From the NCBI GenBank assembly GCA_017882455.1, contig JADGPL010000005.1:1-64000 (forward strand): a stretch of DNA of 64,000 nt, written 5' to 3'. The stretch is from Solirubrobacteraceae bacterium. GTDB taxonomy: Bacteria; Actinomycetota; Thermoleophilia; Solirubrobacterales; Solirubrobacteraceae. The position numbers and the translations under genes were made by a program. The notes under the pieces were generated by a model. That model saw only the letters and a list, made by a program, of their open reading frames with translations, ran no database searches and was not told the origin of the DNA. Numbering within the stretch: the stretch's first letter is position 1; each line of letters starts with the position of its first letter. Below are positions 1 through 64,000 of the stretch, piece after piece.

Positions 1-119
1 TGCCCTCACATCTGCTCCAGGGAAGCCCCCGTCCCGATCAGCCGAAGCTACGACCCGGACCGGACGGCTACCCACACGCAGTTTCATGCCAGTAGCTCGA
101 CTGACCGACCAGCGTCATC

Positions 120-153
120 GGCGCGCCAGGCCCCAAGCCGGTCCTGGCGCGCC
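120..153 (-). terminator. Hairpin downstream of clpB
   Basis: An 11-bp perfect inverted repeat (GGCGCGCCAGG at 120-130, CCTGGCGCGCC at 143-153) with a 12-nt loop lies 44 bases past the clpB stop on the leftward strand. It could end the chaperone operon, but no T-run follows, so intrinsic termination is uncertain. The remaining bases 1-119 hold no gene that I can support. Confidence 0.4.
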
Positions 154-197
154 AAGGCGTGGGCAAGCGGTACTCAAGCGATGCTCACTTTGGCCGG

Positions 198-2849
<2,652 letters not shown>

Positions 2850-2852
2850 CTC

Positions 2853-3368
2853 TTACGACCTCTTTGGCGGGTTGCGAAACGGTGAGCGGGCATCGGCGGC
2901 GCGCACGAGCTCGAGGGGACCGCGATACGGAACGGTCAGCTCGGCGCGAAAGGAGCGGCGCACCTGCTCGAGCTCTTCGGCCAGGCGCACCTGCGCCTGC
3001 AGCGCCTCGAGCTCGATCTCCTCGATGCGCGCGTGCATGCTCTCGATCTCCTCCTCCAGCCGCAGCACGCGCTCGACGCCAGCGAGGTTGAGGCCGAGCT
3101 CGGCGGTCATCTCCTGGATGCGCCTGAGCTTCTCCACGTCCTCCTGGGAGTAGAGCCGCGTGCCCTTGGACGAGCGCTTCGGCTCGATCAGGCCGCGCGC
3201 CTCGTACATGCGCAGCGTCTGCGGGTGCAGGTTGGCGAGCTCCGCGGCCACCGAGATCATGAACACGCCGCGGTCGGTCTCGACCTCCACGCGCGTGACC
3301 GTCGGGATCCGGCGTTCGGAGGGGCGGCGTGGGACTGGCGCAGTCGCGCCGTCGCCGTTCATCGACAT
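2853..3368 (-). CDS. hspR: Heat-shock repressor HspR (MerR family)
   Basis: Predicted repressor of the chaperone operon. A MerR-type winged helix lies at about 37-105 (the recognition region reads LHPQTLRMYEARGLI), followed by a coiled coil rich in Glu/Leu, as in actinobacterial HspR. HspR is known in Streptomyces and Mycobacterium to bind HAIR sites upstream of dnaK with DnaK as co-repressor, giving a feedback loop. The position between dnaJ and clpB matches that arrangement. The start overlaps the dnaJ stop by one base (TGATG). The N-terminal about 30 residues are Pro/Arg-rich and may be disordered. Confidence 0.93.
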   Translation of the reverse strand: MSMNGDGATAPVPRRPSERRIPTVTRVEVETDRGVFMISVAAELANLHPQTLRMYEARGLIEPKRSSKGTRLYSQEDVEKLRRIQEMTAELGLNLAGVERVLRLEEEIESMHARIEEIELEALQAQVRLAEELEQVRRSFRAELTVPYRGPLELVRAADARSPFRNPPKRS

Positions 3369-4540
3369 CAGCTCTCACCCCCCTTGCCCGCGCCATGCGA
3401 GGACTCCTCCTGCGCCTGCGAGCCGGCGCCGTTGGGGAAGAGCCCAGCGCGGGGGTTGGCGGCGCCCATCGACTTGGACAGCTCCTCCACGGCCTGCTGC
3501 TGCTCCTCGCTCAGGTCCTGGGGGACGTCGATCACGAAGCGGTAGTGGATGTCGCCGCGCCCACCGCCGCTGCCGAGCTTCGGCGGCCCCTCGCCGCGCA
3601 GCCGCTGGACGGTGCCGTGGGGGGTGCCCGGCCGCACGCGCAGGGTCTTGGTCCCGTTGAGGGTCGGCACCTGCACCTCGGCGCCGCGCAGCGCCTCGGG
3701 GATCGTGAGCGGCACCTCGACCTCGAGATTGTCGCCCTTGCGTGTGAAGAGAGGGGACGGCGTCACGTGCGTGATCAGATACAGGTCGCCGGGAGGGCCG
3801 CCGTTGCGACCCGGCTCGCCCTTGCCAGCCAGGCGTATGCGGCTGCCGTCGCGCACTCCCGCCGGAATGTTCACGCGCAGGCGCTTGACCGTGCGCACGG
3901 CGCCGCTGCCCTGGCAGGTCGGGCAGGGATCCTCGATCACGGTGCCTGCGCCGCCGCAGCGCGAGCAGGGCTGGGAGATCGAGAACATCCCCTGGCCCTG
4001 CGTCTCGATGCCGCGACCCTCGCAACGGGGGCACACGGATGGCGTGGTTCCGGGCTTGGCGCCGGTCCCGCGACAGGTCGAGCAGGTCTCGTGCATGGGC
4101 ACCTGCAGCGGAACCTGTGCACCGGCCACCGCCTGGTCGAAGGTGATCGAGACCTGCGCCTCGAGGTCCGCTCCCTTTTCGGACCGCGGCTTGGTGCGCA
4201 CGCGCCTGCCGCTGGCCGACCCGCCGAACAGGTTGGACAGGATGTCGCCCATCGAGGAGGCGTCGAAGTCGAAGTTGCCGAAGCCGCCGAAGCCGCCGTC
4301 GGGACCCGCCCCCGTGGTGAACGGACCGGTTCCGCTGTCGTACTGCTTGCGCTTCTCCGGGTCACCCAGGACGTCGTGGGCCTGGGAGATCTCCTTGAAG
4401 CGCGCCTCGGCGTTCTTGTCGTCGGGGTTGCGGTCGGGGTGGTACTGGCGCGCGAGCTTGCGATAGGCCTTCTTGATGTCCTCGGCGCTGGCCTTCTTGT
4501 CGACCCCGAGCGTCTTGTAGTAGTCGGGACGCGTTGCCAT
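3368..4540 (-). CDS. dnaJ: Co-chaperone DnaJ (Hsp40, type I)
   Basis: Stimulates DnaK ATPase and delivers unfolded substrates. All type I parts are visible in 390 residues: J domain with HPD at 34-36, Gly/Phe-rich linker (about 70-108), a zinc region with four CxxC pairs (C153/C156, C170/C173, C192/C195, C206/C209), and the C-terminal substrate domains. It lies 15 bases after grpE and overlaps hspR by one base. Actinobacteria often carry two DnaJ proteins (DnaJ1 in the dnaK operon, DnaJ2 near hrcA); by position this is the dnaK-linked one. Confidence 0.97.
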
Positions 4541-4555
4541 CCGTTTCCTTTCGGC

Positions 4556-5173
4556 CTATGCCGCCACGACCACGCGCGCCGGCCGGATGATGCCCGCCCC
4601 GAGCCTGTAGCCGGGCTGGTAGACCTCCACGACCGTGCCGCTCGCCTGTCCGTCGGGCGCCTCGGCGGTCGCCACCGCCTCGTGCAGGGTCGGGTCGAAG
4701 GTCTCGCCGGCCGGGGAGAACGACTCGATCCCGGCCCGCGCCAGCGCCGCGTCCAATTCCGAGCGCACGAGGCGCACGCCCTGGAGCAGCGGATCGTCAG
4801 CGGCAGCCGCGCCGAGCGCGCGGTCGAGGTTGTCGAGCGCCGGGAGCAGCTCCTTGGCGAGCGAGCTCGCTCCGCGCTCTTGAGCGGCCCTCGCCTCCTT
4901 GGCCATGCGCTTGCGGTAGTTCTCGAAGTCCGCCTGCGTGCGCTGGGCGAGCGCCAGGTACTCGTCGCGCTGAGCCGCCGTCCTGACGAGCTCACCGTGT
5001 GCCCCGAATGGGGTATCGAGGTCGTCCTCGATCTCGGCCGCCTCGTCGACGTCCACGCTCGTCACGGCCTCAGGCGCCTCCGGGCTCTCCGCCTCGGGCG
5101 CAGGCGCGAGCGCGCCGTCCCCCGGCGCCGAGGCGTCGGGGGACTGCTCCACGGTGGGGTTGATGTCGGTCAT
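4556..5173 (-). CDS. grpE: Nucleotide exchange factor GrpE
   Basis: Releases ADP from DnaK. The 205-residue product has an acidic, low-complexity N-terminus (1-55), a long helix with heptad character (about 60-110, including RTQADFENYRKRM, the GrpE family signature), and a C-terminal beta domain ending in the typical GYRLGAGIIRPARVVVA segment. It is six bases downstream of dnaK and 15 upstream of dnaJ, which supports one transcript. Confidence 0.96.
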   Translation of the reverse strand: MTDINPTVEQSPDASAPGDGALAPAPEAESPEAPEAVTSVDVDEAAEIEDDLDTPFGAHGELVRTAAQRDEYLALAQRTQADFENYRKRMAKEARAAQERGASSLAKELLPALDNLDRALGAAAADDPLLQGVRLVRSELDAALARAGIESFSPAGETFDPTLHEAVATAEAPDGQASGTVVEVYQPGYRLGAGIIRPARVVVAA

Positions 5174-5179
5174 CTGGCC

Positions 5180-7096
5180 CTAGACCTTCGGCTCGTCGAC
5201 GACCTCTGCGTCCACCACGTCCTCCTCATCGGAGGATGCGGCGCCGGCGTCACCGTCGGGCGCGCCGCCGTTGCCGGCGGCCGCGGCCTGCTCCTGGGCC
5301 TGCTGGTACATGGCCTCGGAGACAGCGTGGAAGGCCGTCTGCAGCGCCTCGGCCTTGGCGTTGATCGCTGCGGCGTCGTCGGCCTCGAGCACCTCGCGGA
5401 CCTCCTTGATCGCCTCCTCGATGCGACCCTTGGAGTCCACGTCCACCTGGTCTCCCAGGTCGGCCAGCTGGCGCTCGGCCTGGTAGGCCGCGTTCTCGGC
5501 GTTGTTGCGCGCCTCTGCCAGCTCGCGTGCGCGACGGTCGTCCTCGGCGTGGGACTCGGCGTCGGTGACCATGTTCTTGATCTCCTCGTCCGAGAGACCC
5601 GAGCCGGCCTTGATCTCGATCTTCTGCTCCTTGCCCGTCCCGAGGTCCTTGGCCGAGACGTTGAGGATGCCGTTGGCGTCGATGTCGAAGGCGACCTCGA
5701 CCTGCGGGATGCCACGCGGCGCCGGCGGGATGCCGGTCAGCTGGAACTTGCCGAGCGACTTGTTGTACTGAGCCATCTCGCGCTCGCCCTGCAGGACGTG
5801 GATCTCCACCGAGGGCTGGTTGTCCTCGGCCGTGGAGAAGACCTCGCCCTTGCGTGTCGGGATCGTGGTGTTGCGCTCGATCAGCTTGGTCATGACTCCG
5901 CCCTTGGTCTCGATGCCGAGGGTCAGCGGGGTCACGTCCAGCAGCAGCACGTCCTTGACGTCGCCGGCGAGCACGCCCGCCTGGATGGCGGCGCCGACGG
6001 CGACCACCTCATCGGGGTTCACGCCACGGTGGGGCTCTTTGCCGGTCAGCTCTTTGACCTTCTCCTGCACGGCCGGCGAGCGCGTCATCCCGCCCACGAG
6101 CACGATGTGGTCGATCTCCTTGACGCCCTTGTTTTTGGCGTCATCCATCGCCTGGCGCACCGGCGCGACCACGCGATCGAGCAGATCCGCGGTCAACTCG
6201 GCGAGCTTGGCGCGGGTGAGGCGCGTGTCGAGGTGCTTGGGCCCAGAGGCATCGGCCGTGATGAACGGCAGGTTGATCTGGGTCTCCTGCGTGGTCGAGA
6301 GCTCGATCTTCGCCTTCTCGGCCGCCTCGTAGAGACGCTGGAGCGCCATCGGGTCGGCAGAGAGGTCGATGCCCTGGCTGCGCTTGAACTCGGCCACCAA
6401 AGAGTCCACGATCGCCTTGTCGAAGTTGTCGCCGCCGAGGTGGTTGTCACCGGCGGTGGACTTCACCTCGAAGACCCCATCGCCGATCTCGAGCACGGAC
6501 ACGTCGAAGGTGCCGCCGCCGAGATCGAAGACGAGGATCGTCTGGTCGGACTCCTTGTCGAGGCCATAGGCCAGCGAGGCGGCCGTGGGCTCGTTGATGA
6601 TGCGCTTGACGTCCAGCCCGGCGATCTTGCCGGCGTCCTTGGTGGCCTGGCGCTGGTCGTCGTTGAAGTACGCGGGGACCGTGATCACCGCAGAATCGAC
6701 CGGCTCGCCCAGGTAGGCTTCGGCGTCGGTCTTGAGCTTCTGCAGGATCATCGCCGAGATCTCAGGGGGCGAGAACTGCTCGCTGTTGGCTTCCACGCGG
6801 GCGTCGCCGTTGGGTCCGGAGACGACCTTGTAGGGGACGATCGACTCCTCCTCGCGGACCTCGGCCTCCTTGCGGCCCATGAAGCGCTTGATCGAGAAGA
6901 TCGTGTTCTGCGGGTTGGTGACGGCCTGGCGCTTGGCGACAGTGCCGACGAGGCGCTCGCCCGAGGGCGCGAACGCCACGACCGACGGCGTGGTGCGCCC
7001 GCCCTCGGCGTTCTCGATCACGGTCGGCTCGCCACCCTCGAGCACGGCCATGCACGAGTTCGTCGTGCCGAGGTCGATGCCTATGGTCTTGGCCAT
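5180..7096 (-). CDS. dnaK: Chaperone DnaK (Hsp70)
   Basis: Central ATP-driven chaperone. The 638-residue protein begins with the phosphate-binding motif [10 protein letters not shown], has the second phosphate loop [17 protein letters not shown] near 195, the linker region [10 protein letters not shown] near 360, and a C-terminal acidic tail ([11 protein letters not shown]) typical of bacterial DnaK. First gene of the operon; ATG is preceded at about nine bases by AAGGAG. A sigma-70-like promoter lies about 45 bases upstream. Length and motifs match housekeeping DnaK throughout, with no missing catalytic element. Confidence 0.98.
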
Positions 7097-7138
7097 GTGG
7101 GAATGCTCCTTCTAATACGCTTTATAAATCTAAGTGAG

Positions 7139-7177
7139 ATTGTGGCAGATTTCCTGTCGGGCTTCAAGCGTGTTGAA
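7139..7177 (-). promoter_or_regulatory. dnaK operon promoter with overlapping inverted repeat
   Basis: Reading leftward: -35 TTGAAG (7167-7162), 17-base spacer, -10 CACAAT (7144-7139), then an AT-rich leader to the dnaK Shine-Dalgarno. The inverted repeat TTCAA-N5-TTGAA (7163-7177) covers the -35 box. HspR operators in other actinobacteria have the form CTTGAGT-N7-ACTCAAG; this one is at best a degenerate version, so HspR binding here is an inference. No CIRCE element was seen. Confidence 0.5.
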
Positions 7178-7292
7178 CGTGTGCGCAGCGGCTCAAAGGC
7201 TCGTGGCGCCGGACCAGCAATGCATCCGTATACCGCCGCAGCATGTACCGACTGGTCCGATGACCGCCCCCTTTAGGCGGTACCGTGTCTGC

Positions 7293-7943
7293 ATGAACGT
7301 CACGGAGCCCGTGAAGCCGCGGCTGCGCGGCGTGCTTCACGAGTACGCCTTCTTCATCTCGCTCGCCTGCGGACTGGCGCTGATCCTGGCGGCGTCTGAC
7401 GGGCGCGCACGCCTCGCCGCCGTGATCTACGCGGTGGCGCTGTCCGGCCTGCTGGGAACCAGCGCGCTCTACCACCGTGTGACCTGGCGGCCGAAGGCGC
7501 GGCGCTGGATGCGCCGGCTGGACCACTCGATGATCTTCGTGCTGATCGCCGGCACCTACACGCCCGTCGCCCTGCTCGCCCTGAAGGGCTCGCTGGCGAG
7601 CATGATCCTGATCGTGCTGTGGGCGGGCGCCCTCGGCGGCGTGATCTTCAAGCTCCTGTGGATCGACGCTCCGAAGTGGCTGTTCGCGGCCGTCTACGTG
7701 GCGCTCGGCCTGGCCACGGCCGCGGTCATGGGCGAGCTTCCTGCCACGATCGGCTGGCTCGGCGTCGCCGGCCTCGCCGGCGGCGGCCTGCTGTACGTGG
7801 TCGGCGCCGTCGTCTACGCGAGCGGGCGGCCGAACCCGTGGCCCAAGGTCTTCGGCTATCACGAGGTCTTCCACACGCTCGTGATCGCTGCCGCCGCGCT
7901 GCACTTCGCGGTCATCGCCTTCGCGGTGCTCCCGCGGGGCTGA
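7293..7943 (+). CDS. Hemolysin III / PAQR-family membrane protein
   Basis: Integral membrane protein of the HlyIII/PAQR (YqfA) family, 216 residues, seven predicted membrane segments. Family marks are present: an N-terminal H-E-Y segment after TM0 (LHEYAFFISLACG), S-x3-H in TSALYHRVTW, the D-H-S motif in MRRLDHSMIFVLIAGTYTP, and the C-terminal HEVFHTLVIAAAALH, which together form the putative metal site. The ATG at 7293 gives the family's usual length. Despite the name, most bacterial members have no shown haemolytic role; function is likely membrane or lipid homeostasis, unproven. It overlaps the 3' end of the facing endonuclease gene by 32 bases. Confidence 0.88.
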   Translation: MNVTEPVKPRLRGVLHEYAFFISLACGLALILAASDGRARLAAVIYAVALSGLLGTSALYHRVTWRPKARRWMRRLDHSMIFVLIAGTYTPVALLALKGSLASMILIVLWAGALGGVIFKLLWIDAPKWLFAAVYVALGLATAAVMGELPATIGWLGVAGLAGGGLLYVVGAVVYASGRPNPWPKVFGYHEVFHTLVIAAAALHFAVIAFAVLPRG

Positions 7944-8652
7944 ACAGCTCGCGGCTCGGACACATGCGCGCAAGCGCGCACTCGCCGCAGGCGGGGGAGC
8001 GCGCGTGACAGGTGCGCCGCCCGTGGCGCAGGAGGTTCACGTGCAGCTCGAGCTCCTGCCCGGGCGGGGTCAGCGCCAGCATCTCGTCGTGGAGCTCCTC
8101 GAACGGCGCACCTGTGCGCAGCAGGGCGAGGCGGGCACCGACCCTTGAGACATGGGTGTCGACGGGGACGTCGCGCAGCCCGTATGAGAAGAGCAGCACG
8201 CAGGCGGCCGTCTTTCGTCCGACCCCGGGCAGCGCCGTCAGGTAGTCGCGCGCCTGCTCGAGCGGCACGCGCGCCAGCCAGTCCAGCGACAGCTCGTGCC
8301 GGGGGTCCCTCGGGTCGGCCGTGATCGCCCGCAGGATCGCCTGGATGCGCGCCGACTTGACCTTGGAGATCCCCCCAGGGCGGATCGCCTCCTCGACCTC
8401 CTCGAGGGGAGCGTCGCGCACCTGCTCCCACGTCGGCAGACGGGTGCGCAGGCGCAGGAAGGCGACGTCGCGGTTGCGGTCGTTGGTGGACTGCGAGAGG
8501 ACCGTGAGGACGAGCTCGGCGATCGGGTGTCCGTGGGGGGCCATCAGCGGGGCGCCGTAGACCTCGCGCAGCCGTTCCCGGATCCGCAGCACACGAGCGC
8601 GCGTGGGCGCGGTCCACTGCGAGCGCTTCACGATCGGGGCTCGCTCGGGCAC
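7912..8652 (-). CDS. nth: Endonuclease III-family DNA glycosylase
   Basis: Base-excision-repair glycosylase/AP lyase of the HhH-GPD family. The helix-hairpin-helix LPGVGRKTA carries the catalytic lysine K147, the second catalytic residue is D165 in VDTHV, and a [4Fe-4S] cluster motif C215-x6-C222-x2-C225-x5-C231 is complete. The usual LSAQTTD segment reads LSQSTND here, as in several actinobacterial Nth-like enzymes, so substrate range may differ from E. coli Nth. It is divergent from the alpha/beta hydrolase gene and tail-overlaps the HlyIII gene. Confidence 0.92.
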   Translation of the reverse strand: MPERAPIVKRSQWTAPTRARVLRIRERLREVYGAPLMAPHGHPIAELVLTVLSQSTNDRNRDVAFLRLRTRLPTWEQVRDAPLEEVEEAIRPGGISKVKSARIQAILRAITADPRDPRHELSLDWLARVPLEQARDYLTALPGVGRKTAACVLLFSYGLRDVPVDTHVSRVGARLALLRTGAPFEELHDEMLALTPPGQELELHVNLLRHGRRTCHARSPACGECALARMCPSRELFSPAGAPRRR

Positions 8653-8696
8653 CGCACCACGGTAACCGCCGAGGAGCGCACCTATATCCTCGCCCG

Positions 8697-9515
8697 ATGG
8701 TCGAGGTCAACGAGCACCGAGGCGAGATCGACGGGCTGCCGGTCTTCTGGCGCAGCGCGCCCAGTCCCGAGGGAGCCGCGGTCCCGCTCTACCTCCACGG
8801 CGTGCCCACGAGCTCCGATGACTGGCTGGCGTTCCTGCAGCGCGGCGGCGGCCTCGCCCCCGACCTTCCCGGCTTCGGGCGCTCGGGCAAGCCGGGATCG
8901 CGGCAGTACACCATCGCCGAGTACGACCGCTTCATCGAGCGCTTCATCGACGAGCTCGGCCTCGAGCGCGTATCGCTGCTCGTGCACGACTGGGGCGGCG
9001 TGGGATTGGCCTTCGCCCAGCGTCTGCCCGAGCGCGTGGAGCGCCTGGCGATCGTCAACGCCGTGCCGTTCCTGCCCGGCTATCGCTGGCAACGCACGGC
9101 GCGCATCTGGCGCACGCCCGGCCTCGGCGAGCTGGCGATGGGCACCACCAACCGCTTCACGCTGCGCCTGCTCTCCAGGGAGTCGAACGCGACTCCCGGG
9201 CCGATGCCCGAGGAGTGGATCGACAGCGTGCTCGCACACTTCGACCAGGGCACCCAGCGCGCGATCCTGCGCCTGTATCGCAGCTCGCCCCCCGAGGTGC
9301 TCGCGGCATCCGGTCAGAACCTGAACGCACTGGACATGCCGGCCCTGGTCGCGTGGGGCATGCAGGACCCCTACATACCCAACCGCTTCGCCCGCGCCTA
9401 CGCCGAGGTGCTCCCGCACGCCGAGCTGCTCGAGCTCGCCGACGCGGGGCACTGGCCGTGGCTGGATCGTCCCGATCTCGTGGAGCGGCTGGTGGACTTC
9501 CTGAGCGGCGAGTGA
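8697..9515 (+). CDS. Alpha/beta hydrolase, haloalkane dehalogenase/epoxide hydrolase type
   Basis: Soluble alpha/beta hydrolase of 272 residues. The nucleophile is an aspartate, D98 in VHDWGG, the pattern of haloalkane dehalogenases and epoxide hydrolases rather than serine esterases; the oxyanion segment is LYLHGVPTSSDDW (31-43) and the catalytic histidine is near H252 in AGHWPW. The real substrate cannot be read from sequence. The stop overlaps the GTG of the following membrane-protein gene (GTGA), so the two are probably co-transcribed. Confidence 0.85.
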   Translation: MVEVNEHRGEIDGLPVFWRSAPSPEGAAVPLYLHGVPTSSDDWLAFLQRGGGLAPDLPGFGRSGKPGSRQYTIAEYDRFIERFIDELGLERVSLLVHDWGGVGLAFAQRLPERVERLAIVNAVPFLPGYRWQRTARIWRTPGLGELAMGTTNRFTLRLLSRESNATPGPMPEEWIDSVLAHFDQGTQRAILRLYRSSPPEVLAASGQNLNALDMPALVAWGMQDPYIPNRFARAYAEVLPHAELLELADAGHWPWLDRPDLVERLVDFLSGE

Positions 9516-11182
9516 GCGAGCTCGCAGGCCGGGCGGGGTCGCTCACTCGCCGGGCGGGAGCTGGGCCACGCCGGCTGCCGCCGGCCTGGACGATCACGGC
9601 GGTCCTGGCCGTGGCCTACCTGATCATCGCGCCGTCCAGCCCGGACCTGGCCGCGGCCAGCTACCGCAGCGAACTGTTCGCGCGCAGCGGCTTCTCGCTG
9701 TGGGACAACTCGTGGTACGGCGGCCACCACCTGCTCGCCTATTCGGTGCTCGCGCCCGCGCTCGGCGCCGCGCTCGGCCCGCGGCTGGTGGCAGCGCTCT
9801 CGATGACGATCGCCACGGCGCTGTTCGCCGTGCTCATCGCGGGTCGCTTCCCGGCCCGCGCGACGCGACTGGCGAGCGCCTGGTTCGCCCTCGGGGCCGG
9901 CGTGGGGCTGCTCTCCAGCCGCGTGCCGTTCGACCTCGGCCTGGCGATCGGACTCGGCTCGCTGGTGCTCGCCCAGCGCCGGCTGCGCTGGGCTGCGCTC
10001 GCGCTCGCGGCGCTCTGCTCGCTGGCCAGCCCCGTCGCCGGAGCCTTCCTCGCGCTCGCCTTCCTCGCGTGGGCGCTGGCCGGGCCGCCACGTGGGTGGC
10101 CGGGCGTGTTGACGGCAGGCGCGCTCGCGCCGATCGCGCTGCTGACGCTGGCCTTCCCAGAAGGCGGCTCGCAGCCGTTCGTCGCCTCGGCCTTCTACCC
10201 GGCGCTCGTGGGCGTGATCGTGGTCGGAGCCCTGATCCCGCCCGAGCAGCGGGCGCTGCGCATCGGCGCGCTGCTCTACGGCCTGGCGCTCACCGGCTCC
10301 TACGTGCTGGACACGGCCGTGGGTGGCAACTCCGACCGCCTGGGATCGCTCGTCGCCGGGCCGCTCGCCGCGTGCCTTCTCGCCGGCGGGGCTAACGTCG
10401 CCAACGGGCCGACTCGCGCCCGCGCGCGCGGGCGCGCGAGTCGGCGCTGGGCGCTGATCGTGCTCGCGCCCTTCCTGCTCTACTGGCAGGCCAACGCCCC
10501 CGTCGCCGACTTCGCCGCCGCCTCCTCCGATCCGGGCGTCCACGCCTCCTACTACGCCCCCCTCCTGCGCGAGCTGCGCGCCCTGCGAGTCGGCTACTCG
10601 GCCCGTCCGGCACGGATCGAGGTCGTCCCCACGACCGACCACTGGGAGGCCCGCTGGGTCGCTCCGCACGTGCCCCTCGCGCGCGGCTGGGAGCGCCAGC
10701 TCGACAATCTGCGCAACGCCCTCTTCTACGAAGGACCCAAGCCGCTCGGCGCCGCGCGCTACCACGCCTGGCTGATGCAGAGCGCGGTCTCCTACGTCGC
10801 CCTGCCGGACGCGCCGCTCGACTACTCCGCCAAGGGCGAGGCGCACCTGCTGCGCGCCCGAGCGGCGCCCTACCTGCGGGAAGTCTGGCGCTCACGGCAC
10901 TGGCGCCTGTTCGCCGTCCTTGACCCGACCCCGCTGGCGCAGCCGCCGGCCGTCCTCGACAGCCTCGGGACCGACTCGCTGACCCTGTATGCGCCACGGC
11001 CCGGCGCCTACACGGTGCGAGTGCGCTTCACCCCCTACTGGGCGCTCGAGAGCGGCTCGGGCTGCGTCGCCCGGGCGCCCGGAGAATGGACCCGGATCAG
11101 CGCCCGCCGGGCGGGCAGCTTTCACCTGGTGATCCGCTTCTCGCTCGCTCGCACCCTCAGCCGTGGCCCTCGTTGCAGCTGA
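9512..11182 (+). CDS. Polytopic membrane protein, unrecognised (GT-C-like)
   Basis: Large hydrophobic protein of 556 residues with roughly ten membrane helices in the first 330 residues and a soluble C-terminal part of about 200 residues. The segment LWDNSWYGGHHLLAYSVLAP follows the first helix, a pattern also seen in uncharacterised actinobacterial membrane proteins with GT-C-like topology; I cannot assign a reaction. The GTG start at 9512 is chosen because it overlaps the hydrolase stop by four bases. A strong GC palindrome (10409-10444) lies in frame inside the gene and encodes an Arg/Ala-rich loop. Confidence 0.72.
   Translation: MSELAGRAGSLTRRAGAGPRRLPPAWTITAVLAVAYLIIAPSSPDLAAASYRSELFARSGFSLWDNSWYGGHHLLAYSVLAPALGAALGPRLVAALSMTIATALFAVLIAGRFPARATRLASAWFALGAGVGLLSSRVPFDLGLAIGLGSLVLAQRRLRWAALALAALCSLASPVAGAFLALAFLAWALAGPPRGWPGVLTAGALAPIALLTLAFPEGGSQPFVASAFYPALVGVIVVGALIPPEQRALRIGALLYGLALTGSYVLDTAVGGNSDRLGSLVAGPLAACLLAGGANVANGPTRARARGRASRRWALIVLAPFLLYWQANAPVADFAAASSDPGVHASYYAPLLRELRALRVGYSARPARIEVVPTTDHWEARWVAPHVPLARGWERQLDNLRNALFYEGPKPLGAARYHAWLMQSAVSYVALPDAPLDYSAKGEAHLLRARAAPYLREVWRSRHWRLFAVLDPTPLAQPPAVLDSLGTDSLTLYAPRPGAYTVRVRFTPYWALESGSGCVARAPGEWTRISARRAGSFHLVIRFSLARTLSRGPRCS
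10409..10444. repeat. GACTCGCGC-type palindrome inside a CDS
   Basis: Outer arms CCGACTCGCGC (10409-10419) and GCGCGAGTCGG (10434-10444) pair perfectly over 11 bp around a GC-only centre that is itself self-complementary. The same GACTCGCGC/GCGCGAGTC arms recur at 21575-21600 and, minus one base, at 32945-32976. Here it is read through in frame by the membrane-protein gene. Confidence 0.6.
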
Positions 11183-11205
11183 GCATGGTCTAGGCTTACT
11201 CCGCG

Positions 11206-11997
11206 ATGGTCGCCCGCGCTCGTCTCCTGCAGGCGCGCGTCCTGCCGCACGGTTGGCTGGATGCGTTGCGGCAGGTCTCCCTCTTCGCCGCCGCCTACGT
11301 CGCCTACCGGCTCGTGCGGGGATTGGTCGAGGGTAACGCCAACGCGGCCTTCGCCCACGCCAACGACCTGATCTCGCTCGAGCGGACGTTGCACCTGTTC
11401 GTCGAGCCCTCGATCCAGGCATGGGCGTCGGGCAGTCACGTGCTGATGGTGGCCGCCAGCTGGCTGTACGTGAACGCGCAGACGTCCGTCACGATCGCCG
11501 CCCTGCTCTACCTGTACCTGCGCCACAACCGCAACTTCTACTTCGTGCGCAACATGTTCATGATCGCCATGGCGATCGCGCTCGTGGCCTACACGGTCTT
11601 CCCGACCGCGCCGCCGCGCTTCATGCCCGAGTGGGGATTCATCGACACTGTCTCGGACCTCACAGGCGTGCACGTCTCGCACCAGAGCGCGATGGCCACC
11701 GCGCTGTTCAACCCCTACGCGGCCGTGCCCTCGATGCACGTGGCCTTCGCGCTGATGATCGGCTGGCCGCTGGCGCGCCTGTCGCGCAGGCGGGTCGTGA
11801 AGGCGCTGTGGATGCTCTATCCGCTGCTGATGGCCTTCGTGATCATCGTGACCGCCAACCACTTCATCTTCGACGCGCTGCTCGGCGCGCTGACGGCCGG
11901 CGCCTCGGCCTACGGCGCCATCTGGCTCGCCCGCGCCCGACCCGCCGTGTGGCGCTTCTCGACGGTATCTCCCGCCCGACTCACCCCGAGCGGCTGA
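11206..11997 (+). CDS. PAP2 / Aur1-type inositolphosphotransferase-like membrane enzyme
   Basis: Membrane enzyme of the PAP2 superfamily, 263 residues, about six helices. The catalytic signature is visible: YTVFPTAPPRF (129-139), AAVPSMHVAFAL with H178, and TANHFIFDALLGA with H219. This spacing matches the PAP2_3 group that includes yeast inositol phosphorylceramide synthase Aur1 and related bacterial phosphotransferases. The next genes make CDP-alcohol-derived phospholipid and inositol phosphate, so a role in inositol-lipid metabolism is plausible, but a simple lipid phosphatase cannot be excluded. Confidence 0.82.
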   Translation: MVARARLLQARVLPHGWLDALRQVSLFAAAYVAYRLVRGLVEGNANAAFAHANDLISLERTLHLFVEPSIQAWASGSHVLMVAASWLYVNAQTSVTIAALLYLYLRHNRNFYFVRNMFMIAMAIALVAYTVFPTAPPRFMPEWGFIDTVSDLTGVHVSHQSAMATALFNPYAAVPSMHVAFALMIGWPLARLSRRRVVKALWMLYPLLMAFVIIVTANHFIFDALLGALTAGASAYGAIWLARARPAVWRFSTVSPARLTPSG

Positions 11998-12010
11998 GAG
12001 CCGAGACCCG

Positions 12011-12676
12011 ATGGCACCCAGACAGCACGCGGCCTCGCGTCGCAGGAGCCGAAGCGCCCAGCGCGCGAGCGCCCGGCGCGCGCGAGCGCCGATCGGGGCG
12101 GGGGAGCGCCGCGAGCTGGTGCGCAACCGCCTGATCGAGTCGCGCCTGACGCCCAACGCGATCTCGCTCACCGGCTTCGTGCTGAACGTGGTTGCTGCCG
12201 CGCTCGTCTGGGAACGGCTGTTCTTCCTCGGCGGCCTCGCCTTCGTCATCGGCTCGATCATGGACACGCTCGACGGCCGCTACTCGCGCATGTCGGGCAA
12301 GGGCACGCCGTTCGGCGCCTTCCTGGACTCGACCCTGGACCGCATCGAGGAGGGCATCGTGCTCACGGCTGTCGCCGGCTACTTCGCGCTGCACGGCAAT
12401 CGCGCGGCCGCCGCCGCCGTGGTGGTCGCGGTGCTGGCCTCGCTGATGGTCAGCTACACGCGCGCCCGCGCCGAGGCGTTGGGGGTGGAGTGCAAGGTGG
12501 GCATCGCCACCCGCCCGGTGCGCGTGGTGATCCTCTCGATCGGCCTACTCTTCGCCAAGGGCGCCTCGCTCGGCAATTTCGAGCTGCTCGAGCCCGCCGT
12601 GTTCGTGCTGGCGGCGCTGAGCGTGATCACGGTCGCGCAGCGCATCGCGCACGTTCGCCGCCAACTCTCGGTGTGA
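12011..12676 (+). CDS. CDP-alcohol phosphatidyltransferase (candidate PI-phosphate synthase)
   Basis: Membrane enzyme transferring a phosphatidyl group from CDP-diacylglycerol to an alcohol. The CDP-alcohol signature D-x2-D-G-x2-(A)R-x8-G-x3-D-x3-D is present at 85-110, beginning DTLDGRYSR and ending GAFLDSTLD, with Ser in place of the usual Ala. An Arg-rich cytoplasmic N-terminus (1-40) precedes the first helix. In actinobacteria such enzymes use inositol-1-phosphate to make phosphatidylinositol phosphate; Ino1 is encoded 138 bases downstream, which supports that acceptor, though archaetidyl- or glycerol-phosphate specificity cannot be ruled out. Confidence 0.85.
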   Translation: MAPRQHAASRRRSRSAQRASARRARAPIGAGERRELVRNRLIESRLTPNAISLTGFVLNVVAAALVWERLFFLGGLAFVIGSIMDTLDGRYSRMSGKGTPFGAFLDSTLDRIEEGIVLTAVAGYFALHGNRAAAAAVVVAVLASLMVSYTRARAEALGVECKVGIATRPVRVVILSIGLLFAKGASLGNFELLEPAVFVLAALSVITVAQRIAHVRRQLSV

Positions 12677-12746
12677 CCTTGGAGGGCCGGCGGAGTAGTC
12701 TCCTACGGCGGGCCGGCCTCCTGTCCGGCCGTCACACCTGAGAAGC

Positions 12747-12775
12747 AGGGAAGCCCTCGAGGCTCGAGGCTCCCT
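12747..12775 (+). promoter_or_regulatory. Leader hairpin upstream of ino1
   Basis: AGGGA(A)GCC at 12747-12755 pairs with GGCTCCCT at 12768-12775 with a one-base bulge, about 40 bases before the ino1 start. The loop contains two CTCGAGG/CTCGAGGC-like halves. It could be a terminator/attenuator or an RNA switch element; no known riboswitch consensus was recognised. Confidence 0.3.
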
Positions 12776-12814
12776 CCAACGGGCCCCAGCGCCCTCACAA
12801 AGGACATCTCACTC

Positions 12815-14062
12815 GTGATCAAGGAGCACAGCAATGGTGGCGCCCGGAGCAACGGCGCCCCCTCCACAAATGGCGCCGGGCGCTACCAGTCCGAGAAGGT
12901 GCGGGTAGCCATCATCGGCGTCGGCAACTGCGCCTCGGCCTTCGTCCAGGGCATCCACTACTACCGCGACGCCGACCCCTCCCAGCGCGTGCCCGGGCTG
13001 ATGCACGTCGACCTCGGCGGCTACCACGTGCGCGACATCGAGTTCACGGCCGCCTTCGACATCGACTCCAAGAAGGTCGGCAAGGACCTGGGCGAAGCGA
13101 TCTGGGCCGGGCAGAACAACACGATCAAGTTCGCCAAGGGGGCGGTTGGGGTTCCCAAGAAACTGGGCGTGCCGGTCCACCGCGGCATGACCCACGACGG
13201 CCTCGGCAAGTACCTCAAAGAGAAGATCACCAAGGCTCCCGGCGAGACCGCCGACATAGTCAAGATCCTCAAGGACACACACACCGACGTGGTCGTCTCC
13301 TACCTGCCCGTCGGCTCCGAGCAGGCGACCAAGTGGTACGTCGAGCAGGTGCTCGAGGCGGGCTGCGGCTTCGTCAACTGCATCCCCGTGTTCATCGCCC
13401 GCGAGGACTACTGGGACAAGCGCTTCAAGAAGGCGCGCCTGCCGATCGTCGGCGACGACATCAAGTCGCAGGTCGGGGCCACGATCGTGCACCGCACGCT
13501 CGCCCGCCTGTTCGCCGAGCGCGGAGTGGAGATCGAGCGCACCTCGCAGCTCAACGTGGGCGGCAACATGGACTTCTACAACATGCTCGAGCGCGAGCGC
13601 CTGGAGTCCAAGAAGATCTCCAAGACCAATGCCGTCACCTCGATCATGGATCACGAGCTGCCCGCCTCAGACATCCACGTGGGGCCCTCCGACTACGTCC
13701 CGTGGCTGACCGACCGCAAGTGGGCGCACATCCGCCTCGAGGGTCAGGCCTTCGGCGATGTGCCGCTCAATCTCGAGCTGAAGCTCGAGGTGTGGGACTC
13801 CCCGAACTCGGCCGGGATCGTGATCGACGCCGTGCGCTGCTGCAAGCTCGCGCTCAACCACGGGTTGGGCGGCCAGCTCGACGGCCCCTCCTCCTACCTG
13901 ATGAAGTCGCCGCACAACCAGCGTCCCGACGAGCTGGCGCGCACGGACACGGAGAAGTTCATCGCCACATACGCCCGGCGTCCCGGCACGCGGGCGAAAA
14001 CGCCCGCGAAAGCCAGGAAACCAGCCAAAGCGCGGGCGGCCAAAGCAGCGGCCGCGAAATAG
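12815..14062 (+). CDS. ino1: Inositol-3-phosphate synthase (mycobacterial type)
   Basis: Converts glucose-6-phosphate to inositol-3-phosphate with NAD, the first step of inositol-lipid and mycothiol synthesis in actinobacteria. The Rossmann motif [16 protein letters not shown] sits near residues 31-46, and [40 protein letters not shown] and PSDYVPWL match the short archaeal/actinobacterial class. The GTG start has AAAGGA about ten bases upstream. Two additions flank the core: a Ser/Asn/Gly-rich N-terminus (1-25) and a tail of about 25 residues made of Ala/Lys/Pro ([17 protein letters not shown]), similar to histone-like basic tails. Confidence 0.94.
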
Positions 14063-14103
14063 CCCCCTCGCCACGGGCGCGAAGCGGAGATAATCGAGAG
14101 CCG

Positions 14104-15552
14104 ATGAGCGAGCGGTTCTCGATAGCCCACGTGACGCCCTACCCGTGGGAGACGGAGAACGAGGTCAACGATCACGTCAGGCGCGTCGCTGCCGAGCTCT
14201 CGCGGCGCGGGCACCGCGTGCTGGTGCTCGCTCCCTCGCGCTCGCAGGAGCGAGTGCGCGCCTCGCGCAAGGCGCTGCGCGCCGGCCGATCTTCGATCGG
14301 TCGTGGCGCCCCTGACGGCAGCTCGTCGCTGCTGGAGGGGACCGACACGGGCAGCCCACGCGTGATCGCCGTGGGGGAGGTGCTCGACGTGGCCGGGATC
14401 GCCCGGCGACGTCCCGCGGCGCTCCCGATCGACGTGGCGCGCACCATCGAGGAAGTGATGGGCACGGTCGAGCTCGACTTCGTCCACGTCCACGAGCCGT
14501 TCGCGCCGAGCACCTCCAACGCCGCGTTGCGCCATTCGCGGGCGCTCAACGTGGGCTCATTCCACTCCTCCACCGAGCGCCTGCTCTCGACGCTCGTGGC
14601 CCGCCGCTTCGTCGAGAGCTTCTTCGGCCGCCTCGACGCCCGCACGGCGAGTCTCGCGGCGACCGCAGAGCTGATGGACCGCTACTTCCCGGCCGAGTAT
14701 CGCCTCGTGCCCGACGGACACCGCACGGCGGATGACCTGGAGGAGATCTATCGCGGGCTCGCCGCGCGCCGGCATCCCACCGGTGGAGACCCGGCGCTCG
14801 CCCGCCGGCTCGCCCAACGGCCGTTGATCGACGTCGACCTGCACATGCACACCGACCACTCCGGCGACTGCGCCACACCGGTCGAGGTGCTGCTGGACAC
14901 GGCCCGCGAGCAGGGTCTGGGGGCAATCGCCGTGACCGACCACAACGAGATCTCGGGCGCCCTGGAGGCGAGCGCCCAGGCGGCGGCCGCGGGCGTGAAG
15001 GTGATCGTGGGCGAGGAGGTCAAGACGGCCGGCCAGGGCGAGGTCATCGGCCTGTTCATCAAGGAGAAGATCCCGCGCGGGATGAGCCTCGAGGAGACCG
15101 TCGCCGAGATCCGCCGCCAGGGCGGGCTCGTGTACGTGCCCCACCCGTTCGACCGCATGCACTCGGTGCCCGACTACGAGCACCTCCTGAAGATCATCGA
15201 CGACGTCGACGCGATCGAGATCTTCAACCCGCGCGTGGCGATCGGCGCCTTCAACGAGGAGGCGGCCCGCTTCGCGGCCAAGTACCGCATCCCCGCGGGC
15301 GCCGGCTCGGACTCGCACGTAGCCCAAGGGCTGGGCTCGGTGCGCATCCGCATGCGCGACTTCGACGGGCCGGCCGAGTTCCTCCAGTCGCTGCGGGAAG
15401 CCGAGATCGTCACCCGCCCCTCCTCGCTGCTGTACGTGCAGGCGCTGAAGTTCCTGCAGACGCGGGCCACCCCGCCGAGGGCGCGCCGCGCCAGCAAGGC
15501 GCGGCGCCTGAAGCGCCTGGGAAGGGCTCACGGCAGCGGTGGGCGCAGGTAA
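14104..15552 (+). CDS. GT4-like N-terminal domain fused to PHP phosphoesterase domain
   Basis: A 482-residue two-part protein. Residues 1-210 resemble the N-terminal (acceptor-side) domain of GT4 glycosyltransferases (start MSERFSIAHVTPYPW, then NDHVRRVAAELSRRGHRVLVLAP and DFVHVHEPFAPSTSNAAL). The nucleotide-sugar-binding half of a GT-B enzyme is missing. In its place residues 240-440 form a PHP metal-dependent phosphoesterase domain: DVDLHMHTDHSGD (H247, H249), AVTDHNEISG (D279, H280), VGEEVKT, VPHPFDRMHS and GAGSDSHVAQGLG supply the metal ligands. The C-terminus is Arg/Lys-rich. It follows ino1 by 41 bases, so likely in the same unit. It may act on a phosphorylated glycolipid; transferase activity looks doubtful. 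Confidence 0.8.
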   Translation: MSERFSIAHVTPYPWETENEVNDHVRRVAAELSRRGHRVLVLAPSRSQERVRASRKALRAGRSSIGRGAPDGSSSLLEGTDTGSPRVIAVGEVLDVAGIARRRPAALPIDVARTIEEVMGTVELDFVHVHEPFAPSTSNAALRHSRALNVGSFHSSTERLLSTLVARRFVESFFGRLDARTASLAATAELMDRYFPAEYRLVPDGHRTADDLEEIYRGLAARRHPTGGDPALARRLAQRPLIDVDLHMHTDHSGDCATPVEVLLDTAREQGLGAIAVTDHNEISGALEASAQAAAAGVKVIVGEEVKTAGQGEVIGLFIKEKIPRGMSLEETVAEIRRQGGLVYVPHPFDRMHSVPDYEHLLKIIDDVDAIEIFNPRVAIGAFNEEAARFAAKYRIPAGAGSDSHVAQGLGSVRIRMRDFDGPAEFLQSLREAEIVTRPSSLLYVQALKFLQTRATPPRARRASKARRLKRLGRAHGSGGRR

Positions 15553-15580
15553 GGACGCCCTCCCTCCCACGCAACTACTG

Positions 15581-16234
15581 ATGCACCGTCAAGGACAAGA
15601 CGACACCCCGTCAAATCCCTCGGGGTCGATGCCTGTGACCGATGACGAGATCCGCGAGAAGTACCTCGAGCGCGCCATCCGCGAGCTCAACACGCTGACG
15701 CGCGAGCTGCAGGCATGTCCGCACTGCCCCCGCGGCAACCTGATGCCGGTGCTCGGCTCCGGGCACCCGCAGGCCGACATCATGCTGCTCAAGCACTCCG
15801 CCGTGCCCTCTGAGATCGAGGAGGGCGTCGCCTTCTACGGGCGTTCGGGCAGCGCGCTGATGAAGTCGCTGAAGCGCCTCTCGATCGACCCGCTGGCCGT
15901 GTACGGCACGCTCTGCGTCAAGTGTCCGCTCAGCGACGTCTCGCTGGCTGACTTCGCGTGCGTGGCCAGGGTGGTCGAGGAGCTCGCGATCGTGCAGCCC
16001 AAGATCGTGGTCGTGATGGGCGCCGAGGCGCTCGCCGCGCTCGAGGAGATGGACATCCCGCTGGCGCGCGAGCTGCAACCGCGGCTGGGCGAGATCCAGT
16101 CGCTGACGCCCACCATCGACGCTCTGTACGTGCCCAACATCGACGAGTCGCTGGACGAGCAGGACGCCAAGCGCGCGTTCTGGGCCGCCTTCCGGATGCT
16201 CGGCGAGTGGTACTCGGCGCAGCCGCCGTACTGA
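15581..16234 (+). CDS. Uracil-DNA glycosylase superfamily protein, divergent
   Basis: About 217 residues; the fold is suggested by CPHCPRGNLMPVLGSG (cysteine pair as in family 4 UDG), FYGRSGSALMKSLKRL (like the F-x-G-x-x-G-x-x-L element) and YGTLCVKCPLSD (like Y-x-T-N-x-V-K-C). The usual catalytic GE(A/G)PG motif is replaced by GSGHPQADIML, and only part of the [4Fe-4S] cysteine set is obvious, so glycosylase activity is uncertain. The start is ambiguous: GTG 15539, ATG 15581 or ATG 15629 are in frame, none with a strong Shine-Dalgarno; 15581 was chosen. It converges on the quinone oxidoreductase gene across the palindrome array. Confidence 0.68.
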   Translation: MHRQGQDDTPSNPSGSMPVTDDEIREKYLERAIRELNTLTRELQACPHCPRGNLMPVLGSGHPQADIMLLKHSAVPSEIEEGVAFYGRSGSALMKSLKRLSIDPLAVYGTLCVKCPLSDVSLADFACVARVVEELAIVQPKIVVVMGAEALAALEEMDIPLARELQPRLGEIQSLTPTIDALYVPNIDESLDEQDAKRAFWAAFRMLGEWYSAQPPY

Positions 16235-16237
16235 TAC

Positions 16238-16436
16238 GTCCCCAGCCGGTCCGGTGTATTACCATTGCTATACACCGCCCCGTCAGTGACGGATATCTCC
16301 GTCCTACTCCGTACATGCCCGGCCGACGGTGTATTACCATGGTTATACACCGTCGTCGGTGACGGATACCTCGGCCGTCCTCGAGCACCCCCAGCCGGTC
16401 CGGTGTATAACCATTGCTATACACACCTCACGGGCG
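16238..16436. repeat. Three-copy array of near-palindromic 24-bp units
   Basis: Three units with arms GGTGTAT ... ATACACC lie at 16253-16276, 16328-16351 and 16402-16427, start-to-start distances 75 and 74 bp. The middle unit is palindromic except one T/T pair around the core ACCATGGT; the outer units share ACCATTGC in the core. The outer two are both preceded by CCCCAGCCGGTCC. Between units there are GACGGA-based hairpins (perfect GACGGA-tatc-TCCGTC at 16288-16303, and a looser copy near 16362-16379). The array fills the gap between two convergent genes. Possible roles: bidirectional terminator, REP-like element or multi-site operator. Confidence 0.75.
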
Positions 16437-16446
16437 GAGAACGCGC

Positions 16447-17385
16447 TCAGACGGTGATGACGATCTTCCCGAGCTTGCCGCCGGCCGCGAAGCGCTCGTA
16501 GGCCGCGGCGGCCTCCTCGAGAGCAAACGCCTCGGCGACCGGCACGCGCAGATCCCCGGAGACGAACAGCGGCAGCACCTCGCGCTCGAGGTGGCGAGCG
16601 GCGAGCGCTTTCTCCTCGAGCGGACGGGCGCGCAGGGTCGAGCCGTGGATGCGCGCGCGCTTGCCCATCAGCGCCAGCAGGTTGATCTCGGCCTTGGCGC
16701 CGGCGCCGACGCCGATCACGACGATGCGCCCGCCGGTGTCGAGCGCCTGGAGGTTCTCGGACAGGTTGGGCGCGCCGACGAGCTCGAGGATTACGTCGAA
16801 GGGGCCGTGCGCGGCGAAGCCCTCGGCCGGGATCGCCTCGGCGCCGAGCGCGGCGACCTGCTCGCGCAGCTCCTCACGGTGAACGGTGGCCGTCACGCGC
16901 GCCCCCGACGCCCGCCCGAGCTGGATCGCGGCGGTTCCCACGCCGCCGGCTCCGCCGTGCACGAGCAGGCGCTCGCCCGGGCGCAGCCCGGCCTGCGTGA
17001 AGAGCGCGTCGTGGGCCGTGGTGAAGACCTCCGGCAGTCCGCCGGCCGGGGCCCAGTCGAGCCCGTCGGGCACTCCCATCAGCACGCGCTCGTGGGCCGT
17101 GACGAGCTCCGCCTGGGCGCCGCCCCCGACGATTCCCATCACGCGATCGCCCACCTGGAAGCGCTCCGCGCCCTCACCAACCGCCGCCACCTCGCCGGCG
17201 AGCTCCATGCCGGGAATGTCCTGGGGCGAGCCTGGCGGGGCGGGATAGAGCCCGCGCCGCTGCATCATGTCGGCGCCGTTGAGACCCGCGGCGTGAACAC
17301 GCACGAGCACCTCGCCCGAGCCGGGCGTCGGGTCGGGGTGCTCCTCGATCACGATCTCCCTGTCGCGAATGGTGGCAGCGCGCAT
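16447..17385 (-). CDS. NAD(P)H:quinone oxidoreductase (zinc-free MDR family)
   Basis: Soluble medium-chain dehydrogenase/reductase of the quinone oxidoreductase/zeta-crystallin branch, 312 residues. The N-terminal GroES-like fold contains LNGADMMQRRGLYPAPPGSP and IPGMELAGEVAAVGEG; the NAD(P) Rossmann motif is HGGAGGVGTAAIQL near 143-156. The zinc ligands of alcohol dehydrogenases are absent. Members reduce quinones or enals; the substrate is not determined. It is convergent with the UDG-like gene and followed, on the same strand upstream, by the RNA methyltransferase gene. Confidence 0.88.
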   Translation of the reverse strand: MRAATIRDREIVIEEHPDPTPGSGEVLVRVHAAGLNGADMMQRRGLYPAPPGSPQDIPGMELAGEVAAVGEGAERFQVGDRVMGIVGGGAQAELVTAHERVLMGVPDGLDWAPAGGLPEVFTTAHDALFTQAGLRPGERLLVHGGAGGVGTAAIQLGRASGARVTATVHREELREQVAALGAEAIPAEGFAAHGPFDVILELVGAPNLSENLQALDTGGRIVVIGVGAGAKAEINLLALMGKRARIHGSTLRARPLEEKALAARHLEREVLPLFVSGDLRVPVAEAFALEEAAAAYERFAAGGKLGKIVITV

Positions 17386-17411
17386 CCGCCCAGCCTATCC
17401 TCAGGCGGTCG

Positions 17412-18893
17412 CTACCCCCGCTCCAGCAGCGCCACGCACTCGATGTGGTGGGTCTGCGGGAACATGTCCACGGGGCGCACCTTGCGCAGCACCCAGCCGG
17501 CCTCCACCAGTTCGGCCGCGTTGGGCGCCAGCGTGGTGGGGTTGCAGGAGACGTACACGATCCGCGTGGGCGAGGCCTCGACGATGCGGCGGATCACTTT
17601 CTTCGACAGGCCGGCGCGGGGCGGGTCGACGACGACCACGTCGGGGCGTCCCGCCCGCTCGAGCAGCTCGGGCAGCGCGAGGCGGGTGTCGCCGGCGAAG
17701 AAGCGCATGTTCGTGATCTCGTTTCGCCGTGCTCCGGCGATGGCGTCGGCGACGGCCTGCTCGAGGAGCTCGATGCCCCACATCTCGCCGGCCTTGGGGG
17801 CGAGGGTGAGGGCGATCGTGCCGATGCCCGAGTAGAGGTCGTATACGCGCTCCCAGCCCTCCAGCGCCGCGTACTCGCCGACGATGCCGTAGAGCAGCTC
17901 GGCCATCTCGGTGTTGGTCTGGAAGAAGGCCTCGGGCGAGATGCGCAGGTCGAGGGCGCCGAGGCGCTCTGGGAGCTCGGACTCGCCCCACACGAGCTCG
18001 GTCTCGCCCCCGGCGGTGGTCTCGGCGACGCTGCGCGAGCGCGTCCACAGCACGCCCGAGAGGCTGTCGCCGAGCCCCTGGCTGAGCGCCGCAGCGAGCT
18101 GGCCGGCCTCGAGCTCACCGGGGGTGCTCACGATCCGCACCTGCAGCTTGCCCGTGTGGCGCCCTTCGCGCACGACGAGGTTGCGCAGGCGGGCGCGCCC
18201 ATCCGGGCCCGGAGCGACCCGCTCGTCGCGAGCGCCGCGCCCGCGCCCGCGCTCGCCGCGCCCCCGCTCCCACGCCGTGAGTCCCTCGGCGCGGCACCAG
18301 TCGAGGGCGAGCCTCCGCGCGAGGTTCCCCTGCTCGGAGGCGAGCAGGCAGTCCTCCATCTGGATCACGCTGTTGGCGCCGGCCGGGGCGTGAAAGCCGC
18401 ACACGAGGACCGGGCGGGCTGGATCGCCATCGTCGCGGTTGCCGAAGGAGTACTCGAGCTTGTTGCGGTAGCGCCACTGCTGCACCGCTGGGAGGATCTC
18501 CTCGAGCTCGAAGCCGTCGAGGTGTCCGATCCGCCGCAGCGCCTCCTCGACCTGGTCGCGCTTGATCTCGAGCTGGCGCTGGTAGGGGATGACCTGCCAG
18601 GCCACGCCCGGATGGTCGGCCTTGGCGGGAATGCGCTCGGGGCTCGGCTCGAGCACCTCAAGCGTGCGCGCGTGGGCGTAGCTGCGCTTGCGCTTGTGGA
18701 CCACGGCGCGCACGCGGTCGCCGGGGATGGCGCCGGCGACGAACACCACATAGCCGCTCTCGCCGAGACGCGCCACGCCCTCGCCGCCGAAGGCCAGCGA
18801 CTCGATCTGCAGCTCGAGCTCGTCCCCTCGCTGCGGACGGGTGGTCACCTCGCCGCCTGCGCTCGAGTCGGCCTCGACGGCGCCCGGGCCCAT
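17412..18893 (-). CDS. TRAM-domain SAM-dependent RNA (uracil-5-)methyltransferase
   Basis: RumA/RlmD/TrmA-family enzyme that methylates C5 of a uridine in rRNA or tRNA. A TRAM RNA-binding domain (about 17-75, RGDELELQIESLAFGGEGVAR) precedes the methyltransferase domain with the SAM loop VYDLYSGIGTIAL, the VVVDPPRAG motif and the nucleophile C450 in SCNPTTL. The CxxxxxCxxC cysteine cluster that holds [4Fe-4S] in RumA is not present, so this is a cluster-free variant. ATG 18893 is chosen; GTG 18899, overlapping the argF stop, is an alternative. Which RNA site it modifies cannot be read from sequence. Confidence 0.88.
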   Translation of the reverse strand: MGPGAVEADSSAGGEVTTRPQRGDELELQIESLAFGGEGVARLGESGYVVFVAGAIPGDRVRAVVHKRKRSYAHARTLEVLEPSPERIPAKADHPGVAWQVIPYQRQLEIKRDQVEEALRRIGHLDGFELEEILPAVQQWRYRNKLEYSFGNRDDGDPARPVLVCGFHAPAGANSVIQMEDCLLASEQGNLARRLALDWCRAEGLTAWERGRGERGRGRGARDERVAPGPDGRARLRNLVVREGRHTGKLQVRIVSTPGELEAGQLAAALSQGLGDSLSGVLWTRSRSVAETTAGGETELVWGESELPERLGALDLRISPEAFFQTNTEMAELLYGIVGEYAALEGWERVYDLYSGIGTIALTLAPKAGEMWGIELLEQAVADAIAGARRNEITNMRFFAGDTRLALPELLERAGRPDVVVVDPPRAGLSKKVIRRIVEASPTRIVYVSCNPTTLAPNAAELVEAGWVLRKVRPVDMFPQTHHIECVALLERG

Positions 18894-18895
18894 GC

Positions 18896-19798
18896 TCACG
18901 CCGCGGTCACCAGCAGCTCGAGCAGCGCCTTCTGCGCGTGGCGGCGGTTCTCGGCCTGGTCCCAGATGCGCTGGCGCGTGCCGTACAGGAGCTCGGCGGT
19001 GATCTCCTCGCCGGGGTGGGCGGGGAGATCGTGCATGGCGAAGGCGCCGGGAGCGGCCGCGTCGAGCAGCTCCTCGTCGAGGCGGTAGTCGGCGAGGGCC
19101 GCCCGGCGCTCGGCTGCGGTCTGCTCGTCGCCCATGCTCACCCACACGTCGGTGTAGAGAGCGCGGGCGCCCTTGACGGCCTCGCGCGGGTCCTCGTGCA
19201 GCGTGACCAGGCCGCGCGCGCCGGGGGCCAGCGAGAGATCGTCCTCGAGCGAGTAGCCCGCGGGCGAGGCCACGGCCACGTGCATCCCCGCGATCGTGCC
19301 GAGGACGGCGAGCGAGCGGGCCACGTTGTTGCCGTCGCCGACGTAGGCCACGCGCAGCCCCTCGAGCGACCCGTAGGCCTCGCGCAGGGTCAGCAGGTCG
19401 GCGAGGGCCTGGCAGGGGTGGTGGCGGGCGCTGAGCATGTTCAGGACCGGCGCCGAGCTGTATGCGGCGAGCTCTTCGAGGATGCTGTCCGGGCCGGTCC
19501 GCAGCCCGACGGCGACCACGTGGCGGGAGAGCACCAGGGCGGTGTCGCGCACGGCCTCCCCGCGCGAGAGCTGCATCTCGTCGGAGCGCAGCACCACCGG
19601 ATGCCCCCCGAGCTCGTGCACCCCGACCTCGAAGGAGATCCGCGTGCGCGTGGAGGGCTTCTGGAAGATCAGCGCGACGCTGCGGCCGGCCAGCGCCTGC
19701 GAGGAGAGCGGCGCGGCCTTCAGCTCGAGCGCGCGATCCAGCAGGGCGTTCAGCTCGGCCGCCGTCAGCTCTGCGCCGGTGAGAAAGTGGCGTGCCAT
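18896..19798 (-). CDS. argF: Ornithine carbamoyltransferase-like protein
   Basis: Aspartate/ornithine carbamoyltransferase family, 300 residues; in the standard pathway converts ornithine and carbamoyl phosphate to citrulline. The carbamoyl-phosphate motifs KPSTRTRISFEVG and HHPCQALADLLTL are present, as is the ornithine-loop element DVWVSMGDE. The conserved HCLPAHRGEE motif reads HDLPAHPGEE, so the active-site cysteine is Asp257 (codon GAT). That either marks a lineage variant or another carbamoyltransferase specificity. The ATG at 19798 gives the normal family length. Other arg genes are not in the window; an RNA methyltransferase gene follows at once. Confidence 0.85.
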   Translation of the reverse strand: MARHFLTGAELTAAELNALLDRALELKAAPLSSQALAGRSVALIFQKPSTRTRISFEVGVHELGGHPVVLRSDEMQLSRGEAVRDTALVLSRHVVAVGLRTGPDSILEELAAYSSAPVLNMLSARHHPCQALADLLTLREAYGSLEGLRVAYVGDGNNVARSLAVLGTIAGMHVAVASPAGYSLEDDLSLAPGARGLVTLHEDPREAVKGARALYTDVWVSMGDEQTAAERRAALADYRLDEELLDAAAPGAFAMHDLPAHPGEEITAELLYGTRQRIWDQAENRRHAQKALLELLVTAA

Positions 19799-19944
19799 CG
19801 AAGCGGTGAGTCTAGGACCTCTCGGTGATCTGACCTGCCCGCGACCTGCGTATGGCGGGAAGGCTCGTGCCGTGCGGCCGCGAAGCTGGTCATGTGCGAA
19901 GGTCCGCCCACCCGAACTTCGGCCTGAGAAAGGATCCATCACCG

Positions 19945-20391
19945 ATGAGACGAGGCATCACCGCTTCGATCGCCTGTTGCGCGCTGGCCCTGATGGCGGG
20001 CTGCGGCTCCTCGAGCAGCTCGAGCAGCAACTCCACCACCACGTCCACCGCCACCACCGCCGCGAGCGGGCTGAAACCGAACACCACACCGAACTACGCC
20101 AAGCCGTCGGCCTCGGCGCCGGTGCAGAGCGGGCTCGTGCAGATCGCCTATCGCAACATCGCGATCGACCCGGACACGCTCAGAGTGAAGGTGGGGAGCA
20201 CGATCAGGTGGACCAACTACGACTCGGTCGAACACAACGTCACCAGCGAGGGCGGCCCGCAGAAGTTCGCCTCCAAGGACTTCGGCGAAAACGCCACGTT
20301 CGAGATCAAGGCCAACAAACCCGGCCTCATCCACTACCAGTGCACGATCCACCCGGCATCCATGAACGGGACGATCGAAGTGGTGAAGTGA
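19945..20391 (+). CDS. Cupredoxin (plastocyanin-like) lipoprotein
   Basis: Secreted, lipid-anchored blue-copper protein of 148 residues. Signal peptide with lipobox LMAGC (about residues 17-21), then a Ser/Thr-rich linker, then a single cupredoxin domain whose type 1 copper ligands are visible: His in VEHNVTS and the C-x2-H-x4-M set in YQCTIHPASMNG. The ATG at 19945 has AGAAAGGA upstream. It probably carries electrons or copper at the cell surface; the partner is unknown. Monocistronic, divergent from argF across 146 bases in which nothing else was seen. Confidence 0.88.
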   Translation: MRRGITASIACCALALMAGCGSSSSSSSNSTTTSTATTAASGLKPNTTPNYAKPSASAPVQSGLVQIAYRNIAIDPDTLRVKVGSTIRWTNYDSVEHNVTSEGGPQKFASKDFGENATFEIKANKPGLIHYQCTIHPASMNGTIEVVK

Positions 20392-20474
20392 GGATGTGAT
20401 GATGGCTGCGGCGCGATCCTGAGAGCGCGGCGCGTGGCTGGAGCGCGCGCCGCCCGGTGAGCGCGCGCCGCTCC

Positions 20475-22683
<2,209 letters not shown>

Positions 22684-22749
22684 GGGAGTGATGCTAGCCC
22701 GCCCCCTGCGGCGGGGTGCGGCGGCGGGCCTGCGAGACTGCATCGCGCC

Positions 22750-23436
22750 ATGGCAACCGTCGATCAAGGCGCCGAGCGTCGTGCGCGCCTGGCAGCCGCG
22801 AGGCTGTATCTCGTGTGCGCCGGCTACCCCGACGCGGGCGTGCTGCCGGACCTGCTGCGCGGCGCGGTGGCGGGCGGCGTGGACGTGGTGCAGCTGCGCG
22901 AGAAGCAGCTCGGAGACGATGAGCTCGCGGCCGTGGCCAACGCCTGCCGGGCACTGTGCGAGCGCCTCGGGGTGCTGCTGATCGTCAACGACCGCCCGCT
23001 GGTGGCGCGCGAGGTCGGCGCGGACGGGGTCCACGTCGGCCAGGACGACATGCCCGTGGCGGAGGTGCGCGAGCTCGTCGGCCCCGACATGCTGATCGGC
23101 CTCTCCACGCACGCCCCCGAGGAGATCGACGCGGTGGACCCCGCCGTCGTGGACTACATCGGGGTGGGCCCGATCCACGAGACTCCCACCAAGGAGGGTC
23201 GCCCGGCCGTGGGCCTCGAGCTGATCCGCTACGCCACCGCCCACGCGCCGGTGCCGTTCTTCGCGATCGGCGGTCTCTCCGCCGAGAACCTCGACGAGGC
23301 GCTCGACGCGGGCGCCGAGCGCGTGTGCGTCCTGCGCGCCATCGCCGACGCCGAGGACCCCGAGACTGCGGCGGCCGCCATTCGCGCGCGCCTGGACCCG
23401 CGGGCGCCGGAGCGCCCGCGAGCGCCGGAGCGCTGA
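22750..23436 (+). CDS. thiE: Thiamine-phosphate synthase ThiE
   Basis: Couples HMP-pyrophosphate and thiazole phosphate to thiamine phosphate. TIM-barrel motifs: VDVVQLREKQLGDDEL, LLIVNDRPLVAREVGADGVHVGQDDMPV, IGLSTHAPEEI, DYIGVGPIHETPTKEG and FFAIGGLSAEN, all in the expected order. It has 228 residues, with an Arg/Pro-rich tail (APERPRAPER) beyond the domain. Transcribed away from thiO; the membrane-protein gene downstream begins one base after the stop. Confidence 0.95.
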   Translation: MATVDQGAERRARLAAARLYLVCAGYPDAGVLPDLLRGAVAGGVDVVQLREKQLGDDELAAVANACRALCERLGVLLIVNDRPLVAREVGADGVHVGQDDMPVAEVRELVGPDMLIGLSTHAPEEIDAVDPAVVDYIGVGPIHETPTKEGRPAVGLELIRYATAHAPVPFFAIGGLSAENLDEALDAGAERVCVLRAIADAEDPETAAAAIRARLDPRAPERPRAPER

Positions 23437-23437
23437 G

Positions 23438-23914
23438 TTGCCTGGCGAGAGCGGCGAGGAGACGGAGAGCCGCGCGCTCGAGCGGGCCCGGCGCGAGGAG
23501 GCCGCGCGCGCGGCCCTCACGCCGCTGGCCGACGACGAGCGCCCCACCCCGCTGCTGGTCGCCGTGGCCGTGTCCGTGGCGCTCGGGGTCGCCGTGCTCG
23601 TCGGAGCGCTGAGCGTCCACGACCTCGCCCGTCGTGGCGGCTCGCTCCCGGGAGCGCTGTTCATCGCGGCGCTGCTGGCGCTGCTCGCCCGCGGGATGTA
23701 CGCGCGACGCTACTGGGCGGTGCTCGGCTTCGAGGCGCTGCTCGCCTTCCAGATCCTCGTCACCTCGCTGGCGCTGGTGGTCGCCTCCACGATCGCCGCG
23801 GCGGCGGTGTGCGTGGCCAGCGTCGGGCTCGGCGGCTGGCTGTTCTGGAAGCTCGTACGCGTGATGGGTCGCATCCAGGCGGGCGAACAGCGCGATCGCC
23901 CGCCCGCCGGGTAG
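23438..23914 (+). CDS. Small four-helix membrane protein, unknown
   Basis: 158 residues: a charged cytoplasmic N-terminus (1-38), then four hydrophobic helices (about 41-62, 72-90, 92-117, 118-142) and a short polar tail. TTG at 23438, one base after the thiE stop, is the only start that keeps the charged leader; translation would be coupled to thiE. Composition and GC3 match the neighbours, so I take it as real. No family recognised; a role linked to thiamine is not implied by sequence. Confidence 0.62.
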   Translation: MPGESGEETESRALERARREEAARAALTPLADDERPTPLLVAVAVSVALGVAVLVGALSVHDLARRGGSLPGALFIAALLALLARGMYARRYWAVLGFEALLAFQILVTSLALVVASTIAAAAVCVASVGLGGWLFWKLVRVMGRIQAGEQRDRPPAG

Positions 23915-23956
23915 CGTGCGGGCCGGCCCTTCAACGCTTCGATAGGCTCAGCTCAT

Positions 23957-25369
23957 ATGGCTGAGAGCTCCTACGACGTCATCGTCATCGGCTCCGGACC
24001 CGGTGGCTATGTCGCCGCGATCCGCGCCGCCCAGCTCGGCAAGAAGACCGCTGTGGTCGAGCGGGACAAGGTCGGCGGGCGCTGTCTGAACTACGCCTGC
24101 ATCCCCGCCAAGGCGGTGCTGCGCTCGGCCGATCTGCTCAGCGAGATCCGCGACTCCGAGGAGTTCGGGCTGAAGGTGAGCGGCGTCGAGGTGGACTATG
24201 CGGCGATCCAGGCGCGCCGCGGGAAGGTCGTCTCCACGCTCACCTCCGGCGTCAGTGGCTTGTTCAAGAAAAACAAGATCGACTACATCGAGGGAGACGG
24301 CACCCTGACCGCCGACGGCGACGTCCGCGTCGGCACCCCACAAGGGGGCACACCCCCTGCGGGGGCGCAGGCGGGCGAGCAGGCCTACGGAGCGGGCAGC
24401 GTGATCCTCGCCACGGGGTCGGTCCCGCGCGCGATCCCGGGCGTCGAGTTCGGCGGGCGCGTGATCGGCACCGAGCAGGCCTGGGCGCTCGAGGAGGTCC
24501 CGGCCCGTCTGACCGTGGTGGGCGCCGGCGCCTCCGGCGCCGAGATCGCCTCCGCCTTCGCGCGCCTCGGCAGCGAGGTGATCCTGCTGGAGGCCCTCGA
24601 CCGCGTGCTGCCCACCGAGGACGCCGACATCTCGCGACTGGTCGAGCGCGGACTCAAGCGCCAGGGCATCGACGTGCACACGGGCACGCCCGTGGCCGAG
24701 GTGAGCACGGGCGAGACGAGCGTCAGCTTCTCCTACGGCGAGAGCTCGGGCGAGGCGGACTACCTCGTGATCTGCGCCGGGCGCGCCGCGGACGTGGACG
24801 GCCTCGGCCTGGCCGAGGCAGGGGTCGAGCTGGACGATCGCGGGCTGGTCAGGGTGGACGGCGCCCTGCGCACGTCACGTCCGGGGGTCTATGCGATCGG
24901 GGATCTCGTGCAGGGGCCTGCGCTGGCCCACAAGGCCTCGGACGAGGGCGTGATCGCGGCCGAGGACATCGCCGGACTGCAGACCCACCCGATCGCCTAC
25001 AACGACATCCCCCGTGCCACCTTCTGCACGCCCAACGTCGGCTCCTTCGGTCTGACCGAGGCGCAGGCCCGCGAGCAGGGCTACGACGTGGTCGTCGGCA
25101 AGGTCCCCTACGGCGCCGTCGGCGGAGGCACGGTCTACGGCGACCGCACGGGCCTGGTCAAGGTCGTCGGCGAGAGCTCCTACGGCGAGCTGCTGGGTGG
25201 GCACATCGTGGGCTCACGCGCCACCGAGCTGATCCAGGAGCTGGTCAACGTGCGCGCGCTGGAGGGGGGCTTCCCGGAGCTCGCCCGCATCATCCACGGC
25301 CACCCCACCCTGTCCGAGGCCGTGATGGAAGCCGGGCGCGCCGCCGACGGCTGGCTCATCCACGGCTGA
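23957..25369 (+). CDS. lpdA: Dihydrolipoamide dehydrogenase (E3)
   Basis: Flavoprotein disulfide reductase that reoxidises the lipoyl groups of the pyruvate dehydrogenase complex. FAD motif VIGSGPGGYVAA (10-21), redox-active pair C43/C48 in GGRCLNYACIPAK, NAD motif VVGAGASGAEIASAF, and the C-terminal HGHPTLSEAVMEA that supplies the active-site His-Glu. Heads a rightward run that ends with the E2 gene. Odd point: residues about 126-142 (from TPQGGT on) form a Gly/Pro/Gln-rich insertion just before the conserved VILATGS strand, encoded by alternating C and G runs. Confidence 0.95.
   Translation: MAESSYDVIVIGSGPGGYVAAIRAAQLGKKTAVVERDKVGGRCLNYACIPAKAVLRSADLLSEIRDSEEFGLKVSGVEVDYAAIQARRGKVVSTLTSGVSGLFKKNKIDYIEGDGTLTADGDVRVGTPQGGTPPAGAQAGEQAYGAGSVILATGSVPRAIPGVEFGGRVIGTEQAWALEEVPARLTVVGAGASGAEIASAFARLGSEVILLEALDRVLPTEDADISRLVERGLKRQGIDVHTGTPVAEVSTGETSVSFSYGESSGEADYLVICAGRAADVDGLGLAEAGVELDDRGLVRVDGALRTSRPGVYAIGDLVQGPALAHKASDEGVIAAEDIAGLQTHPIAYNDIPRATFCTPNVGSFGLTEAQAREQGYDVVVGKVPYGAVGGGTVYGDRTGLVKVVGESSYGELLGGHIVGSRATELIQELVNVRALEGGFPELARIIHGHPTLSEAVMEAGRAADGWLIHG
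24335..24352 (+). repeat. In-frame 18-bp repeat, copy 1 (lpdA)
   Basis: ACCCCACAAGGGGGCACA occurs here and again at 36589-36606. In both genes it is on the coding strand and in the same frame, giving TPQGGT. In this copy the sequence continues as CCCCC and GGGGG runs that can form small hairpins. Confidence 0.6.
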
Positions 25370-25373
25370 GGAC

Positions 25374-25991
25374 GTGTCCTCAGACGCGGCCGCCTTCTAC
25401 TTCGACCTGGCCAGCCCGCTGGCCTACCTCGCGGCCGAGCGGATCCTGCAGGTGCTCGGCGCGCCGGCCGAGTGGCAGCCGGTGCTCGCGCGCGAGCTCC
25501 CCGGCGCAGAGAGCTTCGAGTCCTTTCGCTGCGCCGAGGAGCGCGAGGTCTTCAGCGCCGAGATCGCCCGCCGCGCCCAGGAGCTCGAACTGCAGCCGCT
25601 GCGCCTGCCCGAGCCCTTCCCCTTCGACAGCTCCCTGGCGATGCGCGTGGCCACCTACGCCAAGTCGATCGGGCGCACCGTGCCCTTCGCCCAGGCCGCC
25701 TTCCGCCAGGCCTTCGCGGGCGGACGCTCGCTGGCGGATCCGGACAACGTGCTGATCGCGGCCGCCGCCTGTGAGATGCACCCGGCAGCCGTGCTCAAAG
25801 GGGCGGGGCTGCGCTCCGTCGCCGAGCAGCTCAGCGCGGCCACACGGGCCGCCGCTGAGGCGGGCGTGACCGACGTACCCGCCGTGGCCATCGCCGGACG
25901 CGTCTTCCACGGCGAGCGCGCACCCGAGGAGGCCGCCGCGCACATGCGCGCGCACGTGCGCGGTCGGCCCGTCGCGGGAGCCGGACGGTGA
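25374..25991 (+). CDS. DsbA-fold protein, 2-hydroxychromene-2-carboxylate isomerase-like
   Basis: Thioredoxin-superfamily protein of the DSBA/HCCA-isomerase group, 205 residues, likely cytoplasmic (no signal peptide). The N-terminal strand AAFYFDLASPLAYLAAERI has Ser at the position of the CxxC cysteine, as in kappa-class glutathione transferases and HCCA isomerases; the cis-Pro element appears as VTDVPAVAIAGRVFHG. GTG start, four bases after lpdA; its stop overlaps the next gene (GTGA). Its place inside a pyruvate dehydrogenase operon is unusual; the substrate is unknown. Confidence 0.78.
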   Translation: MSSDAAAFYFDLASPLAYLAAERILQVLGAPAEWQPVLARELPGAESFESFRCAEEREVFSAEIARRAQELELQPLRLPEPFPFDSSLAMRVATYAKSIGRTVPFAQAAFRQAFAGGRSLADPDNVLIAAAACEMHPAAVLKGAGLRSVAEQLSAATRAAAEAGVTDVPAVAIAGRVFHGERAPEEAAAHMRAHVRGRPVAGAGR

Positions 25992-26227
25992 GAGCCAAGG
26001 ACGCCTACCGGCTGATCGTCACCCGCGGCGGGCGGGCGCCGGCGCTGCTGGCGGACACGAGCCGCGTGGACCACATCGAGGTCGTGGAGGTCGACAGCGG
26101 CGAAGCGGTCCTCTTCTGGGACCGCCCCCCGCAGGCGGCCTCGAAGCTCGCGCGGGCGCTGCGGGCCGACCTCTCCCAGCTGCAGGCCGAGGAGTTCATG
26201 GCGCGCTGGGCTACCGTGGAGCACTGA
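25988..26227 (+). CDS. Small conserved-looking protein in PDH operon, unknown
   Basis: 79 residues, no signal or membrane segment. Alternating hydrophobic pattern in HIEVVEVDSGEAVLFWDR and a helical second half (PPQAASKLARALRADLSQLQAEEFMARW) suggest a small alpha/beta fold. The GTG overlaps the preceding stop by four bases and the stop overlaps the E1-alpha ATG by one base, so translation is coupled on both sides, which argues that it is a real gene with a role tied to the complex. No family recognised. Confidence 0.68.
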   Translation: MRAKDAYRLIVTRGGRAPALLADTSRVDHIEVVEVDSGEAVLFWDRPPQAASKLARALRADLSQLQAEEFMARWATVEH

Positions 26228-27408
26228 TGGCAAGCCTCCCCGAACCGGACCGCACGCGCGAGTGGCTGAGCACGATGACGCTCATCCGCCGCTTCGAGGA
26301 GCGGGCGGGCGAGATGTACGCACGGGCCAAGGTCGGAGGCTTCCTGCACCTGTCGATCGGCGAGGAGGCCACGATCGTGGGCAGCGCCAGAGCGCTGCGC
26401 GACAGCGACTACCTGATCTCGACCTACCGCTCCCACGGGCACGCGCTCGTGCGCGGCACGCCGCCCGAGAACGTGATGGCCGAGCTGTTCGGGCGCGTGG
26501 ACGGCTGCTCGGGCGGCCGCGGCGGCTCGATGCACATGTTCGACCTGAGCCGCCGCTTCATGGGCGGCTACGGCATCGTCGGCGGCAACCTCCCGATCGC
26601 CGCTGGGATCGCGCTCTCGAGCGACTACCGCGACACCGACGAGGTCACCCTCTGCGTGTTCGGCGACGGCGCCTCCAACCAGGGGACCTTCGGCGAGACG
26701 CTCAACCTCGCCGCCCTGTGGAAGCTCCCTGTCGTGTTCATGGTCACCAACAACCAGTTCGGCATGGGCACCGCGCTGCGCCGCCACTCGGCCGTGACCG
26801 ACCTGCAGCGCAAGGGCGAGAGCCTCGGAGTTCCGGGCATGCGCTGCGACGGGATGGACGTGCTCGACACCCACGCCGTCCTGGCCGAGGCCGTGGCCCG
26901 GGTGCGCGAGGAGCGCTGCCCGGTGCTCGTGGAGGCCGTCACCTACCGCTTCCGCGGGCACTCGATGGCAGACCCCGAGCAGTACCGCACGAAGGAGGAG
27001 GTCGCCCTTTGGCGGGAGCGCGACCCGATCCCGGCGTTCGCCGAGCTGCTGATCGGAGAGGGCGTCATCGACGAGGCCGAGCGCGAGCGCATCGACGCCG
27101 AGGCGATCGCGCGGGTGGACGCGGCCGTGGAGTTCGCCGAGGCCTCGCCGTTCCCGGCGCCCGAGTCGCTGTATGACGACGTGTACGTGCTCGACCCGAA
27201 CGTCCGCGGGCGCTACTCCGCACAGACCTCCGAGGAGCAGGCCAACCGTGCCCGGACCGCCGCGGCGGCTCCCGAGGACTCGGCCCAGGCGGCCAACGAC
27301 GAGATCCCCCAGCAGCTGACCCAGGCGCTCGCCGCGGGCGAGGACGGCGGCGAGACCTCGGCGACGGGAAGCTCAGCGGCGGGAAGCTCCGCGGCGGGGG
27401 CCTCCTGA
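26227..27408 (+). CDS. pdhA: Pyruvate dehydrogenase E1 component, alpha subunit
   Basis: Thiamine-diphosphate-dependent decarboxylase subunit of a 2-oxoacid dehydrogenase. The ThDP motif starts GDGASNQGTFGE and ends MVTNNQFGMGT; RSHGHALVRGTPPENVMAELFGR and GGSMHMFD are typical of the pyruvate/acetoin E1-alpha group. 393 residues, about 50 more than usual because of a C-terminal tail rich in Ala, Ser, Gly and Glu (partly a GSSAA repeat), probably disordered. Overlaps the genes on both sides by one base. Pyruvate rather than branched-chain specificity is inferred from motif style and the lipB/lipA neighbours. Confidence 0.92.
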   Translation: MASLPEPDRTREWLSTMTLIRRFEERAGEMYARAKVGGFLHLSIGEEATIVGSARALRDSDYLISTYRSHGHALVRGTPPENVMAELFGRVDGCSGGRGGSMHMFDLSRRFMGGYGIVGGNLPIAAGIALSSDYRDTDEVTLCVFGDGASNQGTFGETLNLAALWKLPVVFMVTNNQFGMGTALRRHSAVTDLQRKGESLGVPGMRCDGMDVLDTHAVLAEAVARVREERCPVLVEAVTYRFRGHSMADPEQYRTKEEVALWRERDPIPAFAELLIGEGVIDEAERERIDAEAIARVDAAVEFAEASPFPAPESLYDDVYVLDPNVRGRYSAQTSEEQANRARTAAAAPEDSAQAANDEIPQQLTQALAAGEDGGETSATGSSAAGSSAAGAS

Positions 27409-28427
27409 TGGCCCAGATGCGCTACCGCGAGGCGTTGAACGCGGCCCTGCGCGAGGAGCTCGGGCGGGACGAGCGCGTGATCCTGATGGGCGAGGACATC
27501 GGCGTGTTCGGGGGCGCCTTCAAGGTCACCGACGGCCTGCTCGAGGAGTTCGGCGAGAAGCGCATCCGCGACACGCCCATATCGGAGAACACGATCGTGG
27601 GCGTGGGCGTGGGCGCCGCGATGACCGGGCTGCGCCCGGTGGTGGAGCTGATGACGATCAACTTCGCGCTGCTGGCCTTCGACCAGATCGTCAACCACGC
27701 GGCCCACATCCATTACATGTTCGGCGGGCAGGTGCGCGTGCCGCTGGTCGTGCGCATGCCCCAGGGCGCCGGGCACCAGCTGGGACCGACGCACTCCCAC
27801 TGCCTGGAGGCGATGTTCCTGCACGTCCCCGGCCTGCTCGTGGCCGTGCCCGCAACCGCGGCCGACGCCAAGGGCCTGCTGAAGAGCGCGATCCGCGAGG
27901 AGAACCCCGTGATCTTCATCGAGCACGAGTCCCTCTACGGCGTCCGCGGCGAGGTCCCCGAGGGCGAGGACGAGCTGGTGCCCTTCGGCCTGGCGCGGGT
28001 CGCGCGCGAGGGCTCGGACGTGACGATCGTGGGCGTCTCGCGTATGGCCCTCACGGCCGAGCGGGCCGCCGAGACGCTCGCGAGCGAGCACGGGGTGCAG
28101 GCCGAGGTGATCGACCCGCGCACCCTGCGCCCGCTCGACCTCGACACGATCCTCGAGTCCGTGCGCAAGACCAACCACTGCGTGATCGTCGAGGAGGGCT
28201 GGCCCCACGGCGGCGTCGGCGCCAACCTCGCCGCCCTCGTCTCCGAACAGGCCTTCGACGACCTCGACGCGCCCGTGCAGCGCGTGGCCGGAGCCGACGT
28301 GCCGATGCCCTACTCCAAGCCCCTGGAGGACATCGCCTACCCGCACGAGCCGCAGATCGTCCACGCGGCCCTCGCCGCGCTGGGCACGCGCGCGGACGCC
28401 GCCGGCGCGCAGGGAGCCACGCGATGA
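27408..28427 (+). CDS. pdhB: Pyruvate dehydrogenase E1 component, beta subunit
   Basis: Partner of E1-alpha, forming the alpha2-beta2 decarboxylase. Characteristic segments: VILMGEDIGVFGGAFKVTDGLLEEFG, DTPISENTIVGVGVGAAMTGLRPVVEL, YMFGGQVRVPLVVRMPQGAG, and the C-terminal EVIDPRTLRPLD and VAGADVPMPYSKPLE. 339 residues, normal length. ATG overlaps the pdhA stop by one base; the next gene starts inside its last codons. Confidence 0.94.
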   Translation: MAQMRYREALNAALREELGRDERVILMGEDIGVFGGAFKVTDGLLEEFGEKRIRDTPISENTIVGVGVGAAMTGLRPVVELMTINFALLAFDQIVNHAAHIHYMFGGQVRVPLVVRMPQGAGHQLGPTHSHCLEAMFLHVPGLLVAVPATAADAKGLLKSAIREENPVIFIEHESLYGVRGEVPEGEDELVPFGLARVAREGSDVTIVGVSRMALTAERAAETLASEHGVQAEVIDPRTLRPLDLDTILESVRKTNHCVIVEEGWPHGGVGANLAALVSEQAFDDLDAPVQRVAGADVPMPYSKPLEDIAYPHEPQIVHAALAALGTRADAAGAQGATR

Positions 28428-29728
28428 GCGAGATCGTGATGCCGCGCCTGTCGGACACGATGGAGGAGGGCACGATCCTGCGCTGGCTGAAGGGAGACGG
28501 CGATCAGGTGGCCCGCGGCGAGGAGCTCGTGGAGATCGAGACGGACAAGGCCACCATGACCTACGAGTCAGACCTCGAGGGCGTTCTGCGGATCGTCGCC
28601 GCCGAGGGCGCCACGCTGCCCGTGGGCGAGCTGATCGCGACCGTCGGCGAGGCGAGCGCGAGCGAGCGCGCACCGGCGGCTGCCGGCGATAGCGGCGCGG
28701 CGAGCGGCGCCGCCCCGGTGCAGGCCGACACAACGGCACAGCCGACCACTGATGAGGACGCAGAGGAGGTGTCCGCACGGGAGCCCAGCGCGGGCGCGCC
28801 CGGCGTGGGCGAGCGCGTGAAGGCCTCGCCGCTGGCCAGACGCATCGCCCGCGAGAGCGGGATCGACCTGCATGCGCTCACGGGCAGCGGCCCGGGTGGG
28901 CGGATCGTCAAGGCCGACGTGCTGGGCGACGGGGCGGCGGGCGCGAGCGCCGCCCCGGAGGCTCCTGCGGGCGCTCCGAGCCTCGAGGGCGTGGCTAAGG
29001 CCAAGGGCGAGACGACCGACGTGGAGCTCTCGCGCACGCAGCAGACGATCGCCCGTCGCATGGCCGAGTCCAAGGCCACGATCCCGGACTTCTCGATCCA
29101 GGCCGAGGTGGACATGGAGGAGTGCGTGAAGCTGCGCTCAGAGCTCAAGCGCATCGCACACACCGAGCTCGCCGGGAGCGCCGGACCCGGCCAGGAGCAG
29201 AGCCAAACGCCGACCTACAACGACATGGTCGTCAAGGCCTGCGCGCTGGCGCTGCGCGAGCACCCGCGCGCCAACGGCAGCTACCGCGACGGGCGCCTGC
29301 AGCTGCACTCGCGCATCAACGTCGGCGTCGCCGTGGCCGCCCAGGACGCGCTTGTCGTCCCCACCGTGTTCGACGCCGACGAGAAGTCGCTCGGCGAGAT
29401 CGCACGCGAGACCCGCAGGCTCGCCGAGCGCGTACGCGCGGCGACGATCACGCCGCCGGAGCTCGGCGGTGGCACCTTCACGGTCTCGAACCTCGGGATG
29501 TACGGGGTGCGCAGCTTCACCGCGATCGTCAACCCCCCGCAGGCGGCGATCCTGTCGGTCGGCTCGCTCGAGCCCCGCGCCGTGGTCCGCGACGGGGCAG
29601 TGCTCGTGCGTCACACGATGACCCTCACGCTGGTCTGCGATCACCGCATCCTCTACGGCGCCGATGCCGCGCAGCTGCTCGCCCGGATCCGCGAGCTGCT
29701 GCAGGCCCCCTCCGCGCTCACGCTGTAG
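28424..29728 (+). CDS. pdhC: Dihydrolipoamide acetyltransferase (E2)
   Basis: Core of the pyruvate dehydrogenase complex. Domains in order: lipoyl domain (1-78) with lipoylated lysine K42 in ETDKATM; Ala/Glu-rich linker; peripheral subunit-binding domain (about 124-160, ASPLARRIARESGIDLHALTG); linker; catalytic acyltransferase domain (about 195-434). The catalytic DHRxxDG motif reads DHRILYG: H407 is kept but the Asp of HxxxDG is Tyr411. Starts within the pdhB stop (ATGA). Lipoyl transfer would use LipB/LipA encoded 1.4 kb downstream. Confidence 0.94.
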   Translation: MSEIVMPRLSDTMEEGTILRWLKGDGDQVARGEELVEIETDKATMTYESDLEGVLRIVAAEGATLPVGELIATVGEASASERAPAAAGDSGAASGAAPVQADTTAQPTTDEDAEEVSAREPSAGAPGVGERVKASPLARRIARESGIDLHALTGSGPGGRIVKADVLGDGAAGASAAPEAPAGAPSLEGVAKAKGETTDVELSRTQQTIARRMAESKATIPDFSIQAEVDMEECVKLRSELKRIAHTELAGSAGPGQEQSQTPTYNDMVVKACALALREHPRANGSYRDGRLQLHSRINVGVAVAAQDALVVPTVFDADEKSLGEIARETRRLAERVRAATITPPELGGGTFTVSNLGMYGVRSFTAIVNPPQAAILSVGSLEPRAVVRDGAVLVRHTMTLTLVCDHRILYGADAAQLLARIRELLQAPSALTL

Positions 29729-29784
29729 GGCTCGAAGCCGCCGCCGCGCCCCATCTGCGAGGCGCGGCGGCCCGGCCGCTCGGC

Positions 29785-30258
29785 TCAGCCCAGGAGCTTG
29801 ACGGCTTCGCCCAGCAGTTTTCTCCCGCTCTTGAGCGCCGCCAGAGCCTTCGTGGCTTCCGCTTGGGCGGCTTCGGGATTGCTCGCCTTGTCCGCAAACG
29901 CCGCCTTCAGTTTTTCGTAGGAGACGATGATCGCCTTGAGGCCCTTGACGAACTTGGCCTTGGCCGCCTTGACCTTGGGGGTCTTGGCCGACTGATGCGC
30001 GACCTTGCTGCGCAGGCCGCCGATCACGGCGATCGAGTTGGTGATCGCTTCCTCGACCGGCGCCGCATTTTTGGTCGTCTTGTATTCGCCCACCGCCGTC
30101 AGCGTGTGGCCTTCCGCCACCGCGATCTTGCTGGAGTAGCTCCTGAACGCCTCCTTGATGCTCGCCTTGCTGGCCATCGCCCCCGTCACCGGGCCCGCCA
30201 GCGCCCCCAGCAGCACCGCCAGGCCGCACGCGGCAACCAACCTCCTTGCACAGGTCAT
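29785..30258 (-). CDS. Secreted helical protein, unknown
   Basis: 157 residues with a clear signal peptide (1-28, ending near GAMA) and a mature part of long amphipathic helices rich in Lys, Ala and Glu (for example VKAAKAKFVKGLKAIIVSYEKLKAAFADKA), no cysteines after the signal. Opposite in orientation to the PDH operon. No family recognised; could be a periplasmic or cell-wall helical-bundle protein. Base composition is slightly less GC-rich than the neighbours. Confidence 0.65.
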   Translation of the reverse strand: MTCARRLVAACGLAVLLGALAGPVTGAMASKASIKEAFRSYSSKIAVAEGHTLTAVGEYKTTKNAAPVEEAITNSIAVIGGLRSKVAHQSAKTPKVKAAKAKFVKGLKAIIVSYEKLKAAFADKASNPEAAQAEATKALAALKSGRKLLGEAVKLLG

Positions 30259-30386
30259 CCGATCCGCCTCCGTTCACCGTCCGCTTCCCCCCGGGCCATG
30301 TCCCGGAGGCTTGCCTGCTAGGCCACTCTAGTTCCCCGTCGACGCTGGGGTCGAACCCCCTGGCGGGCCCGGACAGCGCGCGGGCG

Positions 30387-30827
30387 CTAGGCCGGGCGGA
30401 GGCGCAGCGGGTCCACCCAGCGCAGCCCCGGGAAGCGCGCGAAGTCGTTGTCGCCCGAGCAGAGGGTGGCCCCATGCTCAATCGCGAGGGCCGCGAGGTG
30501 AGCGTCACTCGTCAGATTGCCGCCCGCGCCGAGCGGTGTGAGCAGGTCGCGCAGCACTGCAGCGTGCCGGTCGGTGGGATGGACGACCGTGACGGCCGGC
30601 TGAGCGAGCCAGCGGTCGATGACGTCGAGTGCCTGCGCCGCCTTCCATGGACGAGCTACGGTCCTCGCGTTGGTCGTGATCCGCAGGAAGCCGATCAGCA
30701 CGAGCCAGGCGAACGCAACCGTCTCGGCGCCCGAGAGCGTCGTCTCGACCCAGTCGAGGGCCCCCTCATGATGGGTCGCCGTCTCGTCTGCCGCGTACAC
30801 GAGCAGGTTGACGTCGGGCAGGATCAC
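30387..30827 (-). CDS. vapC: VapC-family PIN-domain toxin
   Basis: Putative RNase toxin, 146 residues. PIN-domain acidic residues: D5 in PDVNLLVYAAD, the Asp of LTSDAHLAALAIEHG, and Asp pair in SGDNDFARFPGLRW. The segment LVLIGFLRITTNAR is typical of this VapC subgroup (F-L-R-I-T-T-N); the second-helix Glu found in other VapCs is not obvious. ATG overlaps the stop of the antitoxin gene by four bases, the usual antitoxin-toxin layout. Confidence 0.88.
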   Translation of the reverse strand: MILPDVNLLVYAADETATHHEGALDWVETTLSGAETVAFAWLVLIGFLRITTNARTVARPWKAAQALDVIDRWLAQPAVTVVHPTDRHAAVLRDLLTPLGAGGNLTSDAHLAALAIEHGATLCSGDNDFARFPGLRWVDPLRLRPA

Positions 30828-31084
30828 TTGCCCAGTTCGCGCTTGCGCAGGATCTCCTCGTCCTCCAGTTCGCCGGCGAGCCTGAGCGCCTTGTCGAGGT
30901 TGACCCCCGGGAGCACGCCGAGCGGCGCCGTCGGCATCTTGAAGCGCCGTGCGGCTGGAGCAGCGCCGTTGAGACCCGCCCGCACGGCGTCATTGAGGGC
31001 GACCTTGAACGAGACGCCGCGCTCGCGCATGACCTGTTTGAGCTTCATCTCCACATCCGGGTCGAGCGTGACCGTCGTGCGCAT
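30824..31084 (-). CDS. vapB: VapB-type ribbon-helix-helix antitoxin
   Basis: 86 residues. N-terminal ribbon-helix-helix DNA-binding segment (MRTTVTLDPDVEMKLKQVM, then FKVALNDAVRAGL) and a C-terminal toxin-neutralising tail with acidic and Lys-rich stretch (ELEDEEILRKRELGK). Such pairs usually autorepress; the intergenic to lipB is only 72 bases and holds an AT-rich stretch (31085-31100) that may be the promoter/operator. Confidence 0.87.
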   Translation of the reverse strand: MRTTVTLDPDVEMKLKQVMRERGVSFKVALNDAVRAGLNGAAPAARRFKMPTAPLGVLPGVNLDKALRLAGELEDEEILRKRELGK

Positions 31085-31156
31085 TGGAGCATCATATCAT
31101 CAGTGCTCAAGCTGTCATGATGCAAGACCACTTCGACGCTAGGCTTGAGGGAGCAC

Positions 31157-31930
31157 ATGCGCAATGCGGTCCCGCACTCCGACGAGCTCTGGGTTTCCCA
31201 CTTGGGCCATGTCCCCTATTCCGACGGGATCGCGGTCCAGGAGACACTGCGCGAACGGCGCATCGCCGGCGAGCTGCCGGACCTCCTGCTGCTGCTCGAG
31301 CACCCCCCCGTCTACACCCGCGGGCGGCGCTCCGGCGCCGAGGACCTGCCGCTCGGCGAGGACTTCTACCGCGCCAAAGGCATCGACGTCGTGGACACAG
31401 ACCGCGGTGGGCGGCTCACCTACCACGGCCCCGGGCAGCTCGTGGGCTACCCGATCATGCAGATCGAGGACGTTGGGCGATACCTGCGCACGATGGAAGA
31501 CGCGATCGTGGCCGCGCTCGCCGAGGAAGCGGTGCAGGCGCGCTCCCGCCACGACGAGGGGATCGACTACACCGGGGTCTGGGTCGAGGATCGAAAGATC
31601 GCCTCGATCGGCGTGCACATCTCGCGCGGCGTCACCACCCACGGCTTCGCCGTCAACGTCGCCAACGACCTCGAGCCCTTCTCCTGGGTCGTGGCCTGCG
31701 GCCTGCCCGACGTCGCCATGACCTCGCTCGCCACCGAGCTCGCGCCCGGGCGCTCCACCGGCCTGCCCTGCTTCCGTCGTCGCATGGCCTTCCACTTCGC
31801 AAACGCCCACGGCCGCCGCCAGCGCCTCGTATCCCCCTGGCGCCTGGGCATCGGCACTGCGAACCCCTCCCCGCTCGCGGAGCGAGCGCCCATAAATCGT
31901 TCCTCGCCACGAGAGGCAGTGCCCGCGTGA
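31157..31930 (+). CDS. lipB: Octanoyl-[ACP]:protein N-octanoyltransferase LipB
   Basis: Transfers octanoyl from acyl carrier protein to lipoyl domains, first step of lipoate assembly. Motifs: LLLLEHPPVYTRGRRS, GGRLTYHGPGQLVGYPI, catalytic lysine in VEDRKIASIGVHIS, TTHGFAVNVANDL, and the catalytic cysteine in VVACGLPDVAMTSL. ATG 31157 has AGGGAG six bases upstream; an upstream TTG at 31145 is less likely. About 25 residues of C-terminal extension beyond the domain. The stop overlaps the lipA start. Confidence 0.94.
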   Translation: MRNAVPHSDELWVSHLGHVPYSDGIAVQETLRERRIAGELPDLLLLLEHPPVYTRGRRSGAEDLPLGEDFYRAKGIDVVDTDRGGRLTYHGPGQLVGYPIMQIEDVGRYLRTMEDAIVAALAEEAVQARSRHDEGIDYTGVWVEDRKIASIGVHISRGVTTHGFAVNVANDLEPFSWVVACGLPDVAMTSLATELAPGRSTGLPCFRRRMAFHFANAHGRRQRLVSPWRLGIGTANPSPLAERAPINRSSPREAVPA

Positions 31931-32904
31931 GCGCCACCAGGTCTCGCTCCAACCCGGGAGGCATGGACGTCCTGACGGTGCTCGGCTCCGACGTGCGCCC
32001 GCTGCGCGAGCGCAAGCCGCCCTGGTTCAAGGTGCCCCCGCCCGGCGGTCAGCGCTACCGCGAGCTCACCGCCCTGATCCGCGAGGAGAACCTGCACACC
32101 GTCTGCCAGGAGGCCGCCTGCCCCAACGTGGGGGAGTGCTGGGAGCGGGGCACCGCCACCTTCATGATCCTCGGCGACACCTGCACCCGCCGCTGCGGCT
32201 TCTGCAACGTCAAGACCGGCAAGCCAACCTGGAACGACCCGCTCGAGCCGGCCCGCGTGGCGCGCTCGATCGCCCGCATGGGCCTGCGCCACGCCGTCAT
32301 CACCTCCGTCGACCGCGACGACCTGCCCGACAAGGGCGCCTCGGCCTTCGTCGGCGTCATCCGCCAGGTTCGCCGCCAGGCCCCCGACTGCCAGATCGAG
32401 GTGCTCACTCCCGACTTCCAGGGACAGGAGATGCCGCTCGCCAAGGTCATCGCCGAGCGGCCCGACGTCTTCAACCACAACGTCGAGGTCGTCCCCCGCC
32501 TGTATCCCATCGCCCGCCGCGGGTCGCGCTTCGAGCGCTCCTGCCGCGTCCTGCGCGTCGCCGGCGAGCTCGGCGAAGGCGAGGTGGTCACCAAGTCCGG
32601 GTTGATGGTCGGGCTCGGCGAGACCCATGAGGAGATGGTCGAGACCTTCGGCTCGCTGCGTGAGAGCGGCGTGCAGGTGCTCACCGTCGGCCAGTACCTG
32701 CGCCCTTCCGAGCGCCACCTCCCCGTCGTGCGCTACTGGCACCCCGACGAGTTCGCCGCGCTGGAGACGGCCGCATATGGGCTCGGCTTCGACCACGTCG
32801 CAGCCGGTCCCCTCGTGCGCTCCTCCTATCACGCCGACCAGCACGTTGGGTGGGCGGGCATGCCAAAACAGGCCGGCATCGGCCCCCTGGCGGCGCGGGC
32901 ATAG
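31927..32904 (+). CDS. lipA: Lipoyl synthase LipA
   Basis: Radical SAM enzyme inserting two sulfurs into octanoyl lipoyl domains. The auxiliary cluster motif C60-x4-C65-x5-C71 and the radical SAM motif C86-x3-C90-x2-C93 (CTRRCGFC) are intact, as is the C-terminal RSSYHAD whose Ser ligates the auxiliary cluster. GTG 31927, overlapping the lipB stop (GTGA), is chosen; ATG 31963 is an alternative giving 12 fewer residues. LipB and LipA directly serve the E2 encoded upstream. Confidence 0.95.
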   Translation: MSATRSRSNPGGMDVLTVLGSDVRPLRERKPPWFKVPPPGGQRYRELTALIREENLHTVCQEAACPNVGECWERGTATFMILGDTCTRRCGFCNVKTGKPTWNDPLEPARVARSIARMGLRHAVITSVDRDDLPDKGASAFVGVIRQVRRQAPDCQIEVLTPDFQGQEMPLAKVIAERPDVFNHNVEVVPRLYPIARRGSRFERSCRVLRVAGELGEGEVVTKSGLMVGLGETHEEMVETFGSLRESGVQVLTVGQYLRPSERHLPVVRYWHPDEFAALETAAYGLGFDHVAAGPLVRSSYHADQHVGWAGMPKQAGIGPLAARA

Positions 32905-32944
32905 GCCGGGTCGCACCCCCGAGGAGAGCGCCCTCGAGGAGGCG

Positions 32945-32976
32945 ACTCGCGCGCGCGCGTGCGTCCGCGCGCGAGT
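32945..32976. repeat. Intergenic GACTCGCGC-type hairpin after lipA
   Basis: ACTCGCGCGC (32945-32954) and GCGCGCGAGT (32967-32976) form a perfect 10-bp stem with a 12-nt GC-rich loop, 40 bases past lipA. No T-run follows. It shares its arms with the palindromes at 10409-10444 and 21575-21600, so it may be a dispersed repeat as well as a possible terminator. Confidence 0.55.
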
Positions 32977-33074
32977 GGTCCCCTTGCGATCAACACACCA
33001 ACCGCACCCCAGTCCCCGGTGAGAGCACGGGGGATAGGCTCTGAACCACCCCCGCCCGCTGCGGGCCCGCAGCG

Positions 33075-33896
33075 ATGTTCCCGCTCAAAGACAACATCCC
33101 GCTCGCGCGGTTCCCGCTCGTCACGGTCGCCCTCGTGGCGATCAACGTGATCGCCTACCTGCTCGAGATCCGCCACGGCGGCAGCTTCTTCGGAGGTCCC
33201 GCCGACAGCGTGGCCGTGCACTACGGCGCCATCCCCTACGAGCTCACCCACCCGGGCAAGCACTGCGAGCTCGTCTCCGTCCAGACGCTCGAAGGCGTGG
33301 GGCGCAGCGTCGCCTGCCAGCCTGTGCCCTTCAGGGTAGGCCAGCCGGGCGTCCTCGGCAGCCCCGGCGCCCAGCCCGCCACCTGGGAGACCGCCTTCAC
33401 CTCCATGTTCCTGCACGGGAGCTTCCTGCACATCTTCGGGAACATGCTCTTCCTGGCCATCTTCGGGCCGACCGTCGAGGACGCCATGAGCCGCCCCCGC
33501 TATCTGGCCTTCTACCTGCTCGGTGGGCTCGTGGCGCTCGGCGCCCAGGTGCTCGTCGACCCGAGCTCCACCGGCCCCACGCTCGGCGCCTCCGGCGCGA
33601 TCGCCGGGGTGCTCGGCGGCTATCTGCTGCTGTATCCCCGGGCCCGCGTCCTGAGCCTCGTCTTCATCGTCTTCTTCGTCACGATCATCGAGGTCCCCGC
33701 GGTCTTCCTGCTCGGCTTCTGGTTCCTCGAGCAGCTCTACTTCGGCCTCGCCGGCCTGGACAGGGTGGGCGGGATCGGATCGAGCGGCGAAGGCGTCGCC
33801 TACTTCGCACACATCGGCGGCTTCGCCTTCGGGCTGCTCGCCATCAGGCTGTTCGCCCTCCGACGCGCCAATCGGCCGCGGCTGCCTGTGTACTAG
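33075..33896 (+). CDS. Rhomboid-family intramembrane serine protease
   Basis: Polytopic membrane protease, 273 residues with six to seven helices. Catalytic dyad S173 in LGASGAIAGVLGG and H246 in YFAHIGGFAFG, plus the HGSFLHIFGNMLFL element of helix 2 with its His and Asn. A loop of about 60 residues between TM1 and TM2 (40-105) with Cys64 and Cys81 probably faces outside. Start ATG 33075, first of a cluster with a small membrane protein and a D,D-carboxypeptidase; substrates unknown. Confidence 0.92.
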   Translation: MFPLKDNIPLARFPLVTVALVAINVIAYLLEIRHGGSFFGGPADSVAVHYGAIPYELTHPGKHCELVSVQTLEGVGRSVACQPVPFRVGQPGVLGSPGAQPATWETAFTSMFLHGSFLHIFGNMLFLAIFGPTVEDAMSRPRYLAFYLLGGLVALGAQVLVDPSSTGPTLGASGAIAGVLGGYLLLYPRARVLSLVFIVFFVTIIEVPAVFLLGFWFLEQLYFGLAGLDRVGGIGSSGEGVAYFAHIGGFAFGLLAIRLFALRRANRPRLPVY

Positions 33897-33927
33897 GCGC
33901 CATGGACCGGAAAGCCAGGAGATCTGC

Positions 33928-34101
33928 GTGACGCGCCTGTTCGTGCTGTGCCTCGCCCTGGTGTTCATCGCCGGCTTCGGCTACCTCACCTTCCGCGCGA
34001 TCGCCGAACAGGGCGTTACAGTCGCAGGAGCACTCTCCGTGTTCATCCTCGTGATGCTCGCCGTGGGCATCATCGGCGCGCTTCGAAACCCACCCCGATG
34101 A
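33928..34101 (+). CDS. Small two-helix membrane protein
   Basis: 57 residues, GTG start with AGGAG seven bases upstream. Two hydrophobic segments (about 4-24 and 32-52: LFVLCLALVFIAGFGYLTF and VAGALSVFILVMLAVGIIG) and a short basic tail. The stop overlaps the ATG of the D,D-carboxypeptidase gene (ATGA), so translation is likely coupled. Too small for a family call; the ribosome site and overlap support it as real. Confidence 0.72.
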   Translation: MTRLFVLCLALVFIAGFGYLTFRAIAEQGVTVAGALSVFILVMLAVGIIGALRNPPR

Positions 34102-35186
34102 GCAACTCGCCCTTCCTGACACCCACCCAGAGCCGCGCCCGGCGGGCTCTGGCCGCCAAGCGCCGCCGCAGCCGCCAGCTCACCGCCCTCGCCCTGCTCG
34201 CCCTGGCGGTGCTCATCGCCGGCGGCGTGCTGGCGCTGACCAGCCGCTCCAAGAGCAGCGCCCATGGCTCCTCACGCCGGGTCGTTGCGCATACCGCCGT
34301 CAAGGCCCCGCCGGCGCCCGCCCTCTCCATCTATGGCCTGCCGCTCGCCAAGCCCGCCCTGGCGCTCACAGGCATCGCCGATCCGGCGCGCGACCCGATC
34401 CAGCTCAGCTTCCACCACCCGCCCAGGGCCGGGCTGCTGTTCAACCTCGACACCGGGCAGGTCCTGTGGGAGCTCGATCCCCACATGCGCGTTCCTGTCG
34501 CCAGCCTGACCAAGATGATGACCGCCCTGATCACCGTCAAATCCGCGCCGCCGGCCGCACCCGTGCTCGTGACCAGGCAGGCCGTCGACTCGAATGGCTC
34601 CAAGGTCGGCGTGCTGCCCCTCGGTAGGCACGTGCTCCTCGAGACCATGCTCTACGGCCTGCTTCTGCCCTCCGGCAACGACGCCGCGGTCGCCCTCGCC
34701 CAGCACGTCTCCGGAAGCGTCAACGCCTTCGTCAGGCAGATGAACGCCGAAGCCGCCGGGCTGGGGATGGGCTGCACCCGCTACTCCTCTCCCTCCGGCT
34801 ACTACGACTCCGGCAACTTCTCCTGCGCGGCCGACCTCGCCGAGCTCGCCCGCGCCGACCTCGCCCAGCCGCGCATCGCGCGCGTGACCCACACCTACTC
34901 CGCCGTGCTGCCCTTCCCGATCAAGGGCGGCAAGCTCTACCTCTACAACAACAACCCGCTGCTCATCTACCGCTACCCGGGGACCACCGGGCTGAAGACC
35001 GGCTACACCGAAGCCGCCGGGCGCTGCCTGGTCGCCACCGCCGAACGCCACGGCGTGCGCCTGGGGGTCGTGATCCTCGACTCCACCGCCCCTGGCACCG
35101 AGGCCAAACAGCTGCTCGACCGCGGCTTCCATGACGTCTACCACCTGCCCCAGGTGCCCGAGACGCCAATGCCCGCGGGCGCCTGA
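34098..35186 (+). CDS. D-alanyl-D-alanine carboxypeptidase (PBP5-type)
   Basis: Serine peptidase (S11 family) trimming peptidoglycan stem peptides outside the membrane. 362 residues: basic N-terminus with an uncleaved-looking membrane anchor (about 28-48), then the penicillin-binding domain with S136-x-x-K139 (ASLTKM), S192-x-N194 (PSGND) and KTG near 298 (LKTGYTEAAG). The PBP5 C-terminal beta domain is absent. Coupled to the preceding two-helix protein, which may assist it. Confidence 0.92.
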   Translation: MSNSPFLTPTQSRARRALAAKRRRSRQLTALALLALAVLIAGGVLALTSRSKSSAHGSSRRVVAHTAVKAPPAPALSIYGLPLAKPALALTGIADPARDPIQLSFHHPPRAGLLFNLDTGQVLWELDPHMRVPVASLTKMMTALITVKSAPPAAPVLVTRQAVDSNGSKVGVLPLGRHVLLETMLYGLLLPSGNDAAVALAQHVSGSVNAFVRQMNAEAAGLGMGCTRYSSPSGYYDSGNFSCAADLAELARADLAQPRIARVTHTYSAVLPFPIKGGKLYLYNNNPLLIYRYPGTTGLKTGYTEAAGRCLVATAERHGVRLGVVILDSTAPGTEAKQLLDRGFHDVYHLPQVPETPMPAGA

Positions 35187-35243
35187 GCGGCCAGCTCCGC
35201 GCGCTCGCCCGGCTTGGGGTACCGTTCCCCCCCTTACAAGGAT

Positions 35244-35257
35244 TGACTGGCCAGTCA
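35244..35257. promoter_or_regulatory. TGACTGGCCAGTCA palindrome before acyl-CoA dehydrogenases
   Basis: Perfect 14-bp palindrome 15 bases upstream of the GTG start of the first acyl-CoA dehydrogenase, between it and a Shine-Dalgarno (AAAGGAGA). Size and symmetry suit a TetR-family operator, common in front of acyl-CoA dehydrogenase genes; the regulator is not in the window. Confidence 0.55.
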
Positions 35258-35272
35258 GCCAAAGGAGAAGCC

Positions 35273-36490
35273 GTGGATCTCGACGACACACCGGAGCAGG
35301 CCGCCTTCCGCGCACAGGCGCGAGGCTGGCTGGAGGAGCACTCATCCGAAGCGCCCGTCCTCACAGGACCGGGAGCGCTGCAGGACGAGGCGGAGATCTT
35401 GGCCGCCCGCCGCGCCTGGCAGGGCAAGCTCGCCGAGGCAGGCCTCGCGGGAGTGACCTGGCCCAAGGAGTACGGCGGCCAGGGCCTCGGCCCGATCGAG
35501 CAGGTGCTCTCCAACCAGGAGATCGGCCGCGCCAAAGTGCCGGGGATCCTCGACGCGATCGGCGTCGGCATGCTCGGCCCCACGATCATCGCCCACGGCT
35601 CCGAGGAGCAGAAGACGCGCTATCTCGGCGCGATGCTCCACGGCGATGAGGTCTGGTGCCAGCTCTTCTCCGAGCCCGCCGCCGGCTCCGATCTCGCCGC
35701 CGTGCAGACCCGCGCCCGCCTCCAGGACGATGGCAGCTGGCGCCTCACCGGCCAGAAGGTGTGGACGACCAACGCCCAGTTCGCCTCCTACGGGCTGCTC
35801 CTGGCTCGCACCGACGCCGACGTGCCCAAGCACAAGGGCCTGACCATGTTCGTCGTGCCGATGGACGCCGAGGGCGTCACCATCCGCGGGCTGCGCCAGA
35901 TCTCCGGAGAGGCCGAGTTCAACGAGGTCTTCTTCGATGACGTCTCAGTCGGAGCCGACGCTGTCGTGGGCGGAGTCGGAAACGGCTGGGGCACCGCCCT
36001 GACCACGCTGATGTTCGAGCGCGTAACCATCGGCCTCGGCGGCGAGGGCCTCGGCTACAACTCCACCCGCTTCGCCGGCGCCATCGCCGCCGACCCCGAC
36101 GCCCGGCGCAACCCCGAGGTGCGCCACCAGCTCGGCGAGATCGCCAGCGAGCTGCTCGCCGTGCGCTTCACCGGCTACCGCACCCTGACGGCCCTGCAGA
36201 AAGGCCAGATCCCCGGCCCCGAGGCCGGCCTGGCCAAGGTCACGATCGTCAGCGGCGCCATCAAGGCCGGCGATCTGATCGCCGACGTGGTCGGCCCCGA
36301 CGCCCTGCTCGAGGACAGCGAGTGGGCCTACATGATCTCCTTCCTGCCCGGCCTGAAGTCCGCCGGCGGGACCGAGGAGATCCTCCGCAACACGATCGGC
36401 GAGCGCGTGCTCGGGCTGCCCCCCGAGCCACGGCTCGACAAGGGCATCCCGTTCTCCGAGCTGCGTTCAAAGGAAGGGGCGCCAGCATGA
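35273..36490 (+). CDS. Acyl-CoA dehydrogenase family protein (first of pair)
   Basis: FAD-dependent acyl-CoA dehydrogenase, 405 residues. WPKEYGGQGLGPIEQ (N domain), CQLFSEPAAGSDLAAVQTRA (FAD/substrate loop), GQKVWTTNAQFASYGLLLART, and the C-terminal SAGGTEEILRNTIGERVLGLP are all diagnostic. GTG 35273 is chosen because AAAGGAGA lies just before it. The stop overlaps the next ACAD (ATGA). Paired ACAD genes of this type often encode heteromeric FadE complexes acting on steroid or branched acyl-CoA side chains in actinobacteria, so an alpha2-beta2 enzyme is likely. Confidence 0.93.
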   Translation: MDLDDTPEQAAFRAQARGWLEEHSSEAPVLTGPGALQDEAEILAARRAWQGKLAEAGLAGVTWPKEYGGQGLGPIEQVLSNQEIGRAKVPGILDAIGVGMLGPTIIAHGSEEQKTRYLGAMLHGDEVWCQLFSEPAAGSDLAAVQTRARLQDDGSWRLTGQKVWTTNAQFASYGLLLARTDADVPKHKGLTMFVVPMDAEGVTIRGLRQISGEAEFNEVFFDDVSVGADAVVGGVGNGWGTALTTLMFERVTIGLGGEGLGYNSTRFAGAIAADPDARRNPEVRHQLGEIASELLAVRFTGYRTLTALQKGQIPGPEAGLAKVTIVSGAIKAGDLIADVVGPDALLEDSEWAYMISFLPGLKSAGGTEEILRNTIGERVLGLPPEPRLDKGIPFSELRSKEGAPA

Positions 36491-37656
36491 ACCTCGCACT
36501 CTCAGACGAGCAGGTCTTCCTGCGGGAGGCCGCCCGCGGGGCGCTCTCGCGCTTCAAGACGCTCGAGGCAGCCCGCGAGGCGCTCGATACCCCACAAGGG
36601 GGCACAGGCGGCAACGCCAGCGCCCTGCCCGACCTGTGGCCCACCGCCAGGGAGGCCGGCTGGCCCGGCCTGCTGATCTCCGAGGAGCACGGCGGCGCGG
36701 GCCTCGACGCCTTCGACGCGATGCTCGTGCTCAGCGAGTGCGGGCGCGTGATCGCCTCCATCCAGCTGCTCGGGCATCTCCCCGCTACAGCGATCCTGAA
36801 TGACGGGGTGGGTGGGAACGGTTCTGCCCCAATGCTCGAGGAGCTCGCCACCGGCGAGAAGCGAGCCGCCTACCTGCCCGCCTGCCCACCCGACGACCTC
36901 GCCGACGACTGGAGCGTCGATCCCGCCCACGGGCTCGCCCGCCCGTCCGCACCGCGGGTGAGTGAGGCCGACGGCCAGGCGCGCGTCAGCGGCGAGCTCG
37001 CCTTCGTCCCCGACGCCCCCGGCGCCGACCTGCTCGTGGGCGTGGCCCTGCTGGATGGTCGCCCCGTCGGCGTCGCCATCGAGGGAAGCGCCGCAGGCGT
37101 CTCCATCGAAGCCGTCACGCGCTACGACTCCACCCGCTCACTCGGTCACGTCTCGCTGAAGGAGGCCCCCGCCACGATCCTCGACACACCCGTCGAGGCC
37201 CTCGCCGGCGCCTGGCATCTCGCGCAGTCGCTGATCGCGGCCGAGTCCCTCGGCAGTGTCGAGACCGCGCTCGACGTCTCAGTGGCCTACGCCAAGGAGC
37301 GCTTCACCTTCGGGCGCGCCATCGGCTCCTACCAGGCCGTCAAGCACAGTCTCACCGAGGTCCTGCGCCAGCTCGAGAACGGGCGCTCGCTGCTCTACTA
37401 CGCCGGCTGGGCGCGAACGGGAGGGCCGGACGAGTTCCCGCTCGCAGCCAGCGCCGCGCGCTCCGTCGCCGGGCGCGCGCTCGACACGGCCGCCCGCACG
37501 ATGATCTCCGTCCACGGCGGCATCGGCGCCACGTGGGAGCACGACGCGCCGCTCTACTTCCGCCGGGCGCAGCTCTCGCGTCGGCTGCTCGGGGGAACCG
37601 GGCGGGCCACCGACCGGGTGGCCGGGGAGCTGATCGCGCAGGCGGACGCGGCTTAG
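36487..37656 (+). CDS. Acyl-CoA dehydrogenase family protein (second of pair)
   Basis: Partner-type acyl-CoA dehydrogenase, 389 residues, translationally coupled to the previous one. Recognisable: LSDEQVFLREAARGAL at the start, GWPGLLISEEHGGAGLDAFD, YAKERFTFGRAIGSYQAVKHSLTEVL and the C-terminal SVHGGIGATWEHDAPLYFRRA. Two Gly-rich insertions are odd: TPQGGTGGN (35-43, shares an 18-bp repeat with lpdA) and DGVGGNGSAP (about 105-114). The catalytic Glu is not obvious to me, which fits the non-catalytic partner of heteromeric FadE enzymes. Its stop overlaps the facing gene by four bases. Confidence 0.9.
   Translation: MNLALSDEQVFLREAARGALSRFKTLEAAREALDTPQGGTGGNASALPDLWPTAREAGWPGLLISEEHGGAGLDAFDAMLVLSECGRVIASIQLLGHLPATAILNDGVGGNGSAPMLEELATGEKRAAYLPACPPDDLADDWSVDPAHGLARPSAPRVSEADGQARVSGELAFVPDAPGADLLVGVALLDGRPVGVAIEGSAAGVSIEAVTRYDSTRSLGHVSLKEAPATILDTPVEALAGAWHLAQSLIAAESLGSVETALDVSVAYAKERFTFGRAIGSYQAVKHSLTEVLRQLENGRSLLYYAGWARTGGPDEFPLAASAARSVAGRALDTAARTMISVHGGIGATWEHDAPLYFRRAQLSRRLLGGTGRATDRVAGELIAQADAA
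36589..36606 (+). repeat. In-frame 18-bp repeat, copy 2 (acyl-CoA dehydrogenase)
   Basis: Identical to 24335-24352 and translated in the same frame as TPQGGT. It sits in a loop between the first two helices of the acyl-CoA dehydrogenase, where family members have shorter spacing. Confidence 0.6.
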
Positions 37657-38648
37657 CGCCTGGCTCGTGCCGCGCTCGCCTTCGGCCTGGCGGCCGGTGC
37701 GGCTTCGATCAACGCAGCCAGCACCGGTGCCCCGTAGGCCGCGTGAACCGCTTCCACGAGCGAGGCGTCAGTGGCGCAGTTGATGCAGAAGCCATGCTGT
37801 GACCAGCCGATCGCCCGCGCCAGCACCTGATCGGCGTAGGTCACGCCGGTGACATCGTGGCCGTAGTAGTCGTAGGCCGCGCCCCAAGCCGAGCCGTCGA
37901 GCGCGTACCCGGCGCCGTCGGCCGAGAGCAGGTGGGCGGCGGCCATGATCGCGTCGAAGTCGTCGTAGATCGACGGATGCACCCTGGTCATGTGGTCGTA
38001 GGCCGCGGGACGGCGGCTGTAGCGGTAGGAGTCGCTGACGAGGTTCCAGGTCGTGACGGGCCCATTGGTTACGTTGAACTGCATCGGCCCACCGCAGCAG
38101 TGGGCGAAGTTGAGGCCGTGATACGTGCTGGGGGCGGTCGAGAACGCGCTCTCCTGCATGTGGATGGAGGCCAGCAGCAGCCAGTTGACCCCAAAGGTGC
38201 TCTGCGCGGTGGCGTAGATCGGGTAGAAGCCTTCCATCCAGCGTCTCGCAATGTGCGTCTGGGTGGCCGCCGCGAAGCGTCTGGCGTCGAGGCTCTGTTG
38301 GCCGGCCGAGGGACGGGCGAGGATCCGCGCCGGCTGCTGCTGCGCGGCGGCGCTCGCGGTGGCAGCGGGCGTGGGCGTCGCGACCGACACCACCACCGGG
38401 GGCGGCGCCGTCATCGTGGTGCTGCCCACGAGCCCGCTGAGCACGGCCACGAGCACGACCACGCCGATCAGGCCGGTGGAGCCTGCCAGCAGCCACGCCC
38501 GTCGTTCGGAGGCGGGCGCCGGGAGGTGCGCGAACGGCGGCGAGGCAGGCGCAGGCGCGCCGGGTCGCTCGTCCGGGAACGCCGGGGGTGCTTGCTCAGG
38601 GTGGGTCACGGGCCGATACAACCGTACCGTGGCCGCCGTCCCGCTCAA
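37653..38648 (-). CDS. Membrane-anchored lytic-transglycosylase-like protein
   Basis: 331 residues: Pro-rich cytoplasmic part (1-48), one membrane helix (about 52-76), Thr/Ala/Pro linker, then an extracellular domain (about 120-300). The domain contains VNWLLLASIHMQESAFS, matching the SLT catalytic Glu region, followed by CCGGPMQFNVT (the G-x-M-Q element) and repeated aromatic residues. Three cysteine pairs (CC, CINC) may form disulfides. Probably cleaves peptidoglycan or related glycan; the exact family is inferred from the E...GPMQ pattern only. Confidence 0.72.
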   Translation of the reverse strand: MSGTAATVRLYRPVTHPEQAPPAFPDERPGAPAPASPPFAHLPAPASERRAWLLAGSTGLIGVVVLVAVLSGLVGSTTMTAPPPVVVSVATPTPAATASAAAQQQPARILARPSAGQQSLDARRFAAATQTHIARRWMEGFYPIYATAQSTFGVNWLLLASIHMQESAFSTAPSTYHGLNFAHCCGGPMQFNVTNGPVTTWNLVSDSYRYSRRPAAYDHMTRVHPSIYDDFDAIMAAAHLLSADGAGYALDGSAWGAAYDYYGHDVTGVTYADQVLARAIGWSQHGFCINCATDASLVEAVHAAYGAPVLAALIEAAPAARPKASAARARR

Positions 38649-38703
38649 TCATCAACTCGTGTGCTCACCGCGACCAAGTGCCCGCGAGCGGGTTACAGCC
38701 CGC

Positions 38704-39855
38704 ATGCGTCACCTCGCCGCCGGCCTCTCGACGCTCCTGCTCGCCCTGGTCCTCGCCGCCGCCGCGCACGCCTCCCGGTCTCCCTCCCCGCAGAGCCCGG
38801 GAGCCGCCTTCACCTCGGCCCAGCAGAGCTACCTGACCCTTGCCAAGAGCGGTGTCGCGCAGGCCGAGCGCCGCTGGCGGGACGGGCGACGCGGCTGGTA
38901 TGACGCCCGGCTTGGCGATCGCGAACGCTATCCCCTGGCCACGATCTGGGACATCGTGCCGCTGTTCGAGTCGATCGACGCGATCGCCATCGCCCAGCCC
39001 AGCGCCGCCAACAGACGGGCCGCGTCGCGCTTCGCCTCGGGCGCCGAGCGCTACCTGAACCGCGGCCTGCGTCCGGTGCCCGGCTACTCCCCCTATCCGG
39101 GCGACCGCGAAGCCAACACCGAGACGTGGTTCGACGACAACGGCTGGTGGGGGCTCGCGTTCGTCAACGCCTACCGCGCCACCGGGATGCGGCGCTACCT
39201 CCTCGACGCCGAACGGGCGCTGCGCTACATCGCGGCGGCGGGGTGGGATCCGAACGGCGGCGGCATCTGGTGGAACACCCATCACCCCTACAAGGCCGGC
39301 GAGGCGCTCGCCTCGGGCACGCTGCTGGCGACGCTCATCTTCCAGCAGACGCACTCGAGCTTCGCCCTCGGCCAGGCGCGCAAGCTCCTGACCTGGGCCA
39401 ACTCGAGCGGCTTCAGCGCGGCAGACCGCCTGTATGCGGCCAGCAATGTGAGCCCCACGCCGATCGACTACATCGAGGGCCCGCTGATCTATGCCCAGGC
39501 GACGCTCTGCCGCCTGACAGCCACGCCGAGCGAATGTCAACGCGCCGAGACGCTGAAGTCGACCGCGCTCTCGCGCTTCGGCTACCTGCTCGACTTCTCG
39601 CCGCAGTACGACGCCATCTACCTGCAGTGGATGCTCGCGCTCTATGCCCTCGACGGCGATCGCAGCCTGTATGCGCTCGTCGCAGACAACGCCCGCGACG
39701 CCCAGACCCACGCGGTCAACGGCGAAGGCCTGTACCTGCGCTCCTGGAACGGGGAAACGCTGCCCACCGGTTACGCCCTGCCGGGCATGCTGCAGACCCA
39801 GGCCGCCACCACGAGCGTGTTCGCCTGGCTGGCCGTCTACCCGCCGCCGGCCTGA
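38704..39855 (+). CDS. Secreted glycoside hydrolase family 76-like (alpha-1,6-mannanase)
   Basis: 383 residues with a signal peptide (1-23). The catalytic pair of family GH76 is visible as D144-D145 in ETWFDDNGWWGLAFVNAY; GGIWWNTHHPYKAGEALASG and the later YIEGPLIYAQATL fit the (alpha/alpha)6 barrel. GH76 enzymes cut alpha-1,6-mannan such as actinobacterial lipomannan cores or fungal mannan. In this neighbourhood of cell-envelope genes, remodelling of the cell's own mannan glycolipids is a reasonable inference. ATG 38704 places the signal peptide at the start. Confidence 0.86.
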   Translation: MRHLAAGLSTLLLALVLAAAAHASRSPSPQSPGAAFTSAQQSYLTLAKSGVAQAERRWRDGRRGWYDARLGDRERYPLATIWDIVPLFESIDAIAIAQPSAANRRAASRFASGAERYLNRGLRPVPGYSPYPGDREANTETWFDDNGWWGLAFVNAYRATGMRRYLLDAERALRYIAAAGWDPNGGGIWWNTHHPYKAGEALASGTLLATLIFQQTHSSFALGQARKLLTWANSSGFSAADRLYAASNVSPTPIDYIEGPLIYAQATLCRLTATPSECQRAETLKSTALSRFGYLLDFSPQYDAIYLQWMLALYALDGDRSLYALVADNARDAQTHAVNGEGLYLRSWNGETLPTGYALPGMLQTQAATTSVFAWLAVYPPPA

Positions 39856-39898
39856 GCGTCAGCCGGCCGGGCCGTCGCCGCGCACGCCCGGGAAGCGC

Positions 39899-40738
39899 TC
39901 AGACGCCGAGCGCCCGGCGCGCGAGGCGATCGAACAGCAGGTCGGGCAACAGGCGCTTGGCGAGCAGCATCGCCTTGGCGTCGCGGCCCACCACGTAGCG
40001 GGCCCGCATCCGCGGCGCCGTGAGTGCGTGCTCGATCGTCGCGGCCACCGCCTCGGGGGGAACGCCTCGGCGCGCGGTGTCCTGCAGGACCTTGTCCATC
40101 GCGGCCGGCACGTGCCCGTACTGCGCCTGCAGCTCGGGCGGCACCTGGACCCGATCGGCCTCCACACGACTCTTGTCCCAGATCGGCGTGGCCACCGATC
40201 CCGGCTCGACGAGCGCCACCTTCACGCCCGATGTGCGCAGCTCAACGCGCAGGGCGTCGCCGAACGCCTCGATCGCGTGCTTGGACGCTGCATAGGGGGC
40301 GGTGAAGGCCATGGCGACGCGTCCCCCGATCGAGGACACGAACACGATCCGCCCGCCGCCACGGCGCAGCGCCGGCAGCATCGCCTGGGTCACCGCCACC
40401 TGGGCGAAGACGTTGACGTCGAACTGCCTGCGCAGATCCTCCGCGGAGACGAGCTCGAGCGGACCGCCGATGCCGATGCCGGCATTGTTGACCAGCGCAT
40501 CCAATCCGCCTGCGGCCGTCTGCTCTGAAACCCGCGCAGCCGCCTCGGCGATCTGCGCCGAGTCGGTCACGTCGAGCGTCACCGCCACCACGCGGCCCTG
40601 CGGCGCCTCGGCTTCCAGGCGCCCGCCGTCGGCCGCGGCGCGCACGCCCGCGAGCACCGTCCAGCCACCGGCCGCCAGGCGCAGCGCCGTCGCGCGCCCG
40701 ATGCCCGTGGAGGCGCCCGTGATCAACGCGAGTGGCAT
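39899..40738 (-). CDS. Short-chain dehydrogenase/reductase
   Basis: Classical SDR, 279 residues. Cofactor motif TGASTGIG (7-14), NNAG near 87, active-site Ser in VFVSSIGGR and the YAASK motif (YxxxK) following. DVT near 57 supports binding of the adenine ring. The C-terminal region (VGRDAKAMLLAKRLLPDLLFDRL) resembles SDRs annotated as retinol/steroid-type dehydrogenases. Substrate unknown; alone between a GH76 gene and a lipoprotein gene facing away. Confidence 0.9.
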   Translation of the reverse strand: MPLALITGASTGIGRATALRLAAGGWTVLAGVRAAADGGRLEAEAPQGRVVAVTLDVTDSAQIAEAAARVSEQTAAGGLDALVNNAGIGIGGPLELVSAEDLRRQFDVNVFAQVAVTQAMLPALRRGGGRIVFVSSIGGRVAMAFTAPYAASKHAIEAFGDALRVELRTSGVKVALVEPGSVATPIWDKSRVEADRVQVPPELQAQYGHVPAAMDKVLQDTARRGVPPEAVAATIEHALTAPRMRARYVVGRDAKAMLLAKRLLPDLLFDRLARRALGV

Positions 40739-40814
40739 GCAGGCGACGTTACCCGAGAGCGTGGGCTATGAGCAGTCTCATCTCACCGTTAGCACTTGCT
40801 TAGGATGAGCCGAG

Positions 40815-42107
40815 ATGGTTCCGCGCGTGCGCATGCCCCGGGGTCTCACACGCGCCACCGTCGTGGTGGTGGCGCTCGCCGTGCTCGCCGGGTGCGGATC
40901 GAGCACCAAGACGAGCTCCACCGCCCACGCGAGCACGAGCCTGGCGTTCAATCCCTACCCGAATCCCGCGCCGAGCAGCTGTCCTGCCACCGTGCTCGAC
41001 ACCCTCGGCCGTGTCGTCGCCCGTGTCTACCACGAGGGCATCTCGAGCGAACGGACCGTCGTGGCCAAGCGCGAGATCGCGAGCTCGCTGCCCCTGCGTC
41101 GCGCCGTCGAAGCAGGCGACCCCGCAGCCACGACGGCCGTCGCCAAGACGCTCGTGGCAGCCGGCCAGCTCACGAACCTGCGCGTCGTGCGGGGCGGGCA
41201 GACGCTCGCCGACGTGGGCGGGGCGGCCCTCACGCCGCTGCAGGGCACGCTGAAGGACGCCAAAGGCGCCGCGATCGCCACCTACACCACGAGCGTGTGG
41301 GCCGACGAAGGCTTCGTGGCCGAGTCCGAGGGCGTCGGCGAGGGCTTCGTGGCCCTGCGCGCAAACGGCGCCAGCGTCGGCGGCTCGCTCGCGCTCCCGC
41401 CGGGATCGCTGCCCGACGAAGGCACCCTCACCTTCAAGGGGGTGAGATACCAGTACACCTCCTTCGCCGGCGAAGCATTCCCGTCGGGTGCCCTGCGTGT
41501 CTACCTGCTCAAGCCCGTGAGCGCGGCCCGGGCCTTCTGCGGTGCCACGACCGACGACACCGTCTTCAACACGCTCAGCCGCGTCGCCAGGCTGATCTAC
41601 GCCGGGGAGAGCGGCTCGCGCACGCAGCCCCAGGTCAGGCGCGTCCAGCGCAACGTGGCGCTGCTCGAAGCAGTGGCGCGCCGGGACCCGGCGGCGACCC
41701 TCGCTGCGGTCAGAGTCCTGCTGAACCAGCACATCGTCCGCCTGCGCGTGAGCACCGAAGGACAGCTGCTCGCCGATGACGGCGGCCCATACGTGCTCGC
41801 CCCGGTCACCGCCCCGCTGCGCCTGCAGGGACGCACGATCGGCAGCTTCGTCCTCTCGATCCAGGACGACGAGGGGTACAAGCGCCTCGCCGGTCGCCTG
41901 GCGGGGCTCGACGTCCTGATGTACATGAACGTGAACGGCCACCAGCAGCTGGTGAAGAACAGCCTCGGGGCCGCTCCCGGCAACGTGCCCGCGAGCGGCT
42001 CCTACAGCTACCGCGGAAAGAAGTTCCGCGTGCTCACGCTGGATGCGAGGGCGTTCCCGTCCGGTCCGCTCACGATCCGCGTGCTGATTCCCGTCCCCTA
42101 CGCCTAG
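40815..42107 (+). CDS. Lipoprotein with two tandem Cache/PDC-like repeats
   Basis: 430 residues with lipobox LAVLAGC (signal about 1-25). Two related segments follow: about 55-225 and 250-425. Each starts with VxRVVARVYHEG/VARLIYAGE, continues as ...AV..GDPAAT.A../AV.RRDPAATLAA, then RVVRGGQTLADVGG/RVSTEGQLLADDGGPYV, and ends with YTSFAGEAFPSGALRVYLL/VLTLDARAFPSGPLTIRVLI. This looks like an internal duplication of an extracellular sensor-like domain, without any attached signalling domain. Probably a cell-surface ligand-binding protein; ligand unknown. Confidence 0.72.
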   Translation: MVPRVRMPRGLTRATVVVVALAVLAGCGSSTKTSSTAHASTSLAFNPYPNPAPSSCPATVLDTLGRVVARVYHEGISSERTVVAKREIASSLPLRRAVEAGDPAATTAVAKTLVAAGQLTNLRVVRGGQTLADVGGAALTPLQGTLKDAKGAAIATYTTSVWADEGFVAESEGVGEGFVALRANGASVGGSLALPPGSLPDEGTLTFKGVRYQYTSFAGEAFPSGALRVYLLKPVSAARAFCGATTDDTVFNTLSRVARLIYAGESGSRTQPQVRRVQRNVALLEAVARRDPAATLAAVRVLLNQHIVRLRVSTEGQLLADDGGPYVLAPVTAPLRLQGRTIGSFVLSIQDDEGYKRLAGRLAGLDVLMYMNVNGHQQLVKNSLGAAPGNVPASGSYSYRGKKFRVLTLDARAFPSGPLTIRVLIPVPYA

Positions 42108-42140
42108 CCCCGCCGCTTCGGGTCCCGGCTTCGTCCAGGC

Positions 42141-43256
42141 TCACGCCGGGGCGAGCGCCTTGCGCTTGTCCGCGAGCGACTTCATCAGCTCGTCGAAGGA
42201 GTCAGCGAATTTCTCCACGCCCTCGCGCTCGAGCGTGTCGGTGAGGTCGTCGTAGTCGATGCCCACCCGCTCCAGATCCGCCAGGACCCGGCGCGCGTCC
42301 TCGAGCCCGCTCTGCAGGCGCGGCTCGGGGTCGCCGTGGTCCTGGTAGGCCATGATCGTCTCCTCGGGCATCGTGTCGACGGTGTCTGGCCCGATCAGGC
42401 CCTCGACGTACATGGTGTCGGGGTAGTCCGGGTTCTTGGTCGACGTCGATGCCCACAGCACGCGCTGGGGCGTTGCGCCCTTGCCCACCAGGTACTCCCA
42501 GCGGGGACCCGAGAACGCCTCCAGGTAGTGGGCGTAGGCGAGCTTGGCGTTGGCGATCGCGAGCTTGCCCTTGAGCTCATCCTGCCCGCCGATCTCATCG
42601 AGACGCCGGTCGCACTCGGTGTCGATGCGCGAGACGAAGAAGCTCGCCACCGAGGCGACCGTGCCGGGGTCGCCACCCTCGGCCACCAGTCGCTCGAGCC
42701 CGCGTATGTAGGACTCGGCCACCTCCGCGTAGCGCTGCAGAGAGAAGATCAGCGTGACGTTGATCGAGCGGCCCTTCGCGATCACGTCCTCGATCGCCGC
42801 CAGCCCGGGCCTGGTGGCGGGGATCTTGACCAGCAGGTTGGGGCGATCGACGGCCTCGTGGATGGCCATCGCCGCACGGTAGGTCTCGAGCGTGTCGTAG
42901 GCGAGGCGGGGGTCGACCTCGAGCGAGACATAGCCGTCGCGTCCCCGGCCCTCCTCCCAGATCCGTCGGAAGAGATCGCAGGCCTCCGTGATGTCCTGCT
43001 GGGCGAGTGTCCAGAAGGTCTGCGAGGTGTCGCTGCCCTGAGCCGCGAGCTCGTGGATCTGCTCGTCGTAGGCGTCGCCCGAGGACATCGCCTTCTGGAA
43101 GATCGTCGGGTTGGAGGTCGCCCCGACGACGGAGTGCTCGTCGATCAGCTCCTGCAGATGGCCGCCCCGGATCGACTCGCGCGAGAGGAAGTCCACCCAC
43201 ACGCTCTGCCCGAGGGCCGAGAGGCGTTGCAGGGGCGAGGGTGCGTCGGAGGGCAT
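42141..43256 (-). CDS. tal: Transaldolase
   Basis: Pentose phosphate pathway enzyme moving a dihydroxyacetone unit. 371 residues, the longer actinobacterial TalAB type. SVVGATSNPTIFQKAM near 42-57, the Schiff-base lysine K144 in NLLVKIPATRPG, GRSINVTLIFSLQRY, and the C-terminal LWASTSTKNPDYPDTMYVEGLIGPDTVDTMPEET are diagnostic. Nine bases downstream of transketolase on the same strand, so one operon. Confidence 0.96.
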   Translation of the reverse strand: MPSDAPSPLQRLSALGQSVWVDFLSRESIRGGHLQELIDEHSVVGATSNPTIFQKAMSSGDAYDEQIHELAAQGSDTSQTFWTLAQQDITEACDLFRRIWEEGRGRDGYVSLEVDPRLAYDTLETYRAAMAIHEAVDRPNLLVKIPATRPGLAAIEDVIAKGRSINVTLIFSLQRYAEVAESYIRGLERLVAEGGDPGTVASVASFFVSRIDTECDRRLDEIGGQDELKGKLAIANAKLAYAHYLEAFSGPRWEYLVGKGATPQRVLWASTSTKNPDYPDTMYVEGLIGPDTVDTMPEETIMAYQDHGDPEPRLQSGLEDARRVLADLERVGIDYDDLTDTLEREGVEKFADSFDELMKSLADKRKALAPA

Positions 43257-43265
43257 GTTGTCTCC

Positions 43266-45287
43266 TTAGGTTCTCGAGTCGAGCAGGGCCCGTGCTCGCG
43301 TGGCGATGTTCTCTGTGTTGAAGCCGAGCTCCTTCAGCACGGTAGTACCCGGAGCGGAGGCTCCAAAGCGATCGAGGCCAAGCACGTCGCCGTCGCTGCC
43401 GACCCACTTCCACCAGCTCATGCTCGCCCCGGGCTCGACCGCCAGGCGGGCGGTGCTCGCCCGCGGCAGCACCTGCTCGCGGTACTGCTCGCTCTGCGCT
43501 TCGAAGAGCTCCATGCAGGGCATCGAGACTACCCGCACGCGCGCGCCCTCCCCGGCGATCGTCTTCGCGGCCGTGAGCGTGGGGCCGACCTCGGCGCCGG
43601 TCGCGATCAGGATCAGCTCGGGCGCGCCGTCGCCGGCGCTGGAGTCCCACAGCACGTATCCGCCCTGCTCCAGCCCGTCGGCGGGCGCCGTCTCGGAGCG
43701 GTCGAGCGTCTCGACGTTCTGGCGCGAGAGCAGCAGGGCCACGGGACCGTCCTCGCGCTCGAGCGCGACCTTCCAGGCGAAGGAGGTCTCGTTGGCGTCT
43801 CCCGGGCGGATCACCCACAGCTTGGGGATTGCCCGCAGCGCCGCGTAGTGCTCGACCGGCTGATGGGTGGGCCCGTCCTCGCCGAGGGCCACGGAGTCGT
43901 GCGTCCAGACCCACACCACCGGCAGGCCCATCAGCGCCGACAGCCGTACCGAGCCGCGCATGTAGTCGGAGAAGATCAGGAAGGTCGAGCCATAGGGCTT
44001 GACGATCCCTCCGTGAGCGGCCGCGCCGTTGACGATCGCGCCCATCGCGTGCTCGCGGATGCCGAAGGGGATGTTGCGCCCGGCGTGCACCTTGGAGAAC
44101 TCGCCGCCTCCCTCGAAGATCGTCTTGGTCGACTCGACCAGGTCCGCGGCGCCGCCGATCATCGTGGGTGCGAACTCGGCGAAGGCGCCCATCGCCTTCT
44201 GCCCGGCGGAGCGGGTGGCGATGCTCTCGCCCGCCGCGAACGTGGGCAGCGACTCGCGCCAGCCGTCGCGCAACCCTCCGCTCCAGGCTCGCTTCCAGTC
44301 CTCGGCCATGTCGGGGAACGTCTCGGCCCAGGTGTCGAAGCGCCCCTGCCAGGCCGCCTGCGCGGAGGCGCCCTGCTCGCGCAGGGACATGTGCTCGTAG
44401 ACCCGCTCGTCGACCCAGAAGGTGCGCTCGGGATCGAAGCCCATCACCTCCTTGGTGGCCCTGACCTCGTCTTCGCCCAGGGCCGCGCCGTGGGACTTGG
44501 CCGTGTCGATCGCATGGGGGGCCGGATAGGCGATGTGGGAGCGGATCGAGATGAACGACGGCCGCTCGGTTTCGTCTCGCCCCGCCGCGATCGCGGCCTC
44601 GAGCGCATCGAGATCCTCGGAGTCCTCGACCCGCTGCACGTGCCAGCCGTCGGCCTCGAAGCGACGCGTGTGGTTCTCGCCGTCGAAGGAGAGCGAGGTG
44701 GTTCCGTCGATCGTGATGTGGTTGTCGTCGTAGCAGACGACCAGCTTGCCGAGGCCGAAGTGCCCGGCGATCGAAGCCGCCTCCTGGCTGATCCCCTCCA
44801 TCATGTCGCCGTCCGAGCAGATCGCGTAGGTGTGGTGGTCGACCAGCTCGCGGCCCGGACGGTTGAAGCGGTCGGAGAGGAAGCGCTCGGCGATCGCCAT
44901 GCCGACGGCGTTGGCGACGCCCTGTCCGAGGGGCCCGGTGGTCACCTCGATGCCGGGCGTGTGACCGCGCTCGGGGTGACCGGGGCAGCGCGAGCCCCAT
45001 TGACGAAACTGCTTGAGGTCCTCCAGCTCGAGGTCATAGCCGCAGAGGTGCAGCAGCGAGTACTGCAGCACGCAGGCGTGGCCCGAGCTGAGGATGAAGC
45101 GATCGCGATCCGGCCACTCGGTGTCGGCGGGATTGACGTGCAGGAAGCGCTTGAACAGGGTGTAGGCCAGCGGCGCGAGCGCCATCGCGGTCCCCGGGTG
45201 GCCGGCGTTGGCCTTCTGCACGGCATCCATCGACAGACCGCGAATCGTGTCGATCGAGAGCTTGCGAATGTCGGTGTCGGCGTCCAC
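43266..45287 (-). CDS. tkt: Transketolase
   Basis: ThDP-dependent enzyme of the non-oxidative pentose phosphate pathway. 673 residues, full length. [35 protein letters not shown], the ThDP motif [13 protein letters not shown] ... [44 protein letters not shown] and the C-terminal [10 protein letters not shown] are as expected. Starts 41 bases from the divergent hydrolase gene and precedes tal. Confidence 0.97.
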
Positions 45288-45328
45288 CGGCCCGATGCTA
45301 TCGAGAGGGGCGCTAGAGTCGCACGATC

Positions 45329-46267
45329 GTGTCAGAGCAGTTCTGCGACGTCGGCCGGGGCATCACCCTCTGCTACGAGACATTTGGCGATCCAGCGGAC
45401 CCCGCGGCCCTGCTGGTAATGGGGTTGGGCACCCAGATGATCGCGTGGCACGAGGACTTCTGCCGGGAGCTGGCCGAGCGCGGCCTGCACGTGGTGCGCT
45501 TCGACAACCGCGACATCGGGCGCTCGACCCACCTTCAGGGCCGTCCGCCCACGGTCCCCCAGCTGCTGATGCGCTCCAAGCGGGCCGGCGTGTACACGCT
45601 CGCCGACATGGCCGAGGACGCGGCCGGTCTGTTGCGCGAGCTGGATCTCGCGCCCGCGCACGTGATCGGCGCCTCGATGGGGGGGATGATCGCCCAGACG
45701 CTCGCGGCACGCCACCCCGAGACGGTGCGCTCGCTGGTCTCGATCATGTCCAACACCGGCAACCGCTGGAGCGGACAACCCTCGCCGCGGGTCTATGCCG
45801 CGCTGCTGCGGCGCGCCCCCCGCGAGCGCGAGGCGTTCGTCGCGCACATGGAGGGCGTGTTCGCCGCGATCGGCTCACGCCGCCTGGAGCGGGACACCGA
45901 GGACATCCGCGCGCTCGCCGGCGCGAGCTATGACCGCGACCATGACGCCGAGGGCCCGGGACGCCAGCTCGCCGCGATCATCGCCTCGGGCGATCGCACC
46001 GCCGAACTGCGCAGGATCTCGGCGCCGACGCTCGTGATCCACGGAACCGCCGATCCACTCGTTGCGCCCTCCGGCGGGCGCGCGACCGCGCGGGCGATCC
46101 CGAACGCCGAGCTGATGCGCGTGAAGGACATGGGACACGACCTGCCGCGGGCCGTCTGGCCGAGGCTGATCGACGCGATCTCAGAGCACGCCCGCGCTGC
46201 GGACGCAGCCCGGACCCACCTGCCCCCGCAGGCCCGAGCCGCGTCCGTGCCGGGCCTGCGGGGATAG
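45329..46267 (+). CDS. Alpha/beta hydrolase (serine type)
   Basis: 312 residues, alpha/beta hydrolase fold with serine nucleophile in [15 protein letters not shown], catalytic Asp probably in [10 protein letters not shown], His in [13 protein letters not shown]. The N-terminal [30 protein letters not shown] is typical of a large actinobacterial esterase/hydrolase group (some act on lactones or aclacinomycin-like methyl esters); the substrate cannot be read here. GTG start at 45329. Confidence 0.88.
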
Positions 46268-46285
46268 GTCCCCCTCGAGGCCCCC

Positions 46286-46486
46286 TCAGGCTCCCTTGGG
46301 CCGGCGGCTGTAGGCCCGCAGTCCCGTCACGGAGTGCGTGCGCGCACTGGGACACAGGCACGACTGCTGCCTGACGCGCACCAGCCAGTGCAGGTCGTGG
46401 CGGCAGTGCGAGCGACGGTAGGGCCAACGACCGTGCAGCGCCCTCAGCATCCGTTGCTCGTGGCAGACGAACACCCTCATCTCCAT
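46286..46486 (-). CDS. Small Cys/His-rich protein, unknown
   Basis: 66 residues, starts MEMRVFVCHEQRM with GGAGG five bases before the ATG. Basic, with cysteines at 8, 28, 43 and 45 and several histidines (C-R-H-D-L-H-W in the middle, S-C-L-C-P after), a layout that could hold zinc. Third-position GC is as high as in neighbouring genes, which supports coding. No family recognised. It lies downstream of a strong leftward promoter at 46778-46806 with about 290 bases between. Confidence 0.5.
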   Translation of the reverse strand: MEMRVFVCHEQRMLRALHGRWPYRRSHCRHDLHWLVRVRQQSCLCPSARTHSVTGLRAYSRRPKGA

Positions 46487-46953
46487 ATGACCTCCATCCC
46501 CATGTGCGCGCCCGCGTTGGGCGGCCCCGCGGACATGGATCGATTCGATCCCGGGCCGCCGAGATGGCCAACGCCCGCGATCAAGTTGTGCCGAACCGGA
46601 CCCGTCTCTGCGGCCACACTCGACGTTGTTCTGGCGGATGCCCTCGGGCCCGCCAGCCGCTCCCGGTCTCGCATCGTGCTTGACCTCACGCCCATAGTCC
46701 CGACCTTCAGTCCCTTTTTGGAGTCTTGCCATCCGCAAAGCCCTCGGATGGGACGGGCCGCTTCCCCGTCAGGGACATATAAATCAGGTTTTACGCAGAA
46801 TGTCAACTTAACCCGATTGGATGACATGCAACCCCTGGACCCCGCGGGGCGGGGCCGGATGAATGTGATGAGAGGTACCCCGGGGAGGTCGGGGGTGTCG
46901 GACGGCGAAAGCGGAGCGCTTGGCGATCGCGGCTCCGGCCTGGAGGAGAGGAG
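46487..46953. other. Intergenic stretch between tRNA-Glu and small Cys/His gene
   Basis: No convincing gene on either strand. It contains a leftward consensus promoter (46778-46806), an AT-rich island (46770-46815) that stands out from the GC-rich background, a GC hairpin CCCCGCGGGG near 46839-46848 that could end the tRNA transcript, and a 290-base putative leader leading to the small gene. Could encode a non-coding RNA; no known family recognised. Confidence 0.4.
46778..46806 (-). promoter_or_regulatory. Strong sigma-70-like promoter (leftward)
   Basis: -35 TTGACA (46806-46801), 17-base spacer, -10 TTTATA (46783-46778; TTATAT one base on). A perfect -35 box in a genome this GC-rich is notable. 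The first leftward gene after it is the 66-residue Cys/His protein about 290 bases away. Confidence 0.6.
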
Positions 46954-47049
46954 TGCGCCCGGCGGGAATCGAACCCGCGGCCTGCGGCTTGAAAGACCGC
47001 TGCTCTTTGGCTCCCCGAAGAGAACCGTTGACCACTGAGCTACGGGCGC
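46954..47049 (-). tRNA. tRNA-Glu (anticodon UUC) with 24-nt D-loop insertion
   Basis: Cloverleaf read leftward: acceptor GCGCCCG/CGGGCGC with discriminator A, D stem GCTC/GAGC, anticodon stem GCGGT/GCCGC with loop CTTTCAA (anticodon UUC, Glu), five-base variable loop, T arm GCGGG-TTCGATT-CCCGC. All are canonical. The D-loop is 31 nt instead of 7: after AGTGGT there are 24 extra bases containing GGTTCTC-TTCG-GGGAGCC, which can form a 7-bp UUCG-capped hairpin, and then the normal A-GAGC resumes. Removing the insert leaves an ordinary 72-nt tRNA. CCA is not encoded. It may be a functional expanded tRNA, an intron-like insert or a decaying gene. Confidence 0.85.
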
Positions 47050-47097
47050 GCGCTGTAGACGTCTGGACCGGCTTGACCTTCTGCTGAGCAGCCTATT

Positions 47098-47934
47098 CTA
47101 AGCAGGCCGCTCCCGTTGGGCGAGCCCGAAGACGCGCTCGGCGTTCGCGTGCAGGTAGAGCTCGCGCGTCTCTGGGTCGAGCCCGAGCTCATCCAGCCCT
47201 TCGAGGGCCTTCTCGGGGAAGATCATCGGGTAGTTGCTCCCGAAGAGGACCTTGTGGCGCCCGGAGCGGCTCTTCATGTACGCCACGAGCTCCGGCGGCA
47301 GGCGTCTGCTGGTGTAGGCGGAGGTGTCGATGTAGACGTTCTGATGCTTGCGGCACACCGCGATCATCTCCTCCGTCCACGGATAGCCGATATGGCCGCC
47401 GACGATCCTCAGCTCGGGGAAGTCCAGGGCGATCTGGTCGATGTGCGGGATCGGGCGGCCAGGCTCGGAGGGGCGCAGCGGGCCGGTGTGTCCGACCTGG
47501 GTGCAGAAGGGCACGCCGAGATCCACGCAGGCCGCATACAGCGGATAGAAGCGCCGGTCGGTCGGCGGTGTCTCCCACAGCCACGGGAGCATGCGCAGGC
47601 CGATGAACCCGAGCTCGCTCACGCAGCGGCGCAGCTCGCGCACGGCCTCCATCGGCCTGTCCAGCGCCACCGCCGCAAGACCCGCGAAGCGGTCGGGGTG
47701 CGCGGCCACCCAGCCGGCGACCTCGTCGTTGGAGATCAGAGCGCCCTCGCGGGGAGCGTGCCAGGCGGTCAGCAGGCCGAAGGCGACGCCGGCGCCGTCC
47801 ATCGCCTGGATGCTCCCGTCGATCGGTATCTCCCCCTCCGGAACCTCCCCGCCCCTCCAGCGCCGCAGCGACTCGAACATGTCGTGGTCCAGGAAGCGCC
47901 GCGTGGGGTGCTGCATCCAGGCATCGATGATCAT
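47098..47934 (-). CDS. Amidohydrolase-2 family metal-dependent hydrolase
   Basis: TIM-barrel amidohydrolase of the Amidohydro_2 (ACMSD-related) family, 278 residues. Typical segments: GLRMLPWLWETPPTDRRFYPLYAACVDLGVPFCTQVGHTG (with the metal His), IVGGHIGYPWTEEMIAVCRKHQNVYIDTSAY and the terminal VLFGSNYPMIFPEKAL with Asn where many have Asp. The N-terminal H-x-H of canonical members reads IIDAWMQHP, so one metal ligand differs. May decarboxylate or hydrolyse an aromatic or keto acid; substrate unknown. Confidence 0.86.
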   Translation of the reverse strand: MIIDAWMQHPTRRFLDHDMFESLRRWRGGEVPEGEIPIDGSIQAMDGAGVAFGLLTAWHAPREGALISNDEVAGWVAAHPDRFAGLAAVALDRPMEAVRELRRCVSELGFIGLRMLPWLWETPPTDRRFYPLYAACVDLGVPFCTQVGHTGPLRPSEPGRPIPHIDQIALDFPELRIVGGHIGYPWTEEMIAVCRKHQNVYIDTSAYTSRRLPPELVAYMKSRSGRHKVLFGSNYPMIFPEKALEGLDELGLDPETRELYLHANAERVFGLAQRERPA

Positions 47935-47970
47935 CGTCGAAGCCTCCCAGAAGAGCGCGCGCGGCCCCGG

Positions 47971-48870
47971 CTAGGGCGCGCGTTCGACGATCGCGCCGCG
48001 CGGCACCGCCGAGCGCGCCACGCCGATGCCGTCGCAGAGGCGGATGCAGGGGACGTAGACGGGGCGGAAGCCAAGCAGTTCGGGGATCGTCACGATCCGG
48101 TAGCCACGGGCTCGCAGTGCGGCGATGATCCCCGGGTAGGCCGCGAGCGTCTGCCCGCGCGGGCCGCCGCCGTCATGGGAGATGATGATCGAACCCGGGC
48201 GGACCTGGGCCAGCACACGCTGCTCGATCGCGGCGGTGCCCGGCTGGGTGTAATCGCTGGGATCGACGTTCCAGAGCACCGTGGCCAGGCCGAGCGAGCG
48301 GGCGGTCTGCACGACCGACTCATCGTAGGAGCCGTAGGGCGGGCGAAAGACGCACGGGGTGTAGCCGCTGACGGCGCGGATCACCCCGATCGTCTTCTGC
48401 AGCTGGGCGCGGACTTCGCCGCTGCGCGTGAGATCGGGATGACTGTAGGTGTGGTCGCCGAGCACGTCTCCATTGCGCAGCTCGAGCAGGAGCGTCGCCC
48501 TGAACGTCGAGCTGACCTGACGGCCGATCATGAAGAAGGTGGCCTGGGCACGGCTGCGTTCGAGCATGGTCACGAAGGCCGGCGTGTCCGCGGCGGGACC
48601 GTCGTCGAAGCCGATCGCCACCGCTCGTCTGCCCGGACCGCCGCGGTAGGCTCCGCCGTGGCTGCGGCAGCCGACGATCCTGAAGAGCTTGGCCGGCTTC
48701 GCGGGAGCCGGTGCCACCGGCAGCGCGCTCGACAGCAACCGGCTCGCGGCGCCGCCACCGGCGCCGGGGAAGGCTTCCGCGCCCGCCGCGAAGGCCGCGA
48801 GCGTCAACACCATCGCCGGGGATCGACCGAGAACGGCGCGAAGACGAGCGCTGATGCGACTCGCGCTCAC
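47971..48870 (-). CDS. Secreted polysaccharide deacetylase (NodB domain)
   Basis: 299 residues with an N-terminal signal/anchor (about 1-32). NodB motifs: AIGFDDGPAADTP (metal Asp pair), DHTYSHPDLT (H-x3-H), FRPPYGSYDESV, LWNVDPSDYTQPG and IIISHDGGGPRGQT. It likely deacetylates peptidoglycan or another GlcNAc polymer outside the cell. GTG start overlaps the GFA gene stop (GTGA); longer in-frame reading upstream is only a shadow of that gene. Confidence 0.92.
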   Translation of the reverse strand: MSASRISARLRAVLGRSPAMVLTLAAFAAGAEAFPGAGGGAASRLLSSALPVAPAPAKPAKLFRIVGCRSHGGAYRGGPGRRAVAIGFDDGPAADTPAFVTMLERSRAQATFFMIGRQVSSTFRATLLLELRNGDVLGDHTYSHPDLTRSGEVRAQLQKTIGVIRAVSGYTPCVFRPPYGSYDESVVQTARSLGLATVLWNVDPSDYTQPGTAAIEQRVLAQVRPGSIIISHDGGGPRGQTLAAYPGIIAALRARGYRIVTIPELLGFRPVYVPCIRLCDGIGVARSAVPRGAIVERAP

Positions 48871-49289
48871 GCGTCGCCCGGCCCGGGGAAGCGCGGCAGG
48901 CCGTCGTTCGGGATGTCCTCCCAGCTCGCCGCCGAGCTGATCCACTGGCGGTAGCTCGGCCTGATGCCCGGGTCGCCCTCGAGCACTCCGAGACGCACGA
49001 ACAGGTGCTCCGCGCCCTGCGGCCTGCTGAAGAGGTGCCCGCCGCAGCCGGCGCAGTACCACTTCGCCTGCCCACCCTCGGGCTGCCAGGAGCGCAGCAG
49101 CTCGGCGCCCTCGAGCACCTCGAAGGCCTCGCCGCGCAGGCGCGCGTTGGCGGAAGAAGAGGTGCCGGTCCGCCGCTGGCAGTTGTGGCAGTGGCAGTAG
49201 CGGGCGGACTCGAACGGCGCGCTGACGGCGAAGCGCACGCCACCGCATGCGCACCTGCCCATCAACGGGTCCTGGGGCGAGGGAGCCAT
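48867..49289 (-). CDS. GFA-family (glutathione-dependent formaldehyde-activating-like) zinc protein
   Basis: 140 residues, Gfa/CENP-V domain. Zinc cysteines: C-x-C in [11 protein letters not shown]-x-C-x2-C in [14 protein letters not shown] and C-x2-C in [12 protein letters not shown]. Members bind structural and catalytic zinc; few have defined reactions. A second ATG (MGRCACGG) nine residues in is also possible. Divergent from glpK across 74 bases. Confidence 0.9.
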
Positions 49290-49363
49290 CGGGGCTCGAG
49301 CCTAACATCGCCCGAGCCCGCACATGCCGCCACTCGCGCGCGCCCAGGCGTAGGGTGCGCCCC

Positions 49364-50866
49364 ATGGGGAGGTATGTGGCGGCCATCGACCAGGGGACCA
49401 CGAGCACCCGCCTGATCCTGTTCGACGCGGACGGCAGGATCGCGGCGTCCGATCAGCGCGAGCATGAGCAGATCCATCCCCGCGCCGGCTGGGTCGAGCA
49501 CGACGCGAGCGAAGTGTGGCGTCGCACGCGCGAGGTTATCGGCGGGGCGCTCGCGGCCTCGGGCACGGAGGCCGGTGAGATCGCGGCGATCGGGATCGCC
49601 AACCAGCGCGAGACGACGGTCGTGTGGGACCGCGAGAGCGGCGAGCCGATCCACAACGCGATCGTGTGGCAGGACACCCGCACGGACGGGCTGGTCCGCG
49701 AGCTAGCGGGCGAGGCCGGGGTCGATCGCCTGCGCAGTCACGTCGGCCTGCCGCTCTCCACCTACTTCAGCGGCCCCAAGATCGCCTGGATCCTCGACCA
49801 CGTACCAGGGGCCCGCGAGCGCGCGGAGAACGGCGAGCTCGCCTTCGGAAACATGGACACATGGGTGCTCTGGAACCTCACGGGCGCCACCCAGGGAGGC
49901 GTCCACGCGACCGACGTGACCAACGCGAGCCGCACGATGCTGATGGATCTCGAGACGCTCGAGTGGCATCAGCCGAGCCTCGAGCTGATGGGCATCCCCC
50001 GCGCGATGCTCCCCGAGATCCGCTCCTCGAGCGAGATCTACGGCGAGGCCTCCGGCACCGCGCTCGGTGGGCGCCCGGTGGCGGGAATCCTCGGCGACCA
50101 GCAGGCGGCGCTGTTCGGCCAGACCTGCTTCGGGCCGGGTGAGGCCAAGAACACCTACGGCACCGGCTCCTTCCTGCTGGTCAACACCGGCGAGGAGATC
50201 GTGCACTGCGAGAAGCTGCTGACAAGCGTCGCGGCCAAGGTGGGCGACGGGCCGACCACCTACGTCCTGGAGGGCTCGATCGCGGTCACCGGCGCGGCCG
50301 TGCAATGGCTGCGCGACCAGCTCGGCCTGATCCGAACGGCCGCCGAGGTCGAGGAGCTGGCGCGGACCGTCGAGGACAACGGCGGCGTGTACTTCGTGCC
50401 CGCCTTCTCGGGCCTGTTCGCCCCCTACTGGCGCGATGATGCCCGTGGGGTGATCGTCGGGCTGACGGCCTACGCGCGCGCCGGTCACATCGCCCGGGCC
50501 GTGCTCGAGGCGACCGCCTGGCAGACGCGTGAGGTCCTGGACGCCGCCAACGCCGTCATGGGAGCACCCTTCACCGAGCTGAAGGTCGACGGCGGCATGA
50601 CCGCCGACGAGCTGCTCATGCAGTTCCAGGCCGACGTGCTCGGTGTGCCCGTGATCAGACCGGCAGTGACCGAGACGACCGCGCTCGGCGCCGCCTTCGC
50701 CGCAGGCCTGGCTGTCGGCTTCTGGTCGGACCAGGCCGAGCTGCGGGAGCGCTGGACGCTCGATCGGCGCTGGGAGCCCCAGATGGACGAGAGCACACGC
50801 GCGCGCGAGTACGCCCAGTGGAAGAAGGCCGTAACGCGCTCCTTCGGCTGGGCCAGCGAGGGCTAG
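49364..50866 (+). CDS. glpK: Glycerol kinase
   Basis: Phosphorylates glycerol to glycerol-3-phosphate. 500 residues with FGGY-family motifs: [16 protein letters not shown] (phosphate 1), [90 protein letters not shown] and [31 protein letters not shown] 49364 gives the family N-terminus directly. No glpF or glpD is adjacent. Confidence 0.96.
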
Positions 50867-50927
50867 GTGGTAGGCCCGCCATCCCCGGCGGCCCGACCCT
50901 GCAGGCCCTCATGCTCCTCCTCGATTA

Positions 50928-50947
50928 GCATATCGACCAATCGATAT
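50928..50947. promoter_or_regulatory. Operator-like site GCATATCGA-N4-TCGATAT
   Basis: Inverted repeat ATATCGA-CCAA-TCGATAT (50930-50947), preceded by GC, about 90 bases before the MFS transporter start. The half GCATATCGA-N4-TCG is shared with 56203-56220 and 56351-56369. A 12-codon reading frame (GTG 50987 to TAG) with its own Shine-Dalgarno follows and might be a leader peptide. Confidence 0.6.
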
Positions 50948-51034
50948 AAGAGTCTGAGACGAGAATAGACGAGGGAGCTCCTTTCCGTGAGCAGGAATCG
51001 CCGGCAACGGCAGGCGCAGGGCTAGGCTCGCCAC

Positions 51035-52192
51035 GTGCGTCGGCTGCTGCTCCTGATCTCCTCGTTCATGTTCCTGGAGCTGTTCTTCTTCGCGGTGCTC
51101 GCGCCGCTGCTCCCCGGGCTCAAGCACGACCTGCAGCTCTCGACCTCGCAGGCCGGCCTGCTGGTGGCGATGTATGCGATCGGCGCGCTCGTGGCCGCCG
51201 TTCCCGCGACGCTCGTGGCGGTGCGGGCGGGCGTGAAGAGGATGGCGATCGTGAGCCTCGTGACGTTTGCCGGGATGAGCGTCGCGTTCGGGCTCGTGCA
51301 CAGCTACCAGGCGCTGATGGCGGCGCGCTTCGCGCAGGGACTCGCGGGCGCCGCACTGTGGACGGCGGCGATGGTGTGGCTGCTCGAGGCCGCCCCGGGC
51401 GAGCGACGCGGTGAGATGCTCGGCTTCGCGTTCGGCGTGAGCGAGGCCGGCGCGATCGCCGGGCCGGTCGTCGGCGGCCTGGCCGCGGCCGCGGGCCGAG
51501 GGGTGACGTTCGTGTTGATCGCCGTGCTGTGCCTGGCGCTGGCGCTCCTGGCCACGCGCTTCACCGCTCCGCCCGCTGTCGTGGACGGACGCCTGCGGCT
51601 GCGCTCGATGCTCTCCTCGGGACAGGTGCGGACCGCCATGTGGATCGCGATCCTGCCCGCGGTGCTGCTCGCCGCCATCAGCGTGCTCGCGCCGTTGCAG
51701 CAGCACGAACTGGGTGCGGGAGCCGGCGAGATCGCGGCCACCTTCGGCGTGGCCGCGCTCGCGGGGATCCTCGTCCGTCCCCTCTTCGGCCGCTGGTCGG
51801 ACAGGCAGGGGCCGGTGCGCCCGATCCGCCTCGGCCTGCTCGCGAGCGCCCCGGTCGTGCTGGTCGTTCCCTGGCTGGAAAGCCGCTGGGCGGTTGCGCT
51901 GTTCGTGATCGGCGCGCTCGTGCTGACCGGCGTGCTGTGGGCGCCGCTGATGGTGATGCTCTCAGACGCCTGCACCGCGGCCGGCGTCGGACAGGTGATG
52001 GCCGTGGCGATCATGGACCTGACCTGGCCCCCGGGCAACGCCCTGGGGTCGACCGGGGGGTCCGCGATCGCACAGGTGGCAGGGCAGCGCTGGGCCTACG
52101 CGGTCATCGCCGCCGCTCTGCTGGCGGGCTTCGTGGCACTCTCGCGCAGGCGCGAGCCGACGGGAGCCCCGTTGCCCCTGGGGAGGCCCTGA
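51035..52192 (+). CDS. MFS transporter
   Basis: Major facilitator superfamily membrane protein, 385 residues, about 12 helices. The loop 2-3 motif is weak (LVAVRAGVKRMAIVSL) but RFAQGLAGAALWTAAMVWLLEAAPGERRGEMLGFAFGVSEAGAIAGPVVGG resembles DHA1-type exporters, and the second-half loop is VRPLFGRWSDRQGPVRP. The GTG at 51035 lacks a clear Shine-Dalgarno. Followed two bases later by the MaoC-like gene. Solute unknown; the upstream operator suggests shared control with the ABC importer at 54-61 kb. Confidence 0.84.
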   Translation: MRRLLLLISSFMFLELFFFAVLAPLLPGLKHDLQLSTSQAGLLVAMYAIGALVAAVPATLVAVRAGVKRMAIVSLVTFAGMSVAFGLVHSYQALMAARFAQGLAGAALWTAAMVWLLEAAPGERRGEMLGFAFGVSEAGAIAGPVVGGLAAAAGRGVTFVLIAVLCLALALLATRFTAPPAVVDGRLRLRSMLSSGQVRTAMWIAILPAVLLAAISVLAPLQQHELGAGAGEIAATFGVAALAGILVRPLFGRWSDRQGPVRPIRLGLLASAPVVLVVPWLESRWAVALFVIGALVLTGVLWAPLMVMLSDACTAAGVGQVMAVAIMDLTWPPGNALGSTGGSAIAQVAGQRWAYAVIAAALLAGFVALSRRREPTGAPLPLGRP

Positions 52193-52193
52193 G

Positions 52194-53222
52194 GTGCACG
52201 CGACGGGATCGCCGGAGGATCTGGATGCGCCGTTCTTCGAGCAGCTGTCGATCGGCCAGGTGGAGCGCTCGGCGCCCTCGGTGACGCTGAGCGAGGGCAT
52301 GGCGGCGGTGCACCAGGCAATCGTGGGCGACCGCCTGCGCCTGGCGCTCGACCGCAAGCTGGCGCGCGACGTGCTCGGCCTGCGCGCCGCGCTCGCGCAT
52401 CCGGCGCTCGTGTGGGACGTGGCGATCGGGCAGTCCACCGTGCTGACGGGCCGCGTGATCGCCAACCTCTTCTACCGGGGCCTGGTCCTGATGCGGGCTC
52501 CCCTGATCGGCGACACGCTCTCGACCACCACGGAGGTCGTGGCCCTGCGCCAGACCGCGCCGCGCCCCGGACGCCCGACGTGCGGGCTGGCCGCGCTGCG
52601 CGTGCGCACCACCGATCAGGAGGGTCGCCCCGTCCTGGACTTCTGGCGCTGCGCGATGCTGCCACTGCGCGACCCCGCAGGCGATACCGGCCACGCGGAC
52701 TCCTTCGCGGAGATCCCCTCACAGCTCGACGGCCAGGCGCTGCGCGCGGCCACCTCCTCCTGGCGCCTGGACGCCTTCCCGGGCGCCGGCGGCGGGCGAC
52801 TGGACCGGATGGCCCCCGGCGCGCGCCTGAGCCCGCACGGCGGCGACGTGGTCAGCTCGGCGCCGGAGCTCGCGCGCCTGACGCTGAACGTGGCCGCGGT
52901 GCACCACGACCGCCTCCGCCAGGACGATGCTCGCCGCCTGGTCTACGGCGGGCACACGATCGGCCTGGCCGCAGCCCAGGCAACGCGTGCGCTGCCGGAG
53001 ATCGTCACGATCGTCGGCTGGCACTCCTGCGAGCATCTCGCGCCCGTACACGAGGGCGACACGCTGCGCAGCGAGCTCGAGCTCGAGCGCCTGGAGAAGC
53101 TCGCCGGCGGCGGAGCCCTGGTCCACCTGCGCTCGCGCGTCTGCGCCCACGCGGAGGGGGACCCCGCCGGCCGGGAGCCGGTGGCGGTCCTGGACTGGCG
53201 CTTCGTCGCGCTCGTCGCCTGA
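52194..53222 (+). CDS. MaoC-like double-hotdog dehydratase (mesaconyl-CoA hydratase-like)
   Basis: 342 residues with two hotdog domains. The first half (FFEQLSIGQVERSAPSVTLSEGMAAVHQAIVGDRLRLAL ... GRVIANLFYRGLVLMRAPLIGDTLSTTTEV) and the second half (RLVYGGHTIGLAAAQATRALPEIVTIVGWHSCEHLAPVHEGDTLRSELEL) resemble two-domain acyl-CoA hydratases such as 2-methylfumaryl-CoA hydratase. The catalytic D-x4-H is not obvious in the first half and may be in YGGHTIGLA. GTG start two bases after the MFS gene, so one transcript: uptake or export plus an acyl-CoA step. Confidence 0.78.
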   Translation: MHATGSPEDLDAPFFEQLSIGQVERSAPSVTLSEGMAAVHQAIVGDRLRLALDRKLARDVLGLRAALAHPALVWDVAIGQSTVLTGRVIANLFYRGLVLMRAPLIGDTLSTTTEVVALRQTAPRPGRPTCGLAALRVRTTDQEGRPVLDFWRCAMLPLRDPAGDTGHADSFAEIPSQLDGQALRAATSSWRLDAFPGAGGGRLDRMAPGARLSPHGGDVVSSAPELARLTLNVAAVHHDRLRQDDARRLVYGGHTIGLAAAQATRALPEIVTIVGWHSCEHLAPVHEGDTLRSELELERLEKLAGGGALVHLRSRVCAHAEGDPAGREPVAVLDWRFVALVA

Positions 53223-53273
53223 GGGGCACGCGCCCCCGCGCGTGCGTGAGCGGTGGCAGCCGGCGGCCGGCGC

Positions 53274-54308
53274 TCAGGGCGTGAGCACGATCTTCAAGGC
53301 CTCGCGCCGGTCGTACACGGCGTAGGCCTCGGGCGCTTCCTCGAGCTTCATGTGGCGGGTGACGAGGGCCGTGGGATCGAGCACGCCTGCCGAGAGCATC
53401 GCGAGCACGCGGTCCACGTGGCCGATCACGTTGGCCTGCCCGCCCCGCAACGTGAGCGACTTCAGCCACAGAAGGCCCATGTGCACCTCGGCGCGCTCGG
53501 CGTACACGCCGATGCATTGGATGCTCCCGCACGCGCGCGTGAGCCGGATGGCGCTCTCCAGAACCTTCGGGTCGCCCACGGCGTCGATCGCCACGTCCAC
53601 GCCGCGCTCTTCAGTGGCCGCACGCACGGCCGCACGCACGTCCTGCTCGCCCAGGTGCAGCGCCTCGGCACCGAAGGACTCGGCCACAGCCAGGCGCTCG
53701 GGCACCGTGTCGATCGCGAACACGTGCGCCGCGCCGGCCGCTCGCGCGGCCTGCACCGCGCACAGTCCCACCGGCCCGAGCCCCAGCACCGCCGCCACGT
53801 CGCCCGGCCGCAGGCCGCTGTCCTCGACCGCATGAAAACCCGTGCCCATCACGTCGCCCGCGAACAGGGCGGTGTCGCTGCTCATGCCCTCGGGTACCTT
53901 GCGCAGCACGAGGTTGGCGCGGGGCACCAGCGCCATCTCCGCCTGCGTGCCCTGCAACGAGCCGAGCGTTGCGCCGTGCCCGAAGGTGCGCGACTGCAGG
54001 CAGCGGTGGAAGAGGCCGCGACGGCAGAACCAGCAGCTCCCGCACGCCGTCTGGAAGCACCCCAGGACGCGGTCGCCGACCGCCGCGCGCGTGACCCCGT
54101 CGCCGACCGCGAGGACCGTGCCGACGTACTCGTGGCCGATCGTGAAGCCGGGCTCGATCTGGACGCGCCCGTGGTAGATGTGCAGGTCCGAGCCGCATAC
54201 GCCCGTCGCCTCAACCTTGACGATCGCGTCTTCGGAGTCGACGATCTCCGGCTCCGGACGGTCCTCGACGCTGACGACGCCGGGGGCCTGGAAGGTGACT
54301 GCTCTCAT
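53274..54308 (-). CDS. Zinc-dependent alcohol dehydrogenase family protein
   Basis: Medium-chain zinc dehydrogenase, 344 residues. Catalytic zinc: Cys in GVCGSDLHIYHG and H-E in FTIGHEYVGTV; structural zinc: four Cys in ACGSCWFCRRGLFHRC; Rossmann motif LGLGPVGLCAVQAARAAG near 170. Close in pattern to glutathione-independent formaldehyde and threonine/alcohol dehydrogenases. NAD preference is suggested by the Asp in FAIDTVPERL. Substrate unknown; lies next to the ABC substrate-binding protein gene on the same strand, 39 bases away. Confidence 0.9.
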   Translation of the reverse strand: MRAVTFQAPGVVSVEDRPEPEIVDSEDAIVKVEATGVCGSDLHIYHGRVQIEPGFTIGHEYVGTVLAVGDGVTRAAVGDRVLGCFQTACGSCWFCRRGLFHRCLQSRTFGHGATLGSLQGTQAEMALVPRANLVLRKVPEGMSSDTALFAGDVMGTGFHAVEDSGLRPGDVAAVLGLGPVGLCAVQAARAAGAAHVFAIDTVPERLAVAESFGAEALHLGEQDVRAAVRAATEERGVDVAIDAVGDPKVLESAIRLTRACGSIQCIGVYAERAEVHMGLLWLKSLTLRGGQANVIGHVDRVLAMLSAGVLDPTALVTRHMKLEEAPEAYAVYDRREALKIVLTP

Positions 54309-54347
54309 GGCTGGCGCAGCCTACACGTGGTGCGGTTCTGCTCGCCT

Positions 54348-56027
54348 CTAACCATTCGCCCAGAAGCGCATGTCGGGCAGGTCGCTGGAGTAGTAGCTCG
54401 TCACGTTCTTGCCGAGCACGGCCACCAGTTCGCTGTCATACACCCACACCCTGGGAGTGGCTTCGATGTAGTACTCGTCCGCCTTGTTGATTTTTTCCTG
54501 GCGTCCCGGTTCCTGGGTGGTGATGGCGACTTCTTTCATCAGCTTGTCCGCCGCCGGGATGCAGATGTCGGTGTCGTTGAACTGGTTGTTGGGCGGACAC
54601 TGCAGGTCATAGGCCCAGTGGTAGTCGGGCGCCACCACCTGCGGTCCGTCGAGGAACACCGACGCACCCGCGTGGTTGGTGTAGACGACTTCCAGGAAGG
54701 CCGCCGCGGAGACGACCTGAACCTTGGCGTTGACGCCCAGCTGCTGCCAGGCACCCGCCGCCGCGGTCGCGATTTCCTTGCCGATGTTGTCGCCCTGGCC
54801 GACGTAGATCGTGAAGCTGACAGGCGTCTTGATCCCCGACTTGGCCAGCAGTTCTTTGGCCTTGGTTATGTCCGTCGGCCTCGGCGCCCCGACTTTCGGG
54901 TCATACCAGGAGTAGGAGGGCATCCACTCGCCGAAGTACAGCTTGCCGTAGCCGTAGGCGACCTTCTGCAGGACCCCTTCGTAGGGGAACGCGTAGCTGA
55001 GGGCCTGGCGGAAGTCCTGGTTCTTGAAGAACGGGTTTTTGGCGTTCTCCGGGAAGTTCAGGGTCTCGGCCTGGCGCGACTTGAACGACGCGACCGTGCA
55101 GCAGGCGTTGCCCACGAGGCTGTGGGCGGCCTGGTTTGTCAGCCCCAGCGTGATGTCCGCGGCGCCCGACTGAGCGTCGAGCAGCAGCGTTTCGTTGTCC
55201 GGGATGAAGTTGAGGATGATCTTCTTCGTCTTCGGCGGTTCGAAGAAGCTGGGGTTGGCTTCCAGCACCAGCTGATGGTTGGCGCTGTAGCTCTTGAGCA
55301 GGTAGGGGCCGTAGCCGGCGTCGTGGCTCGCTAGCCATTCGTTGGGCGAGCCCTTTTTGACGCCGCCGTGTTCTTCGACCAGCTTGGGGTCATAGATCGC
55401 GCCCGCCGTCGGGGTCGAGAGCACCTGCAGCTGGTTGGGAGCAGGGCGCTTGTACTGGAAGACCACCGTCAGCGGCCCCGTCGCCTTCACCGACTTGATC
55501 AGCGGCGGGGTGTAGTCGGTTTCCTCGAGCACCGAGTAGCCACCCTGTTCGAGCTTGATGTCGCGTTCGATCGACCACACGACCGCCTTGGCGTCGAGCG
55601 GGTCGCCGCTCGGGAACTTCAGCCCCGGGCGGATCTGGAAGGTGAGCGTGCGGCTGCCGTTGCTGTAGGCATAGGACTGGGCCACGTAGGGCTTGACCGC
55701 GGTTATGGCCAGGTTCTGCTCGGTCGTGCCGGCGACCTTCCCGGGGACCTGGGTGACCTGGGTCAGGGTCGAGTACATCGCGCCGTCGAAACCGGGGTCC
55801 TGATCGTTGGTGGTCAGGCCAGGGTCGAGCGTCGCCACGGGCACCGAGTTGTTGACGATCAACGTCGCGTTGGGATTGCCCGCAGCGTTGCTCAGGCCCG
55901 AGGAGCCGGCGCTCGAGCTCGAGCTCGAGCTGCTCCCACAGGCTGCCAGCAGGAGCGCGACGGCGATTCCCGCGAGAGCGGCCACCCCGCCCTGCGGTCC
56001 TGTGCCTTGTCTTCTAATGGGCTTCAT
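54348..56027 (-). CDS. ABC transporter substrate-binding lipoprotein (family 5, DppA/OppA-like)
   Basis: Extracytoplasmic solute receptor, 559 residues. Lipobox LLAAC followed by a run of serines. SBP family 5 features: ATLDPGLTTNDQ, LTFQIRPGLKFPSGDPLDAKAVVWSIERDI, GYGPYLLKSY, KNQDFRQALSYAFPYEGVLQ and WQQLGVNAKVQVV. ATG 56027 has GGAGG four bases before. It is separated from the permease/ATPase genes by the BKACE gene and points away from them, with a promoter and operator just upstream. May bind peptides, amino-acid derivatives or opine-like compounds; specificity unknown. Confidence 0.93.
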   Translation of the reverse strand: MKPIRRQGTGPQGGVAALAGIAVALLLAACGSSSSSSSSAGSSGLSNAAGNPNATLIVNNSVPVATLDPGLTTNDQDPGFDGAMYSTLTQVTQVPGKVAGTTEQNLAITAVKPYVAQSYAYSNGSRTLTFQIRPGLKFPSGDPLDAKAVVWSIERDIKLEQGGYSVLEETDYTPPLIKSVKATGPLTVVFQYKRPAPNQLQVLSTPTAGAIYDPKLVEEHGGVKKGSPNEWLASHDAGYGPYLLKSYSANHQLVLEANPSFFEPPKTKKIILNFIPDNETLLLDAQSGAADITLGLTNQAAHSLVGNACCTVASFKSRQAETLNFPENAKNPFFKNQDFRQALSYAFPYEGVLQKVAYGYGKLYFGEWMPSYSWYDPKVGAPRPTDITKAKELLAKSGIKTPVSFTIYVGQGDNIGKEIATAAAGAWQQLGVNAKVQVVSAAAFLEVVYTNHAGASVFLDGPQVVAPDYHWAYDLQCPPNNQFNDTDICIPAADKLMKEVAITTQEPGRQEKINKADEYYIEATPRVWVYDSELVAVLGKNVTSYYSSDLPDMRFWANG

Positions 56028-56202
56028 CTGGCCTCCATCGCTAGTGCGGTTCATCGGGTCTCGTGTGCATCGCGACTCTGACGTATCGATCGAGCGGACG
56101 GGGGAATTGTCTTTCAGCTCTCGGCCCGACACGCTCCTGAACACCCCCGCCACCGGCGCAACCCCACCGGAACGATCGCTGATGCCGGTCCGTCTTATTG
56201 AT

Positions 56203-56252
56203 GACGATCAGTCGATATGCCAAACCTATCCGTCTCCCGGCCCCTCCGTCAA
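56203..56252 (-). promoter_or_regulatory. Promoter with operator for the substrate-binding protein gene
   Basis: Leftward -35 TTGACG (56252-56247), 18-base spacer, -10 TAGGTT (56228-56223). The operator-like sequence GCATATCGA-CTGA-TCG (56220-56206) begins right after the -10 and covers the predicted start of transcription, the position expected for a repressor. Leader to the ATG at 56027 is about 190 bases. Confidence 0.6.
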
Positions 56253-56282
56253 GGGCCGGCGTCACAAGCCCTCGGCCCCACG

Positions 56283-56298
56283 TTGGACACCTGTCCAA
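56283..56298. promoter_or_regulatory. Palindrome TTGGACA-CC-TGTCCAA
   Basis: Perfect 7-bp arms around CC, midway between the two divergent promoters. Size and symmetry suit a second regulator (for example GntR or IclR type). Nothing equal to it was seen elsewhere in the window. Confidence 0.45.
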
Positions 56299-56318
56299 AG
56301 CCCTTGTCCAGGGGTCGC

Positions 56319-56369
56319 TTGACAACTCGAGGGCATGGGGCTAGGTTCCGAATCGACTGATCGATATGC
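56319..56369 (+). promoter_or_regulatory. Rightward promoter with same operator, reading toward the 3' end of the BKACE gene
   Basis: -35 TTGACA (56319-56324), 17-base spacer, -10 TAGGTT (56342-56347), then the operator (GCATATCGA-TCAG-TCGATT on the other strand, 56369-56351) over the predicted start site. Its -10 is identical to that of the leftward promoter. The only rightward genes downstream are the permease genes from 57373, so a transcript would run antisense through the BKACE gene first, or be a small RNA. Confidence 0.5.
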
Positions 56370-56494
56370 AAACCGTAGGCCGGGCGCTGCTCGTTTCTCG
56401 TCGAGGCCTTAGACCACGGATCGGAGTCATTCCGGAAGATGGACCAGGCTAGACGATCTGCGAGCCGGGCCGAGTGAGCACCGAAGCGTGGCGC

Positions 56495-57313
56495 TCAGTC
56501 GCCGATGCCGAGGGTCTCGCGAGCCTGCGCCGGCGTGGCCACAGGGCGCCCGATGGCCTCACAGACCGCCCTCGCGCGAGTGACCAGCTGCGCGTTGGAC
56601 TCCGCGTATTCGCCCGGCGCCACATAGACGACGTCCTCGAGCCCGGTGCGTATGTGACCCCCGAGCGCAAGCGTAACCGCCATCATCGGGAAGTTGTGCC
56701 GGCCGATCGCAGTGACCATCCACGGGATGCCTGCCGGGACGAGCCCCGCGAACAGCGAGATCGTCTCGACGGTCGGCGGCGCCCCGCCGATCACGCCGAG
56801 CACCATGTGCATCATGCCCCGCGCCCCGCGCGCCGCGGCGGTGAGGTTCGCAGCCGTGACCGCCATGCCGATGTCGAAGCACTCGTACTCGGGGACGATC
56901 CCGCGCTGTGCCATCTCCTCGGCGAGCTCGGCGATCAGCGATCTGGGGTTGAGGAAGACCACGCCGTCTCCTCCGAAGTTGATGCTGCCGCAGTTCAGCG
57001 AGGCGACTTCGGGCTGCGCGCGCAGGGAGCGCCGGCGCTCCTCGGCGGGCGCCCCGAGCTTGCCCCCGGTGGTGAAGTTGAGGACGACGTCCTCGACCTG
57101 CTCGCGGATCGCCTGCTTGATCGCCAGGTAGTCCTCGGGCGCCTGGGTCATCTCACCGTCCGCGGTGCGCGCGTGGATGTGCAGGATGCTGGCCCCGGCC
57201 CTGGCCGCCCCGACGGCCTCCCTGATCACATCGTCGCGGGTGACGGGCTGATTGGGGTTGCCGGTGATCACGCCGCCGGCCACTGCGCACGTGAGCATCA
57301 CGGTGTCGCTCAT
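56495..57313 (-). CDS. BKACE-family enzyme (DUF849, beta-keto acid cleavage)
   Basis: 272 residues. Members such as Kce cleave 3-keto-5-aminohexanoate or other beta-keto acids with acetyl-CoA, using a zinc bound by His and Glu. Diagnostic parts: MLTCAVAGGVITGNPNQPVT, AGASILHIHARTADG (metal His pair H-x-H), DVVLNFTTGG, PEYECFDIGMA and the late GGHIRTGLEDVVYVAPGEYAESNAQLV. Lies between the substrate-binding protein gene and the divergent permease genes, so the imported solute or its product is probably a beta-keto acid; that is inference. Confidence 0.93.
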   Translation of the reverse strand: MSDTVMLTCAVAGGVITGNPNQPVTRDDVIREAVGAARAGASILHIHARTADGEMTQAPEDYLAIKQAIREQVEDVVLNFTTGGKLGAPAEERRRSLRAQPEVASLNCGSINFGGDGVVFLNPRSLIAELAEEMAQRGIVPEYECFDIGMAVTAANLTAAARGARGMMHMVLGVIGGAPPTVETISLFAGLVPAGIPWMVTAIGRHNFPMMAVTLALGGHIRTGLEDVVYVAPGEYAESNAQLVTRARAVCEAIGRPVATPAQARETLGIGD

Positions 57314-57372
57314 CTCACCCGTAACATACCGAACGAAGTACTCGCAAATCGAACACGTGACTGGGGTAGCAC

Positions 57373-58308
57373 ATGGGTCCGGGAACGCTGAGCATCGGCG
57401 AGGACGTAGCCGCGGCCCGACCTGGAGGTCCGCCGGGGCCGGACAGGACGAGCCTGTCGGTGCGCGGCGGGCAGGCGCTGCGGGCGGTGCTCGCCGACCG
57501 CAAGCTCGCCGTCCCCCTCGGCGTGCTCGCGCTGATGGTCCTGTTCGCGATCTTCATGCCGATCTTCTGGAGTCACGGGCCCGACAAGCAGGACCTGATC
57601 AACTCGCTGGGCTCGCCCTCGGCGTCGCACCCGCTCGGCACCGACCAGCTCGGGCGCGACGTGCTGGCGCGCGTGGCCACCGGCGCGCGCATCTCGCTCG
57701 TGGTGGCAACGCTCGTGACCCTCGCCGGCGCGATCGTGGGCGGGCTGATCGGCCTTTTTGCTGGCACCCTGGGCGGCGCCAGCGACGGGGTGGTGATGCG
57801 CGTGATGGACGCCATCCTCGCCTTCCCCCCGCTGATCCTCGCGATGGCCGTGACCGTCGGCCTCGGCATCGGCCTGGACACAGCCGCGATCGGCGTCTCC
57901 CTCGTGTCCGTTCCGTGGTACGCGCGGCTGCTGCGCAGCGAGGCCCTGCGCATCCGCTCCCTCCCCTTCATCGAAGCCGCCCACGCGATGGGCGCCACCC
58001 GCGGACGCATCATCGCCCGTCACGTCGTGCCACACATGCTGCCCGTGCTGTTCATCCAGATGGCCGCCGCCTTCGGCTACGCCGTGCTGGCGCTCGCCGG
58101 GCTCAGCTTCGTCGGGCTCGGAGCCCAGGTCCCCACGCCCGAGTGGGGCGCGATGATCACCGAAGGGCTCTCCTACTCGCTGACCGGGCAGTGGTGGATC
58201 AGCATCTGCCCGGGCGTGGCGCTGCTGATCACCGTGACCGCCGCCAGCATGCTCTCGGACAGGATGCGCGACCTGCTCGACCCCCGCGGCCAGTACGCGA
58301 GGCTGTAG
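57373..58308 (+). CDS. ABC transporter permease (DppC-like)
   Basis: Inner-membrane permease, 311 residues. Cytoplasmic N-terminus (1-45), then six helices; the OppC-type segment SASHPLGTDQLGRDVLARVATGARISL and the EAA loop EAAHAMGATRGRIIARHVVPHMLP are present. First gene of a rightward permease-permease-ATPase-ATPase set; the order C then B is the reverse of the usual dppBCDF. Divergent from the BKACE gene by 59 bases. Confidence 0.93.
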   Translation: MGPGTLSIGEDVAAARPGGPPGPDRTSLSVRGGQALRAVLADRKLAVPLGVLALMVLFAIFMPIFWSHGPDKQDLINSLGSPSASHPLGTDQLGRDVLARVATGARISLVVATLVTLAGAIVGGLIGLFAGTLGGASDGVVMRVMDAILAFPPLILAMAVTVGLGIGLDTAAIGVSLVSVPWYARLLRSEALRIRSLPFIEAAHAMGATRGRIIARHVVPHMLPVLFIQMAAAFGYAVLALAGLSFVGLGAQVPTPEWGAMITEGLSYSLTGQWWISICPGVALLITVTAASMLSDRMRDLLDPRGQYARL

Positions 58309-58311
58309 CCG

Positions 58312-59337
58312 ATGGGCCGCGTGATCGCAATGAGGGTGCTCGGCTCCGTCGGAGCGGTCTTCGGCGCCACGGTCCTCGCCTTCATGATCATGCGCGTGCT
58401 GCCGGGAAACCCGGCCCGCCTGATCCTCGGCCCCCTGGCGACCTCACAGGCTGTCACCGCGCTCAACCATCACATCGGACTCGACCAGCCGCTCTACACG
58501 CAGTACTGGCGCTACATCTCCGACTTCTTCCAGGGCAACTGGGGCTACTCCTACAGCGACGGCGCTTCGGTCAGGAAACTGATCGGCGAACGCGCGCCGG
58601 CCACGATCGAGCTCGCGCTGTTCTCGTTCGTCATCACGATGCTCGCCGCGGTCGGGCTGGCGCTGCTGTCGACCTACCGCCACCGGCCGATCACCGACCG
58701 GATCGTGCGCGGCGCCTCCTACCTCGGCTTCGGCACGCCACCCTTCTTCCTCGCGCTGCTGCTGCTGATCGTGTTCTTCAGCACGCTGCACATCCTGCCC
58801 GGTCCCGAGGGTCGCCTCGGCGTGCAGGCAGCCGCGCCGGCGGCGGTCACGCGGATGTACACGATCGACGCGCTGCTGGCAGGCGAACTGGGGACGTTCT
58901 GGGAGGCGCTCAAGCACCTGATCCTGCCCGGCCTCGCGCTCGGGATCTCCTCGTTCTCCTTCCTCGTGCGCCTACTGCGCGCCAACCTGCTCGAGGTCTC
59001 GCGCGAGCCGTTCATCACGGTCGCCCGCGGCAAGGGCCTGCGCCGCTGGACGGCCTTCCGCCGCCACGCGCTCCCCAACGCCTTCCTGCCCACGCTCACC
59101 GCCGGGGGTCTCGTGCTCGGCGAATTCCTCGCCGGCAGCGTGCTGATCGAACGCGTCTTCAACTGGCCCGGCGTCGGCTCGCTCGTGTTCGACGCGATCG
59201 TCAAGCAGGACTACGCGATCGTGCAGACCTTCATCCTGCTCAGCGCCGTCATGTTCGTGCTCGTCAACCTCGCCGTCGACCTGCTCTACGCCGTGATCGA
59301 CCCGCGCGTTCGCATCCCCACGGTGGCCACGGCCTGA
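58312..59337 (+). CDS. ABC transporter permease (DppB-like)
   Basis: Second permease, 341 residues, six helices. VLAFMIMRVLPGNPARLILG near the start, LDQPLYTQYWRYISDFFQGNWGYSY, and the EAA-like loop TVARGKGLRRWTAFRRHALPNAFLP are typical of the DppB family, as is the C-terminal VFVLVNLAVDLLYAVIDPRVR. Starts three bases after the DppC-like gene and overlaps the next by one base. Confidence 0.93.
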   Translation: MGRVIAMRVLGSVGAVFGATVLAFMIMRVLPGNPARLILGPLATSQAVTALNHHIGLDQPLYTQYWRYISDFFQGNWGYSYSDGASVRKLIGERAPATIELALFSFVITMLAAVGLALLSTYRHRPITDRIVRGASYLGFGTPPFFLALLLLIVFFSTLHILPGPEGRLGVQAAAPAAVTRMYTIDALLAGELGTFWEALKHLILPGLALGISSFSFLVRLLRANLLEVSREPFITVARGKGLRRWTAFRRHALPNAFLPTLTAGGLVLGEFLAGSVLIERVFNWPGVGSLVFDAIVKQDYAIVQTFILLSAVMFVLVNLAVDLLYAVIDPRVRIPTVATA

Positions 59338-60347
59338 TGGACGAGCTCGCCCTGTCGGTGCGCAACCTGAGCACCGTCTACGACACTGGCGGGTCGGTGG
59401 TCCACGCCGTGCGCGACGTCAGCTTCGACCTTCGCCGGACCGAACGGCTCGGGGTGGTGGGCGAGTCCGGCTCGGGCAAGTCTGCGCTCGCGCTCTCCAT
59501 CCTCGGCCTGATCGAGCCGCCCGGGCGTGTCGTGGAGGGCGAGATCGTGCTCGGCGGCAGGGACATCTCCAAGCTGAGCGACCGCCAGCTCGGTGCGGTC
59601 AGGGGCAAGGAGATCGCGCTGGTCCTGCAGGACCCCTCCAGCGCCCTGGACCCCGTCAAGACGATCGGCTCGCAGATCGTCGAGGCGCTGACCGTGCACG
59701 AGCCCGACCTGCGCCGCGCGGCCGTACGCAGGCGCGCGGCGGAGCTGCTGCGCGAGGTCGACATCTCCCAGGCCGAGCGGCGGCTCGACGACTACCCTCA
59801 CCAGTACTCGGGCGGCATGCGCCAGCGCGTTGCCATCGCGATCGCGATCGCCAACAACCCGCGCGTGCTGATCGCAGACGAGCCGACGACCGCCCTCGAC
59901 GTGACCACACAGGCACAGGTGCTCGCGCTGCTCGACCGGCTGGTCGACGAGCACCGCACGGCGGTCATCCTGATCACCCACAACCTGGGGATCGTCTCGG
60001 ACTTCTGCGACTCGGTCGCCGTCATGTACGCAGGACGCTTCGTGGAGACCTCAGGCGTCGATCACATCTTCGTGGCGCCCACCCACCCCTACAGCGAGGC
60101 GCTCCTGAAGTGCGTGCCCAACCCCGAACGCCTCGCCGAGGGTCCGCTGCCGGCGATCAGCGGCTTCCCGCCCGACCTCTCCCAGCTTCCGAGCGGCTGC
60201 TCGTTCGCGCCCCGCTGCCCGGTCGGCCGCGACCTTCCCCAGTGCCACGAGCAGGCACCGGTACCCCATCGCGTGAGCGGACCCGCCGGCGAGGCGAGCG
60301 TCGAGTGCCATTTCGCCGAGCAGCGCATCCGCGAGGTGGCGGTATGA
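59337..60347 (+). CDS. ABC transporter ATP-binding protein (DppD-like)
   Basis: 336 residues. Walker A GESGSGKSALA, Q-loop LVLQDPSSALDP, signature YSGGMRQRVAIAIAIA, Walker B VLIADEPTTALD, switch His in LITHNLGIV. The C-terminal oligopeptide-transporter domain is present with cysteines in GCSFAPRCPVGRDLPQCHEQAP (these may bind an Fe-S cluster as in some Dpp/Opp ATPases). Overlaps both neighbours. Confidence 0.95.
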   Translation: MDELALSVRNLSTVYDTGGSVVHAVRDVSFDLRRTERLGVVGESGSGKSALALSILGLIEPPGRVVEGEIVLGGRDISKLSDRQLGAVRGKEIALVLQDPSSALDPVKTIGSQIVEALTVHEPDLRRAAVRRRAAELLREVDISQAERRLDDYPHQYSGGMRQRVAIAIAIANNPRVLIADEPTTALDVTTQAQVLALLDRLVDEHRTAVILITHNLGIVSDFCDSVAVMYAGRFVETSGVDHIFVAPTHPYSEALLKCVPNPERLAEGPLPAISGFPPDLSQLPSGCSFAPRCPVGRDLPQCHEQAPVPHRVSGPAGEASVECHFAEQRIREVAV

Positions 60348-61477
60348 GCGAGCCCTCCGCACCGGTTGAGCCGATCGCCCGGCAGCCCGAGCGGGCCTCT
60401 CAACCGATCCTCCAGGCCGAGGGGCTCTCGAAGGTGTTCGAGGTGCGCGGTGGCGATCGCTTCGGGCGAAAGCATCCGGTGACCGTGCTCGACGACATCT
60501 CCCTGACGGTCCGTCGCGGAGAGAGCTTCGGGCTGGTCGGCGAGTCCGGCTGCGGAAAGTCCACTCTGGCGCGCTGCCTGCTGCGGCTGCTCGAGCTCAG
60601 CGCCGGGCGCGTGCTGTTCGACGGCGTCGACCTGACGACGCTCGACCGCGACGAGCTGCGCGCCCTACGGCGACGGATGCAGTTCGTCTTCCAGGACCCC
60701 TTCGCCTCCCTCGATCCCCGCATGACCGCGGGCGCGATCGTGGAAGAGCCGCTCGAGATCCACGAGCTCGGCGACCAGCGCGAGCGTCGCCAGGCCGCCC
60801 TCGAGATGCTCGCCGACGTGGGCCTCACGGCCGAGCAGGCGCGGCGACGCCCCCACGCCTTCTCCGGCGGGCAGCGCCAGCGGATCGGCATCGCGCGCGC
60901 CTTCGTGCTGCGTCCCGAGGTGGTCATCCTCGACGAGCCGATCTCCGCGCTCGACGTCTCAGTGCAGGCCCAGGTCCTGAACCTGCTCGCCAAGCTGCAG
61001 GAGCAGCTCGGGCTGACCTACGTGTTCATCAGCCACGACCTCGCCGTGGCCGAGTACTTCTGCGACCGCGTGGCCGTGCTCTACCTCGGCCAGGTCATGG
61101 AGGTGGCCGACCGCAGCGCCCTCTTCAGCGACCCGCTGCACCCCTACTCCGTCTCGCTGCTCAGCGCCGTCCCGGTGCCACTCGCAGGCGGGCGCGCGCG
61201 CAGGACCGAGCGCCCGCAGCCGATCGGCGAAGTCGGCTCGGTCATCGAGCGCCCACCCGGCTGCCCCTTCGAGCCGCGCTGCCCCGTGGGCCGCGGTCGC
61301 GACATCTGCCGCGCCGAGCGCCCGCCCATCACCGAACCGGCCGCCGGTCACCAGGTGGCCTGCCACTTCCCCGGCGAAGTCTCCGTTCACGGCGCCAGAC
61401 GCAATGGCGCAGGCACCAACGCGGGCGACGGCGACGGCACGGCACACCCCGGCCACACCGAGACCGCCGCGCAGTAG
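60344..61477 (+). CDS. ABC transporter ATP-binding protein (DppF-like)
   Basis: 377 residues. Walker A GESGCGKSTLA, Q-loop FVFQDPFASLDPR, signature FSGGQRQRIGIARAFV, Walker B VVILDEPISALD, switch His FISHDLAVAEYF. Oligopeptide C-terminal domain with GCPFEPRCPVGRGRDICRAERP, followed by a Gly/Asn/Ala-rich tail (about 345-377). Completes the importer with the DppD-like subunit. ATG overlaps the previous stop (ATGA). Confidence 0.95.
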   Translation: MSEPSAPVEPIARQPERASQPILQAEGLSKVFEVRGGDRFGRKHPVTVLDDISLTVRRGESFGLVGESGCGKSTLARCLLRLLELSAGRVLFDGVDLTTLDRDELRALRRRMQFVFQDPFASLDPRMTAGAIVEEPLEIHELGDQRERRQAALEMLADVGLTAEQARRRPHAFSGGQRQRIGIARAFVLRPEVVILDEPISALDVSVQAQVLNLLAKLQEQLGLTYVFISHDLAVAEYFCDRVAVLYLGQVMEVADRSALFSDPLHPYSVSLLSAVPVPLAGGRARRTERPQPIGEVGSVIERPPGCPFEPRCPVGRGRDICRAERPPITEPAAGHQVACHFPGEVSVHGARRNGAGTNAGDGDGTAHPGHTETAAQ

Positions 61478-61486
61478 GCTGTCCCG

Positions 61487-61807
61487 ATGGAGCAGACAAG
61501 CGCCGGAGAGCTCGTCAAGGTCGCCGGCGGCGGCCCGGAGCTCGACGGGATCGTGTTCGACACGCCCAGCCGCTCCAAGGTCGTGGTGGCCGTCATGGAC
61601 GCTGCCCGCGGTCCTGTGTTCCGAACGGTTCACCCGAAGACGCTGACCGAGCGCACCGAGGAGGGCCCAGACGACCACGCGCTGCATCTCCTCGTGCGTC
61701 GCACACCGCCACCCGCTCGCGGCGCGGGCAAGGCCGGGGTCGCCGGCGGGCAGGGCAGCAGCGCCGGGCACAAGCGCGCTGCCATGCACCGGACCACTGG
61801 GAAGTAG
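61487..61807 (+). CDS. Small hypothetical protein after the ABC operon
   Basis: 106 residues, nine bases after the ATPase gene. The core GPELDGIVFDTPSRSKVVVAVMDAARGPVFRTVHPKTLTERTEEGPDDHALHLLVRRTP looks like a compact beta-rich domain; the tail is Gly/Ala/Lys-rich and probably disordered. No signal peptide. Spacing suggests co-transcription with the importer. Family not recognised, though it reads like a conserved protein. Confidence 0.65.
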   Translation: MEQTSAGELVKVAGGGPELDGIVFDTPSRSKVVVAVMDAARGPVFRTVHPKTLTERTEEGPDDHALHLLVRRTPPPARGAGKAGVAGGQGSSAGHKRAAMHRTTGK

Positions 61808-62135
61808 CGCAGAGACGCCTCGCCCGGCCGGTGCTGGAGAGCAGCGTGCCCGAGGACCCTTCGAAGCTGCCCTTGGATTGGAGGACGTCTGCGCGCAGCG
61901 TGCTCACGTTCAGCGTCGTCAGCACGCGGTGCGGTGATGACGGGCCTGCGTATTCCAGGGCGACCGTGTCGCGAACCGCGAGTGCCGTCAGAGGGATGGA
62001 GAAGTACCGCCGGATTCGCCCGACGCTGCCATCGGAAATCGCCCCCTCGCGTGCGATGAAACGACCGGATTGGACAACGCTAACCGTGCCTCTGCGGCAC
62101 GTCGTCCGTAGCCGCTCCCGCGGAGCGCGTGGTAT
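61808..62135. other. Convergent intergenic region without gene
   Basis: About 330 bases between the small hypothetical gene and the end of the hydantoinase B gene. No reading frame with good codon bias, no tRNA, and no clear terminator hairpin with T-run. GC content is a little lower than around it. Confidence 0.5.
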
Positions 62136-64000
62136 CTACTGCCGCCGTTGCGCGCCGGCCGAGCCGGAGGAGCCACCGCCGGTGGGCCACAACCGCGTCC
62201 CCGGTTCGATCAGCCGCAGGACCGGGTCCTCGCCCACCGGAGAGCGCACCGACGAGGATCCGGTGGCGCCATCACCCATCCCGGCCCGCCGCGCAGCGGT
62301 GGCGTCCAGATCGACGCTGCCATCGGCGGCGAGCACCACGCCGTAGGTGTCGAGCGCCCGCTGCTCCGTGATCCAGCCCTCGGCCACGTCGTGGCGCACG
62401 TGCTCGGGGTCGCGCTCGACCGTGGGCCCGTAGCCGCCGCCGGCGGACGAGATCGAGATGATCGTCTCGCCGGGCTCGAGGATCACGTGGCCCCAGGGAT
62501 CCTGCTCGATCACCTCGCCGGAGGCCGTGCGCATGAACGGCCGCAGCAGCGCCCCGGGCTCGCCCCCGCGCGCGCCGAGCGCGGGGTTGACGGTGCCGTC
62601 GGCCGCGTAGAAGACCTCGAGCTGGGTGTCCACGGGCCCGTACTCCACATACAGCGAGGGCGCGCCGCGAAAGCGCCCGTCGCCGCCCGTGTCGCAGACG
62701 ATCCGGTCGGCCCACACCCGGATCGGGCGCAGCAGCTCGAGCACCTCGGTCGAGTCGCGCATCATCGAGCCGCCGTCGCTGGTCTCGCCGTTGGTCAGCC
62801 AGCCGTCGCCGTGGGCGTGGGCCGCGCCGCCGGAGTTGCCGAGGATCATCATGTCCACGAACGGGGCGTTGCCGTGCCTGGGGTCGCGCCCGGAGAGGCT
62901 GGCGGTGGCGGGTGGGCACTCCGGTCCAGGCGAGGCCATGCCCATCCCGTCCTCGAACTCGGCCAGCGTGCACTGCACGATCGCCCCGAGGCGCTCGGCC
63001 AGGCCGGTCGTCGCCAGTGAGCAGCTCGCCGGATGCACGGGGATGCCAACGCAGCAGTTCTCGCGCAGCAGCACCTTGATCGCGCGGGCGCTGCCCGAGT
63101 TGCGCGGGACGGTGTGGTCGATGCTGTTGAACACCCCGATCAGCGCCGAGGTGGTGGAGGTCGACTGGGTCAGGTTGAGCCCGCAGGGCAGGCAGTCGGG
63201 ATTGCTTCGCAGGTCGATCTCGATCTCGCCCGCCTCGGGGTCCACCTCGACGGAGACCTCGAGCTTCACGCCCTCTTCCACCCCGGGGAGCGGGATCGAG
63301 TCATGCAGGTCATACCCCGTGCGCCTGCCCGCGGGAAGCGCTTTGATCGTCGCCCGGATGCGCTCCTCGCTGTAGTCGAGCCAGTCCTCCACATAGCCGT
63401 CGAAGACATCCCAGCCGACCTCTTCCCCGACCTTCTGCAGCTCGCGCTCGCCCACCCGCGCGGCGCCGATCATGCCCATGAAGTCCCCGTACCAGTCCTC
63501 GGGAACGCGGATCCGCGTCTGGCACATGCGGATCACGTCCTCCACGTCGCGATAGTCCTCCTGGACCTTCACGCAGTTGAAGATCAGCGCGCCCTCCTCG
63601 TAGACGTCGCGGGCGGTGGCCGTCATCGTCGTCGGCTCGGCGTTGCCGATGTCGGCCATGTGCGCCTTGACCAGCGCGGTGGCACGGTGGCGGCCCTCGT
63701 CGTCGAGGACGGGGACCATGATGCAGTGGTCCCCGGCGTGGGAGTTTCCGTGGTAGGGGGAGTTGTGCAGGAAGGCGTCGCCCCGGCGCGGGTTGGGGTG
63801 GTACTGCGCCAGCCAGCGGCTCATCAGGTCGGGGCCGCTCATCACGTGGATCGGCAGCGACTCGGCCATCACGAGCAACTCGTGGTTGGCCGTGACGATG
63901 CAACAGGAGAAGTCCCGCGCGGTGTTCAGCAGCGTTGAGCGAGCGGTGCGGAACAGCGTGTTGGTCATCTTGCGGACGACGCCTTCCATGCGGTTCGTCA
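62136..64000 (-). CDS. Hydantoinase B / 5-oxoprolinase beta-type subunit (5' end beyond window)
   Basis: ATP-dependent N-methylhydantoinase/acetone carboxylase/oxoprolinase B-subunit family. Recognised by TNTLFRTARSTLLNTARDFSC (here TLFRTARS near the start), FLHNSPYHGNSHAGDHCIMVPV, HMADIGN, NLTQSTSTTSALIGVFNSIDHTVPRNSGS, MGMASPGPECPPATASLSG and the C-terminal SSAGGGYGPTVERDP. The frame stays open to the window edge (T-N-R before MEGVV), and family members begin further upstream (VLRNRLE-like), so the 5' end is cut off. At least 617 residues are seen. The A subunit probably lies outside. A Ser/Gly-rich tail ends the protein. Confidence 0.92.
   Translation of the reverse strand, partial: TNRMEGVVRKMTNTLFRTARSTLLNTARDFSCCIVTANHELLVMAESLPIHVMSGPDLMSRWLAQYHPNPRRGDAFLHNSPYHGNSHAGDHCIMVPVLDDEGRHRATALVKAHMADIGNAEPTTMTATARDVYEEGALIFNCVKVQEDYRDVEDVIRMCQTRIRVPEDWYGDFMGMIGAARVGERELQKVGEEVGWDVFDGYVEDWLDYSEERIRATIKALPAGRRTGYDLHDSIPLPGVEEGVKLEVSVEVDPEAGEIEIDLRSNPDCLPCGLNLTQSTSTTSALIGVFNSIDHTVPRNSGSARAIKVLLRENCCVGIPVHPASCSLATTGLAERLGAIVQCTLAEFEDGMGMASPGPECPPATASLSGRDPRHGNAPFVDMMILGNSGGAAHAHGDGWLTNGETSDGGSMMRDSTEVLELLRPIRVWADRIVCDTGGDGRFRGAPSLYVEYGPVDTQLEVFYAADGTVNPALGARGGEPGALLRPFMRTASGEVIEQDPWGHVILEPGETIISISSAGGGYGPTVERDPEHVRHDVAEGWITEQRALDTYGVVLAADGSVDLDATAARRAGMGDGATGSSSVRSPVGEDPVLRLIEPGTRLWPTGGGSSGSAGAQRRQ

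What the first reader, a model, noticed from the sequence alone, without database searches (positions are those of the whole stretch)
46954..47049. tRNA-Glu(UUC) with a 24-nt hairpin insertion in the D-loop
Every arm is canonical and removing the extra bases between the D-loop's G-G-T and A restores a standard 72-nt tRNA. The insert can form GGTTCTC-TTCG-GGGAGCC, a 7-bp helix with a UUCG tetraloop. Bacterial tRNAs almost never have such a D-arm. It may be a stable expanded tRNA (altered tertiary core, regulatory or non-translational role), an intron-like insert removed by an unknown processing route, or a newly disabled gene. Intact pairing elsewhere argues against old decay.
Basis: partly seen in the sequence, partly recalled or inferred. 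Interest (0 to 1): 0.85.

Follow-up and report, generated by a model that had tools for sequence, protein, structure and literature searches.

The report
Phage-shared glutamate tRNA with extra hairpin
In a few genera of soil actinobacteria, the only transfer RNA that can read the glutamate codon GAA carries a conserved extra hairpin in its D-loop, a shape not found described for bacterial tRNAs, and diverse viruses in the same databases carry the same odd tRNA.

Summary
Positions 47049-46954 (minus strand) encode an intact tRNA with anticodon UUC and a 31-nt D-loop holding a 7-bp hairpin with a UUCG loop; removing 24 nt leaves a 72-nt tRNA. It is not a pseudogene or a one-off. The same tRNA occurs in 35 genomes of three Solirubrobacterales genera (21 of 24, 11 of 12 and 3 of 3), with the hairpin kept by compensatory changes while the core stays invariant. 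It is absent from 51 other genera of the order, which mostly carry a canonical tRNA-Glu(UUC). In the host genome and in a second-genus genome rated 100% complete it is the only UUC tRNA. GAA codons occur at positions conserved as Glu, and there is one GluRS, no GlnRS and no splicing endonuclease. So it very probably works as expanded, as sole GAA reader. It lacks the known Glu D-arm determinants and resembles tRNA-Arg or tRNA-Lys bodies. Ten IMG/VR viral contigs encode divergent expanded tRNA-Glu(UUC), some within large tRNA arrays. I found no published description. That the mature RNA keeps the hairpin, and what the hairpin does (charging or amidation identity, or protection from nucleases), remain inference.

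The parts
46954..47049 (-). expanded tRNA-Glu(UUC) gene, 96 nt, no encoded CCA
   Evidence: RF00005 66.6 bits, full model; conserved in 35 genomes of the order
47043..47049 (-). acceptor stem 5' strand GCGCCCG
   Evidence: pairs with 46955-46961, 7/7
47037..47040 (-). D-stem 5' strand GCUC (C11, C13 in place of the usual Glu U11, U13)
   Evidence: invariant in the bacterial and viral variants aligned
47006..47036 (-). expanded D-loop, 31 nt: AGUGGUCAAC + hairpin + AAA; A14, G15, G18, G19 and A21 kept
   Evidence: flanks AGUGGUnAA and AA invariant in alignments A1 and A2
47020..47026 (-). inserted hairpin, 5' arm GGUUCUC
   Evidence: covariation with 47009-47015: 6 of 7 pairs with both-side changes
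47016..47019 (-). tetraloop UUCG
   Evidence: direct sequence; UNCG type in many variants
47009..47015 (-). inserted hairpin, 3' arm GGGAGCC
47002..47005 (-). D-stem 3' strand GAGC (G22, G24)
46984..47000 (-). anticodon arm GCGGU-CUUUCAA-GCCGC
46991..46993 (-). anticodon UUC (Glu, GAA/GAG)
   Evidence: alignment; the only UUC tRNA found in the genome
46979..46983 (-). 5-nt variable loop AGGCC (nt 47 present, unlike the E. coli tRNA-Glu rule)
46962..46978 (-). T-arm GCGGG-UUCGAUU-CCCGC
45329..46267 (+). alpha/beta-hydrolase-like gene, conserved neighbour of the tRNA in the genus
   Evidence: ORF list; found beside the tRNA in most of 25 syntenic loci
47098..47934 (-). amidohydrolase-like gene, conserved neighbour in the closest species
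   Evidence: ORF list; synteny

Best explanation
This is a working tRNA-Glu(UUC) that keeps a structured 24-nt hairpin in the beta region of its D-loop, at the position-20a site between G19 and A21. It is the sole reader of GAA in its host, having replaced the canonical tRNA-Glu(UUC) in three genera. It belongs to a tRNA lineage shared with phages and was probably remoulded from a tRNA-Arg- or tRNA-Lys-like body. SHOWN by sequence: conservation, covariation, sole UUC tRNA found, one GluRS, no GlnRS, GAA at Glu-conserved positions, viral relatives. INFERRED: the mature tRNA keeps the hairpin; it is charged with Glu by the single GluRS mainly through anticodon U34-U35-C36-A37; and the hairpin is read by shape, not sequence. 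Most likely it takes over the role of the lost 'augmented D-helix' for GluRS and/or blocks mis-amidation by GatCAB (an extra base at 20a is a known antideterminant in related tRNAs) or mischarging by ArgRS or LysRS. Acquisition through phages is likely but not proven. The confidence given is for the sole-decoder claim; for the identity role of the hairpin alone it is about 0.35.
For: Found in 35 of 232 genomes of the order, in only 3 of 54 genera; misses within those genera are incomplete genomes. Hairpin covaries (6/7 hairpin pairs both-side changed; whole-structure score 0.353 vs 0.140 shuffled; with 7 viral variants 0.568 vs 0.173 and 7/7 hairpin pairs). Only UUC tRNA in G000 and in G096, a genome of another genus rated 100% complete with an otherwise full tRNA set. 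Canonical tRNA-Glu(UUC) in other genera. One PF00749 synthetase in all 13 expanded-tRNA genomes tested; GatB present; no EndA. GAA makes up about 4-5% of Glu codons and several fall at Glu-conserved columns in GluRS and GatB. Known Glu determinants U11-A24, U13-G22:A46 and absence of nt 47 (PMC9976931) are missing here; U11-A24 is kept in canonical relatives. G1-C72 and U20a act as antideterminants against amidation (PMC9976931). Nearest tRNA bodies: Arg(ACG) 62/72 in G096; Lys(UUU) and Arg(UCU) 59/72 in G000. Viral relatives.
Against: No expression, aminoacylation or mature-RNA data. Unconstrained folding prefers a slightly different D-arm by 2-3 kcal/mol for most variants, though it ignores tertiary contacts. 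The role of the hairpin is not shown by any data here. The direction of phage-bacterium transfer is unresolved: the 96-nt tree mixes both groups with little power. The window genome is 95% complete, so a missed canonical gene is possible there, though unlikely across all 35 genomes; the pattern used to look for canonical genes is not fully sensitive.
Confidence: 0.8

Rival explanations
1. The hairpin was selected in phages as protection: it makes the tRNA resistant to host nucleases that cleave tRNA-Glu during anti-phage defence, and bacteria later captured the resistant tRNA. This is compatible with translation and competes only on what the hairpin is for.
For: Expanded UUC tRNAs sit in large phage tRNA arrays, some with tmRNA; one array contig encodes a phage RNA ligase family (phrog_548); phage tRNAs are reported to evade tRNA-targeting defences (PMC10264068, PMC11555353, found); RloC is a tRNase that excises wobble nucleotides (PMC2610378).
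Against: Known evasion works through the anticodon loop (PMC10264068: no mention of D-arm or D-loop). Nearly all expanded tRNAs found have UUC, whereas a general anti-nuclease device should appear on many tRNAs; but most scans were restricted to UUC. No tRNA-Glu-cleaving nuclease was searched for in the carriers.
Confidence: 0.25
2. The insert is removed from the precursor by an unknown processing route (intron-like), leaving a normal 72-nt tRNA.
For: Removing 24 nt leaves an ordinary tRNA; archaeal tRNA introns do occur in D-loops (own knowledge).
Against: No tRNA splicing endonuclease (PF01974) in 9 genomes tested, with archaeal controls positive. Far too short for a self-splicing intron. 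Hairpin length, helix and flanking bases are conserved in bacteria and viruses.
Confidence: 0.06
3. A specialised tRNA for a non-ribosomal task (for example tetrapyrrole synthesis or a peptide-tRNA ligase), not mainly translation.
For: Odd body without the canonical Glu determinants; tRNA-Glu also feeds glutamyl-tRNA reductase (own knowledge).
Against: It is the only UUC tRNA found, and GAA codons occur in conserved genes. Phage arrays use it in the Glu(UUC) slot. Neighbouring genes suggest no dedicated pathway.
Confidence: 0.05
4. A decaying or mis-assembled gene.
For: 3'-half copies of this tRNA exist elsewhere in several genomes, so damaged copies do arise.
Against: Full-length copies in 35 independently assembled genomes, with perfect arms and compensatory changes.
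Confidence: 0.01

Closest known systems
Canonical bacterial tRNA-Glu(UUC)
   Same: anticodon UUC, loop CUUUCAA, G1-C72, A73, cloverleaf with 7-bp acceptor and 5-bp T and anticodon stems; fills the same decoding slot
   Different: D-loop 31 nt with a hairpin instead of about 8; C11-G24 and C13-G22 instead of U11-A24 and U13.G22; nt 47 present; body nearer tRNA-Arg or tRNA-Lys
Bacterial tRNA-Sec
   Same: natural bacterial tRNA with a lengthened D-arm that is read by shape by a downstream enzyme (SelA; PMC7609411)
   Different: tRNA-Sec has a 6-bp continuous D-stem with a 4-nt loop, a long variable arm and an 8-bp acceptor stem; here the D-stem is 4 bp with a second, separate hairpin, a 5-nt variable loop and a 7-bp acceptor stem
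Allo-tRNAs (8/4 and 9/3)
   Same: non-canonical bacterial tRNAs with many anticodons, found in genomes and metagenomes (PMC7609411)
   Different: allo-tRNAs have an altered acceptor/T domain and serine identity elements; this has a normal 7/5 acceptor domain
Phage tRNA arrays
   Same: expanded UUC tRNA occupies the Glu(UUC) slot in large viral arrays, some with tmRNA
   Different: the other tRNAs listed there by ARAGORN are of ordinary length; no record in the INPHARED set matched 80% or more of the expanded tRNA
Archaeal tRNA genes with D-loop introns
   Same: extra bases within the D-loop
   Different: no splicing endonuclease here; the insert is a covarying hairpin

Membership tests
tRNA (RF00005) | cloverleaf with conserved tertiary-core residues (U8-A14, G15-C48, G18, G19, U54-A58) | tested here: met
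   66.6 bits, threshold 29; core residues invariant or nearly so
canonical tRNA-Glu(UUC) | anticodon U34 U35 C36 with A37 | tested here: met
   loop CUUUCAA in bacterial variants; viral variant L400 has UUUUCAC
canonical tRNA-Glu(UUC) | U11-A24 and U13-G22:A46 (augmented D-helix), nt 47 absent | tested here: not met
   C11-G24, C13-G22 and a 5-nt variable loop in all aligned variants; determinants from PMC9976931
canonical tRNA-Glu(UUC) | aminoacylated with glutamate by GluRS | not testable with these tools
   indirect support: single GluRS; GAA at Glu-conserved columns
bacterial tRNA-Sec | UCA anticodon, long variable arm, 8-bp acceptor stem | tested here: not met
   UUC anticodon, 5-nt variable loop, 7-bp acceptor stem
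allo-tRNA | 12-bp acceptor branch arranged 8/4 or 9/3 | tested here: not met
   7/5 arrangement
intron-containing tRNA (archaeal type) | splicing endonuclease present | tested here: not met
   PF01974 in 0 of 9 genomes, archaeal controls positive
tRNA pseudogene | broken pairing, or a redundant normal copy present | tested here: not met
   all arms intact, no other UUC tRNA found

The most novel reading that the evidence does not exclude
A new structural class of translating tRNA, with a second hairpin growing from the D-loop, that is shared between phages and bacteria. It has displaced the canonical tRNA-Glu(UUC) in whole bacterial genera after transfer from phages. The hairpin acts as a shape-based identity or resistance element replacing the usual Glu D-arm determinants.
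Probability: 0.4. Interest if true: 0.88.

Novelty: new variant of a known kind. Interest (0 to 1): 0.78.

Why it matters
Work on bacterial translation commonly treats the tRNA fold as canonical apart from tRNA-Sec and the allo-tRNAs. Here a tRNA that appears essential has an extra helix at the elbow and lacks textbook identity elements, apparently with an ordinary GluRS. That makes it a natural test of how GluRS, amidotransferase, EF-Tu and ribosome tolerate or use such a shape. Its presence in viral tRNA arrays makes replacement of a host tRNA by a phage tRNA testable. Practically, ARAGORN-based annotation mis-assigns this gene, so these genomes will seem to lack a GAA-reading tRNA.

Tried and rejected
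Pseudogene or assembly error: rejected by conservation. Intron: no splicing endonuclease. A dedicated second GluRS: only one PF00749 match in expanded-tRNA genomes, and the aligned GluRS shows no insertion shared by all carriers. Codon reassignment of GAA: several GAA codons sit at columns that are Glu in relatives, so not supported. Hits in other phyla failed the cloverleaf test. Known phages: no record covering 80% of the query. Relaxed D-stem viral patterns added no further cloverleaves. tRNA tree: bacterial and viral sequences interleave but 96 nt cannot resolve direction. The primary allo-tRNA paper was not held.

Full report
WHAT IS THERE. The minus strand at 47049-46954 encodes a 96-nt tRNA. 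The Rfam tRNA model scores 66.6 bits over its full length with a 25-nt D-loop insertion. All four stems are fully paired; the anticodon is UUC. The D-loop is AGUGGUCAAC + GGUUCUC-UUCG-GGGAGCC + AAA, so the hairpin lies between G18-G19 and A21, the region where normal tRNAs vary by only a few bases. Removing 24 nt leaves a 72-nt tRNA. The gene encodes no CCA, like most other tRNA genes listed for this genome. ARAGORN mis-reads the anticodon.

IT IS CONSERVED. A search with the locus found it in the genus, and a pattern search across 232 genomes of the order found it in 35: 21 of 24 in the window's own genus (misses 58-74% complete), 11 of 12 and 3 of 3 in two genera of another family, and none in 51 other genera. 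In the class it occurs in the same 3 of 128 genera sampled. In an even sample of 396 genomes of the phylum, with any anticodon allowed, only the window genome matched. Named records with the same tRNA are mostly Solirubrobacterales or Solirubrobacteraceae MAGs, that is Thermoleophilia, Actinomycetota. Three have unrelated names (Acidimicrobiaceae, Alphaproteobacteria, Chlamydiae); two of these carry tRNAs identical to those in the three genera, so mislabelled MAGs are likely (inference).

THE HAIRPIN IS UNDER SELECTION. Among 19 distinct bacterial sequences the D-stem is invariant and most of the acceptor stem too, but the inserted helix changes almost completely: GGUUCUC/GGGAGCC, UCCAACC/GGGUGGA, GGCACCU/GGGUGCC, GGGCUUU/GAGGCCC and others. 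Six of seven pairs show changes on both sides and 97% of cells pair. For the whole structure the covariation score is 0.353 against 0.140 in shuffles and at most 0.092 when the partner is slid. In an alignment of nine bacterial with seven viral variants all seven pairs covary (0.568 vs 0.173 for the whole structure). RNAalifold also finds this helix. Single-sequence folding prefers small D-loop rearrangements by 2-3 kcal/mol in most variants, but that ignores the T-loop contacts of G18-G19.

IT IS THE ONLY GAA READER FOUND. A covariance search of the window genome gave 41 tRNAs; typing them gives one Glu(CUC) of canonical form and no other UUC tRNA. In G096, a genome of a different genus rated 100% complete, the tRNA set is otherwise full, again with canonical Glu(CUC) and the expanded tRNA as the only UUC tRNA. 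Other genera of the order carry canonical tRNA-Glu(UUC), most with U11-A24 and many with a shorter variable loop. GAA is rare but used: 7 of 155 Glu codons in five genes of the window, 19 GAA codons in the GluRS genes and 16 in the GatB genes of carriers; several sit at columns that are Glu in relatives. A CUC anticodon is not expected to read GAA (established wobble rules), so the expanded tRNA must translate. This is inference, but strong.

HOW IT PROBABLY WORKS. All 13 carriers tested have a single class-Ic GluRS-type enzyme and therefore no GlnRS; GatB is present where tested, so a non-discriminating GluRS plus GatCAB is expected. The GluRS shows no insertion common to all carriers. The known E. 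coli Glu determinants U34, U35, C36 and A37 are present, but U11-A24, U13-G22:A46 and absence of nt 47 are not (PMC9976931). The body is closest to tRNA-Arg or tRNA-Lys, and its acceptor stem equals that of tRNA-Arg(CCG) in the same genome, which suggests remoulding. Amidation of related tRNAs is blocked by G1-C72 and by an extra base at 20a (PMC9976931), just where this hairpin emerges. The most economical proposal is that the hairpin replaces the lost D-arm signals by shape, helping GluRS and/or excluding GatCAB, ArgRS or LysRS. None of this is shown. No splicing endonuclease was found in nine genomes tested, so retention of the hairpin in the mature RNA is the default.

PHAGE LINK. A scan of IMG/VR found ten viral contigs with expanded tRNA-Glu(UUC), more diverse than the bacterial ones. 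Several lie in big arrays: 39 tRNA matches in the record behind L399, 29 in that behind L400, 28 in that behind L403, with tmRNA in the L398, L399 and L400 arrays and an ordinary Glu(CUC) in L399, L400 and L403. L399 also holds a second UUC tRNA with a different enlarged D-loop, and a phage RNA ligase family. Two contigs carry an expanded tRNA with an Arg(CCU) anticodon; in L418 it lies close to tail tape-measure and tail-sheath genes. One carries Ala(UGC). No record in the INPHARED collection matched 80% of the query. In a 96-nt tree bacterial and viral sequences interleave, consistent with exchange but too weak to give direction. Within the window's genus the locus is syntenic in many species, so there it is inherited vertically. 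Protection from host tRNA nucleases is a serious rival for the hairpin's purpose.

NOVELTY. A review of natural non-canonical tRNAs (PMC7609411) covers tRNA-Sec and allo-tRNAs; searching it for tRNAGlu and Actinobacteria gave nothing, and the passages shown describe no such D-loop hairpin. Full-text searches found no report, but most subscription papers are not held and the primary allo-tRNA paper was not available. I class it as a new variant of a known kind: a tRNA with a new fold element, absent canonical identity signals and a viral connection.

Noticed in passing
L012 (G000:C51:7316-7388): A 73-nt tRNA with short variable loop and UAA anticodon, in addition to a normal long-variable-arm Leu(UAA); it does not look like a leucine tRNA.
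   Followed up: no
L295, L297, L298, L299 (G011:C70, G018:C171, G006:C254, G021:C44): 3'-half copies of the expanded tRNA elsewhere in the genomes, resembling attachment-site or rearrangement remnants; in L092 one lies near a transposase-like gene and the alpha/beta-hydrolase that normally neighbours the tRNA.
   Followed up: partly
L416 1289 and L418 3503: Viral contigs encode an expanded D-arm tRNA with Arg(CCU) anticodon, near tail genes in L418.
   Followed up: partly
L423 2235: Viral contig encodes an expanded D-arm tRNA with Ala(UGC) anticodon.
   Followed up: partly
L399 11285 (minus): Second UUC tRNA in the same viral tRNA array with a different 27-nt D-loop that can form a hairpin.
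   Followed up: no
genome table: All 13 expanded-tRNA genomes have only one class-Ic synthetase match, while most relatives have a second, shorter one (probably GluQ-RS).
   Followed up: no
G100:C7 and G100:C32: One genome carries two different expanded tRNA-Glu(UUC) genes.
   Followed up: no
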